Shown here: one piece after another, positions 1 through 64,000 of the stretch
Layout: each line of letters opens with the position of its first letter
How positions within the stretch are numbered: position 1 is the first letter of the stretch
Assembly (NCBI GenBank): GCA_024643725.1
Contig: JAHEMJ010000015.1
Span: 62,001 to 126,000, forward strand
Length of the DNA stretch: 64,000 bases
From: Crocinitomicaceae bacterium
GTDB lineage: Bacteria > Bacteroidota > Bacteroidia > Flavobacteriales_D > Crocinitomicaceae
Direction of reading: 5' to 3'
Notes under the pieces: generated by a model
Databases searched by the model: none
Told to the model about the DNA's origin: nothing
Seen by the model: only the letters and a program-made list of their open reading frames with translations
Program-made: the position numbers and the translations under genes

Positions 1-77
1 AATAAGTGCGAATCAAATCGTTTCGTGTTTCATATCGATTCATTCAAATAAACACTTTCTAAATTTATGGGACAAAA

Positions 78-102
78 AAAAGGCGACTAGAAGTCGCCTT
101 TT
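78..102 (-). terminator. Intrinsic terminator of the Asp-box T9SS gene
   Basis: An 11-bp perfect inverted repeat (AAAAGGCGACT / AGTCGCCTTTT) with a 3-nt loop lies 18 nt past the stop codon of the minus-strand gene. On that strand the hairpin is followed by a run of T. The rest of positions 1-119 shows no gene. Confidence 0.85.
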
Positions 103-119
103 ACTTATTATCAATTGTC

Positions 120-3044
120 TTACATTTTGATGAATTTCACAGATTCAGTTTGTTTTCCTGAATTGAATTTCACGATGTACGTTCCATTCGCTAAGTTATC
201 CCCTTCAATTTCGATTGAATTCGTTCCTTCGTTCATTGATTTTCTAACTGATTTCACCAAACGTCCAGTGATTGAATACACTTGAATTTCCACCATTCCA
301 GCATTTGCCAATTCAAACGTTACAGTTGTATTGTCACGTGTTGGATTTGGATACGTTTTCAATTTGCTATCAAATTTACCTGTCGCTCCAGCGCCATTTT
401 CGTTTACGCCTAAGAATGCCGTTGTTCTCCAGATTCCACGTCCAAATGTACCTAAGTAGATTTCACCCGGACGATCATTTCCTTCGTCAAACGTTCTCCA
501 TGACTGACGTACTTCGTACACTGGTGTTCCTTCGAAGCCAGTAGATGAATTCTCCCAAGAAGCTCCACCATTTGTAGAAATAAATGCACCATTAGACGTT
601 CCAACAACAATCACATCAGAATTGTTACGGTCGATGATACCATCATAACAAGCCACACCTGGATTCGTAATCGATGTCAATGCGGTAAATGTTGGTGTTG
701 ATGCATTGGCATTCAACGAACGTTTATTTGTTCCACCAAATCCAGCGAAACAGATAATGTCATTTCCATTACTTGGATTCACAGCGATTCCTTCATAACT
801 AGCGGTTGTAATTTTCGTTGCCGTCGTGAACGATGGTGTCGTAGAGGTACTTCCTGAGGTAATGTATCCAACTTTCGTTAAGAAGTTAGGATCACTTGTA
901 TACGCAGAACCTAAATTATCAATTCGCCATACACCATTTCCTGCACTTACATAACAGTGATTAAGGTCTTTAGAGAATTCAACATCAATTGAGTTGAACA
1001 ATCCACCGCCAATTCCTCTTGCGACACATACCCATTGAGGATTCGTTACCGCCAAACGAAGTGCATTTCTTGTACCCCAAAGTTCTCCATTATTTGCATT
1101 TACATACACTAAGAACCAAGATTGGTATGGATCCTGAACGCGAACAGTGTCCCAAGCTACATTGTAGATAACGGTATCCGTTCCCATCGCAACTGTTTCA
1201 CCCGTCGCAGCATTTAACCCATAGTTTACATTTCCAACGGTTAAAGATGGGTCGTAAACCAGTGTATCATCAAAATACAACGCAGTTGGTGTAACATACG
1301 TAATGGAATCTCCTGATGACATAGAAGGCACACGAATAATAGATCCAGAAGTGTAAGTTTTAGTTGGAATTAATGTCACTGAATCTTGTGAGTTCAAGTC
1401 ATAATATTCCGCCAAGAAAATCTCAGAGTGGAATGGGTGATTTGCACTTCCATCTGTTCCTGCTGCATCATACGACGCAGGAAGGGTTGGAACAAAGCTT
1501 GAAAATGTTTGTCCTTTATCTCCAGAACGAGAAATAGAGTTGTAATAAACAGTGGAGAACATCACACGTGGATTGAAGTAAGAAATCTCACATTCGAATC
1601 CATCACCACCATTTACTTGACTAAATTCTTGCGGTGTATTTAAACTAAAGTCGTTGTAAAGTGTCCCATTATCTTGAGCTCCACCCATTACCGCTCCTGT
1701 GCGGTCAAATGCGATTCCGTAGAATTGAGTAACATTATATCCTCTATTCGAAGGATGCCATGTTTGACCAAGATTTGAAGTAACACCAATTCCACCGTCA
1801 TTACCAATGTAAAAACGATTGTTTGCGTCCCATTTCATTTCGTGGTTGTCCGCATGGGCGTAAATTGGAGAGTTTGGTGACGCAAACCATTGACTGATTT
1901 TCTCAAATCCACCTTGAGGAGGATTATTCACCATTTGTTTCCATTTCCAAATATCAATTCCACCGATTAAAATCATTTCTGGATCATTCGGAACAACCGT
2001 CACAATGCTGTTGTAAGTTCCTTGATCACGGTAAATATCGAATTCACTTGGAGGAGCAGATGCACCAACAAATTGATTCCATGTTTGTCCATCGTCATGT
2101 GACACGTGCATACTCATTAAGTTGCTATTCGTACGAACTGCATATAATGAATAGTGATTGGAAGAATTTTTAATAGAAGAAATCGCAAATTCGATACGAG
2201 CAGCACCCGTTGGTACTAAGTTGTTTGCAATTGAACCTGATTTATCTGAGAAACTTGCTCCACCATCCGTAGAAACAAAAGGCTTGTTTGCACCAAATGC
2301 AGCAACGATTACTTGTCCATCTGGAGAAATTTTCAAGGCTGAACATCCACCATTTGAAACAGGTACTGTTGTCATGTTGGCATCACCCACTTTCCATTTT
2401 CTTACACCAGAACTGGAAGCCATCCATACATAGTTGTCCGCATTTGAACTCACTACTTCCGTACAACTTGATGTTCCTGGAATTGAACTCCATGTTGATC
2501 CAAAATCAGTTGAATACCAAACACCATTTCCGTTCCATCCTTCTTGGTCTGAACCTGTTGAAACGAATAAGGTTCCATCTGGCGTTTGTGTCATCGAAGA
2601 AACAAATGGATTTGCACCTGCAGCGAAGTAAGAATCTACACGGTTCCATTGGTTCCCTTGATTCAAAGAAACAAAAAGTCCACCAGAAACACCACCCGCC
2701 CATACACGGTTAATGTTTGTTCGATCCGGTTGAATCGCACGTGTACGACCACCAATATTATCTGGACCCATTGATTCAAACACAATGGATTTCGATTTTT
2801 TCATTTTACGGATTTGTCCGTCAATCTGTGCAATTTTTTCAGCCGAAACTGGTTGTCCAGTCGTTACATCAATGTAACGCGCTCGCAACCACGCCATCGC
2901 ATCATCTGAAGATTTCTCTTGCAATGAGGATAAACTTTCTTGCTTGTATTTCCCTTCCGTTGGAAACAACATAAATGCACCAACAGTAGCAGCAATTACA
3001 CCTGCAACCATCAGAGAACCAAATACATAGACTTTCTTATTCAT
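120..3044 (-). CDS. Secreted Asp-box (BNR/VPS10-like) beta-propeller protein with T9SS type A sorting domain
   Basis: A 974-residue protein. A hydrophobic N-terminal segment (about residues 5-27) serves as signal peptide. Residues about 100-880 carry repeated Asp-box motifs of the form S-x-D-x-G-x-x-W (for example STDFGSTW, SHDDGQTW, STNGGASW), the hallmark of sialidase/Vps10-type propellers. The last 80 residues start with a YPNP motif and match the T9SS type A sorting tail that is removed on export to the surface. The propeller is probably for binding or glycan hydrolysis; no catalytic sialidase triad was identified, so the substrate is unknown. It stands alone, with its own terminator downstream. 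Start ATG at 3044 precedes a typical MNKK signal sequence. Confidence 0.88.
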   Translation of the reverse strand: MNKKVYVFGSLMVAGVIAATVGAFMLFPTEGKYKQESLSSLQEKSSDDAMAWLRARYIDVTTGQPVSAEKIAQIDGQIRKMKKSKSIVFESMGPDNIGGRTRAIQPDRTNINRVWAGGVSGGLFVSLNQGNQWNRVDSYFAAGANPFVSSMTQTPDGTLFVSTGSDQEGWNGNGVWYSTDFGSTWSSIPGTSSCTEVVSSNADNYVWMASSSGVRKWKVGDANMTTVPVSNGGCSALKISPDGQVIVAAFGANKPFVSTDGGASFSDKSGSIANNLVPTGAARIEFAISSIKNSSNHYSLYAVRTNSNLMSMHVSHDDGQTWNQFVGASAPPSEFDIYRDQGTYNSIVTVVPNDPEMILIGGIDIWKWKQMVNNPPQGGFEKISQWFASPNSPIYAHADNHEMKWDANNRFYIGNDGGIGVTSNLGQTWHPSNRGYNVTQFYGIAFDRTGAVMGGAQDNGTLYNDFSLNTPQEFSQVNGGDGFECEISYFNPRVMFSTVYYNSISRSGDKGQTFSSFVPTLPASYDAAGTDGSANHPFHSEIFLAEYYDLNSQDSVTLIPTKTYTSGSIIRVPSMSSGDSITYVTPTALYFDDTLVYDPSLTVGNVNYGLNAATGETVAMGTDTVIYNVAWDTVRVQDPYQSWFLVYVNANNGELWGTRNALRLAVTNPQWVCVARGIGGGLFNSIDVEFSKDLNHCYVSAGNGVWRIDNLGSAYTSDPNFLTKVGYITSGSTSTTPSFTTATKITTASYEGIAVNPSNGNDIICFAGFGGTNKRSLNANASTPTFTALTSITNPGVACYDGIIDRNNSDVIVVGTSNGAFISTNGGASWENSSTGFEGTPVYEVRQSWRTFDEGNDRPGEIYLGTFGRGIWRTTAFLGVNENGAGATGKFDSKLKTYPNPTRDNTTVTFELANAGMVEIQVYSITGRLVKSVRKSMNEGTNSIEIEGDNLANGTYIVKFNSGKQTESVKFIKM

Positions 3045-3163
3045 AAACTATAATAATAAATATACAATATGTGACGACCAAGTTAAGTAATATTTCTTTA
3101 AAACCAACATAATATGAGTGTTGATTTCAAGAAAAATTCATTTCAATCTATCGTGTTTTAACC

Positions 3164-4036
3164 TTAATCAAACAAGTGTTTTTCCGCGTGATAAGAAGAA
3201 CGTACTAACGGACCACTTTCCACAAAACGGAATCCCATCTCCAAACCTAAGATGCGGTATTTTTCAAATTGCATAGGTTCAATAAACTCGAGCACCGGTA
3301 AATGCTTCGGTGTTGGCTGTAAATATTGCCCAAGCGTTAGGATATCCACCCCAACAGAACGTAGATCCTGCATCGTTTCAATGACCTCTGTTTCGGATTC
3401 ACCCAATCCAAGCATTACTCCTGATTTTGTGCGCATTCCACCTTTTTTCAAGCGAAAAAGCACTTCCAAACTGCGATCGTATTTTGCTTGAATGCGCACT
3501 TGTTTGGTCAGGCGTCGAACCGTTTCCAAGTTGTGAGAAACGATTTCAGGAGCAACATCAATTATCACTTGTAAATTCTCCCATTTCCCTGCAAAATCTG
3601 GGATCAATGTCTCTAAAGTTGTCCCTGGTGATTGTTGACGAATGGCTCTCACCGTTTGCGCCCAAATTTCTGACCCTCCATCTTTCAAGTCGTCTCGATC
3701 GACAGATGTAATCACCGCATGTTTCACCCCCATGATTTTCACGCTATTCGCTACCCTACCCGGTTCAAATTCATCCACCGCATCGGGCTTACCAGTTTGT
3801 ACAGCACAAAATCCACATGAACGTGTACATATGTTCCCAAGGATCATAAACGTTGCCGTTCCTTCACCCCAACATTCACCCATGTTTGGACAACTCCCGC
3901 TCTCGCAAATGGTATGTAATTTATGTTGATCAACTAATCCACGAACAGTACGGTAATTCTCACCTGTTGGCAATTTAACGCGTAACCATTTTGGTTTTTT
4001 TATGCGGATATTCGTCGTTTCTAATTCGTTTTCCAT
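3164..4036 (-). CDS. lipA: Lipoyl synthase
   Basis: A radical-SAM enzyme that inserts two sulfur atoms into protein-bound octanoyl groups to make lipoyl cofactor in the cytoplasm. It shows the auxiliary cluster motif [12 protein letters not shown] near the N terminus and the radical-SAM motif CTRSCGFC (CX3CX2C). The C-terminal RSSYHAE segment holds the family's conserved serine. I chose the ATG at 4036 (MENELETT, 290 aa). A longer in-frame reading to 4123 would overlap the upstream acyltransferase gene and add residues not typical of the family. It follows that gene by 17 nt and is probably cotranscribed. The octanoyltransferase lipB is not in the window. Confidence 0.96.
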
Positions 4037-4053
4037 GTTGATAGTTAAGACAA

Positions 4054-5382
4054 CTAAAGTGAAGAAATGTTTACTGGTATCGTTTGTTCCATGCGCGAAA
4101 TCAATGTTGCTCGCTCCTCCCACAATTGAGTCTCGCTTGCTTCATTCGATTGTTTGCTATCCGAAATGAACATGAAAAATTGTTTTCTCCAATTATACCA
4201 AATCAAACCGATCAAACCAATCGATAAGTAATACGCAAAGACTGGCCAGAATCCAACGGACAATAATCCAGGAAGGATAAATAATAAAGGAAGATTTATC
4301 AACTGCATGAGCACCATCGTTACAACCATTTTTACCGAGCACCAAAAAACCTTGCGTTTGAAGGATTTCTCCACAAAACGTTTAATTAAGATATAGGGGG
4401 TGTACGCATGAATAAATCCTAAAAGCGCGATGGGAAACAATATGATCAACTGGAGTATTCGTACAACTTGATTGGAATTCTTTCTTCTATATAATACGTC
4501 CTCGGATAATTGATTTTCCTTTAATTTATGAAAATATCCTTTCACGTCTTGACTGAGCTGACGAAGTTCATTCGGATAATCGCCTTTAAATTGATTGATG
4601 AATTTTGCCAATTCCTGAGAATAACGCCATCTTTTTTCCAAAGGTATATGCTGATCGTAGCACAAAGGACTCATCCCCGAGCGAGTCAACATCATGACTT
4701 GTTCATGAAATTCAAAATCACTATCCAATTCAATATTTGTAATCACACTAATTAAATGGGCTTCTACAACGCGGTTCAATTCGTTGATTGTTTTAGAAGG
4801 ATTCTCCAAGTAGGCGTCCTTGTAGTCATTTAAAATGATGGGCTCTGATTCCGCCATTAAGATGTCACTGCGCATTACACCCGGATTACTGTAATTGCAT
4901 CCAATTCCAACAATCCGAATTTCTTTCTCCCAATTCGTTGCCTCTAAAGCCGTAAATCCAATGCGCACAGCACCTTTTTTTAAGGGCTTTAAACGTCTTT
5001 CAAAAATATCATCTGTTAATCCTTCTCCGAAAATCAATAAACTTCTATTTCGATTCAAAACTTCCGTTGCCTTGCGAAATGTTTCTTTGTTTTTCTCGAC
5101 CGCATTTACTCCATCATTTTGACGGTAGATGGGAATCATATGTGCACTTGACAGGAAGGGAGTCGACCATTTACTAAACACATCCGAGCGTGTCATGAAA
5201 AAGACAATCGGTTTTCGCAAAACTGACACAATCAAAGGATCCATAAACGCGGATGGATGATTGCTGACAAATATCGTTCTACTGAACCTACTTTTCGTTG
5301 AATTCACCAATCGAATGTTTCGAAAATACAAGCGAAGTGAATAATTTAGAAATATGTTAAAAATAAAATAGAGTGTGCGCAT
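4054..5382 (-). CDS. Membrane 1-acylglycerol-3-phosphate acyltransferase-like protein (PlsC superfamily)
   Basis: A 442-residue membrane protein. The PlsC catalytic motif appears as NHPSAFMDP at about residues 41-49, an HX5D spacing instead of the textbook HX4D. An FGEG block at about residue 118 stands for the FPEG substrate-binding motif. Residues about 310-400 contain hydrophobic segments, so this is a longer two-part relative of PlsC, as is common in Bacteroidota. It likely acylates a lysophospholipid or related glycerolipid at the inner membrane; the acceptor is not determinable. It is immediately upstream of lipA. A TAACTTCG element at 5389-5396 lies 6 nt before the ATG and may be its -7 box. 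Confidence 0.8.
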
Positions 5383-5503
5383 CGTTCGCGAAGTTACATA
5401 ATTTCAAATTTCTGTTTTAACAATCCGAGGTATAATAACTTTTTCCTTGTTGATTTTTTCTCGTACTCAGAAATCGTACTTTCGTTTTGTAAATCAACTT
5501 AAC

Positions 5504-6472
5504 ATGAAACGAATCGGCTTATTTTGCGGGGGACTATCATCAGAATTCTCCATTTCCATTTTGAGTGCAAACACCATTCAGTCTCATTTTCCGGCTGAAT
5601 TTGAGGTGGTAAAAATTGTCGTCTCTACCAATGGTTGGTTTACAGAAGTGAACGAAGAGCAGTTGCCTTTTGACCTGAATTCTTTCAGCTATTCATTGCA
5701 TGGCGCAGACCAAACAATCGACGCTGGACTTATTTACATTCACGGAAATCCAGGTGAAAACGGAAAAATTCAAGCGCTTTTGGACATGAAAGGGATACCC
5801 TACATCAACTCTGGACCGCTCGCATCTGCCTTATCCTTCGATAAATGGTACTGCAATCAATTTCTTCGTGCATTCGATATTCCCGTTGCAAAATCTATTT
5901 TCCTCACTTCGGTTTCTGAAAAATCGAACGAAGAAATCGTTCGAACATTGGGCTTACCTATTTTCGTTAAACCTTCTGATTCTGGTTCGAGTTATGGCAT
6001 TTCGAAAGTGAAAGAAGCGTCTGAATTAAATGCGGCTTTGGAAACTGCGTTCAAAGAAGGGAAAACGGTTGTACTTGAGTCTTTTCTCGACGGAATAGAA
6101 GTGACGTGTGGGGTCTATGGGACAAAAAATGGCTTAATCGCTCTTCCGTTAACGGAAATCGCTTCGGAAAATGAGTTCTTCGATTACGATGCTAAATACA
6201 ATGGAAAATCCCAAGAAATTACACCTGCAAGAATCTCCGAGGACCTAGCTCAAAAAGTGCAAGATCGTGCCAAGAAAATTTATCAATTACTACAACTGAG
6301 ATCCATTGCTCGCATCGATTTTATGATCGTTAACAACGAGCCATTTGTGATCGAAGTCAATACCACTCCTGGATTCTCTCCCGCAAGTATTGTCCCTCAA
6401 ATGTTGGCTTGTGCCGGGACACCCATTCACGACTTTTGGCAAGAAATCACTTCTTATGAGTTGACTGCTTAG
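5504..6472 (+). CDS. ddl: D-alanine--D-alanine ligase
   Basis: A cytoplasmic ATP-grasp enzyme that joins two D-alanines for peptidoglycan precursors. The N-terminal block LFCGGLSSEFSIS and HGNPGENGKIQ, the central ATP-grasp FVKPSDSGSSYGI, and the C-terminal EVNTTPGFSPAS metal/substrate site are all present. The ATG at 5504 gives 322 residues, the usual size; the reading frame is open upstream to 5447 but that adds a non-family leader. It converges on the PBP4-type gene with a 4-nt overlap of the two stop regions, so two peptidoglycan genes face each other. Confidence 0.95.
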   Translation: MKRIGLFCGGLSSEFSISILSANTIQSHFPAEFEVVKIVVSTNGWFTEVNEEQLPFDLNSFSYSLHGADQTIDAGLIYIHGNPGENGKIQALLDMKGIPYINSGPLASALSFDKWYCNQFLRAFDIPVAKSIFLTSVSEKSNEEIVRTLGLPIFVKPSDSGSSYGISKVKEASELNAALETAFKEGKTVVLESFLDGIEVTCGVYGTKNGLIALPLTEIASENEFFDYDAKYNGKSQEITPARISEDLAQKVQDRAKKIYQLLQLRSIARIDFMIVNNEPFVIEVNTTPGFSPASIVPQMLACAGTPIHDFWQEITSYELTA

Positions 6473-7914
6473 TAAGTCGCTAACGCATTTAGTATCTTCT
6501 CCATTTTAACGGACAGTTGATTTCCTGTGCATGAAAAATCATTCACGGTGATGGAGAATGCGATTTTTTTACCCGAGGTCGACTCAATATAGCCAGCATA
6601 CGATTTCACGCCTTTCATGGATCCACTTTTCGCAAATACACGCCCCTCTCCTACCTCACCTTTACACAGGTATTTCGCCGTCCCTGACACACCCGCAATC
6701 GGGAAGGTGGACTTATAGTTTTGATAATTTGCAGAATGAAACATATAAGTCAAAAGTGAACAAAAATGTGTCGCTGAAATCGCATTAGAACGAGACAAAC
6801 CACATCCATCGTTCATGATTAATCCTTCCGTTGAGGAGCGCGTTTTCCAATACTCCATTTCGATTTTCAAAGCGGACTCCATCGACGCTTTACCATATTT
6901 CTGATAAGCAAGTGCTAACAACAATCCATCAGCAAATACATTCACACTTTTTAAATTGGTCCAATTCGCAATTTCCTGCACGGATTTTCCAGAAACTTGA
7001 AATAACATTGTTTTATTGTCGTACTGCGTTCCATGCATTTCTTTTTCAATTAATCGAAATCCCTTCGCACCATCTTCGACTTGAATGCCATTCATTAGCA
7101 ATACTTTTTGCCATTCCAAAGCCAATTGAAATTCTGGATCCGGCATGCTTCCTTTCACAATGAATGAAGATTGATTGCTTGGCAATTGTCCTCTGATGGA
7201 TCGATTTAACTCGAATGCATCTCCATAAACAATGGTTTCATCGCTACTGACTCCAGCCGCGGTGACAAAGTTCGCCAATTGGAATCCTTGAACATCCGGA
7301 AACATTCCAAGGTATTCTGCTTTGGTTCCATTCGCTCCTGTCTTGAATTTTAATTTCACGGTATTATCGTAAAAATTGATTCCCCCCGCAAAAGCTCCAT
7401 AGTAATTACCAACATCACCTTCTCCCCATGAGGCCGGAGTACCTTCGTAACCAAAATCCGAGGCGTCAGCAATGATTGCTCCTTCAATAAACTTGATTCC
7501 CTTCGCTTTAATGGAGTCCGTCCAAGTTTGTAAAAACGATAATTCTTGGTTTTCAAAACAAAAGAATTTACTTCCTAAACTGACATCTCCTCCGCCGCGA
7601 ATCCAAAGATTGCCATGCAGGACACTGTCTTTATCTATGAATCCATCGCAGTAAATTCGGGTTGACATGCGATGATTCGGACCTAGTATTTCAAAAGCAG
7701 AAGCGGTTGAAAATAATTTTGTGGTCGATGCAGGTGGTAAAGCATGCGTTGCGTGGTATGCTGCTATGGACTCACCCGTTTCCATATTCACTGCCTCGAA
7801 ACTTATCCTCGCATGTTTATTTGCTGGATCCGTGACAAAGGCATTCAACGCTTGCTGAACAGGACCTTGCGTCCATGATAATTGACAAATAAACAGGATG
7901 AACAAAAAGCGCAT
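6469..7914 (-). CDS. dacB: D-alanyl-D-alanine carboxypeptidase/endopeptidase, PBP4 (S13) family
   Basis: A 481-residue periplasmic serine peptidase with an N-terminal signal peptide ending near WTQG. The three penicillin-binding motifs are visible: SxxK as STTK (about residues 63-66), SxN as SRSN (about 376-379) and the KTG equivalent as KSG (about 430). The long stretch between SxxK and SxN is the extra domain typical of PBP4/DacB. It trims or cleaves peptide cross-bridges in peptidoglycan. A TAATTTTG sequence on the minus strand at 7949-7956 could be its -7 box. It converges on ddl. Confidence 0.93.
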   Translation of the reverse strand: MRFLFILFICQLSWTQGPVQQALNAFVTDPANKHARISFEAVNMETGESIAAYHATHALPPASTTKLFSTASAFEILGPNHRMSTRIYCDGFIDKDSVLHGNLWIRGGGDVSLGSKFFCFENQELSFLQTWTDSIKAKGIKFIEGAIIADASDFGYEGTPASWGEGDVGNYYGAFAGGINFYDNTVKLKFKTGANGTKAEYLGMFPDVQGFQLANFVTAAGVSSDETIVYGDAFELNRSIRGQLPSNQSSFIVKGSMPDPEFQLALEWQKVLLMNGIQVEDGAKGFRLIEKEMHGTQYDNKTMLFQVSGKSVQEIANWTNLKSVNVFADGLLLALAYQKYGKASMESALKIEMEYWKTRSSTEGLIMNDGCGLSRSNAISATHFCSLLTYMFHSANYQNYKSTFPIAGVSGTAKYLCKGEVGEGRVFAKSGSMKGVKSYAGYIESTSGKKIAFSITVNDFSCTGNQLSVKMEKILNALATY

Positions 7915-8020
7915 GAATCGTGTTTCAACTTGGTAAAAAACAAAGATGCAAAATTAATTGGATAACGCTGATATCGCTAAAAACTTGTAATATTGCGGGT
8001 ATTCAAAAAACGAAGAAACA

Positions 8021-8563
8021 TTGAAAGTCATCAAAGAATTTCCAGAAGGACTTGTATCCATTTATCCAAGCGTATTTGGAGACGAAAGAGGATTTTTTCT
8101 AGAATCATTTAACCAAGTAAAATACGCTGAATTTCTAGAGGGACATTCATTCGTACAAGATAATTTGTCGAAATCAAAAAAAGGCGTGTTGCGCGGACTG
8201 CATTTTCAAGCGCCTCCTTTTGACCAAGGGAAATTGGTTCAAGTGATTACTGGAAGTGTGTTAGATGTGGTGGTGGACATTCGTCGAAACTCCCCAAGCT
8301 ACGGTCAAACTTTTCAAATCGTTTTAAATTCAACAGATCGCAATCAACTTTGGATTCCACCTGGTTTTGCGCATGGATTTGTCAGCTTAGAAGACGATAC
8401 CATCTTCTCGTACAAGTGTACAAACACCTACAGCAAAGAGCACGAGGGATGTATATTATGGAACGATCCAACCCTAGCCATTGACTGGAACGTTGAAGAT
8501 CCCATTATTTCTCCGAAAGACACCGAAGGAACATTGTTTCATGAATTTACCAGTCCGTTTTAA
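8021..8563 (+). CDS. rfbC: dTDP-4-dehydrorhamnose 3,5-epimerase
   Basis: A 180-residue RmlC-type cupin that epimerises dTDP-4-keto-6-deoxyglucose at C3 and C5 in dTDP-L-rhamnose synthesis. Family blocks are DERGFFLESF near the N terminus, GVLRGLHFQ with the catalytic histidine, and WIPPGFAHGF. The start is TTG at 8021; no in-frame ATG precedes the conserved core, so this non-ATG start is well supported. The other rhamnose genes (rfbA, rfbB, rfbD) are absent from the window. uvrA starts 8 nt after its stop. Confidence 0.94.
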   Translation: MKVIKEFPEGLVSIYPSVFGDERGFFLESFNQVKYAEFLEGHSFVQDNLSKSKKGVLRGLHFQAPPFDQGKLVQVITGSVLDVVVDIRRNSPSYGQTFQIVLNSTDRNQLWIPPGFAHGFVSLEDDTIFSYKCTNTYSKEHEGCILWNDPTLAIDWNVEDPIISPKDTEGTLFHEFTSPF

Positions 8564-8571
8564 TCTCATTC

Positions 8572-11394
8572 ATGTCCAAAAAACCAACCGAAGGAGCACT
8601 TGAAACCATAGACGTCTATGGAGCACGCGAACATAATTTGAAGGACATCAACCTTCAAATTCCAAGAAATAAATTAATTGTCTTTACAGGATTAAGCGGA
8701 AGTGGAAAGTCAAGTTTGGCTTTTGATACCATTTTCGCCGAAGGACAGCGTCGTTACATCGATACGTTCTCAAGTTACGTCAAACAATTCATTGGCGGAC
8801 TTGAGCGTCCGGATGTCGACAAAATTGACGGATTAAGCCCTGTGATTTCCATCGAACAAAAAACCGTTTCACGTTCGCCGCGTTCAACGGTTGGAACCAT
8901 CACTGAACTTTACGATTTCTTTCGCTTGTTATTTGCACGTGTCGGAACCGCCTATTCGTATGTCACGAATGAACCAATGGTCAAATATTCCGACGAAGCG
9001 ATTTGTCAGCGGATCGAAAAAGATTTCAAAGGGAAAAAAGTGGCGTTTCTTGCACCAAAAATCAAAGGACGTAAAGGACATTACCGCGAGTTATTTGAAC
9101 AAATTCTGAGAAACGGCTACACGAAAGTCCGCGTCGACGGTGAAATCAAAGAAATTGTCAAAGGAATGAAATTGGATCGCTACAAGATTCATGACATTGA
9201 AGTGGTCGTAGACCGCATGTTGATTGGTCAAGTGGACGAAAAACGGATTTACGATTCCGTGTTAGTCGCCATGAAAATGGGAGAATCAGCAATGATGGTC
9301 ATGGACTTAGAATCCGAAACCATCAAACATTACAGTCGTTCGTTGATGTGTCCAACCAGCGGCATCAGTTACCCAGAACCCGAACCAAGTTTATTTTCGT
9401 TCAATTCACCTTATGGCGCTTGTCCTTCGTGTAAAGGACTTGGCGAAGTCAGTGAAATTGACACAGATAAAATCATTCCGAATCCAAGTTTATCGATTCG
9501 AAAAGGTGGATTTGCACCTCTTGGAGAATACAAACGCATTTGGATTTTTGAGAAAATGGAAGCCATCTTGATCAAACAGGGTTACTCCATCAATACACCG
9601 ATTGCCGATTTGGATGAAGAACTCATTCAATTGTTTTTGTATGGAAACGAGGACATGGAAATGAATGCAAAGTCACAAGAAGATCGTTTCGAAGGAATTG
9701 CCAATTTTATGACGCGTCACTCGGAGGATAGCACCGCAGGAATTCAACGTTGGGCGCAAGGATTCATGAATAAAAAAGTATGTTCAGAATGTCACGGCGC
9801 ACGCGTTCGAAAAGAAGCACTGCAATTTAAAATCAACAGTCAGACCATTGGAGATCTAGCCTTTATGGATTTTGCTCAATTGAACGACTGGACTGAACAC
9901 ATTGAAGCACATTTATCCACCGATCAGCTACAAATTGGTGCCGAAATATTAAAGGAAATTCGAACACGAATTCGTTTTATTCTAGAAGTTGGATTGGATT
10001 ACTTGACCTTGCACCGCAGTGCGAAAAGTTTGTCTGGAGGTGAAGCACAGCGCATTCGACTCGCAACACAGATTGGTACAGAACTGATCAACGTACTTTA
10101 CGTGTTAGATGAACCATCGATTGGATTACATCAACGCGACAATACCAAATTGATTCAATCGCTACAACGCTTGAGGGATGTAGGCAATTCCGTTTTAGTG
10201 GTAGAACACGACAAAGAAATGATTGAAGCAGCCGACTTCATTGTGGACATTGGTCCAGGTGCGGGATCTTTCGGAGGAAATATTGTCAGTGCTGGAGATT
10301 TGAATTCCGTTTTAACGAGCAATTCATTAACGGCGCAATATTTAAATGGCTCACGTCAAATCGAAGTTCCGTCCAAACGCAGAAAAGGAAACGGACTTGC
10401 TTTAACCTTAAAAGGCGCGAATGGACATAACTTAAAAAATGTGAACTTCAGTGTTCCGCTTGGAACATTTACCTGCGTAACAGGTGTTTCAGGAAGCGGA
10501 AAATCCTCGTTGATTAACCAAACGCTTTATCCATTATTGATGAATCACTTTTATCAGGATATCCGCAAACCTTTACCGTATAAATCGATCGAAGGACTAG
10601 AGCACTTGGATAAAGTCATTGAAATTGATCAGAGTCCGATTGGACGCACACCGCGCTCCAATCCAGTCACATACACCAAGGTTTTTGATGAAATTCGCAG
10701 TTTGTATGCGGCATTGCCAGAATCTCAAATTCGTGGATATAAGGCAGGACGTTTTTCCTTCAATGTTGCAGGCGGAAAATGTGAAACATGTAATGGCGGC
10801 GGACTGAAATTAATTGAAATGAATTTCCTTCCTGATGTGTATGTTGAATGTGAAACATGCAATGGGAAACGATACAATCCGGAAACCTTGGAAGTACGAT
10901 ACAAAGGAAAAAGCATTTCCGATGTACTGAATATGACCATTGAAGAGTCCGTTCCGTTTTTTGAAAATCACCCCAAAATCTACCGTGTTTTGCATACCTT
11001 ACAGCAAGTTGGCTTAGGGTATATTAAACTTGGACAATCCTCTACCACATTATCCGGAGGAGAAGCGCAACGCATTAAATTAGCGACAGAATTAGCGAAA
11101 AAAGCGACGGGAAAAACCATTTACATTTTAGATGAACCATCGACAGGATTGCACTTTGAAGACATCCGCATGTTATTGGAAGTTTTACAACGTTTAGTCG
11201 ACGATGGAAATACGGTATTAGTCATCGAGCATAATATGGACATTATCAAAATCGCAGACCACATCATCGATTTGGGTCCAGAAGGTGGATTCCGTGGAGG
11301 TGAAATTCTATTTCACGGAACACCAGAACAAATGGTGAAAAAAGCCAAGGAAAAATCCTACACGGCCAAATACTTAGCATTAGAATTGGCTTAA
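8572..11394 (+). CDS. uvrA: Excinuclease ABC subunit A
   Basis: A 940-residue damage-sensing ATPase of nucleotide excision repair. It has two ABC modules: Walker A motifs GLSGSGKSS (about 40-48) and GVSGSGKSS (about 640), and two signature motifs SGGEAQRI. Zinc-binding cysteine pairs are visible as CPSC with CSEC in the first module and CETC repeated in the second. The length fits UvrA1. It partners UvrB, which is not in the window. It lies just after rfbC, probably by chance of gene packing. Confidence 0.97.
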   Translation: MSKKPTEGALETIDVYGAREHNLKDINLQIPRNKLIVFTGLSGSGKSSLAFDTIFAEGQRRYIDTFSSYVKQFIGGLERPDVDKIDGLSPVISIEQKTVSRSPRSTVGTITELYDFFRLLFARVGTAYSYVTNEPMVKYSDEAICQRIEKDFKGKKVAFLAPKIKGRKGHYRELFEQILRNGYTKVRVDGEIKEIVKGMKLDRYKIHDIEVVVDRMLIGQVDEKRIYDSVLVAMKMGESAMMVMDLESETIKHYSRSLMCPTSGISYPEPEPSLFSFNSPYGACPSCKGLGEVSEIDTDKIIPNPSLSIRKGGFAPLGEYKRIWIFEKMEAILIKQGYSINTPIADLDEELIQLFLYGNEDMEMNAKSQEDRFEGIANFMTRHSEDSTAGIQRWAQGFMNKKVCSECHGARVRKEALQFKINSQTIGDLAFMDFAQLNDWTEHIEAHLSTDQLQIGAEILKEIRTRIRFILEVGLDYLTLHRSAKSLSGGEAQRIRLATQIGTELINVLYVLDEPSIGLHQRDNTKLIQSLQRLRDVGNSVLVVEHDKEMIEAADFIVDIGPGAGSFGGNIVSAGDLNSVLTSNSLTAQYLNGSRQIEVPSKRRKGNGLALTLKGANGHNLKNVNFSVPLGTFTCVTGVSGSGKSSLINQTLYPLLMNHFYQDIRKPLPYKSIEGLEHLDKVIEIDQSPIGRTPRSNPVTYTKVFDEIRSLYAALPESQIRGYKAGRFSFNVAGGKCETCNGGGLKLIEMNFLPDVYVECETCNGKRYNPETLEVRYKGKSISDVLNMTIEESVPFFENHPKIYRVLHTLQQVGLGYIKLGQSSTTLSGGEAQRIKLATELAKKATGKTIYILDEPSTGLHFEDIRMLLEVLQRLVDDGNTVLVIEHNMDIIKIADHIIDLGPEGGFRGGEILFHGTPEQMVKKAKEKSYTAKYLALELA

Positions 11395-11499
11395 TTCAGA
11401 CAATTTGTCGGAGAAAAGCGATTGGCTTAACCTTTGATTAAAGAAATTGACTTAATTTTACGCCCGAAAAGGGAATTTATATACTTAAAACAAAATAAA

Positions 11500-11817
11500 A
11501 TGGCATTAGAAATCACAGATGCGAACTTTGACGAATTAGTCATGAAGTCAGATAAACCAGTTGTTGTTGATTTTTGGGCTGAGTGGTGTGGTCCTTGCCG
11601 CATGATCGGTCCAGTAATCGAAGAAATGGCAAATGAATACGAAGGAAAAGCGGTTATTGGAAAAGTAAACGTCGACCTAAATTCAGGAGTTTCTGCACAA
11701 TTTGGCGTTCGAAGCATTCCAACCGTATTATTTATTAAAAATGGTGAGGTAGTTGATAAATCAGTAGGAGCTGTTCCAAAGGCAACACTGGAAGAAAAAC
11801 TAAATTCATTAATGTAA
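11500..11817 (+). CDS. trxA: Thioredoxin
   Basis: A 105-residue cytoplasmic disulfide reductase. The active site WCGPC has its two cysteines at residues 30 and 33, and the cis-proline loop SIPT is present. I chose the ATG at 11500 because it gives the exact thioredoxin length; a TTG at 11434 in the same frame would add 22 residues without family support. TTTG at 11433-11436 and TAATTTTA at 11453-11460 (16-nt spacer) form a plausible weak promoter within that upstream stretch. A strong hairpin follows the stop. Confidence 0.96.
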
Positions 11818-11822
11818 TTTCA

Positions 11823-11845
11823 AAGGGAGTTCGCTCCCTTTTTTT
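11823..11845 (+). terminator. Intrinsic terminator after thioredoxin (UUCG tetraloop)
   Basis: Stem AAGGGAG/CTCCCTT with loop TTCG at 11823-11840, followed by five more T. It sits 5 nt past the trxA stop and ends only 5 nt before the ATG of the next gene. Confidence 0.9.
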
Positions 11846-11850
11846 ATGCC

Positions 11851-12561
11851 ATGAAAGATTTTTTTAGACGCTTAAAATATTACGGATTAGGATTTGGAAT
11901 CGGAACCATCATGGTGATGACTTTATTCGATAACAAAGGCTGCAGTTGGTTTCCATCAAATCGCGTAAAGGACAATTTATTCAACAGAATGATTGTGATG
12001 AATGCTGCTTCATTTGATCAAATCAAAGAACAAGGATTTACTCAGCCTGACTTTTTGAACACCGTACAGGCGGGAACAGTCGACTTTGGAAAAAGTAAAA
12101 AACAGGGACTTGATAAAGTTTACCGCATTGATTATGAAACACCTAAAGGAAAGAAAAAGCACTGCTTTATGACAATGGGAGATGAAAGTTTCATGACTGA
12201 AATCATCTTCTCTGATAAAAAAGCAACGAAAATTTCGCCGACAAACTCGGATGCTGAATTGCCTGGAAAAATCCTATTTATTCCGAAAAATGAGTTTCTT
12301 TTCTATATGGATTCGTCCAGTACATTGACAGAAAAAATGAAGTCCATTGGCATTAAAAACGACAAAGAATTAAACCGATTGATTCGCAAAAATGGACAAT
12401 TCAACTTTAGCCGTTCATCCCTTTTACAGCACCCAAAACCCATTCATTGCCTTGAGTTTTACGTGACTAAATCGTCAAAAGAAAAGCTATTCGTGAAGTG
12501 TATTTGGTTCAAGGACAAAATTAAAGTCTACGATTTATCCATCGAAACGCTCGATTTCTAA
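11851..12561 (+). CDS. Unknown protein with one N-terminal membrane segment
   Basis: A 236-residue protein I do not recognise with confidence. A hydrophobic segment spans about residues 11-26 after a basic start (MKDFFRRLKYYG), followed by CSW and a soluble, lysine-rich body. This suggests a membrane-anchored periplasmic protein. The first half of the soluble part has alternating short strands; the second has another basic region. It lies between the trxA terminator and the lpxD promoter, so it has no clear partner gene. Start ATG at 11851 is the only suitable one. Confidence 0.75.
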   Translation: MKDFFRRLKYYGLGFGIGTIMVMTLFDNKGCSWFPSNRVKDNLFNRMIVMNAASFDQIKEQGFTQPDFLNTVQAGTVDFGKSKKQGLDKVYRIDYETPKGKKKHCFMTMGDESFMTEIIFSDKKATKISPTNSDAELPGKILFIPKNEFLFYMDSSSTLTEKMKSIGIKNDKELNRLIRKNGQFNFSRSSLLQHPKPIHCLEFYVTKSSKEKLFVKCIWFKDKIKVYDLSIETLDF

Positions 12562-12626
12562 CAGAATTGGACTTTTTATTGTTAATAAATTGACTTTTAC
12601 CTCGGTTTCTCCGTCCTAGCTTTTAG

Positions 12627-12634
12627 TAACTTTG
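12627..12634 (+). promoter_or_regulatory. -7 promoter element of the lpxD operon
   Basis: TAACTTTG is a perfect match to the Bacteroidota -7 consensus TAnnTTTG and lies 4 nt before the lpxD ATG. No clear TTG -33 box is seen at the expected distance. Confidence 0.6.
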
Positions 12635-12638
12635 ATTA

Positions 12639-13691
12639 ATGGAATTTACAGCCGAACAAATTGCCGGACTTTTACAAGGAGAAGTTGATGGAAATGCATC
12701 AGCTAGTGTACATGGACTTGCAAAAATTGAAGAAGGAACAAACGGCTCACTGAGCTTTTTGTCTAATCCAAAATACGAGGAATTCATTTACACAACTGGA
12801 TCCAGTATTTGCATAGTAAACAAAACCTTTGTAGCGAGCAAAGCACTTCCTGAAACACTGACATTAATTCGTGTCGATGATGCTTATGCGTGTTTTGCGA
12901 AATTGCTTTCGATTTATAATAACATGAATCGCAAAGAACCTGCCATTGAACAACCTTCCTTCATCCATGAAACAGCATCCATCGGAAATGACCCGTACAT
13001 TGGGGCATTTGCCTACATCGGAAAAAACGTAAAACTTGGAAACAACGTTCAAATTTATCCAAATGTTGTTTTAGGGGACAATGTTAGCATTGGAGATAAC
13101 AGCATTCTTTTTGCTAATGTAAGTGTCTATGCGGATTGTCAATTGGGCAACAATGTCATCATTCACTCTGGGACCGTTATTGGCTCTGATGGATTTGGTT
13201 ACGCTCCAGACGAACATCGCGTGTATCAAAAAATTCCTCAAATTGGTAACGTAGTCATCGAAGACGATGTCGAAATCGGTTCAAATTGCTCGATCGACCG
13301 CGCCACCATGGGCTCCACTTTTATTCGAAAAGGAGTGAAAATTGACAATCTTTGTCAAATAGCGCACAATGTGGATGTCGATCAACATACGGCAATGGCG
13401 GCACAAGTGGGAATTGCCGGATCGGCGAAAATTGGAAAATACGTGATGATTGGTGGGCAAACTGGTGTCGCTGGACATTTGCATATTGCGGATGATACAA
13501 AGATTGTCGCACAATCGGGAATTCCATCCACCATAAAGAACGCAGACACCTTGATGGGGTCTCCAGCTTTTAACCACAACGATTTTAAACGTTCGTATTT
13601 AGGGTTTAGAAAATTACCCTTCATTTTATCAAAAATCTACGAGTTCGAAAAACAATTAAAAGAACTGACAAAAACAAAAAATAATGATTGA
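12639..13691 (+). CDS. lpxD: UDP-3-O-acylglucosamine N-acyltransferase
   Basis: A 350-residue cytoplasmic acyltransferase adding the N-linked hydroxyacyl chain in the third step of lipid A synthesis. The N-terminal uridine-binding domain (about 1-100) is followed by a left-handed beta-helix of hexapeptide repeats (about 105-300) and a helical C terminus. The QIAHNVDV block carries the catalytic histidine. It begins an lpxD-lpxC/fabZ-lpxA run; its last 8 nt overlap the next gene. Confidence 0.96.
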   Translation: MEFTAEQIAGLLQGEVDGNASASVHGLAKIEEGTNGSLSFLSNPKYEEFIYTTGSSICIVNKTFVASKALPETLTLIRVDDAYACFAKLLSIYNNMNRKEPAIEQPSFIHETASIGNDPYIGAFAYIGKNVKLGNNVQIYPNVVLGDNVSIGDNSILFANVSVYADCQLGNNVIIHSGTVIGSDGFGYAPDEHRVYQKIPQIGNVVIEDDVEIGSNCSIDRATMGSTFIRKGVKIDNLCQIAHNVDVDQHTAMAAQVGIAGSAKIGKYVMIGGQTGVAGHLHIADDTKIVAQSGIPSTIKNADTLMGSPAFNHNDFKRSYLGFRKLPFILSKIYEFEKQLKELTKTKNND

Positions 13692-15084
13692 AAAACAACG
13701 CACACTCAAAGAGGCTATTGTTTTTAATGGAGTTGGACTTCATACAGGAGAAGCAGTAAGAATGGAAATTTGTCCTGCAGCGGACAACCATGGATATAAA
13801 TTTCAACGTGTTGATTTAGAAAATCAACCGATCATCAAAGCAGACGTGGATTACGTTGTTGCCACCGATCGCGGGACCACTTTGGAGCAAAATGGTGCGC
13901 GTGTTTATACAACAGAACACGTTCTTGCGGCTTTGTACGGATGTCAGGTGGACAATGCTCTCATCAAAATCAATGGTCCCGAGATTCCAATCATGGATGG
14001 AAGTTCCATTTTATTTGTTCAAGAAATTGAGCGTGTTGGTTTTGAAGAACAGACAGCTGAAAGAGAATACTTTGAGTTGAACGAGAACATTCCTTGGGAA
14101 GATCTTGAAAAAGGAATTGAATTTCTAGCGATTCCAGATATCAATTACCGTTTAACCGTGATGGTCGATTACAACTCGCCTGTATTGGGAACGCAACACG
14201 CGAGCATGTATCAACTTTCGGATTTCACGAAAGAGATTGCGAAATGCCGCACGTTCGTTTTCTTGCGCGAACTAGAATACCTGGCTTCCAATAACTTAAT
14301 CAAAGGTGGCGATTTAGACAATGCGATTGTTTTAGTCGACCGCGCAGATGTATCCAAGGAAGAATTGGACCGCTTGGCTCAATTGCTAGGAAAAGAGAAA
14401 CTTGATGTTTCCATTGACGGAATTGGTGTTTTAAATAGCACCAAGTTGCAATATGAGAACGAACCGGCACGTCACAAATTATTGGACATTGTCGGAGATT
14501 TAGCGCTTGTTGGCAAACCGATTAAGGCACATATCCTTGCAGCACGTCCAGGACACTCTGGAAACGTTCGTTTTGCGAAAGTTTTAAAGGAACAAATCAA
14601 AAAACAGCAAAACCAAGGTCGTCATTTCGATTTGACACAAGATCCCGTTTACGATATCAATGACATCGAACGTATTTTGCCGCATCGTTATCCGTTTTTA
14701 ATGGTGGATAAAATCATTGAAGTCCACGAAAATTCCATTCTTGGAGTGAAAAACATTACAATGAATGAGCCTCAATTTACTGGGCACTTCCCTGGAAATC
14801 CAGTTTTCCCTGGAGTTCTGCAAATTGAAGCGATGGCACAAGTGGGTGGTATTTTCGCCTTGACGAAAGTCGAAGATCCACATTTGTATTCCACATATTT
14901 CATGAAAATTGACAACGTTCGATTCAAACAGAAAGTGATGCCTGGGGACACGGTGGTATTTGAGTTAACACTCACTTCACCTATTCGACGTGGGCTAGTG
15001 GAAATGAGTGGAAAGGCTTATGTCAACGGAAAAGTTGTTTCAGAAGCTAGCATGTTGGCACAAATTATTAAAGACAAAGAATAA
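13684..15084 (+). CDS. lpxC/fabZ: Bifunctional UDP-3-O-acyl-GlcNAc deacetylase / 3-hydroxyacyl-ACP dehydratase
   Basis: A 466-residue fusion. Residues about 1-310 are LpxC, the zinc deacetylase committing to lipid A; zinc/catalytic motifs TTEHVLAAL (H79), HKLLDIVGDL and RPGHSGN are seen. Residues about 320-466 are FabZ, the hotdog dehydratase of fatty acid elongation, with ILPHRYPFLMVD and GHFPGNPVFPG (catalytic His) followed by the catalytic Glu in QIEAMAQ. The fusion is known from Bacteroidota and couples two enzymes that compete for hydroxyacyl-ACP. It overlaps lpxD by 8 nt and abuts lpxA. Confidence 0.97.
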   Translation: MIEKQRTLKEAIVFNGVGLHTGEAVRMEICPAADNHGYKFQRVDLENQPIIKADVDYVVATDRGTTLEQNGARVYTTEHVLAALYGCQVDNALIKINGPEIPIMDGSSILFVQEIERVGFEEQTAEREYFELNENIPWEDLEKGIEFLAIPDINYRLTVMVDYNSPVLGTQHASMYQLSDFTKEIAKCRTFVFLRELEYLASNNLIKGGDLDNAIVLVDRADVSKEELDRLAQLLGKEKLDVSIDGIGVLNSTKLQYENEPARHKLLDIVGDLALVGKPIKAHILAARPGHSGNVRFAKVLKEQIKKQQNQGRHFDLTQDPVYDINDIERILPHRYPFLMVDKIIEVHENSILGVKNITMNEPQFTGHFPGNPVFPGVLQIEAMAQVGGIFALTKVEDPHLYSTYFMKIDNVRFKQKVMPGDTVVFELTLTSPIRRGLVEMSGKAYVNGKVVSEASMLAQIIKDKE

Positions 15085-15861
15085 ATGATTTCTTCTCTGG
15101 CCTCGGTTTCGAAAGATGCCCAAATTGGACAAAACGTCCGCATAGATCCATTCGCGGTGATTCACGAGGATGTGATTATTGGAAATGGAACGCGTATACA
15201 TTCGAATGTAGCGTTGTATCCAGGAACACGCATTGGCGAGGACTGTGAGGTTTTTCCTGGTGCCGTCTTAGGAGTCGTTCCTCAAGATTTGAAATTTGAC
15301 AACGAATATACAACCGTAGAAATCGGTAACAATACGAAAATTCGCGAATGTGTAACGATTCATCGTGGAACAAGCGATAAAATGAAAACGGCTGTTGGTG
15401 ACAACTGCTTACTGATGACGTATGTCCATGTGGCGCATGATTGTCAAATTGGCAACAATGTCATTTTAGCGAGCTATACCGGCTTATCCGGACATGTCAT
15501 CATTGATGATTTCGCTATTCTCGAAGGGAAAGTTGCAGCACAACAATTTGCACACATTGGAAGACACGCATTTATTGGTGGGGCATCCCTCATTCGCAAA
15601 GATGTTCCCCCATATATTAAAGCGGCGAGAGAACCTTTGACATTCGCTGGTGTGAACTCTGTAGGCTTGCGTCGAAGAGGGTATTCAGATGAGCAAGTAA
15701 GGGAAATTGAGGACATTTATCGAACGATTTACGTCCAAAACAGCAACTTATCCAAAGGAGTGGATGCCGTATTGCAATCCATGGATAAAACACCGTTACG
15801 CGATGAAATCATTGGATTTATTCAAGCTTCTGATAAAGGCGTAATTCGAGGGATGATTTAG
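15085..15861 (+). CDS. lpxA: UDP-N-acetylglucosamine O-acyltransferase
   Basis: A 258-residue hexapeptide-repeat acyltransferase performing the first step of lipid A synthesis. Left-handed beta-helix repeats fill about residues 1-190; YVHVAHDCQIGN holds the catalytic histidine and the C-terminal third is helical. The ATG follows the lpxC/fabZ stop with no gap, so translation is likely coupled. Confidence 0.96.
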   Translation: MISSLASVSKDAQIGQNVRIDPFAVIHEDVIIGNGTRIHSNVALYPGTRIGEDCEVFPGAVLGVVPQDLKFDNEYTTVEIGNNTKIRECVTIHRGTSDKMKTAVGDNCLLMTYVHVAHDCQIGNNVILASYTGLSGHVIIDDFAILEGKVAAQQFAHIGRHAFIGGASLIRKDVPPYIKAAREPLTFAGVNSVGLRRRGYSDEQVREIEDIYRTIYVQNSNLSKGVDAVLQSMDKTPLRDEIIGFIQASDKGVIRGMI

Positions 15862-15862
15862 G

Positions 15863-17290
15863 ATGAAAAGAGGAGATGAACTTTCAGTTCACATCACGGA
15901 CTATGCGTTCGGTGGACGTGGAATTGCCAAATTAGAAACAGAACATGGACAATTCATCGTATTTGTCGACAATACCTTCCCAGGTCAAACCGTACGTGTT
16001 CGCGTTGAAACGAAACGAAAAAATTACGCGGAAGCAAAATTAATCGATGTGGAAACGCGTTCAGAATTTGAGACTGAGCAACGCTTTCAAGAAATTTCAG
16101 GTGGACCATACATTCATGTACCGGTAGCAAAACAAGAAGAAGTCAAGCAAGAATCTACATTAAGTACGTTTGAACGATTAAGTGGCATTCGGGATGTACG
16201 CGAACGATTTGACACGTTCATTTCTTCGCCCCAACATTATTTCTACCGAAATAAAATGGAGTACAGCTTCTCTTGCATCGAACATGACTTAGAGACCAAT
16301 CAAGAATTAGACGATGCCTTTGCACTTGGATTTAAGCGTCGAGGGACATGGTGGAAAGTCGAAAGCTTAAACAAAGCCTCTGGCTTATTCGACGAAGAAT
16401 GGGAAACCAAATTAAAGGAGATTCGCTTGTTCCTCAAAGCGACGAATTTACCCGCTTGGCATCCACCCAAAAAAGTTGGATTCTTTCGCCACATTGTCGT
16501 TCGAAAATCCTTCCACACAAATCAATTGTTATTGAATCTTGTTACATCCACCGATGAAGACAAGGCTTTTGATATTCAAGCTTTCGCTGCTTTTCTTCAA
16601 CAATTGTTACCAGGACGCATTGCCGGATTATGGCATACCGAAAATGACAATGTAGCTGATCGCGCCAAAATTGAAAATGGCACATCGAAATTGATTTTTG
16701 GACAAGCAGTTATTGAAGAAATGTTGTCTGGATTAACTTTCCAGATTTCCATGGAAAGCTTCTTTCAAACGAATCCAGCATGTGCTGAATTGCTTTATGC
16801 AAAAGCCTTGGACTACGTTTTTGAAGAAGAGATTCCCAACGAAAAAGTTGTCATGGATTTGTTCTGTGGAACAGGTACCATAGGACAATTACTCGCGAAA
16901 AGAAATGCTAATGTACGCATTGTTGGTGTGGACATCATCGAAAAAGCGATTGAAGATGCGAAAGAAAATGCAAAGAAAAATGGCATTCATAGCATCGACT
17001 TTTACGCGGCCGATGTCGGTAAATTCCTGAAAGAATATCCAAATTACCAGGGAAATATTTCCTGCATCGTCTTGGATCCACCTCGTGCTGGAATTGCACC
17101 AAAAACATTGCAGAAAGTAATCGATTTAGGAGCAGAACACATTGTATATATTTCCTGTAATCCTTCCACGCAAGCACGAGATGCGAATACACTAAACGAA
17201 GCTGGATACGTGCTCGAAAAATACGCTCTTGCCGATCAGTTTCCACACACAGGACACATTGAGTCCATCGCCAAATTTGTCAAAAAATGA
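15863..17290 (+). CDS. 23S rRNA (uracil-C5)-methyltransferase, RlmD/TrmA family, without Fe-S cysteines
   Basis: A 475-residue SAM-dependent RNA m5U methyltransferase. Residues about 1-65 form a TRAM RNA-binding domain. The C-terminal Rossmann domain has VMDLFCGTGTIGQ (SAM site), VLDPPRAG and the catalytic cysteine in YISCNPST. In RlmD the segment after TRAM normally has a CX5CGGC Fe-S motif; here the aligned stretch reads FQEISGGPYI, with no cysteine. The start ATG at 15863 is one base after the lpxA stop. Its stop overlaps cinA by 4 nt. The target uridine (U1939, U747 or tRNA U54) cannot be assigned from sequence. Confidence 0.88.
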   Translation: MKRGDELSVHITDYAFGGRGIAKLETEHGQFIVFVDNTFPGQTVRVRVETKRKNYAEAKLIDVETRSEFETEQRFQEISGGPYIHVPVAKQEEVKQESTLSTFERLSGIRDVRERFDTFISSPQHYFYRNKMEYSFSCIEHDLETNQELDDAFALGFKRRGTWWKVESLNKASGLFDEEWETKLKEIRLFLKATNLPAWHPPKKVGFFRHIVVRKSFHTNQLLLNLVTSTDEDKAFDIQAFAAFLQQLLPGRIAGLWHTENDNVADRAKIENGTSKLIFGQAVIEEMLSGLTFQISMESFFQTNPACAELLYAKALDYVFEEEIPNEKVVMDLFCGTGTIGQLLAKRNANVRIVGVDIIEKAIEDAKENAKKNGIHSIDFYAADVGKFLKEYPNYQGNISCIVLDPPRAGIAPKTLQKVIDLGAEHIVYISCNPSTQARDANTLNEAGYVLEKYALADQFPHTGHIESIAKFVKK

Positions 17291-18525
17291 ACATTGAAAT
17301 CCTTGCCATCGGAGATGAATTATTGATTGGACAAACAATCAATACGAATGCATCTTGGCTTGGACAAGAATTATCTAAAATCGGTGCGCGCGTGACGCGT
17401 TCAGTTGTGGTTGCAGACGATAGCGCTCGCATCATTGAGGCATTGGAAAATGCTTACCCTGAAACGAATTGTATCATCATTACTGGCGGACTAGGTCCAA
17501 CCAAAGACGATATCACCAAACATACCTTGTGTTCTTATTTTGGTACGCATTTGGAGATGCACCCACCCACATTAGCAAAAATCGAAGCGTATTTCACGTC
17601 AAGAAACCGTCCGATGTTGGAGACTAACATTCAACAAGCGGCACTTCCGGTGGACTGTGAAATTCTTCCAAATAACTACGGGACGGCAGCAGGAATGCTC
17701 TTCGAGAAAGAAGGGCGCTATTGCGTTTCTCTTCCCGGAGTTCCGTATGAAATGAAAGGAATCGTCACGGAAGAATTAATCCCAAGGTTGCTGCAACGTT
17801 TTCAGTTGAAAGCAATGTATCATTACACCGCATTAACGCAAGGAATTGGCGAATCTTTTTTGGCGGAACAAATCAGTGATTGGGAAGACCGCATTCGTGC
17901 GAGAGGATTTGGATTGGCCTATCTTCCATCCCCAGGACTTGTAAAATTGCGCATTACTTCTTTCGAAGGGAAAGAAGATCAAGCAGAGATTATGCAGTTC
18001 TTCCAAGAATTAGCATCCCGTTTACCAGAGGCCGTTTTTGGGTATGAAGCGGACACACTTCCGGAAGTTTGTGGAAGCTTATTAAAGAAAAACAACATGA
18101 CCATTGGAACGGTTGAAAGTTGTACGAGTGGACTTCTGGCGCAACAAATCACGAGTATTTCCGGTGCATCAGACTATTTTATGGGCTCACTCCTCACCTA
18201 TTCCAATGACCTCAAACACCGCTTGTGTGATGTGTCCATTGACGCCATTTTATCCGAAGGCGTGGTCAGCGAACGAGTAGCCATGGAAATGGCTCAAAAC
18301 GGAGCCAAAAAACTGGGTGTGGATGTTTGTATTTCTACGACTGGAGTTGCTGGTCCGACAGGCGGCAGTGTCGATAAACCCGTTGGACTCGTTTGGATTG
18401 GCTTATCCATTTCAGGGAGAACCGTGGCGCGAAAATTCCAATTTGGAGATAACCGCGAACGAAACATTCAAATGACCGTTTTAAGCGCATTGAATTGGTT
18501 GCGCTATGAATTAAGTCAGCGGTAA
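17287..18525 (+). CDS. cinA: CinA family protein (ADP-ribose pyrophosphatase-like / nicotinamide-nucleotide amidase)
   Basis: A 412-residue two-domain protein. Residues about 1-170 are a MoCF-like domain (AIGDELLIGQ, TGGLGPTKDD). Residues about 250-412 are the PncC amidase domain with GTVESCTSGLLA, which in the family deamidates NMN for NAD salvage. It overlaps the methyltransferase by ATGA and ends the lpx run. Its stop directly abuts the stop of the convergent TonB receptor gene. Confidence 0.94.
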   Translation: MNIEILAIGDELLIGQTINTNASWLGQELSKIGARVTRSVVVADDSARIIEALENAYPETNCIIITGGLGPTKDDITKHTLCSYFGTHLEMHPPTLAKIEAYFTSRNRPMLETNIQQAALPVDCEILPNNYGTAAGMLFEKEGRYCVSLPGVPYEMKGIVTEELIPRLLQRFQLKAMYHYTALTQGIGESFLAEQISDWEDRIRARGFGLAYLPSPGLVKLRITSFEGKEDQAEIMQFFQELASRLPEAVFGYEADTLPEVCGSLLKKNNMTIGTVESCTSGLLAQQITSISGASDYFMGSLLTYSNDLKHRLCDVSIDAILSEGVVSERVAMEMAQNGAKKLGVDVCISTTGVAGPTGGSVDKPVGLVWIGLSISGRTVARKFQFGDNRERNIQMTVLSALNWLRYELSQR

Positions 18526-20940
18526 TTACTTTCCATCAAATCGATACGTATATTGCAACATAATGGTGCGTGGCGCTTCAATTTTTAGCGGACGTAAAGA
18601 ATATGTTCGATTGAAAATATTGCTGCCAATCAAGGCCAATTTATGTTGTTCCGAGAAGTTGAAGGAAATGCGCGTGTCGAAGATCCAATTCCCAAAACGA
18701 TGCGCATTGAAATAGTCCATGTATTTTAAATCTTGCAACAATTCATTGTCTGCAGTGATTTGCTCAAAATCCTTAATAATGGCGTCCATATTAACCATTT
18801 TGGAAAAGTACTTCGCACTCACGCCAAGCGCATACTTTTTATTCCACGTATGTTCTGCGTCGAACTTGAAGTTATGCAAGAAACGGTATTTCAAGATTCC
18901 TTTGCTTGGATCCATGGAAGTAGATTGATACGTGAAGACACGATTTAAAGAATCCGTGGCATAGACAAAATTTGGACTTAATGTTTTCGGAACAATGTAA
19001 TTGTATCCCGCCAAGAAGGTAATTTCACCTTTCTTGGAAGTTTTTGCCTTACCCGCATAGGAAACATCGAGTCCGGTCACACGGGAATTGCCTGTATTTA
19101 AAAACATGAATCCCGCACTGGACCCCATGGATTGAACAGAGGTCAATTCATGCCAAATTCCAAACATGTATTCGATGGTGTTTTGGTATTCTTGCCAGAA
19201 TCCGGCGATGTCCAAATACCCCATGACTTTTCCTAGTTTAATCCCCTGCTTAATCCCGATTTCAGCATTCCAACTACTTTCAGGTTTTAACGATGGATTG
19301 GGGAATACACCAAAATTTCCAACACCCGTTTTGATGTAGCGTTCAGTAATGGTTGGAAAACGGAATCCTTGTCCGTATGAAGCCCGTAAATACGTACCCT
19401 TGTGAATTTGGTACGTAGATCCCGCACGAAAAATGGGTTTTGTTGCGGTTATGGTGTCATTCAACTGAAAGTACTCTAATCGTCCACCTGCGGATAAATT
19501 CAAGCGCTCATTCCACTTGCTTTCTAGTTGGGTGTAGATGGAAAGATTCAAAATATTGTTATTTGGAGAACCGGATCCAGCGTAAATGTTTGCCTCTGAT
19601 TTTGTATACGTGCTGGTCACTCCCGCTACCATCTCTATTTGTTTCCAATCGGTCAATTTCTTTTGATACATATAATCTCCGTAAAAGGTCATTGCCTTGT
19701 TCGATTGATTGGCAGACATGTTGTTATCCACTTTCAACAAACGTGAACGCAAGTAGTGTTTCCCCTTATTTTCAGTGAGGTAATGTATGAATGGATCGAC
19801 ATTAAAAATAAATTGATCTTGCAAGAAAATTGCTCCAGGATAAGCACGGTAAAGTCCAGAAGAATCGTTCAGCCAAGCTAAAGGCATCGCTGTATGCATT
19901 TTCATGAAATTGCCGTTGATTCCGTAGGAAAGTCCTTTTATTTTCGCAGAACGGTAGCGCAAATTAAAATTCACACGCGCACGTCTTGACACCAGGTCCT
20001 TTTCCGAAAAGTTCGTAATGGTATCGGGAAAAACTGTGGCAACAAGGGAATCCGTTTTTGGTGGACCAATGTATCCATGATCTTGATTTAAGTTTCCACC
20101 AACTACCAAATCCAAATTACCAATGCGGCGCGTATGCAAGAAATTCAGCCCATGAATACCTGGATATTGTTGGTTCCATTTCATTTGTGGATCGGATGGA
20201 TTGGAATAAAATCCACTGTACAATTGAACTTTCGTCATTGGTTTAGCCTTTGGATAGGCTGTTCGAATGTGAATGGATCCTGACAACGCAGAACTACCAG
20301 AAAGCACCGAAGCGGCGCCTTTTGTCACTTCAACTTGGCTAATATTTTCCACGGGGATAAAGCCCCATTCCGGACGACCTGCATCACCAGAGAGCATCGG
20401 CATGTCGTCGACGATTACCGCTACTTTTGATCCAACGCCGAAGGTAAATCCACTTCCACCGCGAATTTGAGGCTCTCCATCGAGGATGTTTAATCCAGGT
20501 GTTTGGTCCAAGGCTGTTTCAATGCTTCGGGTATTTTTATTTTCAATGAGTTCTGGTTTTAACACCACCATCGTCACGGTTTGCTCTTCGATGGGTTTGT
20601 CGAACTTTCCTACCGTCACTTTGACCTGATCAACGTTTTGTGTTCGCTCCTTTAAATAGAAATGATGTACGACATCGCCTTGCTGCTGAGCAATTGTAAA
20701 GGTGTCCATTTGCATGCCATCGTAGACACAGCGAAGCACATTCGTTCCGGATGCAACATTCACGATTTTGTAGGAACCATCTGCTTGTGAAATAGCACCA
20801 TTACGTTGTCCAACAATGCTAACCCGTGCACCTTTCAGAACTTGCTTTTGTTGATCATACACGAATCCTGAAATAGAAAATGATTGCGCATAAAAAGTAG
20901 CCCATGAAAGGCTCAATAAAAAACTCAGAAATACCTTCAT
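18526..20940 (-). CDS. TonB-dependent outer membrane receptor with carboxypeptidase-like N-terminal domain
   Basis: An 804-residue outer membrane transporter. A signal peptide (1-18) is followed by a CarboxypepD-reg-like beta-sandwich (about 23-105), a plug domain (about 120-230, with PGLNILDGEPQIRGGSG) and a 22-strand-type barrel ending in the aromatic YTYRF motif. The extra N-terminal domain is typical of Bacteroidota receptors. The substrate is not readable: no SusD gene adjoins it, so a siderophore, cobalamin or metal chelate is as likely as a glycan. It starts 9 nt after the stop of the PCMD gene upstream and is probably cotranscribed with it. Confidence 0.92.
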   Translation of the reverse strand: MKVFLSFLLSLSWATFYAQSFSISGFVYDQQKQVLKGARVSIVGQRNGAISQADGSYKIVNVASGTNVLRCVYDGMQMDTFTIAQQQGDVVHHFYLKERTQNVDQVKVTVGKFDKPIEEQTVTMVVLKPELIENKNTRSIETALDQTPGLNILDGEPQIRGGSGFTFGVGSKVAVIVDDMPMLSGDAGRPEWGFIPVENISQVEVTKGAASVLSGSSALSGSIHIRTAYPKAKPMTKVQLYSGFYSNPSDPQMKWNQQYPGIHGLNFLHTRRIGNLDLVVGGNLNQDHGYIGPPKTDSLVATVFPDTITNFSEKDLVSRRARVNFNLRYRSAKIKGLSYGINGNFMKMHTAMPLAWLNDSSGLYRAYPGAIFLQDQFIFNVDPFIHYLTENKGKHYLRSRLLKVDNNMSANQSNKAMTFYGDYMYQKKLTDWKQIEMVAGVTSTYTKSEANIYAGSGSPNNNILNLSIYTQLESKWNERLNLSAGGRLEYFQLNDTITATKPIFRAGSTYQIHKGTYLRASYGQGFRFPTITERYIKTGVGNFGVFPNPSLKPESSWNAEIGIKQGIKLGKVMGYLDIAGFWQEYQNTIEYMFGIWHELTSVQSMGSSAGFMFLNTGNSRVTGLDVSYAGKAKTSKKGEITFLAGYNYIVPKTLSPNFVYATDSLNRVFTYQSTSMDPSKGILKYRFLHNFKFDAEHTWNKKYALGVSAKYFSKMVNMDAIIKDFEQITADNELLQDLKYMDYFNAHRFGNWIFDTRISFNFSEQHKLALIGSNIFNRTYSLRPLKIEAPRTIMLQYTYRFDGK

Positions 20941-20949
20941 GAAAAGGGC

Positions 20950-21879
20950 TTAGGGGATAAACAGTTTTTGCGTTTTTCCTTCAAACTTGAGAATATACTG
21001 TCCTGACGGCAAGGTTTTACCCAAGAACTGTGCAACCTCCGCTTGTTTCACTAATTGACCAGATATACTGTAAACAGAAAGCTTAGTATCCATCGGAATA
21101 TCCTTGGCCATTAATCCATGTACGGAAGAATAATACAGTTGAACAGCAGCATGTAACTCGTTTACAGAGCTTGCATTATAAATCAATTCGATGTCATCAA
21201 TGAGAACTTCGTCGTTTGCGGCACCTCCACCCGGATTTTTATTTGTCGCAAATGTCATCAATATAAATTGAGGTGTTGGCATTTGTCCAGTCTGTACTTC
21301 ATATACGAATGGTGTTGAAAAACGCACCCAATTCCCACCTGTTGGCGCATAATTCAATTCTGCCCTTGCTACTACATGTGGTTGCGAAGCTGCATCAATT
21401 GGATCATGCACATCAAAACTATCGTGAACAATGGCATGAATGCGCGCTTGTTGGCCTGATCCAGCCGTATATTTTGCCCAGAAAACGGCAGAATCTGGTA
21501 CGTTTGAAATCGGCTCCGAAAATAAGGTATCCGCTGTTTTTGAATAATTAAAATTCAATGCACTGGATGCCGTCGTACTTCCCATGTTAATTTGCCCAAG
21601 GGTTAAAGTCCCATTAGCTACCACACCTAGCGTACTTTTTGACCAAATGCGCGCGCAGTACATTCCTGTTGCATTCGCACGAATCGCCGTTGATTGCTCC
21701 ACTTGTTGGGATCCAAAGGATACAAGTCCGCCGGTACCAGATTTAAATCCATTCCAGTTCGTTGGTTCTTCTGTTGTTAATCCTAGATTATCCCATGATT
21801 CCATATTACTATTCGCAATTTGCTGCGCGTAAGTTAAGGAAGTGAAAATGATGCTTATCAGTGTAAATTTTATTTTCAT
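20950..21879 (-). CDS. Secreted PCMD-domain protein with T9SS sorting tail
   Basis: A 309-residue protein with a signal peptide (1-18, ending TYAQQ). Residues about 20-235 resemble the PCMD (putative carbohydrate metabolism) beta-sandwich: NSNMESWDN start, ADTLFSEPI, PDSAVFWAKY and VLIDDIELIY end. The last 70 residues look like a short type A T9SS sorting tail (VYSISGQLV, LPSGQYILKF). It is likely placed on the cell surface and may bind a ligand for the TonB receptor encoded 9 nt downstream. That role is inference from gene order. Confidence 0.8.
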   Translation of the reverse strand: MKIKFTLISIIFTSLTYAQQIANSNMESWDNLGLTTEEPTNWNGFKSGTGGLVSFGSQQVEQSTAIRANATGMYCARIWSKSTLGVVANGTLTLGQINMGSTTASSALNFNYSKTADTLFSEPISNVPDSAVFWAKYTAGSGQQARIHAIVHDSFDVHDPIDAASQPHVVARAELNYAPTGGNWVRFSTPFVYEVQTGQMPTPQFILMTFATNKNPGGGAANDEVLIDDIELIYNASSVNELHAAVQLYYSSVHGLMAKDIPMDTKLSVYSISGQLVKQAEVAQFLGKTLPSGQYILKFEGKTQKLFIP

Positions 21880-21956
21880 AATGTTAGCTTTAGGTAAACA
21901 AATATAACGATTTTCACTTTCAAAAACACGTCTTCTATTCTGCCCATAATTTTACT

Positions 21957-21964
21957 TAACTTTG
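21957..21964 (+). promoter_or_regulatory. -7 promoter element of queE
   Basis: TAACTTTG, a perfect TAnnTTTG match, 4 nt before the queE ATG. A -33 box is not obvious. Confidence 0.6.
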
Positions 21965-21968
21965 TTCA

Positions 21969-22592
21969 ATGTCAGCTCAAAATACACCATTCAACCATCC
22001 CTTGCCCATCATGGAACATTTCTTCACTATACAAGGAGAAGGCTACCATTCTGGACGTGTTGCTTATTTTATCCGAACAGCCGGATGCGATGTGGGTTGT
22101 GTGTGGTGCGATGTGAAAGAAAGTTGGACAATCGACGAATCACAATACATGTCCATTTCATCCATCGTAGATGAAGTGCTGTCTGTTGGCGCCAATTTTG
22201 TTGTGATCACAGGTGGAGAACCAACCATGCATTCTTTATCCGCTTTGGTAGATTCTTTGCATGAAAATCACATTGAAGTGGCCATTGAAACAGCGGGAGT
22301 TCATCCCTTAGATGCCGCCATAGATTGGTATTGTTTTTCTCCGAAAAAATTCAAAAAACCCATCGAAGAAGCTTACGAAAAGGCGAATGAATTGAAGGTG
22401 GTCATCAATCATCCGTCGGATATTGCTTGGGCAGAAGAACACGCGCAAAAAGTTGGCTCATCTTGTCAATTATACTTGCAACCGGAGTGGGAAAAAAGTG
22501 ATAAAATTCTTCCACTCATCATCGACTATGTGAAAGGTAACCAAAAGTGGCAGATTTCGTTACAGACACACAAATACATGAACATTCCATAA
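21969..22592 (+). CDS. queE: 7-carboxy-7-deazaguanine synthase
   Basis: A 207-residue radical-SAM enzyme making 7-carboxy-7-deazaguanine for queuosine. The substrate block FFTIQGEGYHSGR and the cluster motif C40-X3-C44-X2-C47 are visible, followed by TGGEPTMH. It heads a compact plus-strand run (queE, porE-like, UbiA-type, maf) with no gaps. The other queuosine genes are not in the window. Confidence 0.95.
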   Translation: MSAQNTPFNHPLPIMEHFFTIQGEGYHSGRVAYFIRTAGCDVGCVWCDVKESWTIDESQYMSISSIVDEVLSVGANFVVITGGEPTMHSLSALVDSLHENHIEVAIETAGVHPLDAAIDWYCFSPKKFKKPIEEAYEKANELKVVINHPSDIAWAEEHAQKVGSSCQLYLQPEWEKSDKILPLIIDYVKGNQKWQISLQTHKYMNIP

Positions 22593-24608
22593 ATGAGAAA
22601 TTTCGTACTTCTATCTTTTTTCCTTTTGCTCGTTTACGGTTGCTCCAATGCGCAATTTCCTTATTCGACTTCCAATAAAAAAGCCATTCACTATTTTGAA
22701 CTAGCGGAAAAAGCCCCGAAAGAAGGAATGGATCCAATGACGGGAGCGTACGATTTTAAATCGGGGATTGAATTATTGGGCAAGGCCCTGGAAAAAGATT
22801 CAAATTTCTGGGAAGCGCATGTATTGGATGCTGAATTCAATGAAATTCAACGCAACTACAAGCAAGCCATTTTTCATTACAAACGTGCATTAGAAATTGA
22901 TCCCAATCACAGCATTAGTGGATCGAGCACCTACCACCTTGCCACATGTCAAATGGCCATCGGTGATTACAACGGTGCGTTAAAGAGTTGCTCCATCTAT
23001 TTGAAAAATCCGAATGCAAAGGAAGAGAACTTGGGGACGGTTCGTCGCATGCAAGACTGTGCGAATTTCGCTATGACAGCAATGAAAAATCCAAAACCTT
23101 TTGAGCCTAAAAACATTGGACCATCCATCAATACCAATTTCTCGGAGTATTATCCAACCATCACAGTGGATGGTAAAACACTTTTCTTCACGAGAAGATT
23201 AGTAGAATATCAGGGAGAAAACAAACGCGAGCAGGAGGACTTTTACATTTCCTTAAACATTGACCAAGTTTGGTCTAAGTCTTTTCCGATGCCGAGGAAT
23301 GTCAACACGCCCTACAACGAAGGCGCACCAACCATTTCCGCCGACGGCAAAAGCTTGATTTTCGTAGCTTGTACAGATGAAAGTGGCGTGGACTACGGAG
23401 CCAATCGTCAGGGAAAAGGAAGTTGTGATTTATTCATCACTCAAAAAAATGGTAGTCAATGGACGAATCCAACGAACCTGCCTGGAAAAGTGAATTCCAC
23501 TCATTGGGAAACGCAACCATCCATGAGTGCAGACGGAAAAACTTTGTATTTCATCAGAGGGATGCGCAGCAGAGATGGTAAAAAGGATTCGGATATTTAC
23601 GTGTCGCATTTACTAGCCGATGGCACTTGGAGTTTAGCAGAACCCTTGCCTCCACACATCAATTCCAATCAAAACGAAGAATCCGTCTTAATTCACCCGG
23701 ATGGAAAAACCTTGTATTTTGCTTCGCGTGGACACGTGGGTATGGGTGGTTCCGACTTATTCGTTTCCCGCATGGACGCAAAAGGCAATTGGGGATTGCC
23801 CCAAAATTTAGGATACCCAATTAATACCTTGTCTGATGAAAATTCCTTGATGGTTTCTCCGGAAGGCGACGTGGCTTTCTTTGCCTCTGATCGTCCTGGG
23901 GGATATGGACTGATGGACATCTATTACTTCCAATTACCAACAGAAGACCAACCCATTAAAACACTTTATTTCGATGGATTCGTGTTCGATGCGAATTCCA
24001 AAAAACCCTTGGGTGCAAGTTTTCAATTAACGAATTTATCCACCGGAGAAAGAGTGATTCAGTCCAAAGCGGATGGCACTGACGGGACTTTTGTTGTTCC
24101 CCTGCCGATTAATACTGACTATGCGATTGAAGTGAATTTCCCTGGATACTTGCCTTATTCCTTGAATTTCAACATGACCTTGAAAGAAAACGAGCAAAGT
24201 TATCACTTGCAAATTCCATTGAATCCAGAAAACTCCTCTGCTGAAAACGTACTTTCAAATGTGTTTTTTGACCTAAATCAAGCTAAGTTGCGTCCGGAGT
24301 CCAAAGTGGAATTAATTTCGTTTGCTAATTACTTGAAAGCTCGTCCAAAAATGAAAATCGAGATTGGTGGTCATACCGATTCAAGAGGTAACGCCGAGGA
24401 AAACTTGACGCTTTCTACCAACCGTGCAAAAGCGGTATATGAATTCTTAATTGCTCAAGGAATACCTGCTGGACAAATGTCCTACAAAGGATATGGCTCC
24501 AGTCAACCAATCATTTCCGACAAAGAAATCAATGCGATGAGTAATGCGGAACAAAAAGAAAAAGCGCATCAAAAAAATCGTCGAACCACTTACACCATTC
24601 GTCCATGA
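22593..24608 (+). CDS. porE: PorE-like lipoprotein: TPR, beta-propeller, CRD and OmpA domains
   Basis: A 671-residue lipoprotein with a signal peptide ending in the lipobox LLVYGC (Cys17). Domain order: TPR helices (about 25-125); a PD40/WD40-like propeller with repeated SADGKTLYF-type motifs (about 150-450); a carboxypeptidase-regulatory-like fold (about 455-540); and an OmpA peptidoglycan-binding domain (about 550-671, GGHTDSRGNAEEN and NRAKAVYEFL). This four-part order and the length match P. gingivalis PorE, which links the type IX secretion trans-envelope complex to peptidoglycan. Related OmpA lipoproteins of other function share the parts, so orthology is likely but not proven. It follows queE without a gap. 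Confidence 0.82.
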   Translation: MRNFVLLSFFLLLVYGCSNAQFPYSTSNKKAIHYFELAEKAPKEGMDPMTGAYDFKSGIELLGKALEKDSNFWEAHVLDAEFNEIQRNYKQAIFHYKRALEIDPNHSISGSSTYHLATCQMAIGDYNGALKSCSIYLKNPNAKEENLGTVRRMQDCANFAMTAMKNPKPFEPKNIGPSINTNFSEYYPTITVDGKTLFFTRRLVEYQGENKREQEDFYISLNIDQVWSKSFPMPRNVNTPYNEGAPTISADGKSLIFVACTDESGVDYGANRQGKGSCDLFITQKNGSQWTNPTNLPGKVNSTHWETQPSMSADGKTLYFIRGMRSRDGKKDSDIYVSHLLADGTWSLAEPLPPHINSNQNEESVLIHPDGKTLYFASRGHVGMGGSDLFVSRMDAKGNWGLPQNLGYPINTLSDENSLMVSPEGDVAFFASDRPGGYGLMDIYYFQLPTEDQPIKTLYFDGFVFDANSKKPLGASFQLTNLSTGERVIQSKADGTDGTFVVPLPINTDYAIEVNFPGYLPYSLNFNMTLKENEQSYHLQIPLNPENSSAENVLSNVFFDLNQAKLRPESKVELISFANYLKARPKMKIEIGGHTDSRGNAEENLTLSTNRAKAVYEFLIAQGIPAGQMSYKGYGSSQPIISDKEINAMSNAEQKEKAHQKNRRTTYTIRP

Positions 24609-25534
24609 AGTACTTTCTAAAGTTAATTCGCACCAAAAATTTGCTCATAATCTTATTTACGATGTTGGGCGTTGCTTGGTATTTATTGCAGAGCAATAAC
24701 TATCAAAAAGTCGATTTCGATTGGTTCGACTATAGCCTTTTGATTTTTTCAACCATCATCATTGCAGCGGCGGGAAATGTCATCAACGATTACTTCGACA
24801 TCAAATCGGACCTGATCAACAAACCTGAGAAGGTCATTTTAAGCAAGCATGTTAAACCAAGATGGGCCATTCTTTGGCACTGGATATTGAATGCCATTGC
24901 TTTTATCATTTCGATTTATTTATCCGTGAAGTATTCCACCTTGTTGTTTGTCTTCGTTCACTTGCTTTCCATTAATTTACTTTGGTTTTATAGCGTTCAA
25001 TTAAAACGAAAATTCATCATCAGTAACCTCATCATTGCCTTTCTGACGGCATTGGTGCCATTGTTGTCCATCTGGTTTTTTAAAGTGTTGAATGAAAGTT
25101 CGATGCCTTATTCGCCATATGTAGAGGAATCTTGGTCGACTTATTTGGATTACTCATTCGTTTATTTCTTAGCCCTTTGCGCTTTCGTTCAAAACTTTGC
25201 ACGTGAAATAAATAAAGACATTCACGATGTGGAAGGTGACTTGTTAGCACAAGTGAAATCCCTTCCAATTATCATTGGAAAGGAAAAAGCAGCCTACCTC
25301 ACACTCATTCTTCTTCAATTGCCATTACTGACTTTCATCCTTAGTTTTTACGTATTTGATTGGATCGAGGTGAACAAAGCGACGATGATCCTTTTGTTGC
25401 TTTCTGGTGCAGTTAATTTTTCCAGTGCCATTTTGTACATCGTAAAAAAAGAAGCGACATTAACTTGGATAAATCACCTCATGAAATGGTCGATGTTTTT
25501 CGGCTTGATTTGTTTGTTTTCTAACTCTTTATGA
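24605..25534 (+). CDS. UbiA-family prenyltransferase (geranylgeranylglycerol-phosphate synthase-like)
   Basis: A 309-residue integral membrane protein with about eight or nine hydrophobic helices. The first Asp-rich motif is NDYFDIKSD and the second is NKDIHDVEGD, the two prenyl-diphosphate/Mg sites of UbiA enzymes. Flavobacterial proteins of this type are usually annotated as geranylgeranylglycerol-phosphate geranylgeranyltransferase-like; the acceptor here is unknown. It overlaps the PorE-like gene and maf by 4 nt on each side. Confidence 0.87.
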   Translation: MKYFLKLIRTKNLLIILFTMLGVAWYLLQSNNYQKVDFDWFDYSLLIFSTIIIAAAGNVINDYFDIKSDLINKPEKVILSKHVKPRWAILWHWILNAIAFIISIYLSVKYSTLLFVFVHLLSINLLWFYSVQLKRKFIISNLIIAFLTALVPLLSIWFFKVLNESSMPYSPYVEESWSTYLDYSFVYFLALCAFVQNFAREINKDIHDVEGDLLAQVKSLPIIIGKEKAAYLTLILLQLPLLTFILSFYVFDWIEVNKATMILLLLSGAVNFSSAILYIVKKEATLTWINHLMKWSMFFGLICLFSNSL

Positions 25535-26094
25535 AATTAGTCCTAGGCTCCGCCTCTCCTCGCCGCAGTGATTTATTGCACTTACTTGGATTTGAATTCC
25601 GCATTTTAAAAGCCGATTGTTCAGAGGACTTCGATCCAACGGAAAAACCGGAAAACATTGTAATGGGGATTGCACAACAAAAAGCAGATGCCTTACTACC
25701 TGAAATCTCGGAAGAAGAAGTACTCATCTGTGCGGACACAATCGTCTATTTAGAGGGAGAAGTCATTGGTAAGCCAAGTGATGCAGCCAATGCCGTTTCC
25801 TTACTTTCTCGTTTATCTGGAAAGATGCACGACGTATACACAGGAGTCATTATACAATCGTCGAATCTGCATGTGAGCTTTACCGTGAAAACTTCGGTGT
25901 ACTTTCGATCCTTAAATTTAGATGAAATCTACCATTACGTTGCGCATTTCAATCCATTAGATAAAGCCGGTTCTTACGGCATACAAGATTGGATTGGATT
26001 AATCGGTGTTGAAAAGATTGACGGATCCTATACCAATGTGATGGGACTTCCAACCCATGAATTATATCAAGCGCTTCAAAAAATAAACGCATAA
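25531..26094 (+). CDS. maf: Maf-like nucleoside triphosphate pyrophosphatase
   Basis: A 187-residue housekeeping hydrolase that cleaves non-canonical nucleotides or dTTP/UTP to monophosphates. Family signatures are GSASPRRSDLL at the N terminus, ICADTIVYLEG and KAGSYGIQDWIG. It ends the queE run and is followed by a bidirectional hairpin. Confidence 0.94.
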   Translation: MKLVLGSASPRRSDLLHLLGFEFRILKADCSEDFDPTEKPENIVMGIAQQKADALLPEISEEEVLICADTIVYLEGEVIGKPSDAANAVSLLSRLSGKMHDVYTGVIIQSSNLHVSFTVKTSVYFRSLNLDEIYHYVAHFNPLDKAGSYGIQDWIGLIGVEKIDGSYTNVMGLPTHELYQALQKINA

Positions 26095-26095
26095 A

Positions 26096-26119
26096 AAAAG
26101 CCATCTTTCGATGGCTTTT
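26096..26119. terminator. Bidirectional terminator between maf and the OmpA-type gene
   Basis: Perfect inverted repeat AAAAGCCATC/GATGGCTTTT around a 4-nt loop. A-rich sequence precedes it and T-rich sequence follows it, so it can stop transcription from both converging genes. Confidence 0.85.
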
Positions 26120-26139
26120 CTATTTAGTGGATCCTATCC

Positions 26140-27384
26140 TTACATTTTTACACGGAATTCAACGCGTCGACATTTTGCATCTTTCACGTCTTGTTCATCG
26201 TCTTCAACGATTTCTGAACTTGGAGTAGTTGTTCCTTTGTAGGTTTTGATGATGCGGTCCTCAGCAATTCCTTGCGCCACGAAATATTTCACAGCAACTG
26301 CAACACGTTTTCTATCCAAATCAAGGTACTCCTCGTTTTCTTTACTTGCTTTTACTTCTAACTCATCGTTGTTACCTGAGATCTCGATTTTCATCGCAGG
26401 ATTTGCATTCATTTGTTCAATCACAAAATTCATGTTCTCCTTCGCGTTTTCAGTTAACGACGCTTTCCCTTGTCGGAAGTAAATAGAATGTGCTTCGATT
26501 TTTTTATCCACGGTCATTTTATCCGTGATTTCTGGTTCCTTATCGTAAATCAACGTAGAGAAACTATCTTCGATTTTTGGTGGACGTGCATTGAAACAAG
26601 CACATTCAGAAGCATTGTCCACGAGGCGAATCACTACGTTATCGATGTAGTAGTATGCATGAGCAATTGGATCCGCTTCGCTTTCTTTTGGTTTTTTCAC
26701 CGCTTCGAATTTTGTCGTTTCGTTGCGATCGAAGTTACCAATGGTGATGTACTTCTCGTCTCCTTTTGCAGTATAGGTATTACATACTTTCTCCCATCCA
26801 AAGAATCCGTTGTGTACTTTGTTCATTTGACCTTTCATGACATGGTCTGTTCCCACATAAATCGCTCCTGGCTCTCCAGTTCCTGGATTTTCTTTAGAGA
26901 AATAAGCCGCCAAGTTGTTACAAGCAAATTTAGATGACTCACTTAAAGACAGTGAATACTCTACGCAGTAAGTCAATCCTTTTTTCAAGGTCACTGGAGA
27001 ATCGTTTTTCATCAATTGAATCGTAATATAAGAACGCTCACCAGCTGTTTTACCAGGTTTGTAAGCAACGATTCCAGCATAAACTTCACCACCATTTTCT
27101 GTGGTAGGATCTTCTTTACCATAAACATTCGTTGGAATTCCCATGTCGCCTGTCGCTTCTTTGTGGAACACATCTGCTTTCAATTCCGTAGGTGAAGTAA
27201 TTCCTTTTCCAACGACATCGATGTTGTTTAATTCTGTTACATCTTCCGCTTTTACGTGCTCGAATGTGACATTTATAATTTCTTTTTCATTCGTCTTTTT
27301 ACTCTTTTGAGCAAAGCTTGTTGCAGACATCATTGCTGCAAACGACAATGCAACGTATCCGAAAGTTCTTCCTTTAAATTTCAT
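26140..27384 (-). CDS. OmpA-family protein with N-terminal beta-sandwich domain
   Basis: A 414-residue outer membrane-associated protein with a signal peptide (cleaved after ATSFAQ). Residues about 35-270 appear to be a jelly-roll-like domain (LTYCVEYSLSLSE, YYYIDNVVIRLV) similar to carbohydrate-binding folds. Residues about 290-414 are an OmpA C-terminal domain binding peptidoglycan: SIYFRQGKASLTENAKENM and DRKRVAVAVKYFVAQGI. It is downstream of hemE with an 11-nt overlap, so cotranscription is likely although the functions look unrelated. The ligand of the first domain is unknown. Confidence 0.85.
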   Translation of the reverse strand: MKFKGRTFGYVALSFAAMMSATSFAQKSKKTNEKEIINVTFEHVKAEDVTELNNIDVVGKGITSPTELKADVFHKEATGDMGIPTNVYGKEDPTTENGGEVYAGIVAYKPGKTAGERSYITIQLMKNDSPVTLKKGLTYCVEYSLSLSESSKFACNNLAAYFSKENPGTGEPGAIYVGTDHVMKGQMNKVHNGFFGWEKVCNTYTAKGDEKYITIGNFDRNETTKFEAVKKPKESEADPIAHAYYYIDNVVIRLVDNASECACFNARPPKIEDSFSTLIYDKEPEITDKMTVDKKIEAHSIYFRQGKASLTENAKENMNFVIEQMNANPAMKIEISGNNDELEVKASKENEEYLDLDRKRVAVAVKYFVAQGIAEDRIIKTYKGTTTPSSEIVEDDEQDVKDAKCRRVEFRVKM

Positions 27385-28405
27385 AACTTTTGACTGTATT
27401 TATAAAAACTTTAACCTTTTCTGGGTCAATGTCGGGATACACCCCGTGACCCAAATTTACAATATGTCTTTGACTTTTAAACGATTTTAGCAATTTTCTT
27501 GTTTCTGATTCAATTAATTCGTTCGAGCCATACAACACACAAGGATCTAAATTCCCTTGTAATGTCTTGCCTTCTTGAACCAAACTTCGTGCCACGTCCA
27601 TGGACATGTTCCAATCCAATCCTAAGGTCGTACATGACAAACTTGCTAAATTCGGTAAAGAACCAATCGCTCCTTTGGAAAACACTGTAAAGGGAATACC
27701 TTGAATGGCATCTGTAATTTGACGAATGTACTTAATCCCAAATTCGTTGTATTGGTCATCCCCTAAAATTCCTGCCCAAGAATCGAATAATTGTAATGCA
27801 TCTGCACCTGCCTCGATCTGCGCCTTCAAATAAGCAATCGTCACATTGGTGATTTCTTGCAATAACTCATGTGCTAAATCCGGTTGTGTGTACAGTAACT
27901 TGCGCGATTCAGAGAACGTTTTCGATCCTTTTCCTTCTACCATGTAACATAAGATGGTCCAAGGTGCACCAGCGAATCCGATGAGTGGAACGCGTCCAGC
28001 TAAATCGCGTTTCGTCATGCGGATGGCTTCCATGACATAGGACAAGCGATCATGGACATCGATGTTTCTATCAATAAATGAAAGTTGCTCGCGAGAACGA
28101 ATGGTCTTTTCAAACCAAGGTCCCTTTTGTTCAATCATTTCATATGTCAATCCCATGGCTTCTGGAACCACTAAAATATCAGAGAAAATAATCGCGGCGT
28201 CAACCCCTAACAAGTCCACCGGTTGGATGGTTACTTCGGATGCAAATTCGGGTGTTTCCACCAATTCTTTAAATCCGGAAAGCTTTGCTCTCACCGCTCT
28301 GTATTCGGGTAAAATCCTTCCAGCTTGACGCATTAGCCAAACGGGATATCGCTCGATTTGCTCACCGCGCGCCGCTCTTAAAAATAAATCGTTTTGTACT
28401 TTCAT
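27374..28405 (-). CDS. hemE: Uroporphyrinogen decarboxylase
   Basis: A 343-residue cytoplasmic heme-pathway enzyme converting uroporphyrinogen III to coproporphyrinogen III. Signatures PVWLMRQAGRILPEYR and IFSDILVVPEAMG carry the conserved arginines and aspartate of the active site. I chose the ATG at 28405. A TTG at 28414 in the same frame lies inside the TAACTTTG -7 box and cannot be on a transcript started there. The other heme genes are outside the window. Confidence 0.96.
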   Translation of the reverse strand: MKVQNDLFLRAARGEQIERYPVWLMRQAGRILPEYRAVRAKLSGFKELVETPEFASEVTIQPVDLLGVDAAIIFSDILVVPEAMGLTYEMIEQKGPWFEKTIRSREQLSFIDRNIDVHDRLSYVMEAIRMTKRDLAGRVPLIGFAGAPWTILCYMVEGKGSKTFSESRKLLYTQPDLAHELLQEITNVTIAYLKAQIEAGADALQLFDSWAGILGDDQYNEFGIKYIRQITDAIQGIPFTVFSKGAIGSLPNLASLSCTTLGLDWNMSMDVARSLVQEGKTLQGNLDPCVLYGSNELIESETRKLLKSFKSQRHIVNLGHGVYPDIDPEKVKVFINTVKSYEI

Positions 28406-28411
28406 TGCCTG

Positions 28412-28419
28412 CAAAGTTA
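28412..28419 (-). promoter_or_regulatory. -7 promoter element of hemE
   Basis: Minus-strand TAACTTTG ending 6 nt before the hemE ATG. It decides the start codon choice for hemE. Confidence 0.6.
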
Positions 28420-28424
28420 GGGAT

Positions 28425-29108
28425 TTACCATTGAATTTCCGTTTGTTCCATCATTCGCAAGAATTCGTTGGTTTTACTGAAATGTTTACATCCAAAAAAA
28501 CCGCGATGGGCTGAAAGCGGAGAAGGATGTACCGACTTCAATATCAAATGTTTAGAATGATCAATATAACTTTCCTTCGAAATGGCTTTGGCTCCCCAAA
28601 GAATAAATACAACACCTGTTTTTTCGGTATTGATGGTTTGAATCACGGCATCCGTAAATTTTTCCCAGCCAAATCCTTTGTGGGAATCTGGCTTTCCCTC
28701 TTCCACTGTTAAGGATGAATTCAACAAAAGCACCCCTTGTTCTGCCCAACGTGCCAGACTTCCGTTTTCGGGCATGGGAATGCCTAAATCACCTTGTATT
28801 TCTTTGAAAATATTTAATAAGCTTTTCGGAAAGGGACGGACATCGGGTTCCACTGAGAAACACAATCCATGTGCATGTCCACGCGTTGGATAAGGGTCTT
28901 GACCGAGAATAACGACTTTTAACTGATCGAAGGGACATAAATCAAATGCTCTAAAAATCTGAGCGCCTTTTGGGAAAATTGCGCCCTTATTTTCAATGTA
29001 GGCTTGACGCACTCGTGCTGTCAATTGTTGAAAATAGGCCTGTTCAAATTCCTTTTCTAATACTTTTTTCCATGAATCGTGGATGGCAATGCTCATTTCC
29101 TCTTTCAT
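28425..29108 (-). CDS. ung: Uracil-DNA glycosylase, family 1
   Basis: A 227-residue base-excision repair enzyme. The catalytic water-activating motif is GQDPYP with Asp71, and the Leu-loop motif is HPSPLSAHRGFFG. LLLNSSLTVEEGKPDSH marks the uracil pocket. Its ATG overlaps the stop of the upstream Asp-box gene (ATGA), suggesting translational coupling. An internal ATG at residue 5 is the only alternative start. Confidence 0.96.
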   Translation of the reverse strand: MKEEMSIAIHDSWKKVLEKEFEQAYFQQLTARVRQAYIENKGAIFPKGAQIFRAFDLCPFDQLKVVILGQDPYPTRGHAHGLCFSVEPDVRPFPKSLLNIFKEIQGDLGIPMPENGSLARWAEQGVLLLNSSLTVEEGKPDSHKGFGWEKFTDAVIQTINTEKTGVVFILWGAKAISKESYIDHSKHLILKSVHPSPLSAHRGFFGCKHFSKTNEFLRMMEQTEIQW

Positions 29109-30397
29109 TCGTTTTTTGGATCAATGATCGCTGTCCAAAGGGTAATTTTCCCTTCATCCATGCGAGGCCAAATCGGACGCACATGACCGTTTACGGCTGA
29201 AATCCCCAAATAATCTCCAAAAAAGACCTTGCTATTTGGCGTAAATGGCTTTTGTGAAATGGTTTCTTCTTTAAATGTTTTTCCACCATCTGAACTTGTT
29301 GCCCAAACAACATCCGTGGATTTGTCTTTGTACTTGCGACGATCGTAATAAACGAAATGTAGGTTGCCGTTTGATTGATCAATAGACATGGTTGTTAAAA
29401 ACTGATGGGATTTTGTTTTATCCTGATTGACTTTTATCGGTTCGGACCAAGTGTTACCACCATCTGTTGATTTCAATAACCAAACATCTGTATTGTCCGC
29501 ACCATTTCGTTGATCACACCAATTCAAATAAAGGGTTCCACGATGCGGACCGTTGCTCATGTCTGACATCAAAAACGGAAGTCCATTTGCTCGAAAAAAT
29601 CCTGGAATATCTAGGTCCCAACCACCCGCCTGTTGCGAAAGATGTTTCTCCTCCGCTAACCAAGTGAGTCCTCCATCGGTCGATTTTTGAAACATCAATC
29701 CTTTTGGCCCTGTCCAAGTCACGTATATTTCACCATTCAATCCCAAAGCAGGAACAGCACCTTCGACTGTGTTATCGCCATCCAAACAATCCCCGCCAAA
29801 TTTAGAAATGCGCTTAGGTTTTGTCCATGACTTTCCGCGGTCAAGTGATTTTGAAAATACAATGATGGAAGTATCTTTTGGATTTGACGAATCATAGGCA
29901 TCGAATTGGGTCCAAGTCATGTAAAGCACGTTCGTTTTCGGGTCAATCACAATCCAATGTTTATCCTGTACCTTCGTTCCATTTGGCGCTGGGAAAGTAC
30001 CTGAATTGAACTTACCCGTGATGGTTTCTGATGTTTGACACAAAATACGATCCAAGTGGGAGCCTTTTTTGTAATCCGTCAAATGAAAATAATACAAGCG
30101 TCCAAGTTGATCGAACAACAATACTGGATCACCATATACACCATATGGACTTTCCATTTTTTTACTTTTCCATGTCAAACCACCATCCACGGAATAATGG
30201 TATCCTTTCAAAACGGATCCTGCCGCAATTTGATTGGTGTTTTTTGGATTAATGGCAATCGACGGTTCGCATTCATTGTACGGATATCCTGCACTAACTG
30301 GCGGAATCTGTACATTCTTGTAAGCCGCTTGTCCAAAGGCAACAGCTGAACAAAGAATGACGAGGTTAACGAAGCCAATAGTGCAAGCGTTTTTCAT
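29105..30397 (-). CDS. Secreted Asp-box/sialidase-like propeller protein without T9SS tail
   Basis: A 430-residue protein with a signal peptide (1-22, ending AFGQA). Five or more Asp-boxes are visible (SVDGGLTW, SLDRGKSW, STDGGLTW, STDGGNTW, SSDGGKTF), giving a sialidase-type propeller. A sialidase catalytic set was not identified, so enzymatic activity is uncertain. Unlike the first gene of the window it ends right after the propeller with no sorting tail, so it should stay in the periplasm or leave another way. It overlaps the M61 peptidase gene by 32 nt and ung by 4 nt. Confidence 0.82.
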   Translation of the reverse strand: MKNACTIGFVNLVILCSAVAFGQAAYKNVQIPPVSAGYPYNECEPSIAINPKNTNQIAAGSVLKGYHYSVDGGLTWKSKKMESPYGVYGDPVLLFDQLGRLYYFHLTDYKKGSHLDRILCQTSETITGKFNSGTFPAPNGTKVQDKHWIVIDPKTNVLYMTWTQFDAYDSSNPKDTSIIVFSKSLDRGKSWTKPKRISKFGGDCLDGDNTVEGAVPALGLNGEIYVTWTGPKGLMFQKSTDGGLTWLAEEKHLSQQAGGWDLDIPGFFRANGLPFLMSDMSNGPHRGTLYLNWCDQRNGADNTDVWLLKSTDGGNTWSEPIKVNQDKTKSHQFLTTMSIDQSNGNLHFVYYDRRKYKDKSTDVVWATSSDGGKTFKEETISQKPFTPNSKVFFGDYLGISAVNGHVRPIWPRMDEGKITLWTAIIDPKNE

Positions 30398-32129
30398 TCG
30401 CAGAAGATTTAGTCAGTAAAAATTGTGGTTTCTTGTATGGTTTGATGGTGGCTTTGACAGAGAACAATTGCTCTTCTCTTGCAACAAGTATCTCACAGGA
30501 ATCAAAGTTGCTCATGCCGCTCATCATTCCTTCAAACATGGCTTGGTCAACGCGATAGCCATTGCAGCCGATGATTTCATCGCCAACACTGATTCCTGCA
30601 TCCTCGGCACTAGATCCAAATCGCACGGATTTCACTATGACTTTTCCGCCTTCTTCGCGGACACTTGCGCCAAACGATGGATTGTTCGTGGTAATGTCTT
30701 GTACATTCAGTCCAACTGGTGTGTAGTATTCTTTGTACGGAATGATTTCCGTTCCATCGACGTATTTTGCAAAAAATTCGTCCATATTTTTCCCCACGAA
30801 TTTTGCTAGTTCCATTTTGAATTCAGCTTCACTAAATCCACGTTTCAGTCCTTCGTAGTATGTTGTATACAACTGCTGAAGGAAGTGGTCCAAGCATTTT
30901 TTGCCATCTGTTTCCGTGATGATGATCGCGTCGATGACGGAAGCCAAAACAGACCCGCGAGAATAGTACGTCATGGTTGTATTGGAACTATTTTCATTTG
31001 GACGATACGCTTTGACCCAAGCATCAAAACTTGCATGCGCCACTGGTTGAACGCGTGATCCCGGAGTACCCTCTACGTAATTAATGGACGATTGCAATTT
31101 CGCTAAAAACTCCTCCTCGGTGTAAAAACCAGTTCGACGCAAAATCAATTCGTCGTAGTAAGATGTAAATCCTTCCATGACCCAAAGTAAACTTGTGTAG
31201 TTTTCGGAGTCATAGTTAAAGGGACCTAATTCCACTGGACGAATGCGTTTCACATTCCATAAGTGAAAATACTCATGTGCTACCAGGTTTAAGAAATCGA
31301 CATATTGTTTTCCGGCGTAGGTCCATCGATTGACACTCAGGACGCACGAATTCATGTGTTCGAGTCCACCTTGTCCATCAACAACATTGTGCACAATGAA
31401 CGTATACGTTTTATTTGGATTTTTTCCGATGACCGCGGTTTCTGCTTCCACAATTTTGGGCATGTCTCGTTTTAATTGTTCCACGCTATAATTGGCCTCT
31501 CCATACATGGCAACGGTGTGTAGGACACCCGCTGCGGTGAACTCAAAAATCTCTTGATTTCCTATTTCCATCGGACAATCGACCAATTGATCATAATTCT
31601 CGAATTGAAAACGCTGTCCGAGTCCTGTGTAACCATGATCACCTGGCAACGAAGTTGAAATTCGTTTGAAAGACTCATGCGGAAAAATGGTAACATTTCC
31701 CGACTGATTTTTCGATTTCTCTGTGTACATGAAGACACCAGATCCACTGACGAATCCATGTGTTAAATCCAAAAACGGTGTTCGAACAGATAATTCAAAA
31801 GCGTACACTTCGTATTTCACTTGGATGTCTTTTTCTTTACCCGCATTGATGATCCATGCGTTCTTCGATTTTTTAGTCACCGAAATGGATTTTCCATCCT
31901 TCGTGAATGCCTTGACCAAATTGACATTCTTCGAGAACTCACGGACTAAGTAGGATCCAGGTGTCCAAACCGGCATTTTCACTTCGACTTGTGCATCCTC
32001 ATTTCCACTGATGTTCATTTGAACTTCATAATAGTGATTTTGAGGCTTTGGCATTCTCAACTCATAGGAAACGGTCATTCCAAAAGCGAACGTTGGAAGA
32101 CAAAGGATCAATAGGATTATCTGTTTCAT
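30366..32129 (-). CDS. M61-family metallopeptidase with PDZ domain
   Basis: A 587-residue exported peptidase. A signal peptide (1-17) precedes an N-terminal beta domain (20-170) and a gluzincin catalytic domain with HEYFH (His285, Glu286, His289) and the third zinc ligand Glu319 in [16 protein letters not shown] domain occupies about residues 490-570. Family members cleave N-terminal glycine or alanine from peptides. It sits between purT (4-nt overlap) and the Asp-box gene (32-nt overlap). Confidence 0.92.
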
Positions 32130-33286
32130 TTTACCTGGATTTTTGCAGCGTTTTTCTTTGCTTTTTCAACTAATTCCTGAACAGATTCCTCACCAAAGGC
32201 AAGTGTTACAGCCATTCTTCGATACGGACGCGTGGTTGGTTTTCCAAAAATGCGTACTTCTGTATTTTCTTCCAACAAGGCAGCTTCGACCCCTACAAAT
32301 TCAGGTGTTTTATCCGAAGTTTCTGTCGCAAGTACCACCGCACTTGCACCGTTGTGTTTCGCTTCAATTCTAGGAATAGGTAATCCCAAAACGGCACGGG
32401 CATGCAATTCAAATTCGGAAAGGTTTTGTGTCCCAGCCAGAGTCACCATTCCCGTATCATGTGGACGAGGCGACAATTCAGAGAAATAAGCGCCTTCCTT
32501 AGTGATGAAAAATTCCACACCCCAAATTCCAGCTCCACCCAGTGCTGCCGTCACTTTTGCTGCCATTTCCTGTGCTTCAGCAAGGTGTTCAGCTTGCATG
32601 GGCATGGGTTGCCAACTTTCTTGATAGTCACCGCGCTCTTGTCGGTGACCAATTGGCGGACAGAACAAGGTTGGTCCATTTTTTTGCGTGACGGTTAGCA
32701 AGGTGATTTCGTAATCGAAATCAATAAATCCTTCCACAATCACTTCTTTCAAGTCCCCACGGGATCCCTCCATGGCATAATCCCACGCTTTTTGAATGTC
32801 CTCCGTGGATTTGATCACCGATTGACCTTTACCCGAACTAGACATTAACGGTTTTACCACACATGGAATACCACAAACATCGACACCAGCAACCAATTCT
32901 TTGTAGCTTGTGGCATAGCGATAAGTCGCTGTCCTTACGCCAAGGTCTTTCGCTGCTAAATCACGAATCGCTTTTCGATTCATGGTGAAATTCGCCGCTT
33001 TTGCGCTAGGAACAACTTGAATTCCTTGCTCTTCATAGGAGTAAAAACGTTCCGTTCGAATCGCTTCAATTTCAGGGACTATTAAGTCTGGTTGATGTTT
33101 CGCGACAATTCGATCAAGTGCATCACCATCGAGCATATTGATGACCTCACAGTCATCTGCAACTTGCATGGCAGGCGCACCAGCATAACTATCTACAGCA
33201 ATCACATGTTGACCATAACGTTGACATGCGATGACAAATTCTTTTCCGAGTTCTCCAGAACCCAATAGAAGGATCTTTTTATTCAT
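32126..33286 (-). CDS. purT: Formate-dependent phosphoribosylglycinamide formyltransferase
   Basis: A 386-residue ATP-grasp enzyme making formyl-GAR from GAR, formate and ATP in purine synthesis. The N-terminal [12 protein letters not shown], central [14 protein letters not shown] (ATP site) and [20 protein letters not shown] are family blocks. I chose the ATG at 33286 (MNKKILLLG); the frame runs on to 33310 but that part contains the -7 box. It leads a minus-strand run through the M61 peptidase, Asp-box protein and ung. Confidence 0.95.
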
Positions 33287-33290
33287 GAAA

Positions 33291-33321
33291 CAAAAGTAGT
33301 GAAACGACAAAAACTTTTCAA
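33291..33321 (-). promoter_or_regulatory. Promoter of purT (TTG-N20-TACTTTTG)
   Basis: On the minus strand, TTG at 33319-33321 and TACTTTTG at 33291-33298 are separated by 20 nt, the spacing of Bacteroidota -33/-7 promoters. The -7 box ends 4 nt before the ATG. Confidence 0.65.
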
Positions 33322-33382
33322 GTGATCCAAACCGAAACAGGTAATTGATCGTTTATGGTAACATTTAGTGTTTTAATTTTGT

Positions 33383-33390
33383 TAACTTTG
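33383..33390 (+). promoter_or_regulatory. -7 promoter element of the VTC-domain gene
   Basis: TAACTTTG, perfect consensus, 11 nt before the ATG at 33402. The -33 region is AT-rich without a clear TTG at 19-20 nt. Confidence 0.55.
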
Positions 33391-33401
33391 GCTTAACATC
33401 T

Positions 33402-34160
33402 ATGAACGAAATCAGCGAATTACTGAAACCTTTTGAAGCCATCTCATTGAAAGAGATGGATCGGGTTAAGCTCATGAACCGCATGGATACTAAATTTGCT
33501 TTTACCACCGCTGATTTATCGCGCATTTTACCTTTGTTAATTGCTCACTACAGGGTTTTAACAATAGAGGGCACAAACACACCACATTACGAAAGTCTCT
33601 ATTTTGACGATGAAAAATTCTCTTTTTTCAAAGATCACCATAATGGCAAAGGAGATCGTTTTAAAGTTCGGATTCGAAAATATGTCGAATCCAATATTTT
33701 TTTCCTTGAGATTAAGCATAAAATTAAGGGTAGAACAGATAAAACAAGGATTGCGACGAATCAATTTAACGAAGTACTTCCGGAAAGTGATTTAGCATTC
33801 GTTCAAGGAGAATTAAATTCAAATAAAAACTTGGTTCCCACGATGTGGAATTCATTTCAGCGAATCACCTTGGTTTCCAAAACGGAAACCGAACGTTTGA
33901 CCTTAGACTTCAACATTCTGTTCGAAAAAGATGGCGTTAAAAAAGCATTCAATCAATTGGTTATTGCGGAATTAAAGCAAGAAGATTTAAACCGGAATTC
34001 TGCATTTTATCAACTGATGAAAACGATGCAGATTCGACCGTATAGACTGAGTAAATATTGCCTTGGATCCGTAGAGATCTATGGTGAGGATAAATTAAAA
34101 TTCAATCGTTTTAAGAAAAAATTACTTTATTTAAAAAAAATAAACCATGACCCTATTTAG
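33402..34160 (+). CDS. VTC-domain protein (polyphosphate polymerase-like)
   Basis: A 252-residue protein of the VTC/CYTH tunnel-fold family, whose eukaryotic members make polyphosphate from ATP. Visible family features: RMDTKFAFT near the N terminus, LYFDDEKFSFF, the basic strand RFKVRIRKY, FLEIKHKIKGRTDKTR with its KxK/R pattern, and a late ELKQ block. These supply the basic tunnel and metal-binding acids. It overlaps the DUF4956 membrane gene by 14 nt, the standard bacterial partner. Whether it synthesises polyphosphate is inferred from the fold only. Confidence 0.85.
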   Translation: MNEISELLKPFEAISLKEMDRVKLMNRMDTKFAFTTADLSRILPLLIAHYRVLTIEGTNTPHYESLYFDDEKFSFFKDHHNGKGDRFKVRIRKYVESNIFFLEIKHKIKGRTDKTRIATNQFNEVLPESDLAFVQGELNSNKNLVPTMWNSFQRITLVSKTETERLTLDFNILFEKDGVKKAFNQLVIAELKQEDLNRNSAFYQLMKTMQIRPYRLSKYCLGSVEIYGEDKLKFNRFKKKLLYLKKINHDPI

Positions 34161-34821
34161 TACATTTTTACTCCCTTTGAAAAAAGCAGCGCTATCCAGT
34201 TCAACACTCACTTGGTTTAGTGACGATTTTTATGTGTTGTTATTGCGCTTCGGTATCAATTTGATTTTCCTAACCATTCTAATTCGATTCTTATATTACC
34301 CGAAAACACAACGTAAAGATTATCTATTCACTTATTACCTGATTGGAACGATTACCTTTTTCCTATGTTTCGGACTGATGAAAATGGACATTGACACCGG
34401 AATGGGACTAGGATTATTTGCCATTTTCGGCATCATCCGTTACAGAACAGATGCCATTGAGATAAAGGAAATGACCTACCTATTTATGATCATTGGAATC
34501 AGTGTAGTGAACGCACTTGCGTCCAATGAATTAAGTGTTTCAGAAGTAGGTGTGATTAATGTATCCGTGATCTTGTTAACGTTTATTCTGGAGAATTTAT
34601 GGTTAATGAAGCACGAAACACGCAAAACGATTAATTACGAGCGCATTGACTTGATTACTCCGGACAAATATGACGATATGAAAGCAGATTTGGAAAAACG
34701 CACTGGATTATCCATTAATCGCGTAGAAATTGGAAAAATTGATTTCTTGAACGACACTGCACAAGTACGCATTTATTATTTCGCCGACGATCAAGCTTTT
34801 TCGGATTACAACAATCTATAA
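34147..34821 (+). CDS. DUF4956 membrane protein, partner of the VTC protein
   Basis: A 224-residue protein with about four hydrophobic helices (about 28-48, 60-78, 88-100 and 115-155) and a cytoplasmic C-terminal domain (about 160-224, ERIDLITPDKYDDMKADL). The FAIFGIIRYRTDAIEIKEMTYLF stretch is characteristic of DUF4956. In many bacteria this family sits next to VTC-domain genes, and it may give the soluble VTC enzyme a membrane outlet. The 14-nt overlap supports coexpression. Confidence 0.85.
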   Translation: MTLFSTFLLPLKKAALSSSTLTWFSDDFYVLLLRFGINLIFLTILIRFLYYPKTQRKDYLFTYYLIGTITFFLCFGLMKMDIDTGMGLGLFAIFGIIRYRTDAIEIKEMTYLFMIIGISVVNALASNELSVSEVGVINVSVILLTFILENLWLMKHETRKTINYERIDLITPDKYDDMKADLEKRTGLSINRVEIGKIDFLNDTAQVRIYYFADDQAFSDYNNL

Positions 34822-34825
34822 AGTG

Positions 34826-34833
34826 TATCTTTG
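34826..34833 (+). promoter_or_regulatory. -7 promoter element of lpxK
   Basis: TATCTTTG, a TAnnTTTG match, lies 4 nt past the DUF4956 stop and 3 nt before the lpxK ATG at 34837. Confidence 0.5.
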
Positions 34834-34836
34834 AGG

Positions 34837-35853
34837 ATGAGAAAAATCGGACTACTTCCTTTTACGATTTTATATTGGCTCATCACTTCTACACGCAATG
34901 TCCTATTTGACATCGGTGTACTCAGGACATTATCCATACCGGGGAAATCCATTTCTGTTGGTAATTTATCCCTTGGGGGATCGGGAAAAACCCCAATGAT
35001 CATCTACCTCACTCACTTGCTTTCTCAAGAGAAAAGCGTACAAATCCTTAGTCGCGGATATGGACGAAAAACCAAAGGATTTCGCCATGTCTCTGAAGTA
35101 GATACGCCATCAACCGTTGGGGATGAACCTTTCGATTACTACCAAAAATTCAAGCCCGAGGTGGATATTTTCGTTTGTGAAAAACGAAAAGCTGCCATTC
35201 CACGGATGAAAAGTCAAAATGGTTCGGCTGTCATTTTACTGGACGACGCCTTTCAACATCGCTACGTTAAACCTGGGTTTCAATTGCTCTTAACACCTTT
35301 CCATGAACAATTCTTGGACGATCACCACTTGCCCTCCGGGAATTTGCGCGAATCAAAAAGAGGAGCAAGCCGTGCCGACGCCATCCTACTGACCAAATGT
35401 CCAATGCTAACCGAGGAGCAACGTTTGCACTGCCTAAAGCGCTATGAAGAATATCAAAAACCTGTGTTTTTCTCCCAAATTGAATACTTAGAATTTCAGT
35501 CCAAGGGAAAGCAAAATGCGCAAATGAAGGCTGTTTTTTTGGTGAGTGGAATTTCATCCACCACATCACTAAACGCGTATTTGTGTGAAAAGTATGAGGT
35601 GCAAGAACAAAAATTTGCGGATCACCATGCGTTTAACAAGCAGGATATTCAAGAAATTCACAGAAAATTTGATACCTTTGCCAATAAGGAAATGGCGATT
35701 GTTACAACCGAAAAAGATTGGGTAAAACTTCAGTCTTTATTGAGTGAATCGGACCTTCAAGCCTATCCTTGGTACGTTCTTCCAATCACCGTAAAAATTC
35801 AGGAAGAACAAGCATTTAACTCGATGATTTTAAATTATGTTAGAAACAATTAA
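34837..35853 (+). CDS. lpxK: Tetraacyldisaccharide 4'-kinase
   Basis: A 338-residue inner-membrane P-loop kinase phosphorylating the lipid A disaccharide to lipid IVA. An N-terminal hydrophobic segment (about 5-22) anchors it; Walker A is GNLSLGGSGKTP and LDDAFQHRYV is the conserved DDGFQH-type motif (here DDAFQH). I chose the ATG at 34837 because the earlier TTG lies in the -7 box. It heads a long overlapping plus-strand run, overlapping the phosphorylase gene by 17 nt. Confidence 0.93.
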   Translation: MRKIGLLPFTILYWLITSTRNVLFDIGVLRTLSIPGKSISVGNLSLGGSGKTPMIIYLTHLLSQEKSVQILSRGYGRKTKGFRHVSEVDTPSTVGDEPFDYYQKFKPEVDIFVCEKRKAAIPRMKSQNGSAVILLDDAFQHRYVKPGFQLLLTPFHEQFLDDHHLPSGNLRESKRGASRADAILLTKCPMLTEEQRLHCLKRYEEYQKPVFFSQIEYLEFQSKGKQNAQMKAVFLVSGISSTTSLNAYLCEKYEVQEQKFADHHAFNKQDIQEIHRKFDTFANKEMAIVTTEKDWVKLQSLLSESDLQAYPWYVLPITVKIQEEQAFNSMILNYVRNN

Positions 35854-36649
35854 AGAAACAGCGGCATTCATACAAGCCAAAACAAGCATTCAACCAAGTA
35901 TTGGAATTATTTTAGGCACTGGCTTAGGTGGACTCGTGAAAGAAATTGAAATCGTCGATGAAATTCCTTACGAAACCATTCCAAACTTTCCGGTTTCGAC
36001 AGTAGAAAGTCACTCGGGAAAATTGATTTTTGGACGATTGGGTGGGAAAAATGTCGTTGCGATGCAAGGTCGTTTTCACTACTATGAAGGATATAACTTA
36101 CAGCAAGTAACCTTTCCTGTTCGCGTCATGAAATTACTCGGGATTGAACGCTTATTTGTCAGTAATGCATCCGGTGGCGTGAATCCTGATTTTTCCGTTG
36201 GGGAAATCATGATCATGAATGACCACATCAATCTATTTCCAGGAAATCCACTGATTGGAAAAAACATCGATGAACTTGGACCACGTTTCCCGGACATGAG
36301 CGATCCTTACGATGAAGAAATGATTCAAATGGCGCAAACCATTGCGGAAGAATTATCCATTAAGGTTTCTGTTGGATGTTACGCCGGATTAACGGGACCA
36401 ACATTAGAGACACCATCCGAATATAAATATGTTCGTGTGATTGGAGCAGATGCCGTTGGAATGTCAACCGTTCCTGAAGTCATTGTCGCACGCCACATGA
36501 GTATCCCTTGTTTTGCGATTTCCATTATTACCGACTTAGGTGTTCCAGGAAAAATCAAAAAAGTGAGCGTACAAGATGTCATCGAAGTAGCGAGTCGTCA
36601 AGAACCTAAAATGACGCAAATTATGAAAGAACTAATTTCCCGTATCTAA
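35837..36649 (+). CDS. Purine nucleoside phosphorylase (trimeric, PNP/MTAP family)
   Basis: A 270-residue enzyme that phosphorolyses purine nucleosides to base and ribose-1-phosphate. Family signatures are GIILGTGLGGL, VVAMQGRFHYYEGY, VSNASGGVNPDF and AGLTGPTLETPSEY, with DAVGMSTVPEVIVA near the end. The length suits the trimeric class. It overlaps the end of lpxK and is 4 nt before gatB. Confidence 0.94.
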   Translation: MLETIKETAAFIQAKTSIQPSIGIILGTGLGGLVKEIEIVDEIPYETIPNFPVSTVESHSGKLIFGRLGGKNVVAMQGRFHYYEGYNLQQVTFPVRVMKLLGIERLFVSNASGGVNPDFSVGEIMIMNDHINLFPGNPLIGKNIDELGPRFPDMSDPYDEEMIQMAQTIAEELSIKVSVGCYAGLTGPTLETPSEYKYVRVIGADAVGMSTVPEVIVARHMSIPCFAISIITDLGVPGKIKKVSVQDVIEVASRQEPKMTQIMKELISRI

Positions 36650-36653
36650 GATT

Positions 36654-38108
36654 ATGGAAGCATCCATTCGCGATAAATATGAAGTAGTCATTGGATTGGA
36701 AGTCCATGCACAAATGTTAACGAAAACCAAAGCGTATTCAAACGATATGAATGAATACGGCTCAGCTCCAAACTCGAACATAAGTGTGATTACACTCGGA
36801 CATCCCGGCACCTTGCCTGTGATGAATAAAAAAACCATTGAATTCGCCATAAAATTAGGTTTGGCCTGCGATGCACACATTGCACCTGCCCAGCATTTTG
36901 CGCGAAAAAATTACTTCTATCCAGATTTACCGAAGGGATATCAGATTACCCAAGATACGACGCCTATATGCACTGGTGGACACATCATCATTCGTACGGA
37001 TGACGGCACAGAGAAATCCATCGGTCTGACGCGTATTCACATGGAGGAAGATGCTGGAAAAAGCATCCATGATGTCGATGTGTATGACACGTTGGTGGAC
37101 TTGAATCGCGCAGGGACTCCCCTACTCGAAATTGTTTCTGAACCAGATTTACGTTCATCCACAGAGGCTTATAATTACTTAACCGAAGTCCGTAAACTTG
37201 TTCGCTATTTGGACATTTGCGATGGAAACATGGAGGAAGGTTCGCTTCGTTGTGATGCGAATGTTTCGGTTCGACTTGCCGGTGTTTCTGAATTCGGAAC
37301 AAAAGTCGAAGTAAAAAACATGAACTCCATTCGCAACGTGCAACGCGCCATTGAGTTTGAAATCCACCGTCAAATTGAGGTCTTGGAAAATGGCGGGGCA
37401 TTATCCCAAGAAACCCGCGCTTTTGATGCATTGAAAGGAGTGACCATTTCCATGCGTTCGAAAGAAGCGGCAAACGACTACCGCTATTTCCCAGAGCCAG
37501 ATATGCCACCGATTTCAGTGACGCAAGAACAAATTCAAGCTGTGGCCGCAGAGATGCCAGCATTGCCTAGAGCGCTGTTTCAACGTTACACAAAAGAATA
37601 CGGATTATCTGAATACGACGCTTACAACATTACCGACAATAAAGGAATTGCTTTGTACTACGAAGCCATTCTTGCACACACGAAAAACTACAAATCCGCA
37701 GCCAATTGGTTGATGGGAGACATCAAATCCTACTTAAACGAGTACGGGATCGAAATGGATCAATTCCCCTTAAAGCCGCTTGTAATTGCTGAATTAATTC
37801 ACCTGATTGAGGAAGGAAAAGTTTCCACTACGGTAGCTTCACAACGCATTTTCCCTGCCTTATTTGAATCCAGTGAAACACCACTTCAAATTGCTGAACG
37901 ATTGAATTTGATTCAAAACTCCGATGAAGATGCCTTAAAAGGATTTATCGAAAAGGTGTTTGAATTGAATCCAGATGAAGTAGCTAGATACCGCGCAGGA
38001 GAAAAACAATTAACTGGATTCTTCATGGGACAATTAATGAAAGTGTCACAAGGTAAAGCAGATCCTAAATTGGCAAATGGACTGTTACGCCAAATGCTTG
38101 ACGCATGA
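36654..38108 (+). CDS. gatB: Asp-tRNA(Asn)/Glu-tRNA(Gln) amidotransferase subunit B
   Basis: A 484-residue subunit of the GatCAB complex that converts misacylated Glu-tRNA(Gln) or Asp-tRNA(Asn) to the correct amide. It starts with EVVIGLEVHAQ and has FYPDLPKGYQITQ, EDAGKS, CDANVSVR and EVKNMNS family blocks, plus the C-terminal YqeY-like tail (about 400-484) that holds the tRNA. gatA and gatC are elsewhere. It overlaps the first TlpA-type gene by 4 nt. Confidence 0.97.
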   Translation: MEASIRDKYEVVIGLEVHAQMLTKTKAYSNDMNEYGSAPNSNISVITLGHPGTLPVMNKKTIEFAIKLGLACDAHIAPAQHFARKNYFYPDLPKGYQITQDTTPICTGGHIIIRTDDGTEKSIGLTRIHMEEDAGKSIHDVDVYDTLVDLNRAGTPLLEIVSEPDLRSSTEAYNYLTEVRKLVRYLDICDGNMEEGSLRCDANVSVRLAGVSEFGTKVEVKNMNSIRNVQRAIEFEIHRQIEVLENGGALSQETRAFDALKGVTISMRSKEAANDYRYFPEPDMPPISVTQEQIQAVAAEMPALPRALFQRYTKEYGLSEYDAYNITDNKGIALYYEAILAHTKNYKSAANWLMGDIKSYLNEYGIEMDQFPLKPLVIAELIHLIEEGKVSTTVASQRIFPALFESSETPLQIAERLNLIQNSDEDALKGFIEKVFELNPDEVARYRAGEKQLTGFFMGQLMKVSQGKADPKLANGLLRQMLDA

Positions 38109-39301
38109 AAAATTGGATGATCAAACATAAAACAGGACTCATCATTGGTGCATTCATCGTGCTCATCATTGGTGTGGTTTTATACAATAAACGTCAACAA
38201 TCCTTGCTGGAAACTGGTGGACTAGAAGCAAATTTTGAGGTTTCCGGGAAAATTGCGGATGCAGCAGGACTCATGCTCTTCATCGAGGCGCCGAGTGACA
38301 AAGGAACTATTCCAGTTGCGGAAGGACAAATCAACGATGATGGTACATTCGAAATCAAGGGAAATGTCCCAGGACTCGGCTATTATTTCCTGCGTTTAAA
38401 TGACGAGCAAAATAGTTTAATTCCAATTACCTTAAAACCTGAAGATCGGTTAAAAATAAATACGCGTTTGATGGATTTCGTTTCGAAACCAAATGCAAGC
38501 GGTACGAGTTGGAGTAAGACCATGAATCGCTATTTGAATGAATTCCAACGTTTTCAAGAAAAACAACAGGCGCTTCAATTGAACGAACAAAGTTTATCCA
38601 AGGAAGACGTTGCAAAAGGATTCAGTGCCGCAAAACGCGAGATGGAGGAATTTTCTCGAGCGCAAATGTTGAAGGACCCTAGTAACCCATACAACATCAT
38701 TCTTTCCATGGATTTAGTTCCCAGCATGAGTTTTAGTGATTGGGATCCATCCAATTTAGAGGCACTGAAAAAAGTAACAGAGGCCTTCGAAGAAAAATAT
38801 GCTGGACAACCAGCCGCAGAAACGTTTAGAAACCAATACGCACAGATTGAAAGTGCTTATTTCGAATATGCCTCTTCTGTCAATGGAACCATTAGTGCAC
38901 CTGAAATCGCTTTGCCAAATCCGGATGGAAAAACAATGAAGTTATCTGATTTGAAAGGAAAAATTGTACTTGTTGACTTTTGGGCTTCCTGGTGCGGACC
39001 TTGTCGACAAGAGAGTCCAAACGTCTTGAAAATGTATCGCAAATTCAAGAGCAAAGGATTTACTGTCTTCTCCGTATCGCTGGACGATGACGCGAATAAA
39101 TGGAAAGAAGCCATTCAAAAAGACCACTTAGAATGGCCAAATCATGTGTCCGATTTGAAAGGTTGGAAATCTCCCTTGGTTGGTCGTTACGGTTTCGATG
39201 GCATTCCATTTACAGTATTGCTAAATCGAGATGGAAAAATCATCGGAAAGGACCTTCGCGGAGAAAAATTAGAAGAAAAATTATCAGAACTATTGCCATG
39301 A
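38105..39301 (+). CDS. TlpA-like membrane-anchored thiol-disulfide oxidoreductase with DUF4369 domain (copy 1)
   Basis: A 398-residue periplasmic redox protein. Residues 9-27 are a membrane anchor without a lipobox. A DUF4369-type beta domain spans about 40-130, a helical linker follows, and a TlpA/ResA thioredoxin domain fills about 258-398 with WASWCGPC and the cis-Pro loop GIPFT. It probably reduces disulfides in the envelope, for example in cytochrome c maturation. A paralogue follows with an ATGA overlap. Confidence 0.9.
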   Translation: MKNWMIKHKTGLIIGAFIVLIIGVVLYNKRQQSLLETGGLEANFEVSGKIADAAGLMLFIEAPSDKGTIPVAEGQINDDGTFEIKGNVPGLGYYFLRLNDEQNSLIPITLKPEDRLKINTRLMDFVSKPNASGTSWSKTMNRYLNEFQRFQEKQQALQLNEQSLSKEDVAKGFSAAKREMEEFSRAQMLKDPSNPYNIILSMDLVPSMSFSDWDPSNLEALKKVTEAFEEKYAGQPAAETFRNQYAQIESAYFEYASSVNGTISAPEIALPNPDGKTMKLSDLKGKIVLVDFWASWCGPCRQESPNVLKMYRKFKSKGFTVFSVSLDDDANKWKEAIQKDHLEWPNHVSDLKGWKSPLVGRYGFDGIPFTVLLNRDGKIIGKDLRGEKLEEKLSELLP

Positions 39302-40410
39302 GAAAATTAAGCTTTTTATTCCTGTTTATCCTCCCTTTTGGCTTATTCGCCCAAAACGCAATTCAAGTTAAAGTCTCAGGTATGATCTTTAACACAAAGA
39401 TTGATTCCGTGTTCATTTCACAAAATTTTGGTTCGTATTATAAAAATTACGCAGCAACTGCCTTGGATAAAAAAGGAAACTTTCAGTTCAACGTTCAATT
39501 GCCCAATCCAGATTACTATTATTTGCGCGTTGGATCCGAAAACATTCATTTAATCCTCAAGAACAATAGCGATATTAAAGTATATGGAGATGGATCGAAA
39601 CTAAAGGAGTTCTGTAACTTCGTTGGTTCAGATGAATCCAAAGCGATGAATGACTTTTCACACATTTCCGAAAAATGGAACGCTAAAAGTGATTCAGCTT
39701 TGACCGCAATTAAGGCAGATCCTACGCGTGAACAAGTCATTAACGATTACATGACGCAAGAATTTTTCAAATTTAATAGCGAACTACAAGGATTTATTGG
39801 TGCCAATGCCAATTCAGCCGCATTGATTATTGCGTTAGCGAATATGAATGCGGAACAGGACATGAAAACCTATGAAAATGTTTTAAATCAATTAAATAGT
39901 GCTTTCGCACAAAGTCCGACTGTTCAATCTTTCTACAACAATTTTGCGCAAATCAAAAAACGCATAGATGATGCGACGCTTCTTGCTCCAGGAAAAATGG
40001 CGCCGGAATTCACGGAATTAAAATTAGACCGCAAAAAATCCCTATCATTATCGGACTTACGTGGACAAATTGTCCTCATTGACTTTTGGGCTTCTTGGTG
40101 TGGACCTTGTCGCAAAGAGAATCCAAATGTCGTTCAAACCTATGAAAAGTATAAAAACGATGGATTTACCATCGTTAGTGTGTCCTTGGATACCGATCTT
40201 GAAAAATGGAAAAATGCCATTCAACAAGATCAACTTTCTTGGCCGAATCACGTCAGCGATCTTGGTGGTTGGAATAGCAAAGTCGCAAAACAATACCAAG
40301 TAAATAGTGTGCCTTTCACGGTATTAATTGACCGCGAAGGACACGTAATAAAAACCAATTTGAGAGGTCCGGCGCTGGAAGAAGAATTGAAGCGCATTTT
40401 TGGACATTAA
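39298..40410 (+). CDS. TlpA-like thiol-disulfide oxidoreductase with DUF4369 domain (copy 2)
   Basis: A 370-residue exported paralogue of the preceding gene. The signal peptide (1-18, ending LFAQN) is cleavable. A DUF4369-like domain covers about 20-110 and a TlpA thioredoxin domain about 230-370 with WASWCGPC and SVPFT. I chose the ATG at 39298, overlapping the stop of copy 1, because it starts a clear signal peptide; the open frame to 39100 is a shadow inside copy 1. C-terminal domains of the two copies share long near-identical blocks such as VSLD, NHVSDL and WNSK/WKSP. Confidence 0.9.
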   Translation: MRKLSFLFLFILPFGLFAQNAIQVKVSGMIFNTKIDSVFISQNFGSYYKNYAATALDKKGNFQFNVQLPNPDYYYLRVGSENIHLILKNNSDIKVYGDGSKLKEFCNFVGSDESKAMNDFSHISEKWNAKSDSALTAIKADPTREQVINDYMTQEFFKFNSELQGFIGANANSAALIIALANMNAEQDMKTYENVLNQLNSAFAQSPTVQSFYNNFAQIKKRIDDATLLAPGKMAPEFTELKLDRKKSLSLSDLRGQIVLIDFWASWCGPCRKENPNVVQTYEKYKNDGFTIVSVSLDTDLEKWKNAIQQDQLSWPNHVSDLGGWNSKVAKQYQVNSVPFTVLIDREGHVIKTNLRGPALEEELKRIFGH

Positions 40411-40414
40411 GGCT

Positions 40415-41203
40415 ATGGAATCCCAACAGAAATACACCTATTTTGCTTCGGATTTCCACCTGGGAACACCCAGTTATGATGAGAGCAGAAAACGGGAAGA
40501 AGCCATTGTTGCTTGGATGAATGCCATTCAAGACTCAGCAGAGGAAGTATTTTTCATTGGGGACATCTTTGATTTTTGGTTTGAATACAAAACCGTTATC
40601 CCAAAAGGATTCATTCGACTACAAGCAAAAATTGCGGAATTTGTCGACAGAGGAATTCCTGTTCATTTTTTCAAAGGCAACCACGATATGTGGATGTTTG
40701 ACTATTTTCAAAAAGAACTGGGTATTAAACTACACGCAAACGAATATTGCTTTGAGAAAAAAGGCAAATCATTTTACGTTGCACATGGCGACGGCTTGGG
40801 ACCTGGGGACTACAAATATAAATTTTTGAAACGCGTTTTCAGAAATCCACTTTGTCAATGGGCATTTGCGCGCATTCATCCGAATTTAGGTTTATCCATT
40901 GCCAACTATTTCTCTACTAGTAGCCGTAAAAGCGGCATGTCGAAGGACATGATTTACAACGGAAAGGAGCAAGAATGGTTGTATCATTTTGCGAAAACAC
41001 ATCAAGAAACGCATCCAGTAGACTTTTATCTATTTGGACATCGTCATCTGCCATTGGAAATCGCTGTTGGCAAGGCAACATACATAAACACGGGAGAATG
41101 GCTTTACGCTCAAACCTTTGCACGCTTTGATGGTGAAACATTGAAACTTCTGCAATGGAAAGATGGTCAAATCGAAACATACGATGCAAAGCGTCCAAAC
41201 TAA
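40415..41203 (+). CDS. lpxH: UDP-2,3-diacylglucosamine diphosphatase
   Basis: A 262-residue calcineurin-like metallophosphatase giving lipid X in the fourth step of lipid A synthesis. Metal motifs are SDFHLG, GDIFDFWFE, KGNHDMW, HGDG and GHRHLP, in the LpxH order. The ATG at 40415 lies 4 nt after the TlpA stop. It is far from the lpxD-C-A run but in the same long transcript as lpxK. Confidence 0.93.
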   Translation: MESQQKYTYFASDFHLGTPSYDESRKREEAIVAWMNAIQDSAEEVFFIGDIFDFWFEYKTVIPKGFIRLQAKIAEFVDRGIPVHFFKGNHDMWMFDYFQKELGIKLHANEYCFEKKGKSFYVAHGDGLGPGDYKYKFLKRVFRNPLCQWAFARIHPNLGLSIANYFSTSSRKSGMSKDMIYNGKEQEWLYHFAKTHQETHPVDFYLFGHRHLPLEIAVGKATYINTGEWLYAQTFARFDGETLKLLQWKDGQIETYDAKRPN

Positions 41204-41627
41204 ATCTTGGAAAAATTGCGCGTTAGCAGACTTGCCAAAGGTCGCAAGTGAATTGCTTTCCCTGTTCTCCTCTCCAACTTTTTTCGCCATTGAAGGCGAC
41301 ATGGGCGCGGGAAAAACCACGTTTGTCCAAGCGCTATTGAAATCCTTGGGGATTTCTGAACCCGATGGATCTCCAACCTACGCGATTGTCCATGAATACC
41401 GCTTATCGAATGGGCCTGACATCTATCACCTGGACTGTTATCGCATTGAAAATGAACGAGATTTAGCTCAACTTGGCTTGGATGAGTTATTTGAGCAAAA
41501 CGCTTTTTTCTTTGTCGAATGGCCACAGAAAATTGAAAAAATACTTCCGGATAACGCGAAATGGCTGTATATTCGTTGTGCACCCGAAAGTGAACTAAGA
41601 GAAATAGTCCTGACTTATGATAACTGA
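41184..41627 (+). CDS. tsaE: tRNA t6A37 threonylcarbamoyladenosine ATPase TsaE
   Basis: A 147-residue small ATPase required with TsaB, TsaC and TsaD for the t6A modification at tRNA position 37. Walker A is GDMGAGKTTFVQAL; DLYHLDCYR-type motif appears as IYHLDCYRIE, and FVEWPQKIEKILP closes the fold. The frame opens at 41163, but the ATG at 41184 gives the usual size and overlaps lpxH by 20 nt. Its end overlaps ald by 11 nt. Confidence 0.93.
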   Translation: MQSVQTKSWKNCALADLPKVASELLSLFSSPTFFAIEGDMGAGKTTFVQALLKSLGISEPDGSPTYAIVHEYRLSNGPDIYHLDCYRIENERDLAQLGLDELFEQNAFFFVEWPQKIEKILPDNAKWLYIRCAPESELREIVLTYDN

Positions 41628-42837
41628 TCCTGAATTATTAAAATCACTCATTCAACAAGGTAGTTTACTTCCAAAGGAAGAAATGTTGGAAGTGCGCAAG
41701 AAAAAAGGGAATCTTTTCATCGGCATCCCTAAAGAAACATCGTTTCAAGAACGACGTGTAGCCTTAGTGCCTGAAGCGGTGACCTTGCTGGTATCGAACG
41801 GACATCAAGTATTGATCGAAACCAATGCTGGCGAAGGATCTAATTTTACAGACAACGAATACAGCGAAGCTGGGGCGCAAATTGTTTACGACCGTAAATC
41901 GATTTACAGTTGTGACATCATCCTCAAGGTTGCTCCACCGTCGGAAGAAGAAGTGGAATTGATGACGGGAAATCAAACGTTTATCTCAGCGCTACAAATT
42001 TCGACGCAACCAAAGGAAATATTACAAAAATTAATCGCTAAGAAAGTAACAGCTGTTGCTTGGGACTATATCCAAGATGAAGAAGGAGTTTTCTCCATTG
42101 TTCGTACGATGGGTGAAATTGCTGGAACAACGTCTATCCTAGTTGCTGGAGAACTCTTATCCTCTTTTTCGCAAGGAAAAGGAATGATGCTCGGAGGAAT
42201 TGCCGGAGTGCAACCTGCAGAAGTGGTGGTAATTGGTGCTGGTACAGTTGGTGAATTTGCCACCCGTGCCGCACTCGGACTCGGCGCTTCCGTGAAAGTG
42301 TTCGATAATTCGTTATCGCGCTTGCGACGACTTCAAAACGATTTAGGTTTGCGCATTTATACATCGATTATTCAACCTAAAGTTTTGGCAAAAGCCATTC
42401 GTCGTGCAGATGTTGTTATCGGTGCATTGCGCTCTCCCATTGGACGCACACCTTGCGTGGTGAACGAGGAGATGATTGAAAGCATGAAAGCTGGATCTGT
42501 GCTTGTTGACGTGAGCATTGATCAAGGTGGCTGTTTCGAAACATCCCGCGTAACGAATCACAATGATCCGACATTTGTCAAACATGGTGTCGTTCATTAT
42601 TGTGTGCCAAATATTGCATCACGCGTATCGAGAACGGCATCTTTTGCACTTTCAAACACCTTCTCTCCCATGATACTCGAGATGGGTGAAAAAGGCGGTG
42701 TCGTTGATTTAATTCGCACCCACAAGGGTTTCCGAAATGGTGTGTACATGTACAAGGGGATTTTAACCAATGAAGTATTAGGAAAAGTATTTGACCTCAA
42801 ATACAAAGACATCCACTTGCTATTACCTGGCATGTAA
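41617..42837 (+). CDS. ald: Alanine dehydrogenase
   Basis: A 406-residue NAD-dependent enzyme interconverting L-alanine and pyruvate plus ammonia. The N-terminal GIPKETSFQERRVALVPE block holds the substrate arginine, and VVVIGAGTVGEFATRAALGLGA is the NAD Rossmann motif. It has an extra N-terminal stretch of about 30 residues before that block, common in flavobacterial Ald. It could feed nitrogen balance or D-alanine supply. It overlaps tsaE by 11 nt and the next gene by 1 nt (TAATG). Confidence 0.93.
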   Translation: MITDPELLKSLIQQGSLLPKEEMLEVRKKKGNLFIGIPKETSFQERRVALVPEAVTLLVSNGHQVLIETNAGEGSNFTDNEYSEAGAQIVYDRKSIYSCDIILKVAPPSEEEVELMTGNQTFISALQISTQPKEILQKLIAKKVTAVAWDYIQDEEGVFSIVRTMGEIAGTTSILVAGELLSSFSQGKGMMLGGIAGVQPAEVVVIGAGTVGEFATRAALGLGASVKVFDNSLSRLRRLQNDLGLRIYTSIIQPKVLAKAIRRADVVIGALRSPIGRTPCVVNEEMIESMKAGSVLVDVSIDQGGCFETSRVTNHNDPTFVKHGVVHYCVPNIASRVSRTASFALSNTFSPMILEMGEKGGVVDLIRTHKGFRNGVYMYKGILTNEVLGKVFDLKYKDIHLLLPGM

Positions 42838-43289
42838 TGAGCGTCATCGTTCCTCTTCACTTACCGCAAACCAAATTAAAGTTATCGCGCGAGGATAATC
42901 AAGTGTTCGTTGAATGCTTAGTTCGCCGAAAAAAACTGGTGTTGACGCCTGAAGAATGGGTGAGACAACATTTTATTTCCTATTTGAACCTTCAGCTGAA
43001 ATACCCACTCACACGTATCGCCGTCGAAAAATCGATTCTATATGCTGGACTGACCAAACGTTGGGATATTGTTGTGTACGATGCTGATTTTCAAGTGCAT
43101 ATTTTAGTAGAGTGCAAAGCTCCACACATTCCGATTTCCTTGGATACTTTATACCAAGCGCTGACGTATCAAAAAGAAATGCAAGGAAAATACATTGCTT
43201 TGACCAATGGTTTGCAGCACGCGTATTTCGGCGTTGATGTGACGCAAAAGTCCTTACTCGAATTATCGCAACTCCCTGTAAACGCTTAA
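42837..43289 (+). CDS. Orphan HsdR N-terminal (PD-(D/E)xK) nuclease-domain protein
   Basis: A 150-residue protein matching the type I restriction R-subunit N-terminal domain (HSDR_N_2). Core residues: RWDIVVYDADF followed by ILVECKAP (the E-x-K of the nuclease fold), then a QALTYQKEM helix and YIALTNGLQ. There is no helicase domain and no hsdM or hsdS nearby, so it is not a restriction system. The gene overlaps ald by one base (TAATG). Stand-alone members are common in Bacteroidota and their function is not known. Confidence 0.85.
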   Translation: MSVIVPLHLPQTKLKLSREDNQVFVECLVRRKKLVLTPEEWVRQHFISYLNLQLKYPLTRIAVEKSILYAGLTKRWDIVVYDADFQVHILVECKAPHIPISLDTLYQALTYQKEMQGKYIALTNGLQHAYFGVDVTQKSLLELSQLPVNA

Positions 43290-43837
43290 TTATTGAGGTG
43301 ATTCCATTCGCCTGATTTCATGCGCTGGTATTCTCTAGCAAGATACGCCAATTGAATGCGCATTAAATCGAACGCTGCTTCCGTCTCTGCGCTGATCTCC
43401 TTTTTACGCATTTTCAATTGCAATTTCATAAACATGGCATGCAACAATATTTCAACATCTTGACGTTGCGCCATATTTGACTTTTGCTTAAACTCTTCTA
43501 ATGCTTGATGTGCATCTTCACAAAGTCCTTTGTATTTCGCATCATTCATGATGGTCAACAAACTGTTGTGTAAGTACGTTAATTCCACTAAGATTTCTTG
43601 AACTTCATCGATGTGTCCTTCTTTTTGAAGTCCCTTCATCTTCATTTCACGCACCAACTGCTCGTACCACGTGATTTGATCTTTCAATTGAAATTCATCG
43701 CGAATGGCCGGCTCCAAGACTTGTGACTTGATCAAGTCCATGTCCAGTTGCAACGAACGAACCAAGTCCTCGATTTGAAACAAATACAATAAGTATTCAG
43801 CGACGTTTTCTATTTTTTTTGATTCCGTTGGACGCAT
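43286..43837 (-). CDS. DUF4924-like helical protein
   Basis: A 183-residue, wholly helical, charged protein without signal or membrane segments. The start ESKKIENVAEYLLYLFQIEDLVRSL resembles the DUF4924 family, a Bacteroidota protein of unknown function. Its ATG is 1-2 nt from the stop of the OmpH-like gene upstream, so the two are likely cotranscribed. It converges on the HsdR-N gene with a 4-nt overlap. Confidence 0.75.
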   Translation of the reverse strand: MRPTESKKIENVAEYLLYLFQIEDLVRSLQLDMDLIKSQVLEPAIRDEFQLKDQITWYEQLVREMKMKGLQKEGHIDEVQEILVELTYLHNSLLTIMNDAKYKGLCEDAHQALEEFKQKSNMAQRQDVEILLHAMFMKLQLKMRKKEISAETEAAFDLMRIQLAYLAREYQRMKSGEWNHLNN

Positions 43838-43838
43838 C

Positions 43839-44438
43839 TTACTTTAATTCCTTTTCGATTTGAGCTTGATTTTCATTCAAGTAATTGATGAATTCTTCTG
43901 TCACGTCCATGTTGGGATTAATGTAGTTGATTTGTCCTCCCTCACCGTGCATCAACAATAAATCAATGTGGTGTTTTTCGCAGTATTTTTTCCCAAGTGC
44001 TTCAATTTTTTTGTTTACAGCTTCAAGAGATTTCATGGCTTGCTCTTCAATTTTTGCTCCTTCCGTCTGCTGGTATTGCATGATTTCGTTTTGCATTTCT
44101 TGTGCGCGCTGTTGCACTCGACCAATTTCATTTTGGGATAGAAGTCCACCACGTGCTTCAGCATCTTTTTTCGTTATAAACGCTTCGTATGCTTTGGTAC
44201 GACGATTCACTTCCGCTTCGAACGCGTTTTGCTTTTTCTTGATGATGGCTTCTTCCTTCACGAAATATTCGAAGTGTTTTTTGATGCTATCATTTGAATA
44301 ATAAGCGATTTTTAAACCATCCAAGGATTTCGCCTCCACTTTCGGTTGGGTGTCTTTTTTTGGTTTAGACTTTTCTCCACAGGAAACAAATAAAGTAAGT
44401 CCGATGAGCGTCGATAAAAGGATGTGGCGTGAATTCAT
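43839..44438 (-). CDS. OmpH/Skp-like periplasmic chaperone lipoprotein
   Basis: A 199-residue lipoprotein with lipobox TLFVSC (about residue 20). The body is a long coiled coil (about 60-140, rich in K, E, Q and A) ending in YCEKHHIDLLLMHGEGG, the Skp/OmpH layout in which helical arms extend from a small beta body. Skp proteins shield outer membrane proteins during transit; that this one does so is inferred. Gaps to both neighbours are 1 nt, giving a run of three small genes. Confidence 0.83.
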   Translation of the reverse strand: MNSRHILLSTLIGLTLFVSCGEKSKPKKDTQPKVEAKSLDGLKIAYYSNDSIKKHFEYFVKEEAIIKKKQNAFEAEVNRRTKAYEAFITKKDAEARGGLLSQNEIGRVQQRAQEMQNEIMQYQQTEGAKIEEQAMKSLEAVNKKIEALGKKYCEKHHIDLLLMHGEGGQINYINPNMDVTEEFINYLNENQAQIEKELK

Positions 44439-44439
44439 G

Positions 44440-44682
44440 TTAATGAGTTGATGTTAGTAGTTTTGTCCAATCACTGCGCATTTCAATAAAGCGGTGAATG
44501 CATTTTGTTAAAAATTCTCCTTCGATTAATTGCTCCAATTGATCTATTTGTGGAAATTCCGATTCATTGATTTTAAAGGATTGTTCATAAGAATCAATCG
44601 AAATGCTCAAAATATACTTGCCGTTGTAAGCATGAAGTTGAATAAAAAACCGTTCGTGAGGAATTTGTTTAATTAAACGCAT
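44440..44682 (-). CDS. Small unknown protein
   Basis: An 80-residue protein without recognisable family. It has a short beta-rich pattern (HERFFIQLHAYNGKYILSISIDSYEQSF) and a helical end. I chose the ATG at 44682 (MRLIKQIPHER) because a promoter lies directly upstream; the frame runs to 44697. It is the first gene of the run with the OmpH-like and DUF4924-like genes, 1 nt before the former. Confidence 0.65.
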   Translation of the reverse strand: MRLIKQIPHERFFIQLHAYNGKYILSISIDSYEQSFKINESEFPQIDQLEQLIEGEFLTKCIHRFIEMRSDWTKLLTSTH

Positions 44683-44685
44683 GAA

Positions 44686-44713
44686 CAAAAATAGCAATTT
44701 TCAGGCGTTTCAA
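44686..44713 (-). promoter_or_regulatory. Promoter of the small gene/OmpH-like run (TTG-N17-TATTTTTG)
   Basis: On the minus strand TTG at 44711-44713 and TATTTTTG at 44686-44693 have a 17-nt spacer. The -7 box ends 3 nt before the ATG at 44682. Confidence 0.5.
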
Positions 44714-44717
44714 TCAC

Positions 44718-45107
44718 TTAAGCGATCGGAAATGGTTTTAGTACATCGAATGTGAAAACAATCTGTGTCAATTGCTCCATATCCTTCCCAAGTTCTAACA
44801 TGTCCAAATCGTTCTCTTCATAATTCCAGTGAACATGAACGGCATGTCCTTCTTTTGAAAGGTCCTTCAACAAGTACAATACCTCCACCAAAGCGCTTGA
44901 AGAACTCGTATCCAATGATTCAATGAATAAGTTAAGGCAGGTTCTTGTTGCGGGTTTCGCGGCATACAATTTGACCCAAGAAATCACCGGCTGCCAGAAA
45001 GCAAGAGAATCTTGATCAATTGACTTTCCACTTATCTCCATGATTCCGTTCGAAAGAAAAGAAACGTGTGGTGTTTGTTCTGTTTGCGTAATGACTAAAT
45101 GGTTCAT
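44718..45107 (-). CDS. SiaC-like (DUF1987) regulatory phosphoprotein
   Basis: A 129-residue single-domain protein. The pattern TPHVSFLSNGIMEISGKS, FWQPVISWVKLY, LFIESLDTSSSSALVEVL and VHWNYEENDLDMLELG matches SiaC/DUF1987. In Pseudomonas, SiaC is an anti-sigma-antagonist-like protein phosphorylated at a Thr/Ser in the DTSSS-type loop; here that loop is LDTSSSSA. No SiaA phosphatase, SiaB kinase or diguanylate cyclase is nearby. A minus-strand TAAATTTG at 45124-45131 is a likely -7 box. Confidence 0.83.
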   Translation of the reverse strand: MNHLVITQTEQTPHVSFLSNGIMEISGKSIDQDSLAFWQPVISWVKLYAAKPATRTCLNLFIESLDTSSSSALVEVLYLLKDLSKEGHAVHVHWNYEENDLDMLELGKDMEQLTQIVFTFDVLKPFPIA

Positions 45108-45123
45108 AGTGTATTAAGAGGGT

Positions 45124-45131
45124 CAAATTTA
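45124..45131 (-). promoter_or_regulatory. -7 promoter element of the SiaC-like gene
   Basis: Minus-strand TAAATTTG, perfect TAnnTTTG match, 16 nt before the ATG at 45107. No clear -33 box is seen. Confidence 0.45.
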
Positions 45132-45395
45132 GGGAATCGAACATAATTCATAAAATTTTTATTCGCTAAAATGACATTTTTTTAAGAGGGATTCGCGCAT
45201 TTCGACATATACCTCTCATAACGTGATACTTACAAGTATTGCATTCTTCATTCTTTCCAAATAATTCCTAGAAGACTGCGAATTTAGCTGCTGTTATTCC
45301 CTTCATGCCTCTTTATTTCGGAGAAAAAAAATCATCCAAAAAGGGATCGAATACACGAATCTGAAAAAGAAACTGATCTTTTTTCCCTTTCCATG

Positions 45396-45425
45396 TTGGG
45401 ATTTTAAATTTTTATTCTAATTTCG
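45396..45425 (+). promoter_or_regulatory. Promoter of the RRM protein gene (TTG-N19-TAATTTCG)
   Basis: TTG at 45396-45398 and TAATTTCG at 45418-45425 are 19 nt apart, the same spacing as the sucD promoter. One base differs from TAnnTTTG. The predicted leader to the ATG at 45477 is about 45 nt. Confidence 0.55.
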
Positions 45426-45476
45426 ACGTGTTAAACCTTACTAATAACAAGTAAAACCGTTGCTTTTTAAACATTT

Positions 45477-46082
45477 ATGACCAGTATTTTTGTTGCCAAA
45501 TTAGATTTTGGAGTGACCAATGAGCAATTAAGACAATTGTTCGAACAACATGGTAGCGTAATCAAAGTGAATGTCGCTACTGACAGAGAAACAGGTAAAT
45601 CAAGAGGCTTTGCCTTTGTTGAGATGGCCAATCGCGATGAAGCGATGAATGCCATCAACGCCTTGAACGGACACATGATCAATGGTCGTGATATCGCCGT
45701 AAAAGAAGCAGAGCAACGTGGAGACACTCGTCCAAATAACAATTCTCGTCCATCCGGAGATTTCCAACGTCCTTCTACACCTAGAAACGACGATCGACGT
45801 CCAAGCACACCAGGAGGAACAGATATCCCTGTCATCATTCCACCGATTGATTTATTGAAATCAGAACCTCGCAAAAAGGTGAACAAGGACAGAAAACCAG
45901 GAGATTCAGATTCTGACAATCGATCAAAAAAACCAAAAATGGATGCGTATAAAAAGAGCGGGAAAATGAATCGCTTTTTTGACGACGACGATGATGACGA
46001 TTTCGACGAAGACCTTTTTTCGTACAAAAAACGCGACGATGAAGAGGATTTCGACGACGAGGATGATGAGGATTTCGCATAG
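45477..46082 (+). CDS. RRM RNA-binding protein with disordered acidic tail
   Basis: A 201-residue protein. Residues 1-82 are a single RNA recognition motif with RNP2 IFVAKLDF and RNP1 SRGFAFVEM, so it binds single-stranded RNA. Residues about 85-150 are a polar, Arg/Pro/Asn-rich linker. The C terminus (about 165-201) is almost entirely Asp and Glu, with Phe interspersed. Small RRM proteins of bacteria often respond to cold or growth state. The acidic tail may compete with RNA or bind basic partners; that is inference. Confidence 0.9.
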   Translation: MTSIFVAKLDFGVTNEQLRQLFEQHGSVIKVNVATDRETGKSRGFAFVEMANRDEAMNAINALNGHMINGRDIAVKEAEQRGDTRPNNNSRPSGDFQRPSTPRNDDRRPSTPGGTDIPVIIPPIDLLKSEPRKKVNKDRKPGDSDSDNRSKKPKMDAYKKSGKMNRFFDDDDDDDFDEDLFSYKKRDDEEDFDDEDDEDFA

Positions 46083-46110
46083 CATCGAACGCTATTCGGT
46101 TCTTTCGTTG

Positions 46111-46118
46111 TACCTTTG
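46111..46118 (+). promoter_or_regulatory. -7 promoter element of cca
   Basis: TACCTTTG, consensus TAnnTTTG, 6 nt before the ATG at 46125. It argues against the in-frame TTG at 46116, which lies within the box. Confidence 0.5.
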
Positions 46119-46124
46119 CGCCCG

Positions 46125-47561
46125 ATGTCATCGAATTACGCAGCAAAACTAAAACACCCCGTATTTAAAGTTGTATCGCAATATGCAACCGAGCAAGGCC
46201 TACAAGCTTTTGTTATTGGTGGATTCGTACGTGACCTGATCATGGAACGTCCGTCGAAGGACATCGATATTCTCGTTTTAGGAGACGGTCCAAGTTTAGC
46301 CCAAGAAATCGCCAAAATTTTGCGTGTTAAAAAAGTAAGCGTTTTCAAAAATTTCGGAACCGCGCATTTTCGATACAAGGATTTGGATGTCGAATTTGTG
46401 GGAGCACGAAAAGAATCCTATTCGAAAGATTCTCGAAAACCGGTTACGGAAAAAGGCACTTTACAGGACGACCAAAATCGCCGAGATTTTACCATCAATA
46501 CCTTAGCACTTTCGCTTCATCAGGATGCTTATGGAGAATTGATCGATCCATTTGGCGGTGTTGCTGATATCGAAAAAGGCATGATCCGAACACCACTTGA
46601 ACCAGAAATTACGTTTAGCGACGACCCATTGCGCATGTTGAGAGCCATCCGCTTTGCTACGCGGTTCGACTTTCAAATTGAACGAACGTGTTTGGAGGCG
46701 ATGAAAAAGCAAGCCGCACGTTTAGAGATCATTTCGCAAGAACGCATAACAGATGAATTGAATAAAATCATCCTAACGGAGGTTCCATCGCGTGGATTTA
46801 AATTATTGAATGCCACAGATTTACTGCATCAGTTCTTTCCTGAAATGATTGCCCTTCATGGCATTGAAACTAAAAACGGAAAAGCCCACAAGGATAATTT
46901 TTACCACACCCTAGAAGTATTAGACAATCTTGCTCAAAACAGTGATTCACTTTGGTTACGTTGGGCAGCAATTTTGCATGACATAGCGAAACCACCAACG
47001 AAAAGATTTGACCCAATCGCAGGATGGACATTCCACGGACACGAAGAATTAGGGGCGAAAATGGTCCCACGCATTTTCACTCGATTGCGCCTGCCATTAG
47101 ATTACAAAATGAAATACGTTCAAAAACTTGTTCGTTTGCATTTGCGTCCCATTGCACTCGTTAAAGGTTCCGTGACGGATTCAGCGGTTCGTAGACTACT
47201 ACACGAAGCGGGAGATGATATTGAAGACCTGATGTTGCTCTGCAATGCCGACATCACTTCGAAAAATGAATTCAAGGTTAAACGCTATAAGAAGAACTTT
47301 GAACTCGTTTCAGAGAAATTAAAGCAAGTCGAAGAAAAAGACCGAATCCGCAATTTCCAACCTCCAGTGAGTGGTGAATTGATTATGAAAACCTTTGAAA
47401 TTGGACCATGTTCAGAAATTGGAACGATCAAATCCAAAATCAAGGAAGCCATTCTTGAAGGAACCATCTCAAATTCGTTTGACGATGCCGTTTCCGAAAT
47501 GTTGAGGCTAGGAAAAGAATTGGGATTAACCTTGGTCAATCCGCCAAGATTAGAGAATTAA
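46125..47561 (+). CDS. cca: CCA tRNA nucleotidyltransferase / poly(A) polymerase-family protein with HD domain
   Basis: A 478-residue class II nucleotidyltransferase that builds or repairs tRNA 3' CCA ends. Head motifs are FVIGGFVRDLIM (GGxVRD), the DxD pair KDIDILV, and RRDFTINTLA; neck/body block is DPLRMLRAIRFA. An HD phosphohydrolase domain follows (ILHDIAKPP, about residues 285-400). The tRNA-Glu genes in this window lack encoded CCA, in keeping with need for this enzyme. ATG at 46125. Confidence 0.94.
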   Translation: MSSNYAAKLKHPVFKVVSQYATEQGLQAFVIGGFVRDLIMERPSKDIDILVLGDGPSLAQEIAKILRVKKVSVFKNFGTAHFRYKDLDVEFVGARKESYSKDSRKPVTEKGTLQDDQNRRDFTINTLALSLHQDAYGELIDPFGGVADIEKGMIRTPLEPEITFSDDPLRMLRAIRFATRFDFQIERTCLEAMKKQAARLEIISQERITDELNKIILTEVPSRGFKLLNATDLLHQFFPEMIALHGIETKNGKAHKDNFYHTLEVLDNLAQNSDSLWLRWAAILHDIAKPPTKRFDPIAGWTFHGHEELGAKMVPRIFTRLRLPLDYKMKYVQKLVRLHLRPIALVKGSVTDSAVRRLLHEAGDDIEDLMLLCNADITSKNEFKVKRYKKNFELVSEKLKQVEEKDRIRNFQPPVSGELIMKTFEIGPCSEIGTIKSKIKEAILEGTISNSFDDAVSEMLRLGKELGLTLVNPPRLEN

Positions 47562-47594
47562 TTGTACCTTTACCATACGCGTAAAAAGACAAAA

Positions 47595-48155
47595 ATGCCA
47601 GGCTTAAAATTCAGGGTTTTATTGGATACAGATAAAAACGAAGAAGTTTTTAGAGACATCTTAATCAGCGATGTCAGTGACTTTGAAGCATTTTATCATG
47701 CCATTTTAAAATCATTCGATTTTAAAGGAGATCAAATGGCGAGTTTCTATGTTTCGAACGAAGATTGGGACAAAGGACACGAGATTAGTTTATTGGACAT
47801 GTCCTACGACGATGATTCCATCGATTCTCCAGCAACGGTGATGAAAAATGCCATCATAAAAGATTTTCTAGAAGAACCGGATCAACGCTTCATTCTCGTT
47901 TATGACTTTATGAAGATGTGGATCTTCTTGATTGAACTCATTGGATACGATCGAACTGAGCCGGAAACACCTGAAATGCTTTTAGCAATTGGGAAAGCCC
48001 CTCAAGAAGATTCCAGAGAGGCATTGGAAGAAGAGCTTTTTCAAGGTGAAGGAGGATTGGATGCAGAGGAAGAAGAAGATGATTTTGGCTTTGATGAATT
48101 CGACGATGATTACTCCGACGACGATTTAAGCGATTACAACGAGTACGAATATTAG
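47595..48155 (+). CDS. pRiA4b ORF-3-like protein with acidic tail
   Basis: A 186-residue protein whose first 125 residues resemble the plasmid pRiA4b ORF-3 family (LKFRVLLDTDKNEEVFRDILIS start, SFYVSNEDWDKG, FILVYDFMKMWIFLIEL). The last 50 residues are strongly acidic with interspersed Tyr and Phe. The family name comes from a plasmid gene but there is no mobile-element context here. I chose the ATG at 47595; TACCTTTA at 47565-47572 may be a -7 box. Function unknown. Confidence 0.8.
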   Translation: MPGLKFRVLLDTDKNEEVFRDILISDVSDFEAFYHAILKSFDFKGDQMASFYVSNEDWDKGHEISLLDMSYDDDSIDSPATVMKNAIIKDFLEEPDQRFILVYDFMKMWIFLIELIGYDRTEPETPEMLLAIGKAPQEDSREALEEELFQGEGGLDAEEEEDDFGFDEFDDDYSDDDLSDYNEYEY

Positions 48156-48156
48156 T

Positions 48157-48870
48157 ATGAAAACACCTATACAAGATCCAATTGGTCAAGCCATTTTGGA
48201 TTATCATCGAACCAAAAAACCATTCGACATTGTCGTTTCATCCGATTTATGTGATGACGATATTATTCCCATTGAAGTGCTATTTCGCTCTTACAATGAA
48301 ATGCCCGAATTGGAGCAGTTAGCCATTAAACTTTGTAAAGGACAAGTATTAGACGCCGGTGCTGGTGCTGGTGTTCATGCGAAAGAATTGATCAAACGAG
48401 GACACACCGTTTTTGCGATTGACACATCCGAAGGCGCGGTGAGTTATATGAAGGACCAAGGGATATCTGCCAAGCAAATTGATTTTGAATCCTATAATCC
48501 ACCAGCTAAGTTTGACACTATCCTCCTCCTGATGAACGGAATCGGTATCGCTCAAAAGAAATCAAATCTCTTGAATTTCTTAAAGAATGCTGGTGAAAAA
48601 TTAAACAAAGGTGGACAAATCATTTGTGACTCTTCCGATGTAAAGTATCTGTATGAGGATGAAGATGGTTCTTATTGGATGGATTTGAATTCCGAGTATT
48701 ACGGAAATTTCAAATTTCAAATGCATTATAAAAAAATCAGTGGACCAGAATTTAACTGGCTTTACGTGGATTACGACACCTTGCATGAAACAGCAACGTT
48801 GGCAGGATTTAAATGTCAGCGCGTATTCGACCTAGACGCCCATTTCTTGGCGCAATTAACTAAAATCTAA
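48157..48870 (+). CDS. Class I SAM-dependent methyltransferase
   Basis: A 237-residue Rossmann methyltransferase. Motif I is QVLDAGAGAGVHAKELIKRG (about residues 63-82), motif II VFAIDTSEGAV, and the acceptor-side loop FDTILLLMNGIGI. The substrate is not predictable; small-molecule substrates are typical for such stand-alone forms. It starts one base after the pRiA4b-like stop and may be cotranscribed with it. Confidence 0.85.
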   Translation: MKTPIQDPIGQAILDYHRTKKPFDIVVSSDLCDDDIIPIEVLFRSYNEMPELEQLAIKLCKGQVLDAGAGAGVHAKELIKRGHTVFAIDTSEGAVSYMKDQGISAKQIDFESYNPPAKFDTILLLMNGIGIAQKKSNLLNFLKNAGEKLNKGGQIICDSSDVKYLYEDEDGSYWMDLNSEYYGNFKFQMHYKKISGPEFNWLYVDYDTLHETATLAGFKCQRVFDLDAHFLAQLTKI

Positions 48871-48880
48871 TTTTCGTTCG

Positions 48881-49327
48881 ATGCGTCCATTCTGGTTTTT
48901 AGCCGCACTTATTATCCTAGCAGCAACTTCATGTGGTTATTCCGATCAACAACTAAATGCGTTTGATCAGAAAATTGAAAAGTTTATCTCGCGTAAAAAA
49001 TTTCATGTCGAAAAATCTGAAACAGGACTCTATACAGAAATTTTAGAGGAAGGGACTGGACGAGAAATCCATTTAACAGATAGTGTTGGTGTGACTTACA
49101 TAGGCACCTTGCTTTCTGGTGAAAAATTTGATGAACAAAAAAAGACCATTTACCTGCCCATGCGCGGCGTCATAGATGGTTGGAAAGAAGCGTTAATTGG
49201 ACAAAAACAAGGTGTGAAACTGCGCTTGATTGTCCCTCCGCAAATAGCTTATGGCGCAGGTGGAAAAGACAAAATTCCTGAGAATGCAGCGCTTTATTTT
49301 GAATTGACAGTAGAAGATGTGAAATAA
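48881..49327 (+). CDS. FKBP-type peptidyl-prolyl isomerase lipoprotein
   Basis: A 148-residue lipoprotein with lipobox LAATSC (about residue 18). An FKBP domain spans about 60-147 with VGVTYIGTLLSGEKFDE, VIDGWKEALIG and PPQIAYGAGG. It should help fold exported proteins at the outer face of the inner membrane or inner face of the outer membrane. It resembles flavobacterial GldI-type FKBPs, but the gliding role is not shown. It is one of three FKBP genes in the window. Confidence 0.9.
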   Translation: MRPFWFLAALIILAATSCGYSDQQLNAFDQKIEKFISRKKFHVEKSETGLYTEILEEGTGREIHLTDSVGVTYIGTLLSGEKFDEQKKTIYLPMRGVIDGWKEALIGQKQGVKLRLIVPPQIAYGAGGKDKIPENAALYFELTVEDVK

Positions 49328-49339
49328 ATGCAGAATTCC

Positions 49340-49369
49340 TTGCCATTATCGTCACATTGATTAATTTTG
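49340..49369 (+). promoter_or_regulatory. Promoter of sucD (TTG-N19-TAATTTTG)
   Basis: TTG at 49340-49342 and TAATTTTG at 49362-49369 with a 19-nt spacer fit the Bacteroidota -33/-7 consensus fully. The predicted leader to the ATG at 49395 is about 20 nt. This is the best promoter in the window. Confidence 0.75.
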
Positions 49370-49394
49370 ACCACGCAAAAATAGAAGTAGTCTT

Positions 49395-50270
49395 ATGAGT
49401 GTTTTAGTGAATAAAAATTCCAGAGTCATCGTTCAAGGTTTTACCGGAAGTGAAGGTACATTCCACGCAAGTCAGATGATTGAGTATGGTACAAATGTCG
49501 TTGGTGGTGTTACACCAGGAAAAGGTGGAAGTACGCACCTTGATCGACCAGTATTTAACACAGTTGCTGATGCTGTTTCTAACACGCAAGCAGACACTTC
49601 CATCATCTTTGTTCCGCCAGCGTTCGCTGCAGATGCAATCATGGAATCTGCAGAAGCAGGAATCAAAGTGATTGTTTGTATCACGGAAGGAATTCCAGTG
49701 AACGACATGGTGAAAGCGAAAGAATACATCAAAGGACACGATTGCCGTTTAATCGGACCGAACTGTCCAGGTGTTATTACAGCTGGAGAAGCGAAAGTTG
49801 GTATTATGCCAGGATTCGTTTTCAAACAAGGAAAGATTGGTATCGTTTCTAAATCAGGAACGTTAACATACGAAGCAGCTGACCAAGTAGCGAAAGCTGG
49901 AATGGGTATCACAACAGCTATTGGTATTGGTGGAGATCCAATTATTGGAACCACAACGAGAGAAGCAGTTGAACTATTGATGAACGATCCAGAAACTGAA
50001 GGAATCGTTATGATTGGTGAGATCGGTGGAAACTTGGAGGCAATCGCTGCAAAATGGATCAAAGAAAATGGTACAAAACCAGTTGTTGGATTCATCGCAG
50101 GTGAAACAGCTCCAAAAGGAAGAACCATGGGTCACGCAGGAGCAATTGTTGGTGGAAGCGATGATACAGCAGAAGCGAAAAAACGCATCATGCGCGAGTG
50201 TGGTATTCACGTAGTGGACTCTCCAGCGCAAATTGGAGCGAAAATGGCAGAAGTAATGGCGAATAAATAA
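49395..50270 (+). CDS. sucD: Succinyl-CoA ligase alpha subunit
   Basis: A 291-residue TCA-cycle subunit carrying the CoA site and the phosphohistidine. It begins with [19 protein letters not shown], has the CoA-binding GPNCPGVI block and the catalytic histidine in [11 protein letters not shown]. The beta subunit sucC is not adjacent, so the two subunits are encoded apart. It has its own strong promoter and terminator, hence a monocistronic unit. Confidence 0.97.
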
Positions 50271-50292
50271 TTCGTTCATCTGAAGATATGAA

Positions 50293-50316
50293 AAGCGCCT
50301 ATTGGCGCTTTTTTTT
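50293..50316 (+). terminator. Intrinsic terminator of sucD
   Basis: Stem AAGCGCC/GGCGCTT with loop TATT (50293-50310) followed by an uninterrupted T run, 22 nt past the sucD stop. Confidence 0.88.
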
Positions 50317-50340
50317 ATGCCGATAATTTTTGAGATTGAA

Positions 50341-52080
50341 CTAATTCCAGAAATCCCAAGTCAAACCAATCTTCGCTTGCATTCTTGGAAATGGATAGTT
50401 TTGCAACAGCGAAATACTTGGATCAACCCAATAAGCACCGATGTTGTCTATGCGAATGAAAAAACGAAACGTTTCTACTTCTATCGCAGTGGTGAAGGAT
50501 GCATTTACATATCCTTTTTGGAGCGTTCCAGGATTGTGAACAAGGTCGAAAACACCCATTTGAGGAACGAAAGTCATTTGCTGAAAAGCACTTAAATATT
50601 GCACATCCCCGGCAAACAACATGTGTAATTTTTTAGCTTTAAAGACGCCGCCTTTCCACTGAACATGTACATTGAGGTTGTGAGCTGATTGAAAATTCAA
50701 GGAATGATTCACATCCGTCCAAGTATACGATGGATGAATTTGCAATCCTTTGTAATTCCACTTCACCCCTACTTTTGCTTGTTGCGCAAAACCAGTGCTC
50801 GCGGTAGCGTTATTCACCCATGTTCCCATCACGCCATCAAAAACATAGACATTTCGAAATTGCAAGAATCGGTATTGTGCTGAGAGTTCAATTTTTCCTA
50901 CTTGTCGTAAAAGTTGAATACCCAAAGATTGATTCCACTGCTTGGACAAGGATGTCAAGTCGTATTGAACATTGTTGCTATAATACTTTCGTTGCATGAG
51001 TTCTGGTAGCTCATTGCGCAGGTCATGCTGTGCGGAAAACTGTGATTTTCCCATTTGCCACAGAATCTTGGACAAGGATGTAAATCCTTGAGCGGCACCG
51101 CTCAAATTTAACCCACTCACATGATTTAATTCAAATGATTTGCCGGCGTAACGCAATTGATTCATCCACCAAAGCTCATTGACATTCCTTGCGCTGTATG
51201 CATCTCCCCAGGTTCTATTGCGTAGATTCAACAAGCACTGAACGCTCCATTTTGACTGTTGAAAAAACACCCCTGCTTGATTACTAAATGTCCGTTCCTT
51301 TAAGCGATCACTTGTCGTATCGGCATTCCAATAAACATGGTTATACAATTGAACCAATGAGTCTATTTCCGAATATGTTCTTCTGGACTCATTGAAGGCA
51401 TGTTTGGCGATGATTCCGAATCCCCGAATGGAATCTTTGTTCAAATCCCATTGATGTGAATAGCGAATGGCGTTTAAAACATGGCTTGACTGAGCATTTT
51501 CCTTTTGAACCGCCTGCAGATTTAGGTCGATGTCGGGAATAGCACTTGAACTTAAAAGTCCATTTGACCATGAACGCGTTTGCGATTGACTATTCGCATT
51601 TAAGTCGAAGGAGTAATGTGTTCCGTTTCGCAATAATTGAAAAATGAAATTGTTCATCGAAAACGCATCGTTTCGCAAAAACCCATTTCCTTTATTTTTA
51701 TCAAAGGAGACATTCATGAGGAGTCCATGACGATAGGCTTGTTGGAAATCCACATGTAGGCGCTGCGCACCTTGCGCACCAAATCCATACATAAATCCTA
51801 AATGAGGCAAGGCTGAAAACCGCGTTTGATTATCTTTTATGGTGAGAAACGACAACATGGACCCATGATTTGCATAGAGCGCCAAGGGGGACAAAAGTGT
51901 CGATTCCGGAGATAAATAAAAAATGGATTGAAATGGTTTTACAGAGTTGGACAAAGTATCCAAAGAACCGAATGTGCGATGCGTGCTTTTGATGGTATCG
52001 AATTGATTGAACGACAATGATTGTCCAAAAACCCCCGAGGAGAATACCAAAAAGAAAAAAGAAAAAGCACTGTTTTTCAT
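50341..52080 (-). CDS. Putative outer membrane porin (Porin_10-like)
   Basis: A 579-residue protein with a signal peptide (MKNSAFSFFFLVFSSGVFGQ). The body is rich in alternating aromatic/polar strands, as in an outer membrane barrel, and the last residues IGLTWDFWN end in an aromatic pattern. It resembles the Bacteroidota putative-porin family (Porin_10). I chose the ATG at 52080; an ATG at 52092 and the open frame to 52140 lie in the -7 box and the rpsT terminator. Solute unknown. Confidence 0.8.
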   Translation of the reverse strand: MKNSAFSFFFLVFSSGVFGQSLSFNQFDTIKSTHRTFGSLDTLSNSVKPFQSIFYLSPESTLLSPLALYANHGSMLSFLTIKDNQTRFSALPHLGFMYGFGAQGAQRLHVDFQQAYRHGLLMNVSFDKNKGNGFLRNDAFSMNNFIFQLLRNGTHYSFDLNANSQSQTRSWSNGLLSSSAIPDIDLNLQAVQKENAQSSHVLNAIRYSHQWDLNKDSIRGFGIIAKHAFNESRRTYSEIDSLVQLYNHVYWNADTTSDRLKERTFSNQAGVFFQQSKWSVQCLLNLRNRTWGDAYSARNVNELWWMNQLRYAGKSFELNHVSGLNLSGAAQGFTSLSKILWQMGKSQFSAQHDLRNELPELMQRKYYSNNVQYDLTSLSKQWNQSLGIQLLRQVGKIELSAQYRFLQFRNVYVFDGVMGTWVNNATASTGFAQQAKVGVKWNYKGLQIHPSYTWTDVNHSLNFQSAHNLNVHVQWKGGVFKAKKLHMLFAGDVQYLSAFQQMTFVPQMGVFDLVHNPGTLQKGYVNASFTTAIEVETFRFFIRIDNIGAYWVDPSISLLQNYPFPRMQAKIGLTWDFWN

Positions 52081-52085
52081 AAAAG

Positions 52086-52093
52086 CAAACATA
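52086..52093 (-). promoter_or_regulatory. -7 promoter element of the porin gene
   Basis: Minus-strand TATGTTTG, a TAnnTTTG match, 5 nt before the ATG at 52080. It lies just past the rpsT terminator. Confidence 0.45.
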
Positions 52094-52094
52094 A

Positions 52095-52119
52095 CAAAAA
52101 AAGGGGCTCGAGGCCCCTT
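52095..52119 (-). terminator. Intrinsic terminator of rpsT
   Basis: Stem AAGGGGC/GCCCCTT with a 5-nt loop (52101-52119). On the minus strand it is followed by a run of T. It lies 21 nt beyond the rpsT stop and separates rpsT from the porin gene. Confidence 0.9.
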
Positions 52120-52140
52120 AACAATTGGATATTTATGCAA

Positions 52141-52392
52141 TTACATTTTGTTCACACGCACTTGCAACCCTGATTTCAAGTTTGCAGCTTTGTTGCTGTG
52201 AATGATGTTTCTTTTTGCTAATTTATCTAACATCGCCACAACCTTTGGCAACATTGCTTCTGCTTCTGTGCGAACTTTTGTCTCACGTAATTTGCGAAGC
52301 GCGTTACGAGTTGTTTTGTGTTGGTATTTGTTCAATACACGTTTTGCGTCGTTTGAACGAATACGTTTGATAGCTGATTTATGGTTTGCCAT
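52141..52392 (-). CDS. rpsT: Small ribosomal subunit protein bS20
   Basis: An 83-residue basic helical protein of the 30S subunit that binds 16S rRNA. It starts MANHKSAIKRIRSNDAKR, the standard bS20 opening, and ends with the NKAANLKSGL block. It lies downstream of two tRNA-Glu genes on the same strand, 47 nt from the nearest, and may share their transcript. Confidence 0.97.
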   Translation of the reverse strand: MANHKSAIKRIRSNDAKRVLNKYQHKTTRNALRKLRETKVRTEAEAMLPKVVAMLDKLAKRNIIHSNKAANLKSGLQVRVNKM

Positions 52393-52439
52393 AACTTAAT
52401 TGTTTATTAAAAACGTTCTAAAATTCTTTAAATCCTTCG

Positions 52440-52511
52440 CAGCCCATAGGAGAATCGAACTCCTGTTTCCAGGATGAAAACCTGGCGTCCTAACCACTAG
52501 ACGAATGGGCC
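52440..52511 (-). tRNA. tRNA-Glu (UUC), copy 2
   Basis: A 72-nt cloverleaf: acceptor GGCCCAT/ATGGGCT (first pair G-U) plus discriminator G, D arm, anticodon loop TTTTCAT with anticodon TTC, and the TTCGATT T-loop. CCA is not encoded. The sequence is identical to the copy 10 nt upstream. Confidence 0.95.
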
Positions 52512-52521
52512 AAAAACTTGG

Positions 52522-52593
52522 CAGCCCATAGGAGAATCGAACTCCTGTTTCCAGGATGAAAACCTGGCGTCCTAACCACTAGACGAATGGGCC
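52522..52593 (-). tRNA. tRNA-Glu (UUC), copy 1
   Basis: Identical 72-nt tRNA-Glu, anticodon TTC, without encoded CCA. It is upstream of the other copy on the minus strand, separated by 10 nt, so one precursor probably carries both. Confidence 0.95.
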
Positions 52594-52672
52594 GTAAACT
52601 AGATTATCCTAATTTTTGGGATTGCAAATATACTAGGAATTTCTTGAAGCGCAAGGGCGCAAGAAGATTTTT

Positions 52673-53368
52673 TTAATAATTTTCTGTATCCTCATGTTTC
52701 ATCTTAAATCCAAGACGTTTAGCCGTCTGTAATTTTAAGCTTTCTCCCATAAGTTGTATTTGCGCCACCGATATCTCACTTAAGTACTCAAATGGCGGAA
52801 TGTACAAGTCGAATTCAAGCGCATGTGCAAACGATAATTGAACAATTAAGCGCAATGCATCATCACTCAATACCATGTTTTGCGGATCTCTAAACATGAA
52901 TCCAAGTGTCCCCTTCCCCTCTATCAAAAAGTGATTTTCATGGTTTAAGAACAGGCGCCCAATCAAATATCCAGCGTCATCCATTCGATTCTGCAGGATC
53001 GATTCTGCTAGAAAATTAAAGATGTGAATGGTCGAGAAATAGCCATTATTTTGGTTTTGTTTGAAATAGGCGGTACCCCAAAGTGGATTATGGTCTGGCA
53101 AGCGAAAAACGTTTTGATGTAAATTGTACACCAATACATCACTTCCAACATAGGCGTGAATCTCAAATTTTCCTTTATCCTGATAACTCAAACGAACCCT
53201 TGGATCGGTAATGGATTTTTTCAATTCCTCAATTTCCGAGATGACCATCGCCTTTAGCTTCTCAAATACCTTTTCGCTATCGTCTGCGATGTCCTGTTTC
53301 AAGGCAGATTTGTGCAACAATAAGTCTATTAACTGTGCACGATTTTGTTCAATTGGATCCTTCGCCAT
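52673..53368 (-). CDS. Unknown cytoplasmic protein
   Basis: A 231-residue protein with no signal or membrane segment and no family I recognise. An N-terminal helix (about 25-50, with DDSEKVFEKLKAMVISEIEELKK) is followed by a mixed alpha/beta region (RLSYQDKGKFEIHAYVGSDVLVYNLHQNVF, WGTAYFKQNQNNGYFSTIHIFNFLAES) and a helical end. It is probably a conserved flavobacterial protein. Minus-strand TAAATTTG at 53386-53393 lies 17 nt before the ATG and may be its -7 box. The gap to the tRNAs is 79 nt. Confidence 0.75.
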   Translation of the reverse strand: MAKDPIEQNRAQLIDLLLHKSALKQDIADDSEKVFEKLKAMVISEIEELKKSITDPRVRLSYQDKGKFEIHAYVGSDVLVYNLHQNVFRLPDHNPLWGTAYFKQNQNNGYFSTIHIFNFLAESILQNRMDDAGYLIGRLFLNHENHFLIEGKGTLGFMFRDPQNMVLSDDALRLIVQLSFAHALEFDLYIPPFEYLSEISVAQIQLMGESLKLQTAKRLGFKMKHEDTENY

Positions 53369-53509
53369 TTTTATTATTATTTCTTCAAATTTACACTTAA
53401 TGGCACCATTTTTGAAGATTCCGTTGCGGAAATTTTAGGTTGGTTCCGAAAAAATTCCGATATTTGAATTTATGAGTGTCCAAACGACACTTTTCGAAAC
53501 AACAAAAAC

Positions 53510-54388
53510 ATGAAAAAGACCATTTGGTTTATTGTCAATCCAATTTCTGGAGTACGTCGCAAAGACGATATTCCTGGATTGATTCATGCCCATTTGGATC
53601 ATGCACAATTCAACTACGAAATTCGTTACACCACACACAAAGGTCACGCGATTGAATTGGCATTGGAGGCTGTTCAACAACACATCGATGTCGTTTGTGC
53701 GGTAGGTGGAGACGGCTCCGTTCATGAAGTAGGTACAGCACTTATTGGATCTCAAACGCGTTTAGCTGTTTTGCCAATTGGTTCTGGAAATGGATTAGCG
53801 CGACACATGTTGATTCCGCGCGATGTGCGCAAAGCCATTGAATGCATCAATGAACTGAATGACATTCAAATGGATACGGTATTGGTGAACGACAAGCCCT
53901 TTCTTGGTGTTGGCGGTTATGGACTTGATGCTGTGATTGCGAAAAAATTCGACGAGGACAAAAAAAGAGGATTTCTGACCTATGTGAAACACGTATGTAA
54001 AGAGTTCTTTAAATACAATCCAATGAATATTTCCATCGACACAAACGGACAGGTAAAAAAGATGCCGGTTGTTTTGTGTACGATTGCCAATACTTCTGAA
54101 TTCGGAAATGGATTCGTGGTATCTCCTAATTCCGATGCAACGGATGGAAAAATTGAATTGTTTATCCTAAAACCTTTCTCTGTTTGGGGAATCCCGAGAA
54201 TTATCTACCAGTTTTTCACAAAACGATCCGATAAATCACAATATGCAGAGGTGATTTCGTTTGAAAAAGCGAAAATTTCCTTATCAAAAGGAATCGCTCA
54301 TTACGATGGTGAACCCGTTGCTGTGAGAAAAGAATTAAACGTACAAGTCGTACCTAAAAGCCTACACATCCTCGTAGGAAAAAAATAA
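53510..54388 (+). CDS. YegS/diacylglycerol-kinase-type lipid kinase
   Basis: A 292-residue cytoplasmic lipid kinase. IWFIVNPISGVRRK begins the DAGK catalytic domain; the nucleotide loop is VGGDGSVHEV and the second glycine motif is IGSGNGLARH. The C-terminal beta domain contains KGIAHYDGEPV. Likely substrates are diacylglycerol or other membrane lipids. It is followed 1 nt later by a DinB-like gene. Confidence 0.93.
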   Translation: MKKTIWFIVNPISGVRRKDDIPGLIHAHLDHAQFNYEIRYTTHKGHAIELALEAVQQHIDVVCAVGGDGSVHEVGTALIGSQTRLAVLPIGSGNGLARHMLIPRDVRKAIECINELNDIQMDTVLVNDKPFLGVGGYGLDAVIAKKFDEDKKRGFLTYVKHVCKEFFKYNPMNISIDTNGQVKKMPVVLCTIANTSEFGNGFVVSPNSDATDGKIELFILKPFSVWGIPRIIYQFFTKRSDKSQYAEVISFEKAKISLSKGIAHYDGEPVAVRKELNVQVVPKSLHILVGKK

Positions 54389-54389
54389 G

Positions 54390-54845
54390 ATGCAAACATT
54401 TGAATTCGATTTAGAGTACCTCCTTTCAACATTGGAGACACTTGAACCTAGTACTGTTCCCGCTTGGGGTGGAATGTCCGCTCAACGAATGGTTGAACAT
54501 TTATGCGACGCATTGTATATGTCCTGCGGACAAGGTGAGTTTAAACTGGAAGTTCCTGAGGATCGCATTGAAAAAATGCAACAATTCTTGGCCTCCGATA
54601 AACCAATGGCTCAAAATATCCAAGTTTCCTTCGCACCGGCTGATGCCGTATTGCGAAATGAAGACATGGAATTAGCACTCGATGAATTCGCCAATGCCTT
54701 TGTCGCTTATTGGGAACATTACGACGAAAATCCTTCGTTCACTGCACTTCATCCTTATTACGGTGAATTAGATTTCGAAAAATGGAATCAATTACACAGC
54801 AAACACTTTGCGCATCACTTTAAACAGTTCGGTTTAATTGACTAA
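54390..54845 (+). CDS. DinB/DUF1569-like four-helix protein
   Basis: A 151-residue protein. The block WGGMSAQRMVEHLCDALYMSCG resembles the metal-binding helix of DinB/DUF1569 proteins (H in VEHL), and HPYYGELDFEKWNQLHSKHFAHHFKQFG resembles the C-terminal HxxxHxxQ helix of the same fold. This suggests a metal-dependent thiol-transferase-like fold of unknown substrate. It is 1 nt after the lipid kinase and is overlapped at its end by a small membrane ORF. Confidence 0.75.
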   Translation: MQTFEFDLEYLLSTLETLEPSTVPAWGGMSAQRMVEHLCDALYMSCGQGEFKLEVPEDRIEKMQQFLASDKPMAQNIQVSFAPADAVLRNEDMELALDEFANAFVAYWEHYDENPSFTALHPYYGELDFEKWNQLHSKHFAHHFKQFGLID

Positions 54846-54999
54846 GGTATTATTGTACGCCGCGTTGATTGGTGTATCTATGGGCACCATTACCTATTTG
54901 TTCAACCGACAAAATGGCCACAAAGCACTTTCCCAATGGTACTTAAGCGTCATGGCCTTTTTCGCACTCGCGTTTATGATTTTAAAATACTTAGTTTGA
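54838..54999 (+). CDS. Small two-helix membrane protein (53 aa)
   Basis: An open frame starting at TTG 54838 (MTKVLLYAALIGVSM), overlapping the DinB-like stop by 8 nt, and ending with TGA at 54997-54999. Two hydrophobic helices (about 3-20 and 34-52) flank a short polar loop NRQNGHKALSQ, the pattern of a real small membrane protein and not of random sequence. The strand has no other gene here. Its last 9 nt overlap the convergent DUF1295 gene. The start is uncertain: TTG at 54853 is the other option. Confidence 0.5.
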   Translation: MTKVLLYAALIGVSMGTITYLFNRQNGHKALSQWYLSVMAFFALAFMILKYLV

Positions 55000-55920
55000 T
55001 CCTCTTTTGGTAAATGGAATAAAACGAGGCGTTGTTGCTTGGTATTCTTTGTAGGCTGGGTATTTTCCAGCGGACAATTCTTCTGAGAAATCAGAACTTC
55101 CTTTGAAAAGAATGATAAGCAAGGCACATCCACCAATGGACCAATTGATCCATTGACCTGTCGCATTGACACTAAACAAGTAGAATACGACCCAAATCGT
55201 TTGCTCCATGGCATAGTTTGGATGACGGACAACTGACCAAAGCCCTGTAGAAACGAACCCTTTGCTGTATTCTCCAAGATCCTCTCCTGCTTTGATACGT
55301 CGATGTTTCTCCGTTTGAAAATCGTATTGCTGTTGATCCGCGATGTATTCAACGACAACACAAGAAACATAAATTAGGGCCAATAAATAGTCAATCCAAT
55401 TTAACTGATGATTTACTCCATCTCCAAGGGATGTAAGAATAGGAAGGGTAAACAAGAAAATCAAGACACTTTGGTAACCACTGATGAAAAACAAATTGAA
55501 AATCATCCAAACGAATTTATTGTTAAAGCCAGGTCGACTGCGCAGCGCTTCCCAACGGTAATCTTCTTCACCTGCCCAGAATTTCCACTGATACGCTCCT
55601 CTTCGTGCAAAATTGTAGGTCAAACGAGCACCCCAAATGGTGACAAGAATGGACATCAAGACCATGCGCGGATCCATACCACCCATAATGGTCATGTGCC
55701 AAACGTAATAAATCGGAATGACACTCCATATTTTGTCCACTTGTGAATTATTTCTAGAGAGCTCCCCAACGATAAAGCAATAGGCGATGACTGCCCCAAC
55801 GGAATACGTCATTTGATATAAAATCACATCTTGTGCATCATTCGGATTTAATCCAAAAGTGATACATATATACGGTACAACAATCACCGTAAAAATCAAA
55901 AGCAAAATGGTAATAAGCAT
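54991..55920 (-). CDS. DUF1295 membrane protein (steroid 5-alpha-reductase-like)
   Basis: A 309-residue integral membrane protein with about eight helices. The C-terminal half has the DUF1295 pattern: TEKHRRIKAGEDLGEYSKGFVSTGLWSVVRHPNYAMEQ, which in the steroid reductase/isoprenylcysteine methyltransferase superfamily binds NADPH or SAM, and ends with KYPAYKEYQATTPRFIPF. The substrate is unknown. It is the last of three minus-strand genes (MscS, thioesterase, DUF1295). Confidence 0.88.
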   Translation of the reverse strand: MLITILLLIFTVIVVPYICITFGLNPNDAQDVILYQMTYSVGAVIAYCFIVGELSRNNSQVDKIWSVIPIYYVWHMTIMGGMDPRMVLMSILVTIWGARLTYNFARRGAYQWKFWAGEEDYRWEALRSRPGFNNKFVWMIFNLFFISGYQSVLIFLFTLPILTSLGDGVNHQLNWIDYLLALIYVSCVVVEYIADQQQYDFQTEKHRRIKAGEDLGEYSKGFVSTGLWSVVRHPNYAMEQTIWVVFYLFSVNATGQWINWSIGGCALLIILFKGSSDFSEELSAGKYPAYKEYQATTPRFIPFTKRGSN

Positions 55921-55931
55921 GTTAGATAGGT

Positions 55932-56360
55932 TTAGTTAGTCAATTCATATCCTGCAACAGCAGCATTCACCGACATAAAGGTGGCGTGAGCGCTTGCCAC
56001 TAATTCCTTTTCTTGGTTATATACTTCTGCTTGCATAAATATAAGTTTATTTCCTTTTTTCAGGCATTTAGAATAAGCAATTAAGTGATCAAATTGTTTA
56101 ACCCCAGCTAAAAATTGCATGGAAAGCTCAACGGTGGATACGACTTTTTGGTCAACAGAAACAAGACTCAATGCACCAACACCAAGTGTTGCATCTAACA
56201 AACTTGCGATACATCCACCATGTGCGTGTAAGGGAGTTGCGAGGTGTTTTTCGGTAATTGCGAGGTGATATTGAACAACACCCGGTTCCGTAACTTCGAA
56301 GGTCATTCCAAGTAATTTTCCGTAGTGATTGTTCGCTATGTATGCATCAATTAAATTCAC
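55932..56360 (-). CDS. PaaI-type hotdog thioesterase
   Basis: A 142-residue hotdog-fold acyl-CoA thioesterase. The helix HGGCIASLLDATLGVGAL carries the family's HGG motif and active-site acid (Asp), followed by VVSTVELSMQFLAGV. The substrate may be an aryl- or acyl-CoA. It is 2 nt after mscS and 11 nt before the DUF1295 gene. Confidence 0.9.
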   Translation of the reverse strand: MNLIDAYIANNHYGKLLGMTFEVTEPGVVQYHLAITEKHLATPLHAHGGCIASLLDATLGVGALSLVSVDQKVVSTVELSMQFLAGVKQFDHLIAYSKCLKKGNKLIFMQAEVYNQEKELVASAHATFMSVNAAVAGYELTN

Positions 56361-56362
56361 CT

Positions 56363-57163
56363 TTAACTTTTAGCGAAATGAATGTTATGTTGACTGAATG
56401 TTTTCATGGCTGCCGCATTGACATCAAAATACACCTGCGCATATTCGGCTGTCTTCACCCATACGCGCACCTTCACATGAATCCCTTGCTCGTTTATCTG
56501 ATCCAATCCAATCACTGGTGGAGTTTTCGTTTGAATGCGAACGTCTTCCGACAACAATTTCTCGATGGTGTTTTTGACCTCATCAAATGAAGAATCATGT
56601 GTGAGGATAAAAGTCCATTCCACTCTTCTTAATTTCTCTCTCGTAAAATTGGTGATATTCCCATTGGCTAAAGGACCATTTGGAAAAATCACTACTTTGT
56701 TGTCCGCGGTCGTCAAATAGGTATTAAAAATTTGAATTTCACTCACTTTCCCCTGTTCACCTAGCGCCTTGATTTCGTCTCCTAGTTTGAATGGTTTTAA
56801 AACCAAAATCATGATTCCGCCCGCGAAATTGGAGAGTGTTCCAGAAAAAGCCATACCCACTGCGATTCCAGCCGCTCCAATCAAAGTTAAGAAAGAAGTC
56901 ATTTGAATGCCTAACTGTGTGACAGCACTGATTCCCACCATGATTTTTAACGCCAATGACAAGAAACTGCTCAGGAATGAAATTAATCCCGCGTCGGTAT
57001 CACTCTTACGCAACATGCGAACGATGAAACGGGTCAAAACACCTGTCAACCAAAATCCAGCTACAGCAATGACGATCGCCATCACCACATTTGTCAACAA
57101 CTCGAACAAAACACCATTCAATTGGTGTGGTTTCATTCCGAAAAGATTTTCAATAAAATTCAT
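56363..57163 (-). CDS. Small-conductance mechanosensitive channel, MscS family
   Basis: A 266-residue channel with three N-terminal helices (about 20-45, 60-82 and 95-115) and a cytoplasmic vestibule. The pore helix has the glycine/alanine repeat GAAGIAVGMAFSGTLSNFAGG, then VLKPFKLGDEI. It opens on osmotic downshock. It leads the run with the thioesterase and DUF1295 genes. A TAGTTTTG -7 box precedes the ATG by 7 nt. Confidence 0.93.
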   Translation of the reverse strand: MNFIENLFGMKPHQLNGVLFELLTNVVMAIVIAVAGFWLTGVLTRFIVRMLRKSDTDAGLISFLSSFLSLALKIMVGISAVTQLGIQMTSFLTLIGAAGIAVGMAFSGTLSNFAGGIMILVLKPFKLGDEIKALGEQGKVSEIQIFNTYLTTADNKVVIFPNGPLANGNITNFTREKLRRVEWTFILTHDSSFDEVKNTIEKLLSEDVRIQTKTPPVIGLDQINEQGIHVKVRVWVKTAEYAQVYFDVNAAAMKTFSQHNIHFAKS

Positions 57164-57170
57164 GGTTTGT

Positions 57171-57178
57171 CAAAACTA
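57171..57178 (-). promoter_or_regulatory. -7 promoter element of the mscS gene
   Basis: Minus-strand TAGTTTTG, TAnnTTTG match, ending 7 nt before the ATG at 57163. Confidence 0.45.
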
Positions 57179-57312
57179 ATTTCAACAAAAATAGAAATAC
57201 TTCTTGCAATTAGTCCTTTTGCATGGCATTATCCACCAAATCATCTTTTCTAGGTCCTTGAAATTCCAAAAATTCCATGCTTCATTAAGCTCAAAACAAG
57301 GATTGGATTGCT

Positions 57313-57320
57313 TATCTTCG
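57313..57320 (+). promoter_or_regulatory. -7-like element of ribD
   Basis: TATCTTCG, one base from TAnnTTTG, 4 nt before the ribD ATG at 57325. No FMN riboswitch-like leader is possible with so short a 5' end. Confidence 0.4.
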
Positions 57321-57324
57321 CAGT

Positions 57325-58356
57325 ATGAAGCACGAAGATTACATGCAGCGTTGTTTGGACCTCGCCTACCTCGGATCGAGTTGGGTGGCCCCTAATCCAA
57401 TGGTTGGCTGTGTGATTGTCAAAGACGGTGTCATCATTGGAGAAGGATACCACGAACAATATGGTGAAGCACACGCGGAGGTGAATGCCATTCGTTCGAT
57501 TCAAGACGAAAGTCAATTAGAAGGCGCTACTGTTTATGTCAACTTGGAACCTTGTGCGCATCAAGGGAAAACACCACCTTGTGCCGACTTATTGGTGCGT
57601 TCAAAAGTTGCAGCAGTCGTCATTGGATGCCGTGACTCAAATAAACTCGTTGCTGGAAAAGGAATTGAAAAATTGACACGCGCTGGAATTTCTGTAACAG
57701 AGGGCATACTGGAGGAAGCTTGTCGTTCTTTAAACAAACGCTTCTTTAATTTCCACGAAAAGGGACGTCCATACGTCATTTTGAAATGGGCACAAACCAA
57801 GGATGGTTATTTAGATCGCTTGCGAGCAGAAAATGAGAAAGGTGTCCATTGGATTTCCTGTGAGGAAACCAAAGCACTAGTGCACAAATGGCGCAGTCAA
57901 GAGCACGGGATTCTAGTGGGAAAACACACCGCAATGAACGATAATCCATCTTTAACTGTTCGCGATTTTTCTGGAAGAAATCCAATTCGGATTCTAATCG
58001 ATTCTCAATTACAAGTTCAAGAGAACATCAACCTATATTCGGACGATGCACCGACAATTATTTTCAACCGCATCAAGGATGAGAAGAAAGACAACATCGA
58101 ATGGGTGAAAATCAAAGAAACCTCGACGAAAGCAATTTTGGAGGAATTGTATAAACGTCAAATCACCTCCATCATGGTGGAAGGCGGCAGTCGAACACTG
58201 CAATATTTTATCATTGACAATGTGTGGGATGAAGCTTATGTGATTGTAGGCGATGTCTATTTCAATGAGGGAGTAAAAGCACCCATTTTAAATCGTGTAC
58301 CAGCAAGATCACATGCATTTGGCACGGACACCATTTATTACTACAAACGTCGCTAA
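57325..58356 (+). CDS. ribD: Bifunctional diaminohydroxyphosphoribosylaminopyrimidine deaminase / 5-amino-6-(5-phosphoribosylamino)uracil reductase
   Basis: A 343-residue riboflavin enzyme. The N-terminal deaminase domain (about 1-145) has the zinc motifs HAE (His50, Glu52) and EPCAHQGKTPPCADLL. The C-terminal reductase domain (about 150-343) has ILKWAQTKDGYL and IMVEGGSRTLQYF. Other rib genes are elsewhere. The next gene starts at its last base (overlap of 1 nt). Confidence 0.95.
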   Translation: MKHEDYMQRCLDLAYLGSSWVAPNPMVGCVIVKDGVIIGEGYHEQYGEAHAEVNAIRSIQDESQLEGATVYVNLEPCAHQGKTPPCADLLVRSKVAAVVIGCRDSNKLVAGKGIEKLTRAGISVTEGILEEACRSLNKRFFNFHEKGRPYVILKWAQTKDGYLDRLRAENEKGVHWISCEETKALVHKWRSQEHGILVGKHTAMNDNPSLTVRDFSGRNPIRILIDSQLQVQENINLYSDDAPTIIFNRIKDEKKDNIEWVKIKETSTKAILEELYKRQITSIMVEGGSRTLQYFIIDNVWDEAYVIVGDVYFNEGVKAPILNRVPARSHAFGTDTIYYYKRR

Positions 58357-59219
58357 TGGAACTACTTTTCGCTATTTTATTCTCAAGTTTCATTTTTGTC
58401 CTTTTTAAATTATTTCCACGCTTTGAAATCGATACGTTTCAGGCCATCGTCGTGAATTATTTCGTTGCCTTTCTGTGCGGATTTATTTTCTTTCCGTTCG
58501 AATTAAACAAACTTGTTTCCGTTGATGTGTTTTGGTTCCTGAATGCCATCAGTGCGAGCGTGCTTTTCATTGGGTTGTTTCTCATCATGGGAATCAGCTC
58601 ACAGCGAAACGGACTTTCCAGCACCTCCGTTGCAGTCAAAATGAGCATGGCACTTTCGGTGCTTGGCATGATGATTAGTTACTCGGAAAACATCCAATGG
58701 ATGAAAATTACCGGAATCATTTTGGCAATAACAGGAGTAATCAGCATGACCCTTCAATCGACAGATCAAAAAAATACGGTCTCTTCAGCATGGATGTTGC
58801 TGGTGCTATTCGTTGGAAGTGGCCTACTCGATTTTCTATTAAATTACATTCAACACCATGTTTTAGTAGAAAACGAAACCGCCTTTTTTACTGCCTTTGC
58901 ATTCGGAATGGCCGGAGTGATTGGTGCAGTCATCGCGATCACTTTATGGCTACAAGGAAAACTAAAACCCTCCTTTCGAAATCTCCTTGCAGGTATATTA
59001 TTGGGAATCCCTAATTATTTCTCCATTTACTTTTTAATGAAAGCATACGATGTGCTTTCATGGAGCGGAAGCAGCATTCTAGCGGTTATCAATGTGAGCA
59101 TCGTAGTCATTGCTTCCATTATTGGACTCATTTTCTTCCAAGAAAAATGGAACAAACTCAAATTTTTCGGATTTATTTCCGCTCTAATTTCCATCTTGTT
59201 TTTATATCTTGCAGCATGA
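58356..59219 (+). CDS. EamA-type (DMT superfamily) transporter
   Basis: A 287-residue membrane protein with about ten hydrophobic helices in two EamA repeats. The opening MELLFAILFSSFIFVLFKLF and the repeated glycine-rich helices fit the drug/metabolite transporter superfamily. Position after ribD suggests a link to riboflavin export or import, but this is only context. It overlaps ribD by one base and the DUF4159 gene by ATGA. Confidence 0.87.
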   Translation: MELLFAILFSSFIFVLFKLFPRFEIDTFQAIVVNYFVAFLCGFIFFPFELNKLVSVDVFWFLNAISASVLFIGLFLIMGISSQRNGLSSTSVAVKMSMALSVLGMMISYSENIQWMKITGIILAITGVISMTLQSTDQKNTVSSAWMLLVLFVGSGLLDFLLNYIQHHVLVENETAFFTAFAFGMAGVIGAVIAITLWLQGKLKPSFRNLLAGILLGIPNYFSIYFLMKAYDVLSWSGSSILAVINVSIVVIASIIGLIFFQEKWNKLKFFGFISALISILFLYLAA

Positions 59220-59872
59220 AACTGAAAGCACTGTCCATTTTATTGATGACCCTATTTTTCAACTTCACAAGTTGGACACAATCCAATTTTCAATTGGCCG
59301 TATTGAAGTACAATGGTGGAGGAGATTACTATGCGAATCCAACTGCTTTGCCAAATTTGATTCAATTCTGCAATCAAAATTTAGGGACAACCATTTCGAA
59401 AGAAGTTCCGTACGTTGAGGTCGGTAGTAAGGATATTTTCAGGTATCCATTTATTCACATGACGGGACATGGCAACGTTGTTTTTTCGAAATCAGAAGCA
59501 GAGAATTTGCGTAATTACCTCATGGCTGGTGGATTCTTGCACATTGATGACAATTACGGAATGGATGAATTTATCCGTGTTGAATTAAAGAAAATCTTTC
59601 CTTCAAGTGAATTGGTTGAACTTCCTAGTAATCACCCCGTTTACAATCAAAAATTTAAATTAAACGGCCTGCCAAAGATTCACGAACACGACGGAAAGCG
59701 TCCTCAAGCATTTGGTATTATCATCGATGGTAGACTTGTATGCCTCTACACTTACGAAACTGATTTAAGTGATGGATGGGAAGATCCTCAGGTTCATAAT
59801 GATACACCGGAAAAAAGAAAGCAAGCTTTGCAAATGGGCGCGAATATAATCGCCTATGTATTCCTAAATTAA
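59216..59872 (+). CDS. Exported DUF4159 protein
   Basis: A 218-residue protein with a cleavable signal peptide (ending SWTQS). The remainder matches DUF4159: LAVLKYNGGGDYYANPTALPNL, FIHMTGHGNVVFSKSE and GGFLHIDDNYGMDEF with the IDD motif. The family has a glutamine-amidotransferase-like fold and unknown function. I chose the ATG at 59216 overlapping the EamA stop; the open frame upstream to 59060 is a shadow of that gene. Confidence 0.87.
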   Translation: MKLKALSILLMTLFFNFTSWTQSNFQLAVLKYNGGGDYYANPTALPNLIQFCNQNLGTTISKEVPYVEVGSKDIFRYPFIHMTGHGNVVFSKSEAENLRNYLMAGGFLHIDDNYGMDEFIRVELKKIFPSSELVELPSNHPVYNQKFKLNGLPKIHEHDGKRPQAFGIIIDGRLVCLYTYETDLSDGWEDPQVHNDTPEKRKQALQMGANIIAYVFLN

Positions 59873-59877
59873 GCCTG

Positions 59878-60780
59878 ATGAAACACCTCTTATTGTGCGC
59901 AATTCTGTCCGCTGTCAATTTCGCCCAAGGACAAATAGACCCATTTTTAGGAATCGTCCCATTGGATCAGTGTGATTTTAGCACACCGTGTTCTTACATT
60001 GATATCCCGAACACAAGCAACAATTTATGGCAACGCGCAGAATCCCAAAAATCCATTTTAAGTCATGTGGGACCTGTCATGATTACCGATAGTGTTCATC
60101 CTTATCCAAACGAAAACATCTCTTCATTTGAGATTCATTGGCCGGCTTGGAATCAATATCCATTGAGTTTATTGTTAAGCTTCCACCATTCCATGGACTC
60201 AGATAGCTTAATGGACGGAGGCATCATCGAGGTGTCACGCGACCATGGTGCCACTTGGATAAATGTTATTGAAGACCAGACGAATATGCTATTCCTGAGC
60301 AACGAGTTATACACATCAGCAGACACCTTATTCAATGGAGAGAAAGGTTTTTCAGGGACATTTGCCGATCGTTTTACGCAAATTGAATGGATCTGGGCAT
60401 TCCCAATAAAAGACATGCCAGTTGACACGATGTATTATCGCTTTCGCTTTATCAGCGATTCCACTGATCACCAAAAAGAAGGATGGATGATTTCCGACCT
60501 TAGCTTTGCCTTCGTAGACCTAGGCTCTGGCATCAACGAATTACAAGCTTTCGATTTCTCTTTTAGCCCGAATCCGTCAAATGGAAACATTGAACTTTCT
60601 TGCCCGTTCGACATCGAAAGAGCTGTTTTAAGCGATTTAAATGGACTTATCATATCTGAGGAAACAACTGTCAATAAAAAAGCCCTGAATTACTCAGGGC
60701 TTTCAAAAGGAATATACTTTCTTCAGCTTTGTACTTCCGATGGAAGAAGGAGTCAAACAAAGCGCATTGTGATCAATTAA
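59878..60780 (+). CDS. Secreted protein with T9SS type A sorting domain
   Basis: A 300-residue protein with a signal peptide (1-19, ending AQGQ). Residues about 20-215 form a beta-rich region that I do not assign to a family; a stretch like [13 protein letters not shown] resembles a single Asp-box. The last 75 residues are a type A T9SS sorting tail ([31 protein letters not shown]). It is therefore probably surface-located. Its 3' end contains a terminator for the opposite-strand gene and overlaps that gene's stop by 4 nt. Confidence 0.85.
60675..60703 (-). terminator. Intrinsic terminator of the minus-strand isomerase/nadK run, inside a convergent CDS
   Basis: A 10-bp stem (AAAGCCCTGA / TCAGGGCTTT on the plus strand) with a 5-nt loop. 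On the minus strand the hairpin is followed by TTTTTT (plus-strand AAAAAA). It lies about 75 nt past the stop of the cyclophilin-FKBP gene, within codons of the T9SS-tail gene. Confidence 0.75.
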
Positions 60781-61886
60781 TGCTGATGTCCGTCATGGTC
60801 ATGTCCATCATGGCCTTCTGCTGCAGGCGCTTCAATGTTGACCATTTCAATTTCAAATACCAAATCTGAATAAGGTGGAATCGCACCCGGACGTCCATTT
60901 TTCCCATAAGCTTGAAAGTAAGGTATATAAATGGTGATTTTACCACCTTTACCAACCATGGCAATCCCTTCCTCAAATCCAGGAATCATTTTCTGGTCAA
61001 TGTAATTGAAATCCAATGTTTGATTTCTGTCACGGGAAGAATCAAATTTCTTTCCATCAGCACGGAAGGTACCGATGTAGTGCAAAGAAACTTTAGATCC
61101 TTTCACTACACGGTCTTTCGAACCTTTATCCTGAATAACATATACCAATCCAGAAGGAGTCATTTTCGCTTTTTTATGCTGTTTTTTCACCTCTTGGTAC
61201 ATGAAATTCTTATACTCATCTTCAGACATCGCTTCAATTTTAGCGAAGGCCTCTTTTTGCTTGTTCAATTCAATTTGCTTGCCGATGTATACTTTATCGA
61301 ACGCTTCTTGAGCATTCCAATTCTCAGCATCTTTACCAATACGAATGATTGTCACCGTCAGCATCTTATCCCCCATTTCAATCGCATCAACAACAGACTG
61401 ACCCGTAACCACATGACCAAAAACAGAATGTTTACCATCTAACCATGGAGTAGCTTTGTGGGTAATAAAGAATTGACTTCCGTTTGTCCCCGGACCTGAA
61501 TTTGCCATGGACAAAATTCCTGGTCCAACATGCTTTAAACTAGCATCAAACTCATCTGGAAATTTGTACCCCGGATCACCTGTTCCATTTCCCAGTGGAC
61601 AACCACCTTGTATCATGAAATCTTTTATCACACGGTGAAAAGTCAATCCATCGAAATATGGTTTTGATATCACGACATTATCCACCTTGAAGTTTTTTCC
61701 TTCAGCTAATCCAACGAAATTCGCCACGGTCATTGGAGTCAATCTATATTCCAACTGACACAAAATTGTTCCTTTCGTTGTGTTAAAGGACGCATAAATT
61801 CCATCTGCTATTTCCATTTCTCCTTGCGCCAAGAACGTTGACAAGGACATCAAAACTAGACCTAAACTTAAAAATACCTTTCTCAT
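60777..61886 (-). CDS. Cyclophilin-FKBP dual immunophilin
   Basis: A 369-residue exported peptidyl-prolyl isomerase with a signal peptide (1-20, ending FLAQG). A cyclophilin domain (about 25-190) shows [13 protein letters not shown] and [13 protein letters not shown]. An FKBP domain (about 265-355) shows [19 protein letters not shown] and [21 protein letters not shown]. The end [12 protein letters not shown] is His/Asp rich and may bind metal. Such dual-family immunophilins are described in Flavobacterium and in apicomplexans. It is 1 nt after the aspartic protease-FKBP gene. Confidence 0.93.
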
Positions 61887-61887
61887 C

Positions 61888-63006
61888 TTATTTCTCTATT
61901 GCTATTAATTCTACTTCGAATACAAGCGGCATGTATGCTTTAATCGTAGGCGATGGTGAGCTTGGTCCGTATGCCAATTCCTGAGGAATGTAAAAACGGT
62001 ATTTAGAACCCACTTTCATGAGCTGAACTCCTTCCGTCCAACCTTTAATTACTTGATCTAATCCAAAAGTAATCGGCTCTCCACGATCTACAGAACTATC
62101 AAAAACAACTCCCTCTGGCGTTGTTCCATGGTAATGAACTTTTACTTTGGATGTTGCCGTTGGATGCTCTCCTTTCCCTTCTTTCAATACTTCATATTGC
62201 AATCCACTTGCCGTTACTTTAATTCCTGGTTTCTTCGCGTTTTTAGCTAAAAACTCTTCACCAATCTGCTTGTATGCTAAATTATTCTGCTCTTCTGCGG
62301 CTTGTGCTAATTGTTGTTTTTGTTGGAAGTACGAACTTAAAATAGCATTTCCGGGATCAGAGCACATAGGCGCACTTTTCATCATCGCATCTTGAAGACC
62401 TTTGATCAACATATTGATGTTCGCCTCACTGAAATCTTTGGTAATACTTGATCCAATGTTCATTCCAACTAAATAACTAACTGAATCTAATTTCGTTAGT
62501 TGAGAATCAACTTTAGTTATTGCAACATCTCGTTTATCTTCTTTAAAATTATAAGAAGAATTTACACCATTTATAATTGTCAGACTGCCCTTTTCCAGTT
62601 GGATTTTTCCCAGTTTTTCAATTATTGTCTGTCCAAGTAATAATGGCGCTTCTCCATTATGAACAATTGATGCTTCAATGTTGTAAAGCTTCAAGCCTCC
62701 AAATTCTACTTCCTTAATATTTATTTTTGTGCCTTCGCTAACATCCCCATTGGCAATGCTGTAATAAACTGATTCACCAATATCTTCCGGTTTTAAATAG
62801 CCATTTTTCAGCATAAACATTGCCTCTGTAAGAGAAATGGAAACATCTGAAGCGCCAGTATCAAAAATAAACTTCAATGGTAGGCCATTTATTTTACATG
62901 GCACATAATATACGCCATTTTCTTTTGTCATCTTAATGTTAATCTGTCCAAAAAAATCTGTCCAAAAAAACAACATAAACGTAAATGTAATAAACTTTAA
63001 ATTCAT
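61888..63006 (-). CDS. Retroviral-type aspartic protease fused to FKBP isomerase
   Basis: A 372-residue exported protein (signal peptide about 1-20). Residues about 22-140 match clan AA retropepsin-like domains: [13 protein letters not shown] with catalytic D49-T50-G51, and the flap/C-terminal [12 protein letters not shown]. Residues about 165-255 resemble the FKBP N-terminal dimerisation domain, and 265-372 an FKBP domain ([41 protein letters not shown]). The N-terminal half is visibly more AT-rich than its neighbours. It lies between nadK (11 nt) and the cyclophilin-FKBP gene (1 nt). One DTG per chain means it needs a dimer to be active. Confidence 0.88.
62942..62969. repeat. 14-bp tandem direct repeat in the signal peptide of the protease-FKBP gene
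   Basis: The unit TCTGTCCAAAAAAA occurs twice in a row near 62943-62970. On the coding strand the two copies are read in different frames (FFWTD, then FFGQ). Confidence 0.6.
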
Positions 63007-63017
63007 TTTTTTTCTTT

Positions 63018-63896
63018 TTAATTACGGGTATCAATTCCCCAAAGCATTTTATTTCGAATTGTATCGAGGAAATTATTATCCTCAAATTTAACAACATTAA
63101 TCATAAATTCAGCCTTTGTCACAATGACTTCTTCCCCTTGTTTGATTTGCTTCGACACTCCATCCAAGCTCAACAAATAACTTCGATCGCGACCTTCAAC
63201 ACTCAAGGAAATCGGCATGTGATCTGGCACAACAACTGGACGCACATTCAAATTATGCGGAGCAATTGGGGTGAGGATATGCACTTGACAACCAGGTGTT
63301 ATGATGGGTCCACCGCAACTAAGACTATAAGCAGTTGAACCAGTTGGTGTAGCCACAATTAATCCATCCGCCCAATAGGAATTCAAGAATTTCTTATCCA
63401 AATACGCGTGTACGGTGACCATGGAGGAGGTATCTTTTTTCTGCAAAGTCAGTTCATTCAATGCGAAATTTTCTTCACCAAATAAATCATCCGCAGTCGA
63501 TACACGCAAAAGTGAACGTCGTTGAAATTCAAATTGCTTATCTCTTACTTGTGCCAATTTATCATAAATATGATCCTTGGAAATATTGGAAAGGAATCCC
63601 AATCTTCCGGTATTAATTCCCATGATAGGCACGCCAGAATCACGGATGTATGAAACCGCTTTCAAAAAGGTCCCATCCCCTCCAAGGCTAATCAACAAAT
63701 CAAAACCAGAATGAAAGTCTTTGTGATCTTGAAAAGTCTCATAACTGGTGGAAATTCCAGCTTTGGAAATCAATTGATCTTTCAAATCAGCTTCCAAAAT
63801 AGCTTTCCACCCAAAATCTTCGATGTGCTTGATGACCTCTGTAAAAAAGGCACTTGTTTGCTTATTTATCTTTCTACCGTAGATTGCTACTCTCAT
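63018..63896 (-). CDS. nadK: NAD kinase
   Basis: A 292-residue cytoplasmic kinase converting NAD to NADP. The GGDGTFLKA motif (72-80), the FALNELTL (NE) motif and DGLIVATPTGSTAYSLSCGG are present. It lies 1 nt after the stop of the upstream partial gene and 11 nt before the protease-FKBP gene, so the four genes likely form one operon. Confidence 0.96.
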   Translation of the reverse strand: MRVAIYGRKINKQTSAFFTEVIKHIEDFGWKAILEADLKDQLISKAGISTSYETFQDHKDFHSGFDLLISLGGDGTFLKAVSYIRDSGVPIMGINTGRLGFLSNISKDHIYDKLAQVRDKQFEFQRRSLLRVSTADDLFGEENFALNELTLQKKDTSSMVTVHAYLDKKFLNSYWADGLIVATPTGSTAYSLSCGGPIITPGCQVHILTPIAPHNLNVRPVVVPDHMPISLSVEGRDRSYLLSLDGVSKQIKQGEEVIVTKAEFMINVVKFEDNNFLDTIRNKMLWGIDTRN

Positions 63897-63897
63897 G

Positions 63898-64000
63898 TTA
63901 CAACTTTAAGTACTGCATTAATGTGTCGTATCTCCACTGCATATCTTCATCCCCGTGTCCATTTTGGAAAGACGCTTTCACATGGTAGTCATAACGTTCA
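63898..64000 (-). CDS. 3' end of a gene running off the window (possibly CBS-domain protein)
   Basis: An open frame enters from the right edge and ends with TAA at 63898-63900. The visible 33 residues (ERYDYHVKASFQ to RYDTLMQYLKL) look like a genuine C terminus. Flavobacteria often have a CBS-domain gene directly upstream of nadK with a similar RYD-LM-YL ending; that identity is a guess. Spacing to nadK is 1 nt. Confidence 0.6.
   Translation of the reverse strand, partial: ERYDYHVKASFQNGHGDEDMQWRYDTLMQYLKL

Follow-up and report, generated by a model that had tools for sequence, protein, structure and literature searches.

What is a PCMD protein with a C-terminal sorting domain for the type IX secretion system (T9SS) doing directly upstream of a TonB-dependent receptor gene in a member of the Crocinitomicaceae? 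The two genes are located in the window, as the whole stretch of 64,000 nucleotides that was analysed is termed here, and their features are collected in Table 1. On balance it is probable that they are transcribed as a unit and encode the two halves of an outer-membrane uptake system, with the PCMD protein performing the capture and the TonB receptor the import. The arrangement itself was recognized by the first-pass annotation, which had a PCMD-T9SS gene 9 nt upstream of a TonB receptor, and coordinates, PF13201, TIGR04183 and fold all agree with it.

Table 1. Features of the PCMD-receptor pair, in window coordinates
Feature	Position	Strand	Basis
TonB-dependent receptor gene, 804 aa, not SusC-type	18526..20940	-	ORF call, domain profiles
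TonB-dependent receptor beta-barrel, residues 303-768	18637..20034	-	100.1 bits
Plug domain, residues 118-221	20278..20589	-	61.2 bits
CarbopepD_reg_2 N-terminal extension, residues 23-108	20617..20874	-	domain profile
Intergenic gap, 9 nt, PCMD to receptor	20941..20949	-	ORF coordinates
PCMD protein gene, 309 aa	20950..21879	-	ORF call; PF13201 36.5 bits
T9SS type A sorting domain, residues 264-304	20968..21090	-	TIGR04183; profile A1
PCMD domain, residues 35-233, jelly-roll fold	21181..21777	-	PF13201 and model
Candidate Bacteroidota -7 promoter element TATATTTG, 19 nt before PCMD start codon	21899..21906	-	TAnnTTTG motif

The pair is flanked on one side by cinA (17287-18525, +) and on the other by a queE-like radical-SAM gene and an OmpA/PD40 gene (21969-24608, +). 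Matches to both plug and beta-barrel profiles place the receptor among the TonB-dependent receptors; with the SusC/RagA profile TIGR04056 it scores 69.5 bits against a cut-off of 368.25, and so is outside that subfamily. As had been noted earlier, there is no SusD nearby: a scan of five proteins at the locus turned up none, and in the same genome SusD-like_3 (PF14322) is matched only on contigs C16 and C17. A SusCD reading was rejected on both counts. To describe the PCMD protein as standing ‘instead of SusD’ was nevertheless an overstatement and misleading, because a SusD is not to be expected beside a receptor that is not SusC-type. The AF2 model of the receptor has a mean pLDDT of 65.7 with residues 108-228, the plug, below 50, and is too weak there to be fit for ligand inference.

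Taken one at a time, the sequence assignments of the PCMD protein are marginal. It scores 36.5 bits with PF13201 (cut-off 28) and its C-terminus 24.2 bits with TIGR04183 (cut-off 23), both sufficient for assignment, and 19.4 with the Pfam tail model PF18962, below the cut-off of 27. At E≤0.001 PF13201 matches nine, and TIGR04183 26, of the 55 homologues in alignment A3, the window protein included, and as a PF13201 search of the window's own genome missed the PCMD gene actually present, searches were made with alignments. It is comparison with the solved BT2081-type jelly rolls that makes the PCMD identity firm. The AF2 model of the protein (mean pLDDT 81.9) matches 3hbz, 4jrl, 3s30 and 4het, Bacteroides structures that we take to be the founders of family PF13201, with Z of 16.6-17.3 over some 195 residues; the best is 3hbz (Z 17.3, rmsd 3.4, 195 aligned) and next come CBM and other jelly rolls with Z of about 10-12. 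Profile A1 finds 3s30 (E 3.2e-07) and 3hbz (E 2.3e-06), and also the solved T9SS tails 8glk (E 0.0002) and 8glj (E 0.002), while a single-sequence search gave no match. There is a signal-peptide-like stretch, recognized by eye, at the N-terminus, and in some relatives PKD or Ig-type domains are interposed between PCMD domain and T9SS tail. The T9SS core gene sprA is present in the window genome (TIGR04189, 2359 bits, G000:C5). Secretion of the PCMD protein by T9SS and its attachment at the cell surface are what these features predict.

Would such a protein be an enzyme? The 2010 structure paper suggested a glycoside hydrolase role for BT2081 (PMC2954218), and by extension the window protein could be a surface hydrolase whose action frees or trims the receptor's ligand. 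The solved relatives were labelled ‘putative glycoside hydrolase’ by their depositors, and the fold is common to CBMs and to domains of carbohydrate-active enzymes. Against this, both of the proposed catalytic aspartates are absent: by remote profile alignment Asp259 corresponds to position 146 (R, G, T, V, K, E or Q) and Asp338 to position 215 (N, T, I or a gap, with seven of 29 sequences gapped), and Asp is present at each in none of the 29. The same alignment places the calcium ligand Asp351 at D228, which is Asp in all 29. The missing aspartates favour a binder over an enzyme, and no carbohydrate-active gene is among the neighbours scanned at the locus, making a hydrolase quite improbable.

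Of 31 chosen loci, 29 have the sequence TAnnTTTG, presumably the Bacteroidota-type promoter motif, 8-23 nt ahead of the PCMD start codon, when 2.7 would be expected from mononucleotide shuffles, and in the window the motif is absent from the 160 nt that precede the start of the receptor gene. The short gap, the motif ahead of PCMD and its absence ahead of the receptor together predict a single transcript for the two genes.

The pairing is genuine and ancient. In a survey of 199 genomes of the order, with the best 11 PCMD and best five receptor candidates per genome scored, a PCMD gene is adjacent to, and on the same strand as, 61 of the 62 clade receptors among the matches listed, and the 62nd is at a contig end. 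PCMD is upstream in 60 of the 61 pairs and the order is reversed in one. A survey of how often PCMD-T9SS genes precede TonB receptors had been proposed by the first-pass annotation, whose idea stood or fell with conservation of the pair; different genera and families within the order do have it, and with varying flanking genes (cinA and those for ribosomal protein S16, glutamate dehydrogenase, an EngA-type GTPase and an FGGY kinase). A second genome collection, partly overlapping the first, has the pair at 67 of 77 informative loci. In the receptor tree a branch with 100/100 support separates 16 related receptors without PCMD from 27 that are linked to PCMD and one more whose PCMD is lipoprotein-like; the pairing was observed directly for 26 of the 27, the other, that of G040, being at a contig end. 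A PCMD profile search found no PCMD domain in the fetched surroundings of the 16, keeping in mind that L073 starts at a contig end. Phylum-wide sampling detected the PCMD family in at least seven of 296 genomes (E≤1e-15, at most seven best candidates per genome) and the receptor clade in at least one, the window's own (E≤1e-270, at most three best candidates), which, with these strict cut-offs, points to a pair restricted to the order. Mean column identity is 53% for PCMD (A3) versus 72% for the receptor (A4), in sets of loci that are similar though not identical, and the lesser conservation of PCMD would also fit a loosely coupled accessory.

At 10 of the 77 informative loci, all in one subclade and all with the order queE-PCMD-cinA, PCMD is kept and the receptor is gone. 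These receptor-free PCMDs are under purifying selection, with dN/dS of 0.04-0.19 (median 0.06, 11 pairs, nine of them with dS >1); a control with 18 chosen paired PCMDs gave a median of 0.24 over 77 pairs, with more divergent pairs dominating. Solo (n=9) and paired (n=46) PCMDs have 61 conserved positions in common, and the four lost in the solos are K136, R146, N176 and G182. More widely, 14 of the 72 PCMD matches of at least 205 bits listed in the order survey have no receptor match beside them, three of the 14 being at contig ends. The subclade speaks against a strict two-part system. What stands of the earlier proposal of a two-part system with PCMD as binder is the conserved pairing and the plausibility of the binder, and it is the strictness of the partnership that gives way to selectively maintained PCMDs without a receptor.

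The same loci raise the possibility that PCMD, placed on the surface by T9SS, acts independently of this receptor, for instance in glycan or matrix binding, adhesion or capture for another receptor, and has an operon in common with the TonB receptor because both are needed under the same conditions and hands over no ligand. Besides persistence under purifying selection with most conserved positions intact, this has in its favour the receptor-free homologues in other genera (L222-L224), the receptor-free second PCMD copies in genomes that also have the pair (L119, L126) and the receptor complement of the eight solo genomes surveyed, seven having only paralogue-level receptors (about 36-39% identity) and G034 none at the cut-off. 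However, linkage of 61 in 62 maintained through changes of flanking genes exceeds, as a matter of judgement and not of a computed rate, what shared regulation usually yields, and a wholly independent function is considered rather unlikely.

Partner and anchor can both differ. In G047 the protein encoded 60 nt before the receptor is PCMD-like, with what by eye resembles a lipobox Cys and without a Pfam match for a tail. The lipoprotein-like partner (L084) in fact has no Pfam match at all, being linked only via profile A1 (40-41 bits), and its receptor has a long branch in the tree. Other PCMD proteins adjoin small non-TonB barrels, so association of PCMD with a barrel need not mean uptake. A broader reading, though a doubtful one, is that T9SS-exported PCMDs are general surface partners of outer-membrane barrels in Bacteroidota, serving as capture modules for one TonB receptor clade and as partners of small non-TonB barrels elsewhere, with tail and lipid anchor interchangeable and with the potential to outlive a receptor by serving another. 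Nutrient-capture proteins would then regularly be exported by T9SS as well as in the form of surface lipoproteins. As one subclade has naturally lost the receptor and another lineage has the lipoprotein-like version, the roles of partner and anchor are directly testable.

In the two-part uptake system favoured here, the PCMD and receptor genes would be transcribed together, and the PCMD protein would leave by the type IX secretion system and be held on the cell surface. There its CBM-like jelly roll would act as a non-catalytic pocket for a scarce small or medium-sized solute, to be passed on contact to the 804-aa receptor and imported. PCMD would thereby do for its receptor what BtuG, BtuJ or HmuY do for theirs, with a T9SS anchor in place of that of a lipoprotein. 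The jelly-roll fold, the T9SS tail and the parallels with B12 and haem systems make PCMD a plausible ligand binder.

As to what is bound, the evidence singles out no one ligand from B12, haem or glycan, and no ligand gene common to the loci inspected was seen. For cobalamin or cobamide uptake there is the genus g27 (L123, L128, L134), where a cobalamin riboswitch and its gene are directly downstream of the pair, and BtuB chains top the structural list for the receptor model, tied with others. But the g27 riboswitch follows rather than precedes the pair and is ahead of other genes, no riboswitch was found at the window pair (17000-24000), and in 15 other loci none precedes the pair, three having one downstream. 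The single cobalamin riboswitch match in the window genome is on another contig, and the Z values of BtuB, siderophore, haem and copper receptors are within about 2 of each other for what is a weak model. Cobalamin as the ligand is accordingly most improbable. The window genome's riboswitch match precedes a gene for a T9SS-tailed protein, and in L123 the riboswitch is followed by a T9SS-tailed DUF4465 gene and then a TonB receptor-like gene (the latter by eye); a T9SS-tailed protein behind a cobalamin riboswitch is likely a precedent for T9SS-exported binders. Haem was set aside for want of specific support, as Cir, SusC and BtuB chains are matched by the receptor profiles along with haem receptors. 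In the loop resembling FRAP-NPNL, which we take to be a haem-receptor motif, none of 40 receptors has His, and haem receptors vary. Copper was dropped since the gene neighbours concerned are lineage-specific: a SCO1-like gene follows the receptor in two of three fetched g24 pair loci (L121 and L122, not L136; the Pfam run was on L121), and downstream of another PCMD (L231) there is a multicopper oxidase.

The function of PCMD had been called essentially unknown, rightly, though paralogues of this type beside SusC-type porins had already been reported in 2010 (PMC2954218). Within open-licence PMC literature no paper was found tying PCMD to TonB receptors by those terms, and nothing under PF13201, ‘PCMD domain’ or its full name, or on a T9SS operon of this kind. 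Should PCMD indeed do the capturing in an uptake system, this would be the first specific role for a family with solved structures and no established function, and T9SS would be added to the routes that bring nutrient binders to the surface. The host group is aquatic, and the pairing suggests an unrecognised form of two-part nutrient uptake in it.

Several known systems invite comparison. SusC/SusD is likewise a TonB-dependent receptor with a surface partner encoded alongside, but the window locus is without SusD and its receptor is far under the SusC cut-off. BT2081-type proteins have the jelly-roll domain and, according to PMC2954218, paralogues beside SusC-type porins; BT2081 differs in its N-terminal Ig-like domain and predicted lipoprotein or membrane anchor, whereas the window protein has a T9SS tail after the PCMD domain and a receptor that is not SusC-like. 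BtuJ (DUF4465) and BtuG, which capture B12 in Bacteroides, are surface binders encoded with the TonB-dependent receptor BtuB, and BtuJ has an augmented jelly roll (PMC12751083, PMC13398666). They belong to protein families other than PCMD and the window pair has no riboswitch; a relative of the window (L123) does have a T9SS-tailed DUF4465 protein. Another two-part arrangement is HfpY/HfpR for haem uptake in Flavobacterium psychrophilum, where, as in the HmuY family, a binder is co-transcribed with a non-SusC TonB receptor that, according to PMC9331221, can work without it; in the window pair the partner is PCMD and not HmuY, and the FRAP-NPNL-like loop, as noted for 40 receptors, is free of His.

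A PCMD protein gene 9 nt from a TonB receptor gene, as described in the first-pass annotation, is confirmed by the open reading frames and their domain matches. The shorter product matches PF13201 (PCMD) at 36.5 bits, over a cut-off of 28, and TIGR04183 assigns it a T9SS type A sorting domain (24.2 with a cut-off of 23), though it does not pass Pfam's stricter T9SS tail model; the T9SS gene sprA is present in the same genome (2359 bits). The longer product has CarbopepD_reg_2, plug and TonB receptor barrel domains. As its score is far under the SusC cut-off, a missing SusD is what one would expect, and SusD-like_3, the SusD family searched, occurs in this genome on other contigs only. The receptor gene is convergent with cinA, with zero bases between the stop codons (window 18525/18526), and a queE-like gene is divergent from the PCMD gene, 89 nt apart. 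The motif TAnnTTTG, which we take to be the Bacteroidota -7 promoter element, lies 8-23 nt before the called PCMD start codon in 29 of 31 chosen loci, including solos (PCMD loci without a receptor), against 2.7 expected from mononucleotide shuffles, and is absent from the 160 nt preceding the receptor start in the window. Together with the short distance between the two ORFs (-8 to 63 nt across 67 pairs), this sequence evidence makes a single transcript likely.

Coordinates of the pair and of T9SS-type proteins behind cobalamin riboswitches (window positions unless a fetched locus, L, is named)
Feature	Coordinates	Strand	Remarks
PCMD protein ORF, 309 aa	20950-21879	-	
TonB receptor ORF, 804 aa	18526-20940	-	9 nt from PCMD ORF
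T9SS-tailed protein, 427 aa	L240:6220-7503	-	own genome, contig C2
T9SS-type protein	L123:836-1816	-	DUF4465 157 bits, T9SS tail 43 bits (Pfam)
T9SS-type protein	L128:5244-6203	+	assigned by resemblance

A PCMD protein match is present in 42 of 60 genomes (this one, 36 of the same genus and 23 of the same order). Five of the 36 lack it: G007, G012, G014 and G023, where receptors are at paralogue level only, and G031, 66% complete, where part of a receptor lies at a contig end. For a survey of 199 genomes of the order, the listed rows of PCMD-profile and receptor-profile searches were joined, with PCMD matches listed down to about 34 bits, so that weaker PCMDs could escape. Receptor scores fall from 1049 to 902 bits with none in between; among the matches listed, 60 of the 62 receptors above this gap are preceded on the same strand by PCMD, the other two being that of G051, with PCMD directly downstream, and that of G040, at a contig end. 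Thirteen of 15 further receptors have no adjoining PCMD row among the matches listed, the exceptions being G088, a broken pair, and G047. Conversely, 14 of 72 PCMD rows of at least 205 bits have no adjoining receptor row among the matches listed (3 are at contig ends). A second collection shares part of its genomes with the first, and its named records are for the most part MAGs of uncultured Crocinitomicaceae and Flavobacteriales; in it, the pair occurs in 67 of 77 informative loci and PCMD alone in 10; 3 more loci, outside the 77, end at a contig edge. The pair is kept despite changed neighbours (cinA, ribosomal protein S16, glutamate dehydrogenase, an EngA-type GTPase, an FGGY kinase). Conservation in related genomes, a point raised at first pass, is thus present across both surveys, and PCMD and TonB receptor as a conserved unit is well supported. 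The PCMD gene is frame-broken beside an intact receptor in G017 (L061), and both genes are broken in G088 (L233); either may be an assembly error. A SCO1/SenC-like gene lies just after the receptor in two of three fetched pair loci of one genus (L121 and L122, genus g24).

In a receptor tree, a branch with support of 100/100 separates 16 receptors without PCMD from a group made up of the G047 receptor and 27 PCMD-linked ones, 26 of them observed paired and the other from G040. No PCMD domain came up when the ORFs fetched around these 16 were searched with a PCMD profile, the upstream side of L073, which starts at a contig end, lying outside that search; the single match there, L075_1, is to a T9SS tail only. 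Two receptor paralogues in the window's own genome, beside a kdsB-like gene (named by eye), are likewise without PCMD. Eighteen pairs were fetched from other genera; in 10 of them the PCMD protein reaches 491-743 aa, with additional domains separating PCMD from the T9SS tail (by Pfam, PKD in one of two long proteins and Ig plus cadherin-like domains in the other). In G047 the receptor is partnered by a PCMD-like protein of 385 aa that has no tail match but does have, by eye, a lipobox-like Cys. It thus seems that one anchor can replace another with the pairing retained. More distant PCMD genes are closely followed, some ORFs overlapping, by genes for barrels of about 240 aa in six loci (L218-L221 of family f35, from another class; L228 and L229 of family f13); four of four tested are OMP_b-brl_2 (PF13568), and their size excludes TonB receptors. 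These loci give a second kind of pairing between PCMD and a barrel, one that involves no TonB receptor.

In one subclade the receptor is missing from the site (10 loci); of 8 such genomes covered by genome search, 7 have receptor matches at paralogue level only and G034 has none. The cinA and PCMD genes overlap by 4 nt in 9 of the 10 (a 6-nt gap in L149) and, as the cinA and receptor stop codons abut in the window, the loss of the receptor looks very clean. Among solo PCMDs, dN/dS runs from 0.04 to 0.19 (median 0.06 over 11 pairs with dS <2, 9 of them with dS >1); the median for a set of 18 paired PCMDs is 0.24, though divergent pairs dominate its 77 comparisons, and its closest pairs give 0.05-0.18. 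Between 9 solos and 46 paired PCMDs, 61 conserved positions are common and 4 are lost in solos. Since dN/dS is low and conserved positions are kept, PCMD function outlasts loss of the receptor, perhaps with a paralogue. This persistence favors the main rival reading, a surface role for PCMD independent of the receptor, which we nevertheless hold to be rather improbable. Of the two-part uptake system first proposed, the conserved unit stands, and capture of a ligand by the PCMD protein, which would serve its partner receptor, is the most likely reading, if by a modest preference; the solos speak against a strict pair.

Among solved structures, the AF2 model of the PCMD protein (mean pLDDT 81.9) best matches 3hbz, 4jrl, 3s30 and 4het, all from Bacteroides, with Z of 16.6-17.3; jelly rolls, carbohydrate-binding modules among them, come next at about 10-12. 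The receptor model is weak and its structural matches are tied. For BT2081 (3hbz), excerpts of PMC2954218 put forward a catalytic role for Asp259 and Asp338 and calcium binding for Asp351. With that numbering placed by us on the profile alignment, Asp351 corresponds to D228, Asp in 29 of 29 sequences, and the catalytic candidates map to positions with Asp in 0 of 29, for which reason a binder appears more likely than an enzyme. The loci searched have no riboswitch ahead of the pair, and no shared ligand gene was seen.

The single cobalamin riboswitch match in this genome is upstream of the gene for the T9SS-tailed 427-aa protein, which weakly matches solved propeller chains (E about 0.04-0.09), presumably those of BtuG, and is possibly a T9SS-exported BtuG-like B12 binder. 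In L123 and L128, directly downstream of the PCMD pair, a cobalamin riboswitch is followed by a T9SS-type protein gene beside a TonB receptor-like gene (by eye). Because DUF4465 proteins bind B12, according to portions of PMC12751083 and PMC13398666, T9SS probably exports scarce-nutrient binders in this lineage, judging from these riboswitch-led genes. The general link between PCMD and receptor is not new, as the same excerpts of PMC2954218 associate BT2081 and several paralogues with SusC-type porins. An experimental two-part system, HfpY/HfpR of Flavobacterium psychrophilum, is described in part of PMC9331221; the PCMD pair would resemble it in having two parts, and differs in that the HfpY/HfpR binder is of the HmuY type.
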